From positions 1-26,514 of the forward strand of contig CAMOLA010000031.1 of NCBI GenBank assembly GCA_946618265.1: 26,514 bases of DNA. The letters are read 5' to 3'. This document shows positions 1 to 26,514 of this stretch, one piece after another; position 1 is the first letter of the stretch; each line of letters starts with the position of its first letter. The DNA is from an uncultured Eggerthellaceae bacterium. Its GTDB lineage: Bacteria; Actinomycetota; Coriobacteriia; Coriobacteriales; Eggerthellaceae. The notes beneath the pieces were generated by a model, which saw only the letters and a program-made list of their open reading frames with translations, ran no database searches and was not told the origin of the DNA. The position numbers were made by a program, and so were the translations under genes.

Positions 1-951
1 GTCATCTGCTCGACGGCCTGCATCTGCGTGGCCGGCATGCTCGTGCTCGTCGACCTCGGCGGCATCCAGCGCGTCTGGCGCATGTTCACGGGCCCCAATT
101 TCATGAGCCCGCTGCTGTGGGACATGTGCATCATAACCATCTACCTGATCATCAACATCCTCGACCTCGTCTGGATGCAGAAGGGCGACGAGGAGAAGGT
201 GCGCAAGCTCTCCTATGTGGCCTTGCCTGTCGCAATCCTCGTGCACTCCGTGACCGCCTGGATCTTCGGCCTGCAGATCGCCCGCGCGTGGTACACCGCC
301 ATCATGGCCCCGATCTTCGTGGCGTCGGCACTCGATTCCGGTCTGGCATTGCTGCTGCTCGGCCTGTTGCTGCTCGACCGCATGGGCGTGATCGCGCTCG
401 AGGACGGTCTTCTTCCCAAGCTCGGCAAGCTGCTCGCCACCTTCATCGCGGTCGACGCGTTCTTCATCGGCTGCGAGCTGCTGACCATGGCCTATCCCGG
501 TGCGGGCGAAGCGGTGGCCCTTGGCGAGATGCTCGGTGGCGCAACTGCCCCGTTCTTCTGGTTCGAGATCATCGGCGGCCTGCTCGTGCCGTTCCTGATC
601 CTGGCTGTCGCGAAGAACCGCGAGAAGCGCTGCATGGTCGTGCTCGCGTCGGTGCTCGTCGTGCTCGGCGTGGCGTGCAAGCGCGTGTGGCTGCTGTTCA
701 CGAGCTTCATCCATCCGAACATCTACGGAGCTGGAGGCATCACCGCCGGCACGCATGCCGCGCAGGCCGACCCCGCCAACATGTGGATGCTCTTGGGGTC
801 GTTCGCCCCGACCATTCCCGAGGTGCTCGTGACCGTGGGGGTCATCAGCGTCGGCGTGCTCATCTTCATGGTGCTGTCCAACAAGCTGATCGTGGATGAG
901 GAGGAGGGTGCCGAGGCTTCCTCTGGCGAGAAAGCGGCCCAGGCGGCGTAG
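1..951 (+). CDS. NrfD/PsrC-like membrane subunit of a redox complex (5' end outside window)
   Basis: The frame is open from the first base and ends at TAG 949-951, giving 316 visible residues; the true start lies upstream. The protein is a multi-helix membrane protein. Its early segment, GGIQRVWRMFTGPNFMSPL, matches the conserved NrfD/PsrC/DmsC-type signature in which a Gly-rich turn and an Arg are followed by F/P-N-xx-SP. NrfD proteins are quinone-interacting anchors that pass electrons between the menaquinone pool and a periplasmic or cytoplasmic Fe-S subunit of molybdopterin or related reductases. The partner Fe-S and catalytic subunits would be expected upstream, outside the window. The last 20 or so residues are acidic and Ala-rich and probably cytosolic. 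A convergent transporter gene follows across a hairpin. Substrate of the complex cannot be inferred. Confidence 0.85.
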   Translation, partial: VICSTACICVAGMLVLVDLGGIQRVWRMFTGPNFMSPLLWDMCIITIYLIINILDLVWMQKGDEEKVRKLSYVALPVAILVHSVTAWIFGLQIARAWYTAIMAPIFVASALDSGLALLLLGLLLLDRMGVIALEDGLLPKLGKLLATFIAVDAFFIGCELLTMAYPGAGEAVALGEMLGGATAPFFWFEIIGGLLVPFLILAVAKNREKRCMVVLASVLVVLGVACKRVWLLFTSFIHPNIYGAGGITAGTHAAQADPANMWMLLGSFAPTIPEVLVTVGVISVGVLIFMVLSNKLIVDEEEGAEASSGEKAAQAA

Positions 952-995
952 CCGTTAAGCGGCGAACGCGCGCGCATCGCGATATCCTTCCCTGA

Positions 996-1028
996 AATGC
1001 GGCTTGCCCTTGGTGGGCGAGCCGCATT
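996..1028. terminator. Hairpin between convergent genes
   Basis: Stem AATGCGGCT-T-GCCC (996-1009) pairs with GGGC-G-AGCCGCATT (1015-1028) around a five-base loop. It lies between the stop of the NrfD-like gene and the stop of the convergent transporter. There is no long T run, so Rho-independent activity is plausible rather than certain. Confidence 0.55.
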
Positions 1029-1134
1029 GTCGTATCTGGAGGCGTGGGCGCTTGCGAGAGTGCACTACCCGCGAGCATCCGAGCGAGTTGCGGTCGAGTG
1101 AAAGGCACGGCGATTGCGCCCGGCCCATTCAGCG

Positions 1135-2028
1135 TTACCGGGGTGGCGTGTCGGGAGGCGTCTGGTTGCGCTGTTCGTCCTGGATGCGGGCCTCGTGGAC
1201 GTTGTAGACGGTGGCGCTGACGATGACCAGGGTGGCGCCGAACAGCGACAGCGGCCCTATCGTCTCGCCGACGAAGATGGCGACGAGTATGGGGTTGAGG
1301 ATCGGTTCGACCGTCGATATGAGCGATGCCGCCAGCGGGTTCACGGTGTCGAGGCCCTTCGACAGCAGCACGTAAGCCAACCCCACCTGCACGACGCCGA
1401 GCGTTACGACTGCCACGACGGCTGAGGGCGTGAAGATAGTCTCTTGCATCAGGCTGGGTATGCCGCAGACCGTGCAAGCGAGGAACGAGATGATGGCCGC
1501 GCTCTCGAAGTCGCAGCCGGGGATGCGCTTCATAATGAACACGCCTGCATAGAAGATGCCCGATATCACGGCCACGACGTTGCCCCACATTCCTTCGGGG
1601 CTGATCTGGTCGAAGAAGAAGCAGCCGATGCCGATGAAGATGACGATGCACGCGATGACCGACGGACGGCGCGGCTTCTCGCCGAAGAAGATCAAGGAGC
1701 CCACGATGATCCAGGCGGGCATCGTGAATTGCAGCACGATGGCGTTTGCCGCCGTGGTCATCTTGGTCGAGAGCACGAACGTCTGAAGCATCGAGAAGTT
1801 GATGAACGCCCCTAGGGCAACCTGCCGGTTGAAGACGAGCCGCTTCCCCTGCGATCTCAGATAGATGTAGAGCACCGTGGCGGCGAAGAGGCTGCGCGCT
1901 CCGCTGATGGAAAGCGCGGCCCACGGAATCGATTTGATGAGCACGCCCGCTAGCGCGAAGCAGATCGCCGAGAGCAGTACGTACAGCATGCCAAGCGCGC
2001 GGCTGGTTGTCGACTTGGGTGCGTTCAT
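1135..2028 (-). CDS. EamA-family (DMT) permease
   Basis: A 297-residue hydrophobic protein with about ten membrane helices in two EamA repeats (roughly residues 10-135 and 150-285). The end of the second repeat carries the usual pattern in which EPI and GE residues (STVEPILNPILVAIFVGE) precede the last helices. Family members export metabolites such as amino acids or purines from the cytoplasm, but the substrate here is unknown. I start at ATG 2028 because a longer reading frame (to 2193) adds a non-hydrophobic leader, while 2028 is preceded by AGGGGAT and begins just before helix 1. It is divergent from the aldo/keto reductase at 2211, with 182 bp between them for two promoters. Confidence 0.85.
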   Translation of the reverse strand: MNAPKSTTSRALGMLYVLLSAICFALAGVLIKSIPWAALSISGARSLFAATVLYIYLRSQGKRLVFNRQVALGAFINFSMLQTFVLSTKMTTAANAIVLQFTMPAWIIVGSLIFFGEKPRRPSVIACIVIFIGIGCFFFDQISPEGMWGNVVAVISGIFYAGVFIMKRIPGCDFESAAIISFLACTVCGIPSLMQETIFTPSAVVAVVTLGVVQVGLAYVLLSKGLDTVNPLAASLISTVEPILNPILVAIFVGETIGPLSLFGATLVIVSATVYNVHEARIQDEQRNQTPPDTPPR

Positions 2029-2210
2029 GCTGTTCGTTATCCCCTGAATGAATGATGTTTGCGTTTCGAAACGAGAATACCATGTTGTGCTGGTAGGATA
2101 TCGGGTCAGACGCGCGCAGGCGAAGATGGACAGTTTGCCGGTTGTGAGCGTGGGCCAATCGGTCAGGCGCGCTTGGTCGTGATAGGTGGGCACAGGCGAG
2201 GGAGGCGGCT

Positions 2211-3392
2211 ATGGAGTATCGGTTTGACAAGCGATCGGGCAACAACCTGTCGGTCATGGGCATGGGATGCATGCGTCTGCCGCGCAGCGTGAGCGGGATC
2301 GACGTACTGAAGACCGAGCTGTGCGTGCTCACCGCTATCGAGCAGGGCGTTAACTACTTTGATACAGCATATGCCTATGGCGGAAGCGAGGCGGCGTTGG
2401 GCGAGATCGTCGAGCGCAACGGGCTGCGCGACCGCATCTTCATCGCTTCCAAGCTCCCGCATGGCAAGTGCAAGTCGATCGATGACGTCGAGCGCTTGTT
2501 CGCGGCTTCCCTCGAGCGATTGCGCACCGACTACCTCGACTACTACCTCATGCACAACATCGTGACGGCCGACCAATGGACACGTCTGGTCGATCTGGGC
2601 ATCGAGGAATGGATCGCGCAGAAGAAGGCGAGCGGGGCCATCCGTCGCATCGGGTTCTCGTTTCATGGCGGCATCGCGGAGTTCCGCACGCTGATGGACG
2701 CCTATGACTGGGATTTCGTGCAAATCCAGTACAACTACGTCAACGAGCATTACCAGGCGGGGCGCGAAGGGATGGAACTCGCCGCGAGCCGAGGGCTGCC
2801 CGTCATCGTCATGGAACCCTTGTTGGGCGGCCGGCTGACAGCCAACCTGCCCAAAGATGCGACCCGTGCGCTCGAAGACGCGGTGCCGGATCGCACGCCG
2901 GCGGCTTGGGGTTTGCGCTGGCTGTTCGACCAGCCCGAGGTGACCGTCGTGCTTTCGGGCATGAACTCGCCCGAGATGATCGAGGAGAATTGCGCGACCG
3001 CGGCCGCCACGGCGCCGGGATCCATGACGGATGCGGAACGCGCGGCCATCGAGCAGGCGCGTGTCGCGTTCGGGCGCAGTTTCCGCGTGCCGTGCACGGG
3101 CTGCAACTACTGCATGCCTTGCCCGCAGGGCATCAGCATCCCGTCAGTGTTCGCCGCCTACAACGAGAGCTATTCGCTGGAATGGCGCACGGGGTTCTTC
3201 CAGTACATGCTGAGCGTCGGCGTGGCGACCGGCGAGCCGCGCCTGGCGAGCAGCTGCATCGAGTGCGGGGCTTGCGCGAAGAAGTGCCCCCAGCACATTG
3301 ACGTTCCCGCGCGCATGGGCGACGTGCGCAAGCGCTTGGAGTTCCCGGGGTTGAAGGGCGCCCTCAGGCTGGCCGCGCCGTTTTTGAAATAG
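2211..3392 (+). CDS. Aldo/keto reductase with C-terminal 2[4Fe-4S] domain
   Basis: A 393-residue protein with two parts. Residues 1-285 form an aldo/keto reductase barrel with the expected tetrad: D51 and Y56 in DTAYAYGG, K81 in ASKLPHG and H115 in YLMHN. Residues 293-365 carry two cluster motifs, C295xxC298xxC301xxC304P and C349xxC352xxC355xxxC359P, so two [4Fe-4S] clusters are likely. This architecture (COG1453-like) is common in anaerobes, where the clusters probably deliver electrons from ferredoxin in place of or alongside NADPH; substrates are mostly unknown. The start ATG 2211 follows GAGGGAGG at 2198-2204. The gene is intact. A related stand-alone Fe-S domain is encoded at 15877. Confidence 0.92.
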   Translation: MEYRFDKRSGNNLSVMGMGCMRLPRSVSGIDVLKTELCVLTAIEQGVNYFDTAYAYGGSEAALGEIVERNGLRDRIFIASKLPHGKCKSIDDVERLFAASLERLRTDYLDYYLMHNIVTADQWTRLVDLGIEEWIAQKKASGAIRRIGFSFHGGIAEFRTLMDAYDWDFVQIQYNYVNEHYQAGREGMELAASRGLPVIVMEPLLGGRLTANLPKDATRALEDAVPDRTPAAWGLRWLFDQPEVTVVLSGMNSPEMIEENCATAAATAPGSMTDAERAAIEQARVAFGRSFRVPCTGCNYCMPCPQGISIPSVFAAYNESYSLEWRTGFFQYMLSVGVATGEPRLASSCIECGACAKKCPQHIDVPARMGDVRKRLEFPGLKGALRLAAPFLK

Positions 3393-3399
3393 TCATAAC

Positions 3400-3560
3400 T
3401 CTCTGTTAAACCAGCGTTGGCGCGGAGCCGTCCCGGACGGATGGGGGCGTTCGCTTGGCTTCGGCTAGCCTAGATGGAGTTTTGAAGTCAGTGCCTGCAG
3501 AATCGCTCACGCCCCCCATCCGTCCGGGACGGCTCCGCGCCAACGCTGGTTTAACAGAGA
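3400..3560. repeat. Long near-perfect inverted repeat (51/52-bp arms)
   Basis: Arm 3400-3450 is the reverse complement of 3509-3560 except for one extra C in the right arm (six C against five G). The loop is 58 bases. The element starts 8 bases after the stop of the aldo/keto reductase and its right end runs into the next palindrome at 3558. The arms contain no recognisable gene. It may be a MITE-like or REP-like element, or may act as a strong transcript end; which is not decided by the sequence. Confidence 0.9.
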
Positions 3561-3597
3561 CAATCATAAAAGGGGACTGTCCCTTTTATGATTGTCT
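3558..3597. terminator. 40-bp palindrome with GGGGACTGTCCC core at a stop codon
   Basis: The 17-bp arms 3558-3574 and 3581-3597 are perfect reverse complements around GACTGT. The right arm overlaps the stop (3596-3598) of the nitroreductase-like gene on the minus strand. On that strand the hairpin would form immediately at the end of the coding sequence, and its outer A/T-rich ends suit bidirectional termination. The same core recurs in the palindrome at 18048-18090. Confidence 0.7.
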
Positions 3598-4351
3598 AGG
3601 CGTTCGTTTCGAAGACGCCGCCGTCGCCCCATTGCCAGGCGCCGGCGATGCCGCATGCTTCGGCGACTACCTCGAAGTGGTATTTGGCGATGCCGAGGTC
3701 GGTGTACTCCATGCCCGTCTTCACGCGGGCAAGCTCGGCGCGCACGGGGCCGTCGGGCTCGTCCTGCACGAACACGACGGGCTGCTCGTTGATGGCGGAA
3801 GGCGCCTTCCACACGGCGTCGACGCAGGCCCGAATCCATTCGGCCGCTTGCGCGAGCGGGGCGGGACCGCGGTACAGGTCGGCTTGGTCTTTCGATCGGC
3901 CGCGGATGCCCGCGCGAATCGTGCGCTGCTTGAACGGCATCTTCTCGGGCGCGTAGCCGATGGGGATCACGTCGTGGAGCACCTCGCCGTCGGGCAGGTC
4001 GACGCGGGTCGTGGTCGCATCGTAGGTGCTGGCCACCCAACAGGTGGAAAGCCCCATCATCTCGGCTGCGAGTACGAAACGCTCGCCGTAGTAGCCGAGC
4101 TTCTCCTCCTCGGCTGGGTCTTTCGGGCCGACGAGCGCGGCGTAGCAGGGCGGGTTGCTCGCGAACATCTTGGGGCTCATGTCGATGGCGGTGCCGTTCT
4201 CGCGTGGACCGTACAGTTGGAAATGCAGCCCGGATTCGGCATTGCATCGCTCGATTTCGGCTGCCAGGGCGTCGAATTTCTCTTGCTCGATCGGCGTGCT
4301 GGCAAAGGCGCGGCATGAGATGCGCTTTTCGATCGCTTGGATGATGTCCAT
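3596..4351 (-). CDS. Nitroreductase-family flavoprotein (putative)
   Basis: A 251-residue protein that opens with MDIIQAIEKRISCRAF, the classic nitroreductase start in which the R-S/C-x-R residues contact FMN phosphate. It continues with GYYGERFVLAAEMMGLSTCW, the helix and loop that normally follow, then IPIGYAPE. Such proteins use FMN and NAD(P)H for two-electron reductions of nitro, quinone or enone groups; the longer TM-nitroreductase-like subgroup is poorly characterised. ATG 4351 is preceded by AGGAGAG, which decides it over an upstream ATG at 4441. The stop is covered by the palindrome 3558-3597. Nothing indicates a physiological substrate. Confidence 0.82.
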   Translation of the reverse strand: MDIIQAIEKRISCRAFASTPIEQEKFDALAAEIERCNAESGLHFQLYGPRENGTAIDMSPKMFASNPPCYAALVGPKDPAEEEKLGYYGERFVLAAEMMGLSTCWVASTYDATTTRVDLPDGEVLHDVIPIGYAPEKMPFKQRTIRAGIRGRSKDQADLYRGPAPLAQAAEWIRACVDAVWKAPSAINEQPVVFVQDEPDGPVRAELARVKTGMEYTDLGIAKYHFEVVAEACGIAGAWQWGDGGVFETNA

Positions 4352-4585
4352 GGTTTCTCTCCTGTTTCGGGTAGCCGCCTGGTCGGTGACGCGGGCATTT
4401 ACATTGCGATTCGATATAACATTGGTGCTTTTAGTAACCATTCGTCAGCATGATACCCGATAGCTGCACAGTTCGCAGCGTCATCATGCACAGCGTTTTA
4501 CGTCGAGAGCGGCCTCGCCGGTTGGAACGAAAGCAAGAGGCCGGTCGAGCCGTAAGGCGGGATTTCGAAAATACCCCGGATTTTT

Positions 4586-4619
4586 GCGGGGCGAGGCGTC
4601 ATTGGGCGTCTCGCCCCGC
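4586..4619 (+). terminator. Orphan GC-rich hairpin
   Basis: GCGGGGCGAGGCG (4586-4598) pairs with CGTCTCGCCCCGC (4607-4619) with one mismatch and an 8-base loop, followed by TTGCTTTC. No plus-strand gene lies upstream, so if it is a terminator it would end an unannotated transcript, perhaps a small RNA. It could equally be a chance or decayed element. Confidence 0.35.
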
Positions 4620-4746
4620 TTGCTTTCTGGCAAGCCTTCGCGTGTTCGGATGTCTTATGCACGTTTGGCTTCTCCCATGTTGCGCAACATCATCGAGATT
4701 TTGCGACGTACCATTGATTGGTGGTGTAGGCCCGCTCCGGCATACT

Positions 4747-4802
4747 GACCAAAAGGGAGACTCCCTTTCGGTCTGTTGTGAAAGGGAGTCTCCCTTTTGG
4801 TC
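4747..4802. repeat. Palindromic repeat, GGGAGACTCCC family (inverted pair)
   Basis: The 23-bp arms 4747-4769 and 4780-4802 are perfect reverse complements with a 10-base loop, and each arm is itself a palindrome with core AAAGGGAGACTCCCTTT. Further copies of this core occur at 9533-9559 and 20623-20657. It lies upstream of the lectin-domain gene, where it could insulate or terminate transcription. Confidence 0.85.
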
Positions 4803-4924
4803 TATGTAAGCTTCGGGCGAACGGCGGCGAGGCGGATCAGGAGCAGGGAGCCAGAGCGCCTTCGGCCTGTCGTCGCAGGTAGGTGCGGTGGGCTCGTGAA
4901 TGAGGGCATTGCGGAGGAGGCGGC

Positions 4925-5917
4925 ATGTATTGCGAGGTTTGCGGCTACGAATCGAATGAGACCGGACCAGTGTGCTCGCGCTGCAGCTCGGTGTTGCCTG
5001 ATCGGTCGGGAGAAAGCGATGACGCCACAGTAGGCGAGCAGCCTATTGCGTCGGAGGGCGCATGCGTGCCATCGAACGAATCGGAACAGTCCGATCAAGG
5101 ATCCGTCCCCGTTATTTCGGATGCTCCTGTCGCAGGGGAAGGCGATTGGCGCTCGAGGGGCGTAGCGTTCGGAGGAAGCGAAGCGCATGCGAGCGTTCCT
5201 TCTCAATCAGCGGGTTCAGCGAGCGGCTTGAATGCGCGGGGGACGATCGCACTTGCCGCGCTCGGCATCGCCATCTTGTTCGCGCTTGTAGCCGTGCTAT
5301 GCGTTCTCGTGGTCAAACCGCCGGATGCTCCTTCTGACAGCCAGCCGGCTCGTTCGGCTTCTGCGCCTGTCGACGGCGAAACAAGCAAGGGCTTCGATGC
5401 GGAAGGCGCCGGAGACGGAAGCGGCGATTTGATGAGCGAAAGCAGTGCGGCTTCCGCCGCGACGGCCACGCAAACCCCTTTCGAGGCGAATACGACGGCC
5501 GAGCAAAAAGCCCGCGCGGTGACGCACGGCGGACATCATTATCTGGCGATTGATGATTCCATGACCTGGACCGAAGCCGAGGCGCTCTGCGTCGAGATGG
5601 GCGGCCATTTGTCTACGATTTCCGATGCGGAGGAACAGTCGGTAGTGGCTGATATGGTGCTTGACGGCGACGCTCATTTCTATTGGATAGGGCTTACCTC
5701 CGAGGAAAGCGCGGACTCGGTCCAGTTCGTGTGGGTAGACGGAACCGCGCTCGGATATACCAACTGGGATCCCGGCGAGCCGAATAACAAAGCATGGACC
5801 CCCGAGGGCGAGAACTACGTGGGCATGTGGCCTTCCCGTGGCACGTGGAACGACTTCATCGATAACGGTTCCCGCACCGACGGCGCCTGTGGGCTCGTCT
5901 GCGAGTGGGATTGCTGA
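4925..5917 (+). CDS. Zinc-ribbon, single-helix, C-type-lectin-domain protein
   Basis: A 330-residue protein in four parts. An N-terminal zinc ribbon (C3, C6, C17, C20) is followed by an acidic Ser-rich stretch, one membrane helix (about 107-130) and a Ser/Ala-rich linker. Residues 196-330 form a C-type lectin domain with the WIGL core (254-257), an EPNN motif (285-288) and WND (308-310). C222 and C326 are placed as the domain's long disulfide. In animal lectins an EPN motif goes with mannose-type sugars, but for bacterial domains ligand is unproven. The topology implied is zinc ribbon inside, lectin domain outside. The start ATG 4925 follows AGGAGG. It converges on another zinc-ribbon gene (5963-6721). 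A role in surface binding is inference only. Confidence 0.85.
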   Translation: MYCEVCGYESNETGPVCSRCSSVLPDRSGESDDATVGEQPIASEGACVPSNESEQSDQGSVPVISDAPVAGEGDWRSRGVAFGGSEAHASVPSQSAGSASGLNARGTIALAALGIAILFALVAVLCVLVVKPPDAPSDSQPARSASAPVDGETSKGFDAEGAGDGSGDLMSESSAASAATATQTPFEANTTAEQKARAVTHGGHHYLAIDDSMTWTEAEALCVEMGGHLSTISDAEEQSVVADMVLDGDAHFYWIGLTSEESADSVQFVWVDGTALGYTNWDPGEPNNKAWTPEGENYVGMWPSRGTWNDFIDNGSRTDGACGLVCEWDC

Positions 5918-5962
5918 TGCGGATGCGCCGAACGATCTAAGCGCTGGTTTTCGTATTCGTTT

Positions 5963-6721
5963 TCAGATGTTGACAAGTTGGGCGTAATCGAGATCTCGAA
6001 TTGGAAGTGGGAGTAGGCAGACTGGCGTCAAGGTCCATTGCCTCGCCCCTCTCAACTTTCCGTTTCGTCTAACACCATTCGAAGTGGACGACGCCCGCTT
6101 CCTCGTAGGGGCAGACCGAGTACGATACAGACGAGCTGAGCCGTGAGCAAAGGGCTTGTCGTCGAGTCCGATTTCCTTCTCCATGCTCATCAGGCCCTCG
6201 AAAATATCGTCGTACGCACGCTGCTGGCCGCCGTTGAGCTGCGAGCGGTAGTACGGCAAGGGGAAGCTCTTGGTGCCTTTGGGGAACCACTTGTACAATT
6301 TGGCCTGGTCGGCGGGCACGTCCGATTTTTCGAAGGCCTTTACGGGCTGAATGGCCCGACCGGTGGAGCTCTGCAGATTGCCGTCGGTTCCCGTGCAGAA
6401 GCCGATGACGGCTATCATCACGGCGACGAGGGCGGCGGCGATGACCTTTGCGTTCAAGGCGCCCTTCCGCGTTTTTGCAGCGGGGGTGGTCCGATTGCGC
6501 GCTGCAGGGCGCGAGTCTGCGGCGGTCTTCGGTTTCGCTTGGATCGTTTGCGGTAACGGGGCGGCTTGCGTAAACCGAGTTGCTCGCGGCTGCGGCGCGT
6601 TTCGCCGCGCATTCGCGTGCCTTGCGGCTCGCTGGCGTTGAACGTTGGCGATGTTGAGTCCGCAGCGCCCGCAGTACATCGCGCCGTTCGCCACTTGGTG
6701 TCCGCATCGCTTGCAATACAT
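5963..6721 (-). pseudogene. Zinc-ribbon membrane protein gene, probably truncated or frameshifted
   Basis: Starts at ATG 6721 behind GGAGGA and encodes MYCKRCGHQVANGAMYCGRC, a zinc ribbon (C3, C6, C17, C20). A basic Ala/Arg/Pro-rich linker and one membrane helix (about 91-110) follow. An outer segment to about residue 192 (FPLPYYRSQLNGGQQRAYDD) looks like a well-kept globular domain. Beyond roughly 6148 the frame turns into Arg/Thr/Ser-rich sequence with no domain character. A neighbouring frame there reads SVSYSVCPYEEAGVVHFEWC and stops at 6069, which looks more natural. I therefore suspect a frameshift or deletion near 6148. The alternative is a short intact gene with an unusual C-terminus. 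Confidence 0.6.
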
Positions 6722-6830
6722 CTTGTCCTCCGCGTCAATGGTTTCCTTCCTCCTTGAAGGCTAAAGACATCGATGCTGTTTCTGTTGCACAACATGCGCA
6801 GGGTTGGGAGGCGTTTGGTGTGGGTTTGAA

Positions 6831-6908
6831 ATTAGTGCACACAAATACGTCCTGCTTGTGCATTTGCCCAGGTAGCGATTGCCAACTACGAGATTTGTGT
6901 GCACAAAT
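6831..6908. repeat. Inverted repeat, possible operator pair
   Basis: ATTAGTGCACACAAAT (6831-6846) and ATTTGTGTGCACAAAT (6893-6908) are inverted copies matching at 15 of 16 positions, 46 bases apart. Each contains GTGCAC. A dimeric regulator could bind them, but a plain hairpin is also possible. Confidence 0.45.
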
Positions 6909-6928
6909 TTGAGCAGTCGGTTTTACGA

Positions 6929-7033
6929 GACCGATTTCCCCGTGGGAAAACGGTCTGGCTTTTGGAAAACGGTTCGGGCGGTCAGGTTCCCCGCGGGAAA
7001 TCGGTCGTCGAGCGGAAAATGATTGGGAAATCG
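6929..7033. repeat. CCCCGCGGG-family palindromes, diverged copies
   Basis: A palindrome at 6929-6955 (ends GACCG/CGGTC, centre TTTCCCCGTGGGAAAA), a second at 6985-7006 (TTCCCCGCGGGAAATCGGTC) and a half copy near 7022-7036 (GATTGGGAAATCGGTC). They belong to the same family as the five-copy array at 19542-19790. Confidence 0.7.
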
Positions 7034-7100
7034 GTCCGAGATAGGCGCGATTGCTAGATAATGGGCGCAGGACAGTTTATCGAGAGAAGGGGTGCATCGC

Positions 7101-7730
7101 ATGGATGCAAATATCGTCAAGCGCAACGAGCTGCTCGCGCGGAAGGTGATCAAGGGTCTCGAGTCGCGCAACATGTCGGGTTACTACGCCGCCAGCAAGG
7201 AAGAGGCGCTCGCACAGGCGCTCGAGCTGATTGGCGAGGGCAGCTCCGTCACGATGGGCGGCGCCATGAGCGCTCACGAGATCGGGCTGGTCGCGGCGCT
7301 CAAGGACGGCAACTACAGCTTCATCGACCGAGATGCGGCGCCCGATCCGCGCGCGGCCATGCTGGCGGCATACGATGCGGACGTGTTCCTGTCCAGCGCG
7401 AACGCTATCACCGAGGATGGCATCCTGGTCAACATCGACGGCAACTCGAATCGCGTGTCCGCCATCGCCCAGGGTCCGCGCAAGGTCGTGTTCATCGTGG
7501 GCATGAACAAGGTGTGCGATGACGTGGACGGCGCCATGAAGCGCGCCCGCAACGTGGCCGCGCCGATCAACGCGCAGCGCTTCGGCCTGAACACGCCCTG
7601 CGCCAAGACGGGGGCTTGCGCGGACTGCAAGTCGCCCGACACCATCTGCTGCCAGTTTCTCGTCACGCGCTTTTCGCGCCATGAGGGCCGCATCCACGTG
7701 ATTTTGGTGAACGACAACCTGGGCTTTTAG
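7101..7730 (+). CDS. LUD-domain (lactate-utilisation-like) protein
   Basis: A 209-residue protein of the LUD/DUF162 superfamily, in the group formerly called DUF1121. It has the glycine-rich core VTMGGAMSAHEIGL (50-63) and GNSNRVSAIAQGPRKVV (114-130). A Cys-rich C-terminal stretch, CAKTGACADCKSPDTICC (C167, C173, C176, C183, C184), leads into the RIHVILVNDNLGF end typical of the family. LutC and LutB relatives act in L-lactate oxidation, but the stand-alone members seen in anaerobes have no proven reaction; the Cys cluster suggests metal or Fe-S binding. ATG 7101 is preferred to GTG 7092, because GAGAAGG at 7083-7089 is well spaced only for the ATG. An intrinsic terminator follows, so it is probably monocistronic. 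Confidence 0.88.
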   Translation: MDANIVKRNELLARKVIKGLESRNMSGYYAASKEEALAQALELIGEGSSVTMGGAMSAHEIGLVAALKDGNYSFIDRDAAPDPRAAMLAAYDADVFLSSANAITEDGILVNIDGNSNRVSAIAQGPRKVVFIVGMNKVCDDVDGAMKRARNVAAPINAQRFGLNTPCAKTGACADCKSPDTICCQFLVTRFSRHEGRIHVILVNDNLGF

Positions 7731-7753
7731 TCGCGTTCGCGCTGTTTGCCAGG

Positions 7754-7786
7754 CGGGCTGCGGATCGTCCGCAGCCCGTCTCTTTT
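7754..7786 (+). terminator. Intrinsic terminator
   Basis: Perfect 11-bp stem CGGGCTGCGGA (7754-7764) / TCCGCAGCCCG (7768-7778), loop TCG, followed by TCTCTTTT (7779-7786). It ends the LUD-domain transcript 24 bases after its stop. Confidence 0.9.
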
Positions 7787-7903
7787 ATGGCTTCGGCCGA
7801 ATTGGCGATCGAAAAAAATTGCATGCAATATAATGGCGTGCAATGTAAAACGAGAAAGCTTATCGATCGCGTTTCTCTATGCGCAGAATCCGAGGGAGTG
7901 GAA

Positions 7904-8356
7904 GTGGATCGGGCGATTGCGCTGATAGTCCGCATAATATCGTCGATTGCAGGATGGGCGTACGTCTTTCCCGGCATCGATTATGCGCGCTATGTGCCGG
8001 GCCAGAAATTGAAAGTGCTGCTTGCGGGCTACAATGGCGCGCGCAACACGGGCTCGGATGTGCGCGTGGCAGCTCTCGCCGACCAGATCATCGCGGCGCT
8101 TGGGCCAGATGACGTCGAGGTCTCGGTCATGTCGCTCAATTGCACGAGCACGGCGCCCTATTTCGAGGGCAAGGCGCGTCAGATTCCCTTCAGCACCATA
8201 TTCTTCGGAACGCTTCTCAAGGCGTGCTCGGAGCATCATGTGGTCGTGCTGTGCGAGGGCTCCACGTTCAAGAGCAAGTTCGCCGACGCGTTGACGTTGT
8301 ACTCGTGCGAGGCGGCGGGCGTTGCGCGCGCGCAGGGCAAGCCGCGCGTCCGCTGA
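7904..8356 (+). pseudogene. Polysaccharide pyruvyl transferase-family fragment (N-terminal part)
   Basis: From about residue 27 the frame reads KLKVLLAGYNGARNTGSDVR, the typical opening of the WcaK/CsaB-like pyruvyl transferase family. It continues through VVVLCEGSTFKSKFADALT and CEAAGVARAQGKP, where a normal protein would run on for a few hundred residues. Here it stops at 8356, and from about 8350 another frame carries the tail of an unrelated enzyme. I therefore read this as the 5' remnant of a deletion. The likely start is GTG 7904 behind GAGGGAG; an ATG at 7787 in the same frame adds a non-homologous leader. A TATAAT lies at 7829-7834 within a direct repeat GC(A/G)TGCAAT. Confidence 0.75.
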
Positions 8357-8496
8357 CGGTTGCGGCCGGCGAGCTGACGCCGAACTTGAAGGTGCGGCGC
8401 GGCGTGGTTGCCGAGACGCGTGCGGAGCTGATCGAAATGCTCTACGATGCGTGGGGTGCCGATTCCGACGATGCGGCGCATCGCGGGGAAGCATAA
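8350..8496 (+). pseudogene. C-terminal remnant of an AMP-forming acyl-CoA ligase
   Basis: In a different frame from the preceding fragment, the sequence encodes GELTPNLKVRRGVVAETR then AELIEMLYDAW, and stops at 8494-8496. The G-E-L-T-P-x-L-K-x-R-R pattern is the end of long-chain fatty acid/aryl CoA ligases of the ANL superfamily. The several hundred residues that should precede it are absent. The join to the pyruvyl transferase fragment falls at about 8345-8350. Confidence 0.65.
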
Positions 8497-8569
8497 GCGC
8501 GAGAGCGCGGGGCCGTTGGTCGAGTCGGTGCTTGTGTTGGATTTGTCGTAGGTAAGGTGGTAATCGACG

Positions 8570-9148
8570 ATGATGCTTGATGCGTTCGAGACACGCTATG
8601 ACGGGGAACCGCCCGCGTGGCTGCGCAAGGTGGAAGCCGAAGCGCTCATGGAGGTGTTCGCAGAGGCGTTCGACGTCGAGCCGCCGCAGCTTGAATCGCT
8701 CTCGGCTGACGAGGCCCTTGCGGCGTTTCGCGAGTTCACGGCAGCGTGCATGGATGCGGCGTCCGAGGACGCCGGCGTTGCGGCGCGCTACCGTGCGCGG
8801 TTGGGGGAGCGGGCTTACGACTTGGGAGTCAAGGTGCGCTCGCTTCTCATGGTGCGCAGATCGCAGGCCCTCCATGTGACCAGGTTCTTCTATCGTGGTA
8901 TCGGCATCGAGCTCACGGGCGAGCTGCCCGGGGCATTGCGGTTCGGGTCCTGCTCGTTCGCGCAGCGATACACGCCGGCGAACTGTTGGTTCATGTCGGC
9001 ATTTGACGAAGGCTTCATGCGCGGGATGATGGGCGACCGCAAGGCCGAATGCAGCCTGTCCTTCACATGCCGTCTGACCGAAGGCGCGCCGTGCTGCCGA
9101 GCGCACATGGACAATGATACGTTACCTCAGAGGTACTGTATCATTTGA
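8570..9148 (+). CDS. Unknown Cys-containing protein (possibly ATC-hydrolase-like fold)
   Basis: A 192-residue soluble protein that I do not firmly recognise. The first 90 residues are helical and acidic (WLRKVEAEALMEVFAEAFDV). The C-terminal part has spaced cysteines and a pattern C-S-F-x-x-R-Y-T-P-x-x-C-x-F, then DEGFMRGM, F-T-C-R-L-T-E-G-A-P-C-C. This recalls the end of L-2-amino-thiazoline-4-carboxylate hydrolase-like proteins (cysteine pair, Asp-Glu-Gly, Cys near the end), but the match is by eye only. The start is ATG 8570 or 8573, after AAGGTGG. Its last ten codons and its stop lie in a palindromic repeat (9113-9145), so the original C-terminus has probably been replaced. It sits between an acyl-CoA-ligase tail and a GMC fragment, with which it may once have formed an operon. 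Confidence 0.6.
   Translation: MMLDAFETRYDGEPPAWLRKVEAEALMEVFAEAFDVEPPQLESLSADEALAAFREFTAACMDAASEDAGVAARYRARLGERAYDLGVKVRSLLMVRRSQALHVTRFFYRGIGIELTGELPGALRFGSCSFAQRYTPANCWFMSAFDEGFMRGMMGDRKAECSLSFTCRLTEGAPCCRAHMDNDTLPQRYCII
9113..9145. repeat. Palindrome, TTACCTCAGAGGTAA family, copy 1
   Basis: A 33-bp palindrome with two mismatched pairs. It spans the stop-codon region of the preceding gene and supplies that gene's final residues (DTLPQRYCI). Copies 2 and 3 are at 10527-10559 and 10628-10660. Confidence 0.85.
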
Positions 9149-9160
9149 TGAGGAGGTTGC

Positions 9161-9475
9161 ATGGACAGGGCCATAGTGGTGGGAAGCGGTGCCGGCGGGT
9201 GCATGGCGGCCAAGGAGCTTGCAGCGCGCGGACTGGACGTCACGGTGTTCGAGGCGATGGGCGTTGCGCGGGACCAGGCGTTTTTCGGGACGCTCAACGC
9301 CGGTCATCCGGGTGGGTGCCTGCCGCTTTCGACAGCCGAAGCCGAAACGCTGCATCATGACGTTTTGCCGGAAAACCTCTACGTCGCCGATGCCAGCTTG
9401 TTCCCGCGGTCGATGGGGAATCCGCCCATGCTCACCATCATGGCGCTGGCCAAGCGCATCGCGCGGCTTGCATGA
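9161..9475 (+). pseudogene. GMC oxidoreductase with large in-frame internal deletion
   Basis: The 104-residue product joins the two ends of a GMC-type flavoenzyme. Residues 3-33 are the FAD-binding start (VVGSGAGG at 6-13, acidic E31 ending strand 2). From about residue 38 the sequence is already the family's C-terminus: NAGHPGG (46-52), then ENLYVADASLFPRSMGNPP (71-89) and TIMALAKRIA. The several hundred residues of substrate domain normally between them are missing, and the frame is kept. A good AGGAGG precedes ATG 9161, so it may still be translated, but no oxidoreductase activity is expected. The join is at about 9255-9275. Confidence 0.85.
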
Positions 9476-9532
9476 GACGCCAGTGCAGAGGCGGCTTCGG
9501 ACGATTGCTGCGCCTTCCATCAGCGCCTCGGT

Positions 9533-9570
9533 GACCGAAAGGGAGACTCCCTTTCGGTCCCTTTCGGTCA
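9533..9570. repeat. Palindromic repeat, GGGAGACTCCC family, with short tandem duplication
   Basis: The 13-bp arms 9533-9545 and 9547-9559 are perfect reverse complements around one A. The right end CCCTTTCGGTC is then repeated once in tandem up to 9569. It lies 57 bases after the GMC fragment's stop, where it could end that transcript. Confidence 0.85.
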
Positions 9571-9650
9571 GTGGACGGTGTCTGGCGCCTGCATCATCCT
9601 TGGTTATAATTGCCTTGCAGCAGTGTCTGGCGAGCTGAAGGGGTGGTCTT

Positions 9651-10523
9651 GTGGGCGAATCCATTCGGGGTGCAGAGGTCGTTCGCATGCTGGCGAAGCG
9701 GTTTCCCCAGTTGTACGTGGCGCCGCGCGAGGGCGCGCAGGATCTCCATCGCTTGGCAAGCGGGCGCGGAGTCGTGCTCGAAGACGCCAACCTCGACCAT
9801 TTCGCGACGAGCGATGAGGACGAGCTGCGCGAAGTCGATACGCCTGCGGGGCCTGTCGAGGTCGCGTTCTTGAAGCGCCGAGCGGATTTCGAGACGTTCC
9901 TGCAGATAATCGGGCATCGGTCGCAGCCCGAACCGATTGCCCGCACGGTCGGCGCCATCACCTATCGGGGGCTTGCCGATTGGGGTAAGGTGACTGCGGC
10001 CCATGAAGCGTACCTTGCCGACGGCGGCGATAACTGGGGCGCCGAGTTCGGAAGGCTCGCCAAGCAACCAGGGGCGTTCCGATCCGAGATCATCGTCATA
10101 TCGGAAGGCCTTTACAGCAACGTGTCCGCAGCCGATACGCCTTATGACGAGGGTGAATGGACGCGCGTGTCCCGCGAGATCAGGCTGCATCACGAATGCG
10201 CGCACGTCGTGTGCCGCCGCACGATGCCCGACGATATCCTGCCTGTATGGGACGAGGTCACGGCTGACGTGACGGGCTTGCTATGTGCGACCGGGCGCTA
10301 CGACGCCGGTTTGGCGGCGCGGTTCTTGGGCATTGCGAAAACGGGCTATGCGGGCGGGCGGCTCGTCGAGTACCTGACAGATGAGCAGAAGGAACGCGTC
10401 GACGAGGTCGCGATCGAGGTGCACGGAGCGCTCGAGCGCATCGAGGCGCTCTCGCAGAGCACGACTCTTACGCCGTTCGATTTCCTGATCGAACTGAAGA
10501 AGGCCCCGCTGGTGAAGTACTAA
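9651..10523 (+). CDS. Unknown protein with HECAH zincin motif
   Basis: A 290-residue soluble protein from GTG 9651, preceded by GAAGGGG and by a TATAAT at 9605-9610. Residues 181-185 read HECAH, an HExxH zinc-metallopeptidase signature, inside an amphipathic context (REIRLHHECAHVVCRR). Seventeen residues downstream DEVTADVTGLL (201-211) offers E202 or D206 as a third zinc ligand, as in gluzincin-like or related folds. I do not recognise the full family; the N-terminal half (RTVGAITYRGLADWGKV) has no known domain that I can name. No signal peptide or membrane helix is seen, so it should act in the cytoplasm. Peptidase activity is inference, as HExxH also occurs in non-peptidase metalloproteins. 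Palindromic repeats flank it on both sides. Confidence 0.75.
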   Translation: MGESIRGAEVVRMLAKRFPQLYVAPREGAQDLHRLASGRGVVLEDANLDHFATSDEDELREVDTPAGPVEVAFLKRRADFETFLQIIGHRSQPEPIARTVGAITYRGLADWGKVTAAHEAYLADGGDNWGAEFGRLAKQPGAFRSEIIVISEGLYSNVSAADTPYDEGEWTRVSREIRLHHECAHVVCRRTMPDDILPVWDEVTADVTGLLCATGRYDAGLAARFLGIAKTGYAGGRLVEYLTDEQKERVDEVAIEVHGALERIEALSQSTTLTPFDFLIELKKAPLVKY

Positions 10524-10526
10524 GGT

Positions 10527-10559
10527 AATGATACATTACCTCAGAGGTAATGTATCATT
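10527..10559. repeat. Palindrome, TTACCTCAGAGGTAA family, copy 2
   Basis: A fully symmetric 33-bp palindrome with a one-base centre, beginning four bases after the stop of the HECAH gene. Likely forms a terminator-like hairpin. Confidence 0.9.
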
Positions 10560-10613
10560 CGAGAAGTGGTGGCCTGGATAATCCGCTTCGCGGACATCGG
10601 GTCCCCGTTGTCT

Positions 10614-10674
10614 CCCCTTCGCCTCTAGATGATACATTACCTCTGAGGTAGCGTATCATTCAAAGGCGAAGGGG
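10614..10674. repeat. Palindrome, TTACCTCAGAGGTAA family, copy 3, nested in longer arms
   Basis: The 33-bp core (10628-10660) is enclosed by CCCCTTCGCCT (10614-10624) and AGGCGAAGGGG (10664-10674), which pair perfectly. This copy is therefore a larger cruciform-capable element. It starts 54 bases after copy 2. Confidence 0.85.
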
Positions 10675-10716
10675 TCGAAAGAGCATCCTCTCGGGTCCCT
10701 TGCGGTCCGTTGATGC

Positions 10717-10728
10717 ATTGTGCACAAT
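10717..10728. promoter_or_regulatory. ATTGTGCACAAT palindrome upstream of sensor kinase
   Basis: A perfect 12-bp palindrome, with ATGCA and TGCAT flanking it, about 160 bp before the kinase start. It shares GTGCAC with the inverted repeat at 6831-6908. It could be an operator for the kinase promoter, but no binding protein can be named. Confidence 0.3.
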
Positions 10729-10886
10729 TAGTTATTGCATGGCTCTGCAGTTCATCAGCGAAAAAATGCTTTACGATGGTTGAGTATCGATAGAGGCACT
10801 GACGTAGATGACGCTATTCCCAGATGCGCGGACAGCTGACGGGGCGTTGATGGCACTCCGCGATAACGCGAGGAGGCTACCTGGTT

Positions 10887-13800
10887 ATGTTTAGTACGCG
10901 ATTTGAGCTGAACGAGGATACGCTCCCAATCGTTGGCGAAATCGGCCGGCACATGCCCGGCGGTTTCTTCATCTACCGCACGGGCCAAGATGGCGAGCTG
11001 CTGTATGCCAACAACGCCGTGTTCGACATCTTCGGTTGCGAGGGGCAGGACGATTTCGAGGAGCTGACCGGCGGCACGTTGCGGGGCATGCTGCACCCGG
11101 ACGACTACGAGGCCGTGCGCGAATCCATCCTCGAGCAGGTGGCCTCCACCAAGAACAGTCGCGATTACGTCGAGTACCGCATTGTCCGCAAGGACGGCGC
11201 AGTCCGCTGGGTCGACGATCACGGCCACTATACCGAGACCAAGGCGTATGGCGGCATCCATTACGTGTTCATCTCGGATATCACCGACAAGCGCGAGCGC
11301 ATGGAATCAGATTTGGCCATTCGGCAGGCGGTCATCGAGGCGCTCAGCGAGTCGTATCATACCGTCTGGCTCATCAAGGACGTTGAAGCCGAGACGTTCT
11401 CGCTGTACCGCGGCGATGTGACGGGCGATACGACCCACGCCGCGCCGATAAAGAGCGCCTTGGCGCAAATGAAATACTCGCAGGCCAAGGAGTTCTACAT
11501 CGATTCGACGGTCGCCCCCGAGGACAGGGAGCGCTTGCACTGCGAGTTGACGCTCGACAGCATCGTCGGCCGTCTCGAGGGCAGGTCGCAGTTCAGCGTG
11601 AACTACCTGCGCATAATGGACGACGGTTCCAAGCGGTATTTCCGCATCGAGTTCGTGAAACTGGACATGCCCGATGGCAAGATCGGCGTGGTGTGCGGGT
11701 TCAAGGACGTCGACGACGAGGTGTGCGAGCAGCTGGCGGTTCAAAAGGCGCTCGAAGACGCCCGCAAGGCGCGCGAGGAGAATCGCCGGTTTGCGGAGGA
11801 AGCGGCCGCAGCCGCCAACATCGCCGAACTCACGGCTGCTGTGACCTCCCTGTTCACCAACATGCCCGCCATGACGTTCTCGAAGGACGTCGCGACGGGC
11901 GTTTACCTGGCGTGCAACCAGTCATTTGCCGATTACGCCCACAAGAAGACGCCGGCGGGCGTGGTGGGGCTGACGGACCACGAGATATTCGATCCCGAGA
12001 CGGCGACGCATTTCGTGGAAGATGACCAGAAGGCGCTGGCCATGGACGAGCCCTACGTGTTCATCGAGGACGTGCCGGATGCCGCCGGGTTCCCACGGCA
12101 CCTGCAGACGACCAAGCTGACGTTCGAGGATGCCGCCGGCCGGACCTGCCTTCTGGGCATGTGCGTCGACGTGACCGAGATGACCCGCGCCAAGACTTCA
12201 GAAGTCGAAGGGCGCGTGCGGCAGCAGGAACAGGAGCGTCGCCAGGTCCTGCAAGATCAGCTCATCGAACAGGAGCGACAAGCCGATCAGCAGTTGAATA
12301 TGATCACCGCGCTCGCATCGGACTACTGGAGCGTTTACTACCTCGAGCTCGATCGCGATTACGGCATCTGCTATCAGTCGCATTCGGGAATCGAGGGTGG
12401 TTTCTCGGTGGGGGACGAGTTCCCGTACCTGAAGTCGGTCACCGATTACGCCAACGCGTATATCACCGACCAATACCGCGACGAATTCCTGAAGTTCATC
12501 CAGCCCGACGCCATACGCGCGGGGCTGAGGGCCGAGCGCGTCATCTCGTATCGCTACATGGTTCATCGCCAGGGCAAGGATTCCTACGAGATGGTCAGGT
12601 TCGCCAGCGTGCGGCGTCCCGAAGACGGCGAGGGCGGCGACATCAACCACGTCAGCGCTTGCTTCACCGACGTCGACGCGGAGACGCGCCGCGCACTGGA
12701 GCAGAGCCAGGCGCTCAGCGATGCGCTGGCCACGGCCGAGCAGGCCAACAAGGCCAAGACCGCGTTCCTGTCCAACATGAGCCACGAGATCCGCACGCCG
12801 ATGAACGCCATCATCGGTTTGAACAACATCGCGATGAACGATCCCGCGACGCCCGAACGCACGCTGGAGTACCTCGAGAAGATCGGCACGTCGGCGAAGC
12901 ATCTTCTGAGCATCATCAACGATATCCTGGACATGTCCCGCATCGAATCGGGGCGCATGGTCATAAAGAGCGAGGAGTTTTCGTTCTCGAAGGTGATCGA
13001 GCAGGTCAACACGATCATCGGCGGGCAATGCAGGGACAAGGCGCTGTCGTACGAATGCCGGATCAAGGGCAAAGTGGACGATTGCTATATCGGCGACGAC
13101 ATGAAGCTGCGCCAGGTGATGATCAACCTCTTGGGTAATGCCGTCAAGTTCACGCCCGAGGGCGGTGATGTCCTGTTCAGCATCGAAGAGGCCGCGCGGT
13201 TCGATGGAAACGCAACGCTGCGGCTCGTCGTCGCGGACACCGGCATCGGCATGAGCGCGGAGTATCTGCCCCATATATTCGACCCGTTCAGCCAGGAGGA
13301 TTCCTCCACGACCAACCAATACGGCAGCACGGGCTTGGGCTTGCCCATCACGAAGAACATCGTCGAGTTGATGAACGGGCATATCGAGGTCGAGAGCGAA
13401 AAGGGCGTGGGAACGACGTTCACCGTCACGGTGACGTTGGGCGAATCGTCGCATGCCGTCGACGGTGCCGTTGACGAGATCAGCCTGCTTCCCCACGAGA
13501 TGTCGGTGCTCGTGATAGACGACGACCCCATCGCCTGCGAGCATGCCCAGGTAGTGCTCGGCCAGGTGGGCGTGAGCTGCGACGTCGCGCAGTCGGGTCG
13601 CGAGGGCCTGCACATGGTGAAGGTCCAGCATGCGCGCATGAACCCGTACGACCTGATTCTCGTCGACTGGAAGATGCCGGAAATGGACGGCGTCGAGACG
13701 ACGCGCGAGATACGATCGGTCGTGGGGCATGACGCGGCGATCATCATCCTGACGTCGTACAACTGGGATGACATCGTCGACGAGGCAAAAGAGGTCGGCG

Positions 13801-14294
13801 TGGACAGCTTCGTGTCCAAGCCGCTGTTTGCTGGGACGGTACTCGACGAGTTCCGCGAGGCATTCAAGAAGAAGAACGAGGCGCTCATGCGCAGGACGGC
13901 CGACTTGCGCGGTCGCCGCGTGCTGCTTGCCGAGGACATGGTGGTCAACGCCGAGATCATGGTCATGGTGCTGAGCATGCGCGAAATCGACGTCCACGTG
14001 GCGGAGAACGGTCGCATTGCCGTGGACATGTTCGCAAAGGCTCCGGTCGGCCATTACGATGCGATCCTGATGGACATGCGCATGCCCGAGATGGACGGAC
14101 TCGAGGCCACGCGCGTGATTCGCGCCATGGACCGCCCTGACGCGAAGGCCATCCCGATCATTGCCTTGACGGCCAATGCGTTCGACGAGGACGTGCGGCG
14201 CAGCATGCAGGCGGGGCTCAACGTGCACCTGAGCAAGCCCGTCGAGCCCGATGAGCTGTTCGAGACGCTCGAGCACCTGATAGCAGGTGCGTAA
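10887..14294 (+). CDS. Cytosolic multi-PAS hybrid histidine kinase with two receiver domains
   Basis: An 1135-residue protein without any membrane helix. There is a PAS domain at about 20-135, PAS-like folds at about 150-280, 315-435 and 470-600, and coiled-coil linkers at 283-310 and 433-470. The HisKA domain has phospho-acceptor H633 in SHEIRTPMN. The HATPase domain has an N-box with N747 and N751, DTGIGM (784-789) and GSTGLGLP (813-820). Receiver 1 (873-990) has D878-D880, acceptor D927, T956 and K978; receiver 2 (1010-1132) has E1016/D1017, acceptor D1063, T1095 and K1117. All catalytic residues are present. With no output domain, signal must leave through a separate Hpt protein or response regulator, not found in this window. 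AGGAGG at 10871-10876 supports ATG 10887. The sensed cue, likely cytosolic, is unknown. Confidence 0.95.
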   Translation: MFSTRFELNEDTLPIVGEIGRHMPGGFFIYRTGQDGELLYANNAVFDIFGCEGQDDFEELTGGTLRGMLHPDDYEAVRESILEQVASTKNSRDYVEYRIVRKDGAVRWVDDHGHYTETKAYGGIHYVFISDITDKRERMESDLAIRQAVIEALSESYHTVWLIKDVEAETFSLYRGDVTGDTTHAAPIKSALAQMKYSQAKEFYIDSTVAPEDRERLHCELTLDSIVGRLEGRSQFSVNYLRIMDDGSKRYFRIEFVKLDMPDGKIGVVCGFKDVDDEVCEQLAVQKALEDARKAREENRRFAEEAAAAANIAELTAAVTSLFTNMPAMTFSKDVATGVYLACNQSFADYAHKKTPAGVVGLTDHEIFDPETATHFVEDDQKALAMDEPYVFIEDVPDAAGFPRHLQTTKLTFEDAAGRTCLLGMCVDVTEMTRAKTSEVEGRVRQQEQERRQVLQDQLIEQERQADQQLNMITALASDYWSVYYLELDRDYGICYQSHSGIEGGFSVGDEFPYLKSVTDYANAYITDQYRDEFLKFIQPDAIRAGLRAERVISYRYMVHRQGKDSYEMVRFASVRRPEDGEGGDINHVSACFTDVDAETRRALEQSQALSDALATAEQANKAKTAFLSNMSHEIRTPMNAIIGLNNIAMNDPATPERTLEYLEKIGTSAKHLLSIINDILDMSRIESGRMVIKSEEFSFSKVIEQVNTIIGGQCRDKALSYECRIKGKVDDCYIGDDMKLRQVMINLLGNAVKFTPEGGDVLFSIEEAARFDGNATLRLVVADTGIGMSAEYLPHIFDPFSQEDSSTTNQYGSTGLGLPITKNIVELMNGHIEVESEKGVGTTFTVTVTLGESSHAVDGAVDEISLLPHEMSVLVIDDDPIACEHAQVVLGQVGVSCDVAQSGREGLHMVKVQHARMNPYDLILVDWKMPEMDGVETTREIRSVVGHDAAIIILTSYNWDDIVDEAKEVGVDSFVSKPLFAGTVLDEFREAFKKKNEALMRRTADLRGRRVLLAEDMVVNAEIMVMVLSMREIDVHVAENGRIAVDMFAKAPVGHYDAILMDMRMPEMDGLEATRVIRAMDRPDAKAIPIIALTANAFDEDVRRSMQAGLNVHLSKPVEPDELFETLEHLIAGA

Positions 14295-14301
14295 AGGCCG
14301 G

Positions 14302-14334
14302 CAGGGGCATTCGGGTTAGCGCCTTTTGCCCCTG
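14302..14334. terminator. Hairpin between convergent genes
   Basis: CAGGGGCA (14302-14309) pairs with TGCCCCTG (14327-14334); TTTT lies inside the loop side. It sits between the kinase stop and the convergent TetR stop and may serve both. Confidence 0.5.
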
Positions 14335-14345
14335 AGGCTGCGCGA

Positions 14346-14987
14346 TTAACGGTTGCTGTAATGCTGGATGCACATGCCGACGAATCTCTCGTAGGAATCT
14401 GCAAACGATCCCTCGGTCGGGGGAAGGCCCGCTGCGCGCATGGCCTCGCGCGTCAGGTCCGTGCAGTGATGGTGGTTGTACAGGCCCGGAGCTTGGTAGA
14501 GCAGGGTGAGGTAGAGGTCGGTCGCGGCCTGCTCGTCGATGCCGCATTGCCGCGCCAGCACGTCGGTCACGGGCGCGAGCATGTCCGCGAAATCGCGTTT
14601 GAACTCGGTGAGCCGCTCGAGCGTGACGTTCGACTCGATGATGGCGATGATGATTTCCTGATAGCGCAGGAAATCGGCGTGCCCGTCGGTGGTCTGGGCC
14701 CATATGTGCGCAAAGTCGTCGGGCTGGAGCGGCGCATCGGCGAGGGCGGTCGCGAGGTCGGTCAGCCACGCGCGGTTCTTGGCGGAATGCAACGCAAGGA
14801 AGATTTCCTCCTGGGTCGCGGCGTACTTGTAGAGGCTCGATCGCGACCAGCCGAGCTTTTCGGCGATCGTCCCCATGGTTATCTGGTGGTAGGGCGCTTC
14901 TTGGAACAGCGCATCGGCGGCTTCCATGATGGCCTGCATGCGTTCCTGCTTTTGCTCGGGCGAGCGCGCCCGTATGTAGTTGCCCAT
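14346..14987 (-). CDS. TetR-family regulator of the flavodoxin/redox island
   Basis: A 213-residue TetR-type protein. The DNA-binding part (about 14-66) includes TMGTIAEKLGWSRSSLYKYA, the helix-turn-helix, and the remainder is a helical ligand domain (TLLYQAPGLYNHHHCTDLTR). ATG 14987 is preceded by AAAGAAG. It is divergent from the flavodoxin gene at 15144. The 156-bp gap holds two strong palindromic operators over the flavodoxin promoter, so the simplest reading is that this protein represses the flavodoxin gene. The ligand is unknown; redox-active or toxic small molecules are typical for such pairs. Confidence 0.9.
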   Translation of the reverse strand: MGNYIRARSPEQKQERMQAIMEAADALFQEAPYHQITMGTIAEKLGWSRSSLYKYAATQEEIFLALHSAKNRAWLTDLATALADAPLQPDDFAHIWAQTTDGHADFLRYQEIIIAIIESNVTLERLTEFKRDFADMLAPVTDVLARQCGIDEQAATDLYLTLLYQAPGLYNHHHCTDLTREAMRAAGLPPTEGSFADSYERFVGMCIQHYSNR

Positions 14988-15071
14988 GGCGTCTTCTTTC
15001 CGTTGCCGTTTGCGCGTGCCGGCGGATTGTAACCCGCAATCTCCTCGGCGTTGTGAATTCTATCAGAATGC

Positions 15072-15128
15072 TTGCATAGGTGACAATATGTCGCTTATAA
15101 TCTCCATTAGCGACACATTGTCACCTAT
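15072..15128 (+). promoter_or_regulatory. Flavodoxin promoter with paired TetR-type operators
   Basis: TTGCAT (15072-15077) and TATAAT (15096-15101) form a sigma70-type promoter with an 18-bp spacer. Two operators flank the -10 box: GACAATATGTC (15082-15092) in the spacer and GACACATTGTC (15112-15122) just after the -10. Each has the form GACA-N3-TGTC. Together they lie in a 20-bp inverted repeat (15076-15095 and 15109-15128) matching at 19 of 20 positions. Occupancy would block RNA polymerase directly. The divergent TetR gene is the obvious source of the repressor. Confidence 0.8.
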
Positions 15129-15143
15129 TGGAAGGACGCATAT

Positions 15144-15668
15144 ATGGCAAACCTCATCGTTTACTACTCGCGCAAGGGCGAGAACTATTGGGCTGGCGGC
15201 ATCAAGAATCTCGAAAAGGGCAACACCGAGCGCGTGGCGGAATTCGTGCAGGAAGCCGTGGGCGGCGACTTGTTCGAGATCGAAACCGTCAAGGAATACG
15301 ATGCAAGCTACATGAAGTGCATCGACGAGGCCAAGGCCGAGTTGCAGGCCGACGCGCGTCCCGAGGTGAAGCGCTATTTGGAAGACGCGGGTCTGAACAT
15401 GGACGACTACGATACCATTTTCCTGGGCTACCCCAACTGGTGGGGCACGTGCCCGATGTGCGTGTTCACGTTCTTGGAACATTACGATCTGTCAGGCAAG
15501 CGGATCATCCCGTTCTGCACGAACGAGGGCTCGGGCATGGGCGGCTCCGAAAAGCACCTGAAGAAGATCTGCCCTGGCGCGACCATCGAGAAGGGGCTTT
15601 CCATCGCCGGCAACCAGGCGGCGCAGGCCCACGACAAGGCGCAGTCCTGGGCTAGGAAGTTCGCGTAG
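15144..15668 (+). CDS. Flavodoxin-like protein
   Basis: A 174-residue cytosolic flavodoxin. The phosphate-binding start is LIVYYSRKGENY (4-15) with KGNTERVA (25-32), and the FMN-stacking loops are FLGYPNWWGTCP (93-104) and FCTNEGSGMGGSE (124-136). Family members carry one or two electrons, or reduce quinones. ATG 15144 follows GGAAGGA. It is controlled by the operator pair upstream and faces a TetR gene. A strong inverted repeat at 15685 lies 16 bases after the stop, so downstream genes may be a separate transcript. A second flavodoxin, exported, lies 0.6 kb further on. Confidence 0.92.
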   Translation: MANLIVYYSRKGENYWAGGIKNLEKGNTERVAEFVQEAVGGDLFEIETVKEYDASYMKCIDEAKAELQADARPEVKRYLEDAGLNMDDYDTIFLGYPNWWGTCPMCVFTFLEHYDLSGKRIIPFCTNEGSGMGGSEKHLKKICPGATIEKGLSIAGNQAAQAHDKAQSWARKFA

Positions 15669-15684
15669 GCAAAACGTCGGGTGC

Positions 15685-15777
15685 GTGAACAGGGGACGGA
15701 GGAATGTTCACGCGAAGCGATCCGGCCTGGATTGGCGCCTGACAACCGCGTGAACATTCCTCCGTCCCCTGTTCACG
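15685..15777. repeat. 31-bp perfect inverted repeat (CGTGAACA family)
   Basis: Arms 15685-15715 and 15747-15777 are exact reverse complements with a 31-base loop. A related element lies at 23341-23431; its right arm differs from this right arm at only 2 of 31 positions. It follows the flavodoxin stop by 16 bases. Confidence 0.9.
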
Positions 15778-15782
15778 ATAGC

Positions 15783-15808
15783 GACCGTTTTCCCGCGGGG
15801 AAATGATC
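15783..15808. repeat. CCCCGCGGG-family palindrome, isolated copy (opposite orientation)
   Basis: GACCG followed by TTTTCCCGCGGGGAAATGATC. It has the same ends as the copies at 6929-7006 and 19542-19790. Confidence 0.7.
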
Positions 15809-15876
15809 GGGGAATGTCGTAGACTTCGAGCCGAAGATGATGCACATGCCGAGTGCGGTTGGAGCAAAGGAGACAA

Positions 15877-16173
15877 ATGGCTGCATGGACAGATGAGGTT
15901 AAGGGGCGTTTGGGCATGGTAGAGTGCACGGCATGCCATTATTGCACCGATGGCTGCCCCCAGCGCATCATGATTCCCGAGATGTTTGGCTGTCTCAATA
16001 CCAAGCGCGTGTTCGGTGGCTGGAATCCCGGGTGGTATTACTCGCATGCGTTGACGGTGGGCGAGCACGGTCGCGCGAGCGATTGCGTGAAGTGTGGGCT
16101 GTGCGAGTGGTCATGTCCGCAGAAGCTGCCGATTCGCGTTCTGCTCGAGGAGGTGTCGGAGGAATTCGACTAG
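15877..16173 (+). CDS. Stand-alone 2[4Fe-4S] protein, matching the C-terminal domain of aldo/keto reductases
   Basis: A 98-residue protein with two perfect cluster motifs, C17xxC20xxC23xxxC27P and C70xxC73xxC76xxxC80P. Their spacing and the text between them (PEMFGCLNTKRVFGGW, then YYSHALTVGEHG) follow the Fe-S tail of anaerobe aldo/keto reductases such as the protein at 2211, not a normal ferredoxin. No barrel domain precedes it; the upstream 100 bases are repeat sequence. AAAGGAG before ATG 15877 is a credible ribosome-binding site. It may be a working ferredoxin-like partner for the adjacent flavodoxins, or the remnant of a reductase that lost its catalytic domain. Confidence 0.75.
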   Translation: MAAWTDEVKGRLGMVECTACHYCTDGCPQRIMIPEMFGCLNTKRVFGGWNPGWYYSHALTVGEHGRASDCVKCGLCEWSCPQKLPIRVLLEEVSEEFD

Positions 16174-16243
16174 GGTGTCGCGGGCGACTTTTGGAGGTTG
16201 CGAGACGCGCGAACGATGGTGTTCGAGAAAGGAATTGGGCGTT

Positions 16244-16987
16244 ATGTTGACAAGAAGATCGTTTCTCGGTATGACGGGATCTGCGCTGATGGGAGCGGCG
16301 GCGCTGGCTCTCGGCGGCTGCGGGGAGTCGCGCGGTGCGGCGTCGTCGGCGGCTGCGGCTTCGGCGGGAAGCGCCGTGTCGAGCGAGGTGTCGGCAACAA
16401 GCGGTGCGGCGTCGTCGGCGGCTGCGAGCGCGGACGCTTCGGCGGCCTCGACGGCGTCGGCATCGGCGGGCGGTGCCCCGCAATCCGACGCGTTGGTGCT
16501 GTACTTTTCGCGCGCCGACGAGAACTACGAGGTCGGCTTCGTCGAGGAGGGCAATACGTCCATCGTGGCAAAGATGATCGCCGAGAAGACGGGCGCCGAC
16601 CTGTTCGAGATCGAGCCGGCCGAAGCATATCCCGAAGGCTATGACGATTGCTGCGACGTTGCGCTTGCCGAGCAGAAAGAGGGCGCGCGACCGGCGTACG
16701 TAGGCGATATCGACATCGCGTCGTATACGACCATCTATCTGGGTTATCCGATCTGGTGGGGCGATTTACCCATGTGCGTTTACACGTTCCTCGAGGCGCA
16801 CGATTGGGCGGGCAAGCAAATCCATCCGTTCTGCACGCATCAGGGCAGTGGTCTTTCGGGCACCGACGCGGCGGTGCGGTCGACGTGCGCAGGTGCAGAG
16901 GTGGGCGAGGGCTTGTCGCTCGAGGGCGCCGTGGCGCAGAATTCGCGTGACGAGGCCGAAGCCGCCGTGGATGCCTGGCTGGCATAG
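16244..16987 (+). CDS. Exported flavodoxin-like lipoprotein (Tat signal)
   Basis: A 247-residue protein. The start MLTRRSFLGMTGSALMG is a twin-arginine signal, and LALGGC (21-26) is a lipobox with acylated C26. A Ser/Ala-rich spacer (about 31-78) leads to a flavodoxin domain with LVLYFSRADENY, GYPIWWGDLPMC and FCTHQGSGLSGT. Tat export fits a protein that folds around FMN before secretion; it would sit on the outer face of the membrane. ATG 16244 follows AAAGGA. It lies 70 bases after the Fe-S gene and 70 before the CMD-cupin gene, all on one strand, so an operon is likely. Electron donor and acceptor are unknown. Confidence 0.9.
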   Translation: MLTRRSFLGMTGSALMGAAALALGGCGESRGAASSAAAASAGSAVSSEVSATSGAASSAAASADASAASTASASAGGAPQSDALVLYFSRADENYEVGFVEEGNTSIVAKMIAEKTGADLFEIEPAEAYPEGYDDCCDVALAEQKEGARPAYVGDIDIASYTTIYLGYPIWWGDLPMCVYTFLEAHDWAGKQIHPFCTHQGSGLSGTDAAVRSTCAGAEVGEGLSLEGAVAQNSRDEAEAAVDAWLA

Positions 16988-17057
16988 AGCGCTGGCGCGA
17001 ATTTCGTTAGATACAATGGTTTCACAAGCAATCGAGCAATGCTAAGGAGGCAATTTG

Positions 17058-17816
17058 ATGGGCGAGAAGATCGTGCAAACGGCAGGGAGGGATCAGCTGG
17101 GGGATTTTGCGCCGATGTTTGCGCACCTCAATGATGACGTGCTGTTCGGCGAGGTGTGGAATGAAGATGCGATTGACACGAAGACGAGGTGCATCATCAC
17201 CGTGGTGTCGCTTATGGCGTCGGGGATTACGGATTCGTCGCTGGGGTATCACCTGCAGAATGCGAAGGCCCATGGCGTGACGAAGGCCGAAATCGCCGCG
17301 ATTGTCACGCATGCCACCATGTACGTCGGATGGCCCAAGGGCTGGGCGGTGTTCCGTATGGCCAAGGATGTTTGGGTCGATGACGAGCCGGCGCTGACCG
17401 ATAAGGACCGGCATCAGAACGAGATCTTCTTCCCCATCGGCGCGCCCAACGACGCGTACGCGCAGTATTTCGTCGGGCAAAGCTATCTGGCGCCGGTTTC
17501 GACTGATCAGGTGTCCATCTTCAACGTCACCTTCGAGCCGGGATGCCGCAACAACTGGCATATCCATCATGCTGATAAGGACGGCGGGCAAATGCTGATC
17601 TGCGTTGGCGGTCGTGGCTACTATCAGGAATGGGGCAAAGATCCTATCGAGATGACGCCGGGCACGGTCGTCAACATCCCGGCGGGCGTGAAGCACTGGC
17701 ATGGCGCCGCTCCCGATTCGTGGTTCTCGCACCTGGCGATTGAGGTAGCTGGCGAGAATGCGCGCGCCGAGTGGCTCGAGCCGGTTTCCGACGAGCAGTA
17801 CGGAGCGTTGAAGTAA
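17058..17816 (+). CDS. Carboxymuconolactone decarboxylase-like / cupin fusion protein
   Basis: A 252-residue protein. Residues 15-110 are an AhpD/CMD-like helical domain (TRCIITVVSLMASG, then HATMYVGWPKGWA). Residues 145-235 are a cupin with probable metal ligands H168 and H170 in WHIHH, Q178 and H215 in KHWHG. Such fusions accompany flavodoxin and aldo/keto reductase genes in many anaerobes, and roles in aromatic or reactive-species metabolism have been suggested but not settled. AAGGAGG precedes ATG 17058 with ideal spacing; a TTG three bases earlier is less likely. A TACAAT at 17012-17017 could give it its own promoter. It is probably the last gene of the island. Confidence 0.9.
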   Translation: MGEKIVQTAGRDQLGDFAPMFAHLNDDVLFGEVWNEDAIDTKTRCIITVVSLMASGITDSSLGYHLQNAKAHGVTKAEIAAIVTHATMYVGWPKGWAVFRMAKDVWVDDEPALTDKDRHQNEIFFPIGAPNDAYAQYFVGQSYLAPVSTDQVSIFNVTFEPGCRNNWHIHHADKDGGQMLICVGGRGYYQEWGKDPIEMTPGTVVNIPAGVKHWHGAAPDSWFSHLAIEVAGENARAEWLEPVSDEQYGALK

Positions 17817-18047
17817 GAGGTCGCGAATGCGCTGGCGGGGTCATGCCCCAATGGCTCGCTGGCAAAACGTCCCGTCTAGGCGCCAAAGAGTATGGTTGCT
17901 GTCAGAACCCAGCAGCCCAGGTCAGCGACGGGGTGCGTAGCCGCTTGCGCAGCTGCGAACTAGAATGTTTCAAAAATGCGAGCAGCCGTAGACCTAGCGC
18001 CCCTGCCGTTGACCTGGGCGGACAGTCGAGAGGCCAGCGTGAGCGCC
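17817..18047. other. Gene-free stretch with imperfect inverted repeat
   Basis: No coding sequence seen. Segment 17916-17940 and the reverse complement of 17994-18018 agree at 18 of 25 positions, most strongly at the outer CCCAGGTCA. With the palindrome that follows this may be a decayed structured repeat element. Confidence 0.4.
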
Positions 18048-18090
18048 GACGACTATACATTTGGGGACTGTCCCCAAATGTATAGTCGTC
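18048..18090. terminator. 43-bp perfect palindrome with GGGGACTGTCCCC core
   Basis: The 21-bp arms 18048-18068 and 18070-18090 are exact reverse complements around one T. It lies between two convergent genes, four bases after the stop (18095-18097) of the minus-strand gene. The core is shared with the palindrome at 3558-3597. A bidirectional terminator or REP-type element is likely. Confidence 0.8.
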
Positions 18091-18094
18091 CTGT

Positions 18095-19507
18095 TTACAT
18101 GAACGGTTCCAGGTAATGTAGGGGCGCGATGCGCACTTCGCCGCAATACGGTTTGGAGGCGGGCAGCTCGAGGCCCGGCTTGGAGACCATCATGGTGATC
18201 GTCTGGTTGGCGTGGATGCAGGGGTCTGATGTAGTTCCCGTCTGCGCGTTCAGGCCGCTCGGCGTGTCGGCGGCGATGACGAAGGCGGGTGGCGGGCAGT
18301 CGTTTCCCATGGATGCGGGGTCGCTGGGATGGGCGCGGTTGGCGGGTGCCTGGCGGTCGTTGGCGGCGCGTATCCAGGAGTCGAACGGCGCTTTTACAGT
18401 CTGGCCCGCAAAACCGGTTCCCAAAAGGGCGTCGACGATCACGTCTGCATGGGAGAGTGCGGTTTCGAGCGCTTCTTCGTCGGGGTTGGCCAAGATGCGG
18501 ACGCCCTGCTCGCTAAGGATGGGCTCGCAGGCGATGGCGGCATTGCGGGCGGGTTGCGCCTTCAGCTGCTCGGGCGTGCGCGCGCAGATGACCGTGACGT
18601 TGCGGCCGGCGCGGGCCAGCTCGCGGGCGGCCACCCAGCCGTCGCCGCCGTTGTTGCCGTTGCCGCACAGGATGGCGACGGCGGCGCCGGGATGATCGGT
18701 CTGCACGCGGTGGGCGATTGCGGTGCCGGCACGGTCCATGAGTTCGGCGAGCGATGTGCAAGCGGCGTCGATGTCCTGTTCGAGCTGGATGACGCGCTGG
18801 ATGTCGAAGATGGGCGGTTCGAGTTCATGCAGGTGGGGCAGCATTTCGGCATAGGCGCTGACGAGCTGTTCGAACTTCGCCGCTGCGTTGGCGGGGCTGG
18901 TCGAGGGCAGCTTCACGCAGGGAATGCCCGTTTGCGCCTCGCAATGGCGCGCGTAGAGCTCGGCGGCCTTCGCGCCCGTGCAGAAAACGGCCTCGATGGG
19001 CGCGACGTCCAGGATGCGGGACAGGTCGTTGGGCACGGCATTGGTGATGCTCGCGTCGCTCGCGCCCGCGATTTCGCATGACGCGAGCACGTCCCACAGC
19101 GCGATGTGGTGGCGAAGCAGCTGGTCGCGTCGGCGCTCGTTGGTCGTGGCGACCGGCTCGTCGAACAGCCGCGCCAGCACGCGCCAGAAGCGGTTTTGCG
19201 GGTGGCCGTAGTAGAACCCGATTTCGCGCGATTTGGGGGATGGCATCGTGCCCAGGATGAGGATGCGCGAATGCTCGTCGAAAATCGGTTCGAGCGGGTG
19301 GTCGATGCGCTGCGGTTGGGTTGCGCGTTTCATATGCCTGGCCTTCTCGTCTTCCGCGACGGCTTTCGCGATCGTCTGCTCGACGGTCGAGGGGATGCCG
19401 AACAGCGTGCGCTGCGAAGCCACGGGGCGCGGCGCCTTGCCGCTCGCCTCGGCCGCGAGCATGTCGTGAATGCGCTTCCAGCGCTTTTCGTCTTCCCGAT
19501 AACTCAT
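18095..19507 (-). CDS. Fusion of DNA-deoxyinosine/uracil-type glycosylase and NAD(P)H-hydrate epimerase
   Basis: A 470-residue protein of two enzymes. After a charged 70-residue leader, residues 80-225 are a UDG-superfamily glycosylase of the deoxyinosine (hypoxanthine) type. It has ILGTMPSPKSREIGFYYGHP (84-103) then QNRFW, LWDVLASCEIAGASD, and the late STSPAN (202-207). Residues 237-470 are a YjeF-N/NnrE epimerase with LMDRAG, the nucleotide loop GNGNNGGDG (282-290), DALLGTGFAG (359-368) and DTPSGLNAQTG (414-424). The first would excise deaminated bases; the second would repair the S/R epimers of NAD(P)HX. The ADP-dependent dehydratase domain usual beside NnrE is absent. I start at ATG 19507; no strong ribosome-binding site is visible there. 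A five-copy palindrome array lies just upstream. Confidence 0.88.
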   Translation of the reverse strand: MSYREDEKRWKRIHDMLAAEASGKAPRPVASQRTLFGIPSTVEQTIAKAVAEDEKARHMKRATQPQRIDHPLEPIFDEHSRILILGTMPSPKSREIGFYYGHPQNRFWRVLARLFDEPVATTNERRRDQLLRHHIALWDVLASCEIAGASDASITNAVPNDLSRILDVAPIEAVFCTGAKAAELYARHCEAQTGIPCVKLPSTSPANAAAKFEQLVSAYAEMLPHLHELEPPIFDIQRVIQLEQDIDAACTSLAELMDRAGTAIAHRVQTDHPGAAVAILCGNGNNGGDGWVAARELARAGRNVTVICARTPEQLKAQPARNAAIACEPILSEQGVRILANPDEEALETALSHADVIVDALLGTGFAGQTVKAPFDSWIRAANDRQAPANRAHPSDPASMGNDCPPPAFVIAADTPSGLNAQTGTTSDPCIHANQTITMMVSKPGLELPASKPYCGEVRIAPLHYLEPFM

Positions 19508-19541
19508 GGGAACAGGGTAGCAGATTGCGCCATTTCGCGAA

Positions 19542-19790
19542 TCATTTTCCCCGCGGGAAAATGATCGCGCCCGGAGCGCTTCCGCGTCCGTTTTCCCCGC
19601 GGGAAAATGATTCGGCATCTGAACAGGTATTTTACGAAACGATCAGTTTCCCCGCGGGAAAATGATTCAAGCGAGCACATCCTTCTCCCTGGGCGCGCGG
19701 CTCCATCCCGACCGTTTTCCCCGCGGGAAAATGATTCGGCTTCTGAACAGGTGCTTTCTAAAACAACTGGTTCCCCGCGGGAAATTGATT
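19542..19790. repeat. Array of five CCCCGCGGG palindromes
   Basis: Five near-identical copies, TTTTCCCCGCGGGAAAATGA or slightly shorter, at 19542-19564, 19591-19612, 19647-19667, 19715-19736 and 19771-19790. Copies 2-3 with the segment between them (containing TCTGAACAGGT) are duplicated as copies 4-5 at an offset of 124 bp. The array fills the gap between the thermonuclease stop and the start of the glycosylase-epimerase gene. It could be an operator cluster, a set of hairpins or a repeat element in expansion. Confidence 0.9.
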
Positions 19791-19804
19791 CGCGGGACGG
19801 GCGG

Positions 19805-20551
19805 CTAGGCGAAGAGGTAGGAGATGCCGGCATCGTGGGCGAGGGCCTGCTCCTTGAGCGTTTCGAGCTGCTCGGCGTAGTAGGTGTTGGGTTCGTAGCG
19901 CATCGTGTCGGCGTAGCCGTCGGCCACCATGATCGCGTTCGCCATCTTGTGCGCGACCTCGTCGGGATCGCGGGGGTCGCCGGGCAGCTCGATCCACACG
20001 TAGCGCAGCAGGCGTTCGTAGCGGTCGCGGTCCTCCTGGTCAGCTTGGAGGTACACGGGCGCGCCCTCTTCGAGCAGTGCGCTCAGGTGGTTGCTTGCCA
20101 GTTCGCCCTCTTCGCTGTTCTGCTCTTCGATATGGCTGACCGATTCGGGCGCGTCGATGCCGATGAGCCGCACGCGCTCGGTCTTGCCCTCGATCGAGAC
20201 GTCGACCGTATCGCCGTCGACGACGTATTCGACGATCGCCTGCTGTAGGTCCTCTGCATGTGGCTTTTGCAGCACGATGCCGGCTACCAGCGCGACGGCC
20301 AGGAGCTCGGCGACAATCACCGCCGGCACGCCGATGCGGAACAGCGGCTTGCGCGTCTTGTGATGAAATGCCTGCATGCCCGCGAAAGCGCCGATTCCCC
20401 CGCCCATGACGGCGAGCAGCATGAGCGCTTTCTCGGAAATGCGCCACGCGCCGCGCCGCGCCCGCGCCTTGTCGATGCCGAATGCGGCGAAAGCGAGCAC
20501 GTTGATGCAGGCAAGGTAAACACCCAGCGCGGGCAAAATGTATGGTGCCAC
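19805..20551 (-). CDS. DUF1294 membrane domain fused to thermonuclease (SNase-like) domain
   Basis: A 248-residue protein. Residues 1-75 form a DUF1294 domain: helices around AFAAFGIDKARARRGAWRIS and the LMLLAVMGGGIGAFAGM helix, then HHKTRK. A further helix (about 74-95) anchors the protein. Residues 103-247 are a staphylococcal-nuclease domain with YVVDGDTVDV, RLIGIDAPES and YERLLRYVW. By analogy R128, E136 and R180 are catalytic, and D114 and D133 bind calcium. The topology suggests a membrane-tethered nuclease, probably outside the cell. The start is GTG 20551 after AAGGGAG; no ATG is available. Whether the two domains work together is unknown. Confidence 0.87.
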   Translation of the reverse strand: MAPYILPALGVYLACINVLAFAAFGIDKARARRGAWRISEKALMLLAVMGGGIGAFAGMQAFHHKTRKPLFRIGVPAVIVAELLAVALVAGIVLQKPHAEDLQQAIVEYVVDGDTVDVSIEGKTERVRLIGIDAPESVSHIEEQNSEEGELASNHLSALLEEGAPVYLQADQEDRDRYERLLRYVWIELPGDPRDPDEVAHKMANAIMVADGYADTMRYEPNTYYAEQLETLKEQALAHDAGISYLFA

Positions 20552-20622
20552 GATGCTCCCTTCTTCAATCGGCGCGTTTTCGGCGTACCTGTTGTAGCTG
20601 GCGTTAGTCCGCTTCCCGCGCG

Positions 20623-20657
20623 GGGTGACCGAAGGGGAGACTCCCTTTCGGTCACCC
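20623..20657. repeat. Palindromic repeat, GGGAGACTCCC family
   Basis: Arms 20623-20639 and 20641-20657 pair at 16 of 17 positions (the exception is G opposite T) around one A. Unlike other copies it lies between divergent genes, upstream of both the thermonuclease and the RarD-like gene. Confidence 0.85.
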
Positions 20658-20755
20658 TAACACCACCCTATTGTAAGTTCTCCTCATGGCGAAATCGTGC
20701 GCCGCCGCAGCTGGCAATTAGCTGAACCCGTCGTGGAGACCTGTTTCATGCGATA

Positions 20756-21688
20756 ATGGCCGCCATGAACGGTTCAAACGGCAAAAACGCGCGTCGGTCG
20801 GGCGGCTTGACGGCGCAGGAGAAGCGGGGCGTGCTCGCGGCGCTGCTCTGCTATCTGATCTGGGGACTTTTGCCCATTTACTGGAAGCTGCTCGCCGAGG
20901 TCAATTCGTTCGAGATCATCGCGCACCGCATCATCTGGTGCTTCGCGATTACGGCGGTCGTGTGCGCGGCAGGCCACCTGGGGCTCGGGAGGATGCTGCG
21001 CGAGCCGCGCGCTTGGCGCTATCTGGGGCCGGCAGCGGTGGTCATCGCGATCAACTGGGGCGTGTACATCATCGCCGTCAATTCGGGCCATGTGGTCGAA
21101 ACGGCCATCGGTTACTATATCAACCCGCTCGTGTCCATCTTGTTCGGCGTGCTGGTGTTTCGCGAGCGGCTTCGGCCCTTGCAGCTCGCGGCCGTCGTGC
21201 TATGCGCGTTCGGCGTGGCGTTTTTCACCGTGAACTACGGGCAGTTCCCGTGGATTTCGCTTGCTTTGGCCTTTTCCTTCGGTCTGTACGGCGCAATCAA
21301 GAAAAAGGGAAACTACCCGGCTATCCAGGCGATTGCGTTCGAGAGCACGGTGCTCGTCGTGCCGGCGATCGTGCTCGCCGTCGCACTCGCTTTCGTTACC
21401 GGCCAGCATGCATTCGCAGCCGATCTGGGCAGCGCGCACGGTTGGCTGATAACCGGGCTGCTCGTCGTGGCGGGCGTCGTGACGGCGGTGCCGCTCATCC
21501 TGTTCGCGAAGGCGGCGAATTCGATACCGCTGTCGCTGCTTGGGTTCATCCAGTACGTGAGCCCCACGATTGCGCTGATTACGGGCGTCTTCCTGTTCGG
21601 CGAGCCGTTCACGGTGGCGCATGCCGTGTGCTTGGGCAGCATTTGGTGCGGGCTCGCCATCGTGAGCCTTGACGCCGTGCGGCCGTAA
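20756..21688 (+). CDS. rarD: RarD-type EamA permease
   Basis: A 310-residue ten-helix transporter. It carries the signatures that separate RarD from other EamA proteins: WGLLPIYWKLL (36-46) and HRIIW (57-61). INWGVYIIAVNSGHVVE is followed by TAIGYYINPL (ending at 125), and GFIQYVSPT lies near the C-terminus with GEPF. E. coli RarD was first linked to chloramphenicol sensitivity; true substrates remain unclear. The start may be ATG 20756 or ATG 20765; neither has a clear ribosome-binding site. It converges on the GNAT gene with a 19-base gap. Confidence 0.9.
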   Translation: MAAMNGSNGKNARRSGGLTAQEKRGVLAALLCYLIWGLLPIYWKLLAEVNSFEIIAHRIIWCFAITAVVCAAGHLGLGRMLREPRAWRYLGPAAVVIAINWGVYIIAVNSGHVVETAIGYYINPLVSILFGVLVFRERLRPLQLAAVVLCAFGVAFFTVNYGQFPWISLALAFSFGLYGAIKKKGNYPAIQAIAFESTVLVVPAIVLAVALAFVTGQHAFAADLGSAHGWLITGLLVVAGVVTAVPLILFAKAANSIPLSLLGFIQYVSPTIALITGVFLFGEPFTVAHAVCLGSIWCGLAIVSLDAVRP

Positions 21689-21707
21689 GTGCGCGTTGGC
21701 CGACTTC

Positions 21708-22190
21708 CTAGAGTTCGTGGTAATAGGGGCAGATGTCCGCATACGTGCCGTCGGGCATGCGGAAGCCGCCGGGAATTGTTCCGAGTTGCACGAACCCGAG
21801 CGACTCGTATAGGTGCCGTGCAGGCGCGTTGCTGGCAACGACGGCGTTGAACTGCAGCACGCGGAAGCCGTGCGCGCGCCCTTGCGCCAGGCAGTCCGTC
21901 ACGAGCGCGCGCCCGACGCTGCGGCCGCGCGCCGACGATGCCACCGCGTAGCTCGCGTTGGCGATGTGGCCGCAACGCCCCACGTTGTTCGGGTGCAAGA
22001 TGTAAAGTCCGAGCACCTCGCCCGCCTCGAGGGCGACGCCGCAGCAGGATTGCTCGGCGAAAAACGCCGTGCCGCCGTCCAGGTCGAGCGGCTCCTCCTG
22101 CGGGAAGGCGATGCCGTCCTCGACCACTTCGTTCCATATGGCTATCATGGCCGGCACATCGCCTGGCTGGTATTCTCGGACTTCGATCAT
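21708..22190 (-). CDS. GNAT-family N-acetyltransferase
   Basis: A 160-residue single-domain GNAT. IEVREYQPGDVPAMIAIWNE is the typical first strand and helix. The acetyl-CoA loop is ARGRSVGRALVTDCL (87-101), and SNAPARHLYESLGF is the usual motif B near the end. The fold transfers acetyl groups to small amines or protein N-termini; the substrate is not readable. ATG 22190 follows AAAGGGT and is divergent from the LysR regulator at 22401. Confidence 0.88.
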   Translation of the reverse strand: MIEVREYQPGDVPAMIAIWNEVVEDGIAFPQEEPLDLDGGTAFFAEQSCCGVALEAGEVLGLYILHPNNVGRCGHIANASYAVASSARGRSVGRALVTDCLAQGRAHGFRVLQFNAVVASNAPARHLYESLGFVQLGTIPGGFRMPDGTYADICPYYHEL

Positions 22191-22400
22191 CGCGTACCCT
22201 TTCTTGGCAAGACGCTCTTCGCGAATGCCGGTATTCGGTCCTGCAATTTACGCGCCTGTTTAATGCGCTTTAGACTCTAGCGCAATTACGGTTTTACGCG
22301 GTAACCGATTCGGCGTCTTGTGGCGCAAAAAAGGGAAAGGCCAAGCAAAAAAGCTGCTCCTTTTGCTGCCTTTGGCTATCATGGACGGGAGGAGGCGCAT

Positions 22401-23342
22401 ATGGAAATCTTCCAGTTCGAGCAGTTTCAGATGATCGCGGAATGCGGAACGATGCGCGGGGCGGCCGAGCGGCTGTTCTTGTCTCAGCCGACGCTGAGCC
22501 ACAACATAAAGAAGCTCGAGGCCGAGCTGGGCTGCAAGCTGTTCACGCGTTCGAGCAACCAGCTGCGGCTGACGCCGTACGGCGAGCTCGTGTTGGAGCG
22601 CACGCGCGAGATTGATGGCATGTTCAAAACCATGCTCGCCGAAGTGGAGGATTTGAAACGCCGAGAGGAGGCGACGCTGCGCATTGGGTCGTATTCCTAT
22701 ATCGCGTCGGGTTTCGTCATGTCGCCGGTCGCCGCGGAGTTTCCCGACAGCCGGTTTGTGGTGGACAACTGCCCGACCGATGTGCTGAAGGATGGCCTGA
22801 AGGATGGACGCTTCGACGTGCTTCTTGCGACTGATGTCGTCCGCGACAAGGCATTCAAATGGCAAAAGCTCTACACCGAGCAGGCATACCTGTCGGTCCC
22901 GCGCGATCATGCGCTGGCGGAGCGCGAAAGCGTTACTGCTTCCGATATGGACGGGCTGCAGTTCAATATCGAGTCGGGTTTGCTCGGCTACAGCGACTGG
23001 TTCGCCTACATCCTGCGAAACGCGGACGTGTCCGATAACGCGATCGAGCTTCGGCCGTTCAAGGAACATTTGCGTGTGAAGGACGCGCTGCCCACGTGTA
23101 ACCTCATCACCTCGCTCATCATGGGGTTCGTGCGCACGAGCGAGCTGCGTGCTGTCGTGCCGGTTGGCGAGCCGTTCGCCAGGCGAAACATTGGCCTTCT
23201 ATACAGGCAGGACGCATCCGAGAAGGTGCTCGCGTTCGTCAAATACATGAAGTCTCATGCGGTAGGCGTCTTCAGCGGCAACGCCTTCATCCCATATTTT
23301 TTGTTTCCCGAAGACGTTTCCAATCTACACATTCAGGGATGA
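22401..23342 (+). CDS. LysR-family transcriptional regulator
   Basis: A 313-residue LysR protein. Residues 1-62 are the winged helix, with GTMRGAAERLFLSQPTLSHN as recognition helix region and KLEAELGCKLFTR after it. The rest is the substrate-binding domain (LRIGSYSYIASG to the end). GGGAGGAGG before ATG 22401 decides the start; a longer frame from 22320 has none. It is head-to-head with the acetyltransferase across 210 bp, which it may regulate, as LysR genes often control a divergent neighbour. The stop (23340-23342) touches a palindromic repeat. Confidence 0.92.
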   Translation: MEIFQFEQFQMIAECGTMRGAAERLFLSQPTLSHNIKKLEAELGCKLFTRSSNQLRLTPYGELVLERTREIDGMFKTMLAEVEDLKRREEATLRIGSYSYIASGFVMSPVAAEFPDSRFVVDNCPTDVLKDGLKDGRFDVLLATDVVRDKAFKWQKLYTEQAYLSVPRDHALAERESVTASDMDGLQFNIESGLLGYSDWFAYILRNADVSDNAIELRPFKEHLRVKDALPTCNLITSLIMGFVRTSELRAVVPVGEPFARRNIGLLYRQDASEKVLAFVKYMKSHAVGVFSGNAFIPYFLFPEDVSNLHIQG

Positions 23343-23431
23343 TGAACAAGGAGGAGCGTTCATTCGAACAATGGACTACGAGGACGTTAAGCGATTCGCT
23401 CGCGTGAACACTCCTCCGTTCCCTGTTCACG
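23341..23431. repeat. Degenerate inverted repeat, CGTGAACA family
   Basis: The right arm 23401-23431 matches the right arm of the perfect element at 15747-15777 at 29 of 31 positions. The left arm (about 23341-23366) has lost about five bases and has several mismatches. It begins at the LysR stop. Confidence 0.8.
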
Positions 23432-23466
23432 CTGGTGACACTCGTGGATGAAAGCTTGTGTGGCGC

Positions 23467-24033
23467 TCAGATTTCCCAACCCTCGCGCACGGCGGCATCG
23501 TAGGCTGCTAGCAGGAAGGCCGGCATGCGCTCGCACTCCCAAGCGGCAAGCTTCTCGGGAGTCGTGTCCAGCTCGCCACGAAGCCACTCCACTGTGCAGC
23601 CGATGGACCCGTACGAGTGCGACTTTATGTCGAAGAGCCTCTGCGCCGAGAGCTGCTTTGCGCCGGAATGGCGCAACACGAACCGGGAGCTCATCGCCAC
23701 GTCGAAATCCTGGATGTGACGTTCGATCGAGTTCTGTGACTTGTCGGCGAATGCCGTGCGGTAGAAGTCCCGGCGTTCCCACATGCGGGCGAGCGCGGCG
23801 GCGGTCTGCTCGCGGTAGCCCGTGCACCCCGCGTCCTCGGCGCCGGCGCGGAAGTCCTGCTCGAAGATCCAGGCCACAAGGTCGTACTTGTCGCGGAAGT
23901 GGTAGTAGAACGCCTGGCGTTGCGCACCGCACCGCTCGCAGAGCGCGTTCACGCGCACCTTCGAGAGCGGCATCTCCTTCAGCATCGCCTCCAGCTCGGC
24001 GGCGAACAGCCTCTTCGTGCGGTCCTTGAACAT
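23467..24033 (-). CDS. TetR-family regulator (DhaS-like)
   Basis: A 188-residue TetR-type protein. The DNA-binding part is at 5-55, with VNALCERCGAQRQAFYYHF and the following DKYDLVAWIF typical of DhaS/SACE-type regulators in Coriobacteriia. The C-terminal helices form the ligand domain. ATG 24033 is preceded by GGGGAGG; an upstream in-frame ATG at 24234 runs through the neighbouring gene and is rejected. It is divergent from the membrane protein at 24163, with a 129-bp intergenic region containing a candidate operator. Confidence 0.88.
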   Translation of the reverse strand: MFKDRTKRLFAAELEAMLKEMPLSKVRVNALCERCGAQRQAFYYHFRDKYDLVAWIFEQDFRAGAEDAGCTGYREQTAAALARMWERRDFYRTAFADKSQNSIERHIQDFDVAMSSRFVLRHSGAKQLSAQRLFDIKSHSYGSIGCTVEWLRGELDTTPEKLAAWECERMPAFLLAAYDAAVREGWEI

Positions 24034-24071
24034 GGCGCCTCCCCTGCAAAACGGCGTTTCCGTATTACATT

Positions 24072-24094
24072 CATACAGTATAGCGTTTTGTATG
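24072..24094. promoter_or_regulatory. Candidate operator between TetR and membrane protein
   Basis: CATACA (24072-24077) and TGTATG (24089-24094) are inverted half-sites 11 bases apart, with a possible -10 (TATAGC, 24079-24084) between them. It is placed as expected for self- and neighbour control by the TetR protein. Confidence 0.45.
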
Positions 24095-24162
24095 GTTTCA
24101 AAGGAGCTTAACGGTTCTACCTTTCGCTTCAGGACAAAAACCCCGAGCAAAGGAGAGAACCT

Positions 24163-24978
24163 GTGAACCCGTTCGAGATCGACCTCGCGTCGCTGGCCAT
24201 GATCAACGACGTGCCCGGCGTCATCATGGAGCACATGACGCCGTCCGTGGAGAACATCCCCGTCTTCATCATGATGGCGGTCAACATCATCCTGGGCTTC
24301 ATGCTCTACACCAACGTCGCCGGCGTGCAGAAGCGCGACGGCAAGGACCCCTACCCGCTATTCCTGCACTGCGTGCTCATCGTGTGGGACACGCTGTGCA
24401 CGATCATGATGTGGATCCTCGCGTTCCGCTACGACTTCTTCTGGCTGTGGACCTTGTTCGGAATCCTCGAGCCCATCTGGGTGTGGGGTGAGGTCAAGTC
24501 GATCCAGGCCCACATCAAGACCGACCGCGAAGAGGAGCTCGGCCGGTTCGTGCACGGCGGCAACATCACCGAGAAGCAGGCCTGGGGCTACGTGGCCATC
24601 ATGATTACCGTGGCCGCCGCGTTTTGGCTGTCCATCTCGTTCATCCTGGGCGGCTTCTTCAACGCGTCGCTGTGCGTCACCTGGCCGTGGACCAACTTCC
24701 TGTTCCCGTGGCTGTGCTGGGAGCACTGGCACTCCCGCGCCGCCCGCACGGGCACGCAGCTGGGCAACTCGATGAAGGTGCAGCTGACCATCTTCATCCA
24801 GATCACCATCTCGTGGTTGCCCGGTACCTGGTTCGTGCTCATGATGCCCTTCCTTCAGAACCCCGTGTTCTACCTGGTGGGATTCGCGTCGAGCGCTCTG
24901 GCGCTGGCGAACCTGCTGAAGGTGCGCAAGCTCCCGCTGCCCGAGCCGAAGGTCGAGGCCAACGCAGAGCAGGCTTAG
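24163..24978 (+). CDS. Unrecognised seven-helix membrane protein
   Basis: A 271-residue integral membrane protein that I do not recognise. Helices are near 32-54, 66-87, 90-110, 140-163, 168-187, 206-231 and 234-254. It is unusually rich in Trp and Met, with charged residues placed at helix ends (WTLFGILEPIWVWGEVKSI, then FPWLCWEHWHSRAARTGTQL) that could line a pocket. The start is GTG 24163, after AGGAG at 24151-24155 with a 7-base spacer. It is divergent from a TetR regulator that probably controls it, the usual arrangement for an inducible transporter or membrane enzyme. Function is not assigned; possible roles include small-molecule uptake or modification. Confidence 0.75.
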   Translation: MNPFEIDLASLAMINDVPGVIMEHMTPSVENIPVFIMMAVNIILGFMLYTNVAGVQKRDGKDPYPLFLHCVLIVWDTLCTIMMWILAFRYDFFWLWTLFGILEPIWVWGEVKSIQAHIKTDREEELGRFVHGGNITEKQAWGYVAIMITVAAAFWLSISFILGGFFNASLCVTWPWTNFLFPWLCWEHWHSRAARTGTQLGNSMKVQLTIFIQITISWLPGTWFVLMMPFLQNPVFYLVGFASSALALANLLKVRKLPLPEPKVEANAEQA

Positions 24979-25013
24979 GCATCGCGCATCGCGAGAAACG
25001 ATCCGTGCGAATT

Positions 25014-25061
25014 GGAGGGGCGGCCCGAGAACGCGCCGATGCGCTCGACGGCGCCCCCTCC
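25014..25061 (+). terminator. Possible terminator of membrane protein gene
   Basis: GGAGGGGCG (25014-25022) can pair with CGCCCCCTCC (25052-25061, one bulge) with a long loop, 35 bases after the stop. There is no T run, so the call is weak. Confidence 0.35.
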
Positions 25062-25238
25062 CCCTACCAGTTTGTGTGGTCCGCAAGCCTCGAGCATTGC
25101 GAACAATCCCTTTCGTCTTTTCGCCCAAAGCTAGAGCGAGGCCACAAACGCACCGGGGCGATTTATGGGCGTCCGACGTATAATTTGCGTGAGGCCGATT
25201 CAGGCGAGGCGCGAGCCCAGAGAGGCGAGGTGGGAACC

Positions 25239-25433
25239 ATGTGCTTCAGACCCAGCGCGGTAGATCCCGGTCCAAACACGCAGCAAGCGACGTGCCCGAC
25301 ATGCGGCATGCCCGTGGTGGCGGAGGCCGACGTGACGAGCGGTACGTGCCCGTACTGCGGCGACCCGATTCCGCCGGAGGCGTCCGATAGCTTCGGCCAT
25401 ACCGATCCCGCTCACAACACCCGGATCATCTAG
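25239..25433 (+). CDS. Small zinc-ribbon protein
   Basis: A 64-residue protein. After MCFRP at the start it has two CxxC pairs, CPTCGMPV and CPYCGDPI, which make one zinc-ribbon or rubredoxin-like site. Small proteins beginning MCFRP with this ribbon are widespread in anaerobic Firmicutes and Actinobacteria with no known function. GAGGTGGG lies just upstream of ATG 25239, and a TATAAT at 25179-25184 could be its -10. The 260 bp before it (24979-25238) hold only the possible terminator and this promoter. It is followed by two hairpins. Confidence 0.75.
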   Translation: MCFRPSAVDPGPNTQQATCPTCGMPVVAEADVTSGTCPYCGDPIPPEASDSFGHTDPAHNTRII

Positions 25434-25480
25434 GGCGCGACGCAGCTCAGGAGCCGATGTCCGCGAGCTCGTCTAAGTCG

Positions 25481-25591
25481 TCTCTGGCTGCGGTCGAGAA
25501 CGCCGTGACCACAGCCAGAGATGCAGCCGTCGTCATCTGCCCATTCGGGCGCCCCTTCCGACACGGTGCCGGCTTGGCAGCGCCCGAATGG
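25481..25591. repeat. Two successive inverted repeats
   Basis: TCTCTGGCTG-C-GGTC (25481-25495) pairs with GACC-A-CAGCCAGAGA (25507-25521). CCATTCGGGCGC (25541-25552) pairs exactly with GCGCCCGAATGG (25580-25591). They lie between the zinc-ribbon stop and the nitroreductase remnant stop and may terminate both. Confidence 0.7.
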
Positions 25592-25626
25592 TGGCTTCTG
25601 GTTGGCGGCTGAGATTCGCCTTGCAA

Positions 25627-25923
25627 CTACTCTTTTATGGTGAGGATGTCCTCAAGCGGCAGGCGCGAAGAGGCGAAGTCGTTGATGTCGTCCTCGGCCG
25701 CGTAGCCCAGCGCGATTCCCATGACGATGTCCTCGTCGGCGGGCACATCCAGCAGCGGGCGCAGCTCGGCGGGGAACTTCACGATCTCGTAGGCGGGGAT
25801 GGAGTCGATGCCATGATCCTTCGCCGCCAGCATGAGCGCCAACCCGAAACCGCCCAGGTCGTAGACCGGCCACTCCGTGTGCTCCTTGCCAAGCGTCAGG
25901 TACACGAGCGCGGGCGCGTTTCT
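25627..25923 (-). pseudogene. C-terminal half of a nitroreductase
   Basis: Reading from 25923 to the stop at 25627 gives RNAPALVYLTLGKEHTEWPV, then YDLGGFGLALMLAAKDHGID, IPAYEIVKFPAELRPLL and VMGIALGY. This is the back half of an NAD(P)H-dependent FMN nitroreductase, including the GIALGY loop. The front half (FMN phosphate-binding RxSxR region) is missing. Upstream of 25924 the same frame only reads the antisense of a radical SAM gene, and there is no start signal. It is a truncated gene ending at a sharp junction. Confidence 0.8.
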
Positions 25924-25930
25924 GGTGCCC

Positions 25931-26347
25931 GTGACCGAGGGCTGCACGCACAACGGCTGCGCGTTCTGCAACATGTACCAGGGCGTCCGGTTCCGGATGC
26001 TGCGCACCCTGAGCGGCGTAATCGACAAGGTCGACGAGTCCGCATACCATCTGGTGAACACCTCCATGCTCACCGTGGCGCCCGGCACGCCGCTTTCCCG
26101 CGCGGTCGAGAAGGGGCTCTACGTCGAGTCGACCGAGATGGAGAAGCTCGAGGAGATCCGCGAGCTCGTGCGCTGCCTGACCAACGAGACGGTCTTCATG
26201 AACGAGCACGCCTCGAACACGTTCTACGTGCAGTGCCGGCTGCCGGAGGCCAAGGACGAGCTGCTCGAATACATCGAGGGCCTCATGGAGCACCGCGACG
26301 AGGCGGAGCTGCGGCGCTACCGCGAGATGGTGACCCGCGCGTTCTAG
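25931..26347 (+). pseudogene. Radical SAM protein remnant with missing start and middle
   Basis: From 25931 the plus strand encodes VTEGCTHNGCAFCNMYQG, a radical SAM cluster motif (C-x4-C-x2-C) with family-typical NMY. Within ten residues (about 26000) it jumps to the family's C-terminal region: HLVNTSMLTVAPGTPLSRAV, then HASNTFYVQCRLPEAKDELL and a stop at 26347. The 150 or more residues of barrel that normally separate these are absent, and so is the true N-terminus. An ATG at 25877 opens the frame but lies in antisense of the nitroreductase and lacks a ribosome-binding site. It is non-functional as a SAM enzyme. Confidence 0.8.
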
Positions 26348-26444
26348 CTTTATTGCGAGAGGAAGCGGTTATGATGGTGGGGTCGTTGTTGATCGGGCGC
26401 ATGCGCCAGGTAGTGTGGCCTGGTGGAAGGGACGTTTGCAAAAC

Positions 26445-26514
26445 ATGGGAATCGTAGTCATCGGAACCACGTTCGTAGACGTGAAGGGGTATCCGTTCGG
26501 GGAGTTCATCCCGC
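26445..26514 (+). CDS. PfkB-family carbohydrate kinase, N-terminus only
   Basis: The window ends 23 codons into this gene: MGIVVIGTTFVDVKGYPFGE, then FIP. The first strand (VVIG) followed by F-V-D and G-x-P is the usual opening of PfkB/ribokinase-type sugar or nucleoside kinases. GGAAGGG lies upstream at 26425-26431, rather far from the ATG. The phosphorylated substrate cannot be told from this stub. Confidence 0.65.
   Translation, partial: MGIVVIGTTFVDVKGYPFGEFIP

Follow-up and report, generated by a model that had tools for sequence, protein, structure and literature searches.

A gene joining hypoxanthine-DNA glycosylase and NAD(P)H-hydrate epimerase domains in an uncultured Eggerthellaceae bacterium, and its fused relatives

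Background

Bifunctional Nnr proteins (E. coli YjeF, T. maritima TM0922) carry two repair activities on one chain, an NAD(P)H-hydrate epimerase domain (NnrE) and, C-terminal to it, the dehydratase NnrD, which acts on the same substrate. In the accessible portions of PMC5938422, NnrE and NnrD are reported to be fused in 97% of 1,248 genomes having both genes, K192 is given as the catalytic lysine of E. coli YjeF, and a plant protein is described in which NnrE is joined to a partner other than NnrD, the vitamin B6 salvage enzyme PPOX. A pairing of an NAD-related enzyme with a sanitising domain, the latter partly complementing a mutT strain, is described for NadD-YqeK of minimal cells and Firmicutes (accessible portion of PMC9426524). 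Standalone hypoxanthine-DNA glycosylases (HDG; TIGR04274, solved relative 2l3f) have no extra domain and belong to family 6 of the UDG superfamily. As far as PMC5387724 is accessible, families 1 to 5 are stated to act on uracil, family 6 is the exception, and its mark is a motif 1 whose third place lacks the catalytic Asp or Asn together with a motif 2 that lacks His. DNA repair and metabolite repair are usually studied apart.

The DNA analysed here is a 26,514-nucleotide stretch from an uncultured Eggerthellaceae bacterium (hereafter the window), which encodes one protein with an HDG domain followed by an NnrE domain. Its NnrE half resembles that of bifunctional Nnr in fold and motifs, and two putative repair activities are likewise fused; the partner, however, is a DNA glycosylase placed N-terminally, and NnrD, judged from relatives, is encoded elsewhere rather than in the chain. 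As in the plant protein, NnrE is joined to something other than NnrD, but a B6 salvage enzyme is unlike HDG, and the families of NadD-YqeK differ again and include no DNA glycosylase. Compared with the standalone glycosylases, the window protein is of the same family by curated cut-off and by fold, with NnrE added. Database entries from Slackia exigua and Slackia sp. (P0065, P0068) have an HDG-YjeF_N architecture equal to that of the window protein, and differ from it by a stretch that is inserted or disordered and by a DDDGYDPYSD tail at the C-terminus, both of which the window protein lacks.

Results and discussion

Gene and domain organization

The gene and its parts are placed in the window as follows.

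18095-19507, minus strand: HDG-NnrE fusion gene, 470 aa plus stop, comprising N-terminal extension, HDG, short linker and NnrE
19307-19507, minus strand: N-terminal extension, residues 1-67, with predicted helices at 3-22 and 41-61 and low confidence between them
18860-19294, minus strand: hypoxanthine-DNA glycosylase domain (TIGR04274), residues 72-216, with N105 (19193-19195) and the LPSTSPAN motif invariant
18812-18859, minus strand: linker, residues 217-232, from the glycosylase match to the start of the epimerase region
18098-18811, minus strand: NAD(P)H-hydrate epimerase domain (YjeF_N / TIGR00197), residues 233-470, with GxGNNGGDG, D359, D414 and K443 invariant

Translation of the minus-strand frame at 18095-19507 gave no internal stop. 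The original prediction had described one uninterrupted frame here, with no strand given; the frame was borne out, and all of the motifs quoted for it were found in the translation. Mechanical ORF calling placed the start at 19618 (507 aa). The start was set at 19507 (MSYR...), because an MSYR N-terminus is shared by 12 of 233 fused proteins, the query among them, and because the stretch upstream of 19507 crosses a cluster of repeats.

The N-terminal half matched TIGR04274 (DNA-deoxyinosine glycosylase) with 132.9 bits over residues 72-216, above the curated cut-off of 80, and Pfam UDG with 50.8 bits over residues 75-214 (cut-off 24.3). Motifs were placed by eye as GTMPS (motif 1) and LPSTSPAN (motif 2); by eye also, the third place of motif 1 holds no catalytic Asp or Asn and motif 2 holds no His, the mark of family 6. 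Activity on both deoxyinosine and uracil had been predicted. The deoxyinosine (hypoxanthine) assignment stood, the TIGR04274 cut-off being passed, and uracil activity was dropped from the reading because family 6, said in the accessible part of PMC5387724 to lack it, is the exception among the UDG families. A uracil glycosylase is likewise unsupported by the family match, TIGR04274 being a hypoxanthine family.

The C-terminal half matched TIGR00197 (NAD(P)H-hydrate epimerase) with 117.9 bits, the best stretch being residues 246-388 (cut-off 88.6), and Pfam YjeF_N (PF03853) with 125 bits over residues 254-445 (cut-off 24.9), and its conserved residues are present. A bifunctional NnrE-NnrD enzyme was ruled out by the absence of a PF01256 match from the 470 aa.

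The first linker residues are part of the last glycosylase helix (212-225). Compared with ten relatives, the window protein showed identities of 0.65-0.94 in HDG and 0.45-0.84 in NnrE, and the stretch between the domains (residues 223-245) was below either at 0.30-0.74. The N-terminal 67 residues were shared with the nearest relatives only: identity was 0.51-0.87 in six of the ten compared and 0.01-0.07 in the other four, where the stretch is absent or unlike.

Conserved residues and structure model

Twelve putative catalytic or ligand positions were inspected in an alignment of 59 fused proteins that spans the two lineages described below (I and II), and all twelve were invariant (59 of 59): N105, W138, D139, S202, S204, A206, N285, N286, D289, D359, D414 and K443. 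These include the Asn and SxS columns of the glycosylase (N105, S202, S204) and, in the epimerase, D359 (18431-18433), D414 and K443 (18179-18181), so that the loss of catalytic residues from one domain, which had been named as grounds for giving up the prediction, was found in neither. In the alignment with TM0922, K443 falls opposite a Lys; it is the probable counterpart of K192 of E. coli YjeF.

An AlphaFold2 model made with the 59 fused sequences had a mean pLDDT of 90.4 and a pTM of 0.83, with pLDDT below 50 in residues 24-38 only. The nearest solved structures by sequence were 2l3f for the HDG half and TM0922 for the NnrE half. Foldseek retrieved 2l3f (TMt 0.82), MUG and TDG with the HDG half, and TM0922, Helicobacter YjeF, mouse AIBP (2dg2) and yeast YNL200c with the NnrE half (TMt 0.67 for both TM0922 and 2dg2).

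Proposed activities

On these family matches and conserved residues, the protein can with high confidence be predicted to combine two repair enzymes in a single polypeptide. The N-terminal half, as a family 6 glycosylase, would cut deaminated adenine (hypoxanthine) from DNA, leaving an abasic site for ordinary excision repair; the C-terminal half would convert R-NAD(P)HX to S-NAD(P)HX, to be taken up by an NnrD dehydratase encoded elsewhere. The two active sites are most likely independent, because the two substrates share nothing to pass along. The joint gene is old and has been retained by a large share of the Eggerthellaceae; the fusion most likely persists since joint production of two low-level housekeeping repair activities is useful. 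The reading favoured here as a whole, a two-enzyme repair protein whose pairing is kept as useful together, is judged reasonably probable from sequence evidence; the useful-together part, taken alone, has about an even chance of being right.

Distribution of the fusion and of NnrD

A search of ~5.8 billion proteins gave 4610 hits, and both Pfam domains were present in 119 of the best 120, query included (P0059 is the lone exception). The fusion is not unique to the window. Across 138 Eggerthellaceae genomes, NnrE was found in 102, HDG in 108 (106 above cut-off) and PF01256, the NnrD family, in 135. The NnrE locus was examined for 101 of the 102 NnrE-bearing genomes, and HDG and NnrE lie in one frame in 39 of these 101, each of the 39 from a separate genome. 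Both a database search and a count of fusions had been proposed with the original prediction, and each returned fused relatives in number. The same relatives rule out misassembly, which had been named as a way in which the prediction could fail: that an assembly or frameshift artefact united two genes in the window is vanishingly improbable beside 119 two-domain proteins among the best 120 of 4610 hits and 39 separately fused loci.

Named fused relatives include Slackia exigua, Adlercreutzia caecimuris, Adlercreutzia mucosicola and Slackia isoflavoniconvertens. A Slackia entry is titled 'DNA-deoxyinosine glycosylase / YjeF family N-terminal domain multi-domain protein', and the novelty is to that extent less than first implied, since the database record already names that protein as both activities. 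The HDG-NnrE architecture is thus in public records; a published description was not found in the open-access literature, which is weak evidence, as subscription journals lie mostly outside it. Carriage by phage was rejected, as none of the 17 matching records of a phage collection spanned 80% of the query.

A single NnrE match was found in 97 of the 102 genomes, the other five having a partial second match, so the fusion is the epimerase available in fused genomes. A separate NnrD had been expected elsewhere in the genome, and in the relatives it is found: PF01256 was matched in 38 of the 39 fused genomes (G018 is the one without), with no PF01256 match adjoining NnrE among the coordinates listed for them. 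No NnrE-NnrD fusion was seen among the 101 Eggerthellaceae NnrE loci, in contrast to the 97% of 1,248 genomes given in the accessible part of PMC5938422; in Collinsella, a 537-538 aa frame at two loci (L192, L193) is NnrE-NnrD by eye. The Eggerthellaceae are a whole family with the epimerase parted from its usual dehydratase partner, and a natural setting for testing the epimerase's role, a question raised in the accessible part of PMC5938422.

The missing NnrE-NnrD fusions (0 of 101 loci) suggest a loosened tie to NnrD, and so suit an account in which the epimerase half, in place of NAD(P)HX repair, acquired a further function linked either to the glycosylase or to vitamin B6. Moonlighting has been proposed for E. 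coli YjeF. In the accessible text of PMC5938422, the K192A change lowered epimerase activity by at least 95% and altered amino acids and PLP, with NAD(P)HX little affected. In the fused proteins, however, all of the epimerase residues are kept, NnrD-family genes are present in 135 of the 138 genomes, and a B6 gene as fused partner was not seen in the frames scanned; such a second role is considered improbable.

Origins of the pairing

The HDG-NnrE pairing arose at least twice. A second lineage (lineage II) came to light through P0121 (locus L096, genome G134), a divergent fusion protein, and in P0122-P0155 (49-69% identity) both domains were recorded for 31 of 34 in the precomputed Pfam column. 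P0121, and also P0102, passed both curated family cut-offs. Among the matches listed, the NnrE half of P0121 shares 52-56% identity with each of seven proteins, six of them standalone NnrEs and one an NnrE-NUDIX protein (P0162), but no more than 37% with lineage I.

All trees came from 'quick' searches; those comparing the two lineages were made from 52 NnrE domains (12 chosen per lineage) and from 60 HDG rows. In the NnrE tree, lineage II and the same seven proteins fell on one side of a branch with starred support of 99. Forcing lineages I and II together cost 216 log-likelihood units for NnrE (p-AU 0.0017, 52 rows) and 75 for HDG (p-AU 0.0009, 60 rows), and a single origin was rejected for both domains. 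Within the lineages the picture is less tidy. Lineage II is not one clade in the NnrE tree, where three rows unfused to HDG nest inside it. For lineage I, a single HDG clade was rejected when only the long row L096 had been left out (p-AU 0.0039), and was no longer rejected (p 0.155) once L215, L244, L247, L229 and L199 were also dropped, these being nested, fragmentary or long rows chosen after the trees had been seen. For lineage I as one NnrE clade, p was 0.0502 without L096 and L191; when the nested unfused rows L105, L098, L123, L128 and L156 were also dropped, again after the trees had been seen, the fused NnrE rows were grouped by a branch with support 85, unstarred. Because some unfused rows nest inside fused groups, the joint is sometimes lost or missing.

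Anaerovorax odorimutans has an HDG gene, one stop codon, 18 bases and then an NnrE gene in the same frame, the latter with a GTG start preceded by a purine-rich stretch; its HDG groups with those of lineage II (99, starred, in the 60-row tree). A further 147 genomes sampled from the order of Anaerovorax gave, among the matches listed, no other case of HDG beside NnrE, and a conserved HDG-NnrE neighbourhood in Clostridia was ruled out on this count (1 of 148).

This layout, an in-frame gene pair parted by one stop codon and 18 bases, speaks for neutral joining: adjacent genes in these genomes would lose a stop codon, the joint protein would be tolerated, the pairing would carry no meaning apart from two sound enzymes sharing a chain, and the common repair theme would be coincidental. 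This explanation is regarded as somewhat unlikely, given that the pair arose twice, in the same order and from different NnrE stocks, and that neutral joints would be expected to break often, whereas the fused state has been kept across long branches. Further evidence on it comes from the other partners of the two domains.

Other partners of NnrE and HDG

Besides the 39 HDG fusions, NnrE lies behind a VanZ-RDD region at 27 of the 101 Eggerthellaceae NnrE loci (VanZ was labelled by Pfam for four, L132, L136, L171 and L179, and for the rest by a profile built from five VanZ-RDD loci) and behind an arylamine N-acetyltransferase (NAT) domain in one genome (L180:2797-4389); the remaining loci have none of these partners. 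The VanZ-RDD-NnrE protein is a possible membrane-bound epimerase.

A C-terminal module of the form ~DDDGYDPYSDR..P.PLF..DPW was seen in 113 of the 138 Eggerthellaceae genomes (for example L296:1381-1596, L297, L303, P0065, P0102). It is present as one copy per genome except in two genomes, often as a short frame of its own; in other places it forms the C-terminus of HDG-NnrE (85 of the 233 fused proteins), of an NnrE frame in G111 or of MetA in G001. Its 72-aa form had no Pfam or NCBIfam match.

With VanZ-RDD, NAT and this mobile tail module as evidence, the Eggerthellaceae join unrelated genes readily, which is in keeping with neutral joining, and the VanZ-RDD and NAT partners mean that fusion alone proves no functional link. 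The partners of HDG point the other way. They were surveyed in long frames picked for length, so that the counts are not rates, and this survey covered HDG alone. NnrE was in frame in 41 of 194 HDG frames (one per locus, with some genomes represented more than once), and a different C-terminal stretch of at least 60 residues was present in 15. HDG-5-formyltetrahydrofolate cycloligase was found in four genomes (L257, L258, L261, L266) of Collinsella and its kin, two of them Collinsella tanakaei, and in 12 of 120 proteins among the matches listed (P0223-P0234); the cycloligase is classed as a metabolite-repair enzyme in the accessible part of PMC9426524. HDG-Vsr endonuclease was found in five genomes, one with an added GIY-YIG domain. 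Three genomes pair HDG with an aminoacyl-tRNA editing domain (two of the three proteins were run against Pfam), and L033, one of these, adds an N-terminal glycosyltransferase. One C-terminal tail, at a contig end, had no domain call.

In Clostridia, at least 14 HDG frames of 240 residues or more were present among the matches listed. Three carried O6-methylguanine methyltransferase (two of them run against Pfam), one carried NUDIX, and four, L283-L286, had Tag (3-methyladenine glycosylase I) N-terminal to HDG (three run against Pfam). L280 had a weak alpha/beta-hydrolase match below cut-offs, the tails of L277 and L278 had no assigned family, and three frames had only an N-terminal stretch, without a domain or of uncertain reality. 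Single metagenome proteins were HDG-NnrE-AlkA (P0055), HDG-NnrE-methyltransferase (P0056) and HDG-GIY-YIG (P0206).

Most of the HDG partners seen in relatives belong to families of repair or editing, which favours the damage-repair idea. Counting against it are the weak hydrolase-like match of L280, the tails of L277 and L278, the glycosyltransferase of L033 and the methyltransferase that P0056 has beyond NnrE. Of the bifunctional damage-repair protein first proposed, then, what stands is a pair joined twice, with a glycosylase that has several repair or editing partners; what weakens it is an epimerase that is also fused to VanZ-RDD and NAT.

A broader reading is put forward tentatively, and is thought rather less likely to be right than wrong: HDG may be the hub of a chemical-damage fusion network, joined separately across Coriobacteriia and Clostridia. 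Its partners would then cover, on the same tentative footing, DNA (Tag, O6-methylguanine methyltransferase, Vsr, AlkA), nucleotides (NUDIX), coenzymes (NnrE twice, 5-formyltetrahydrofolate cycloligase) and tRNA charging (the tRNA-editing domain). If this were true, these anaerobes would produce base and metabolite repair in a joint response to a shared chemical stress, and more metabolite-repair enzymes might be traced through HDG fusions. Repeated joining of a glycosylase to cofactor repair would be direct, testable evidence that cells handle both together; if the joining were neutral, it would be a useful warning against inferring function from fusions.

Two minor observations concern these partner families. 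The four Clostridia frames L283-L286 hold two DNA glycosylases, Tag and HDG, per chain; no paper on a Tag-HDG fusion, or on Eggerthellaceae YjeF, was found in the open-access literature. Several Coriobacteriia (G182, G218, G252, G254, G256) also have 5-formyltetrahydrofolate cycloligase inside an open frame 619-674 aa long.

Sequence upstream of the fusion gene

Five palindromic sites close to TTTTCCCCGCGGGAAAATGATTC lie at 19539-19791 of the window, a short way ahead of the gene start. The pattern was matched six times, two of the matches being opposite strands of one site, and shuffled sequences are expected to give none. The neighbouring gene is placed as follows.

19805-20551, minus strand: DUF1294 and staphylococcal-nuclease domains in one protein

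Its product is another two-domain protein.
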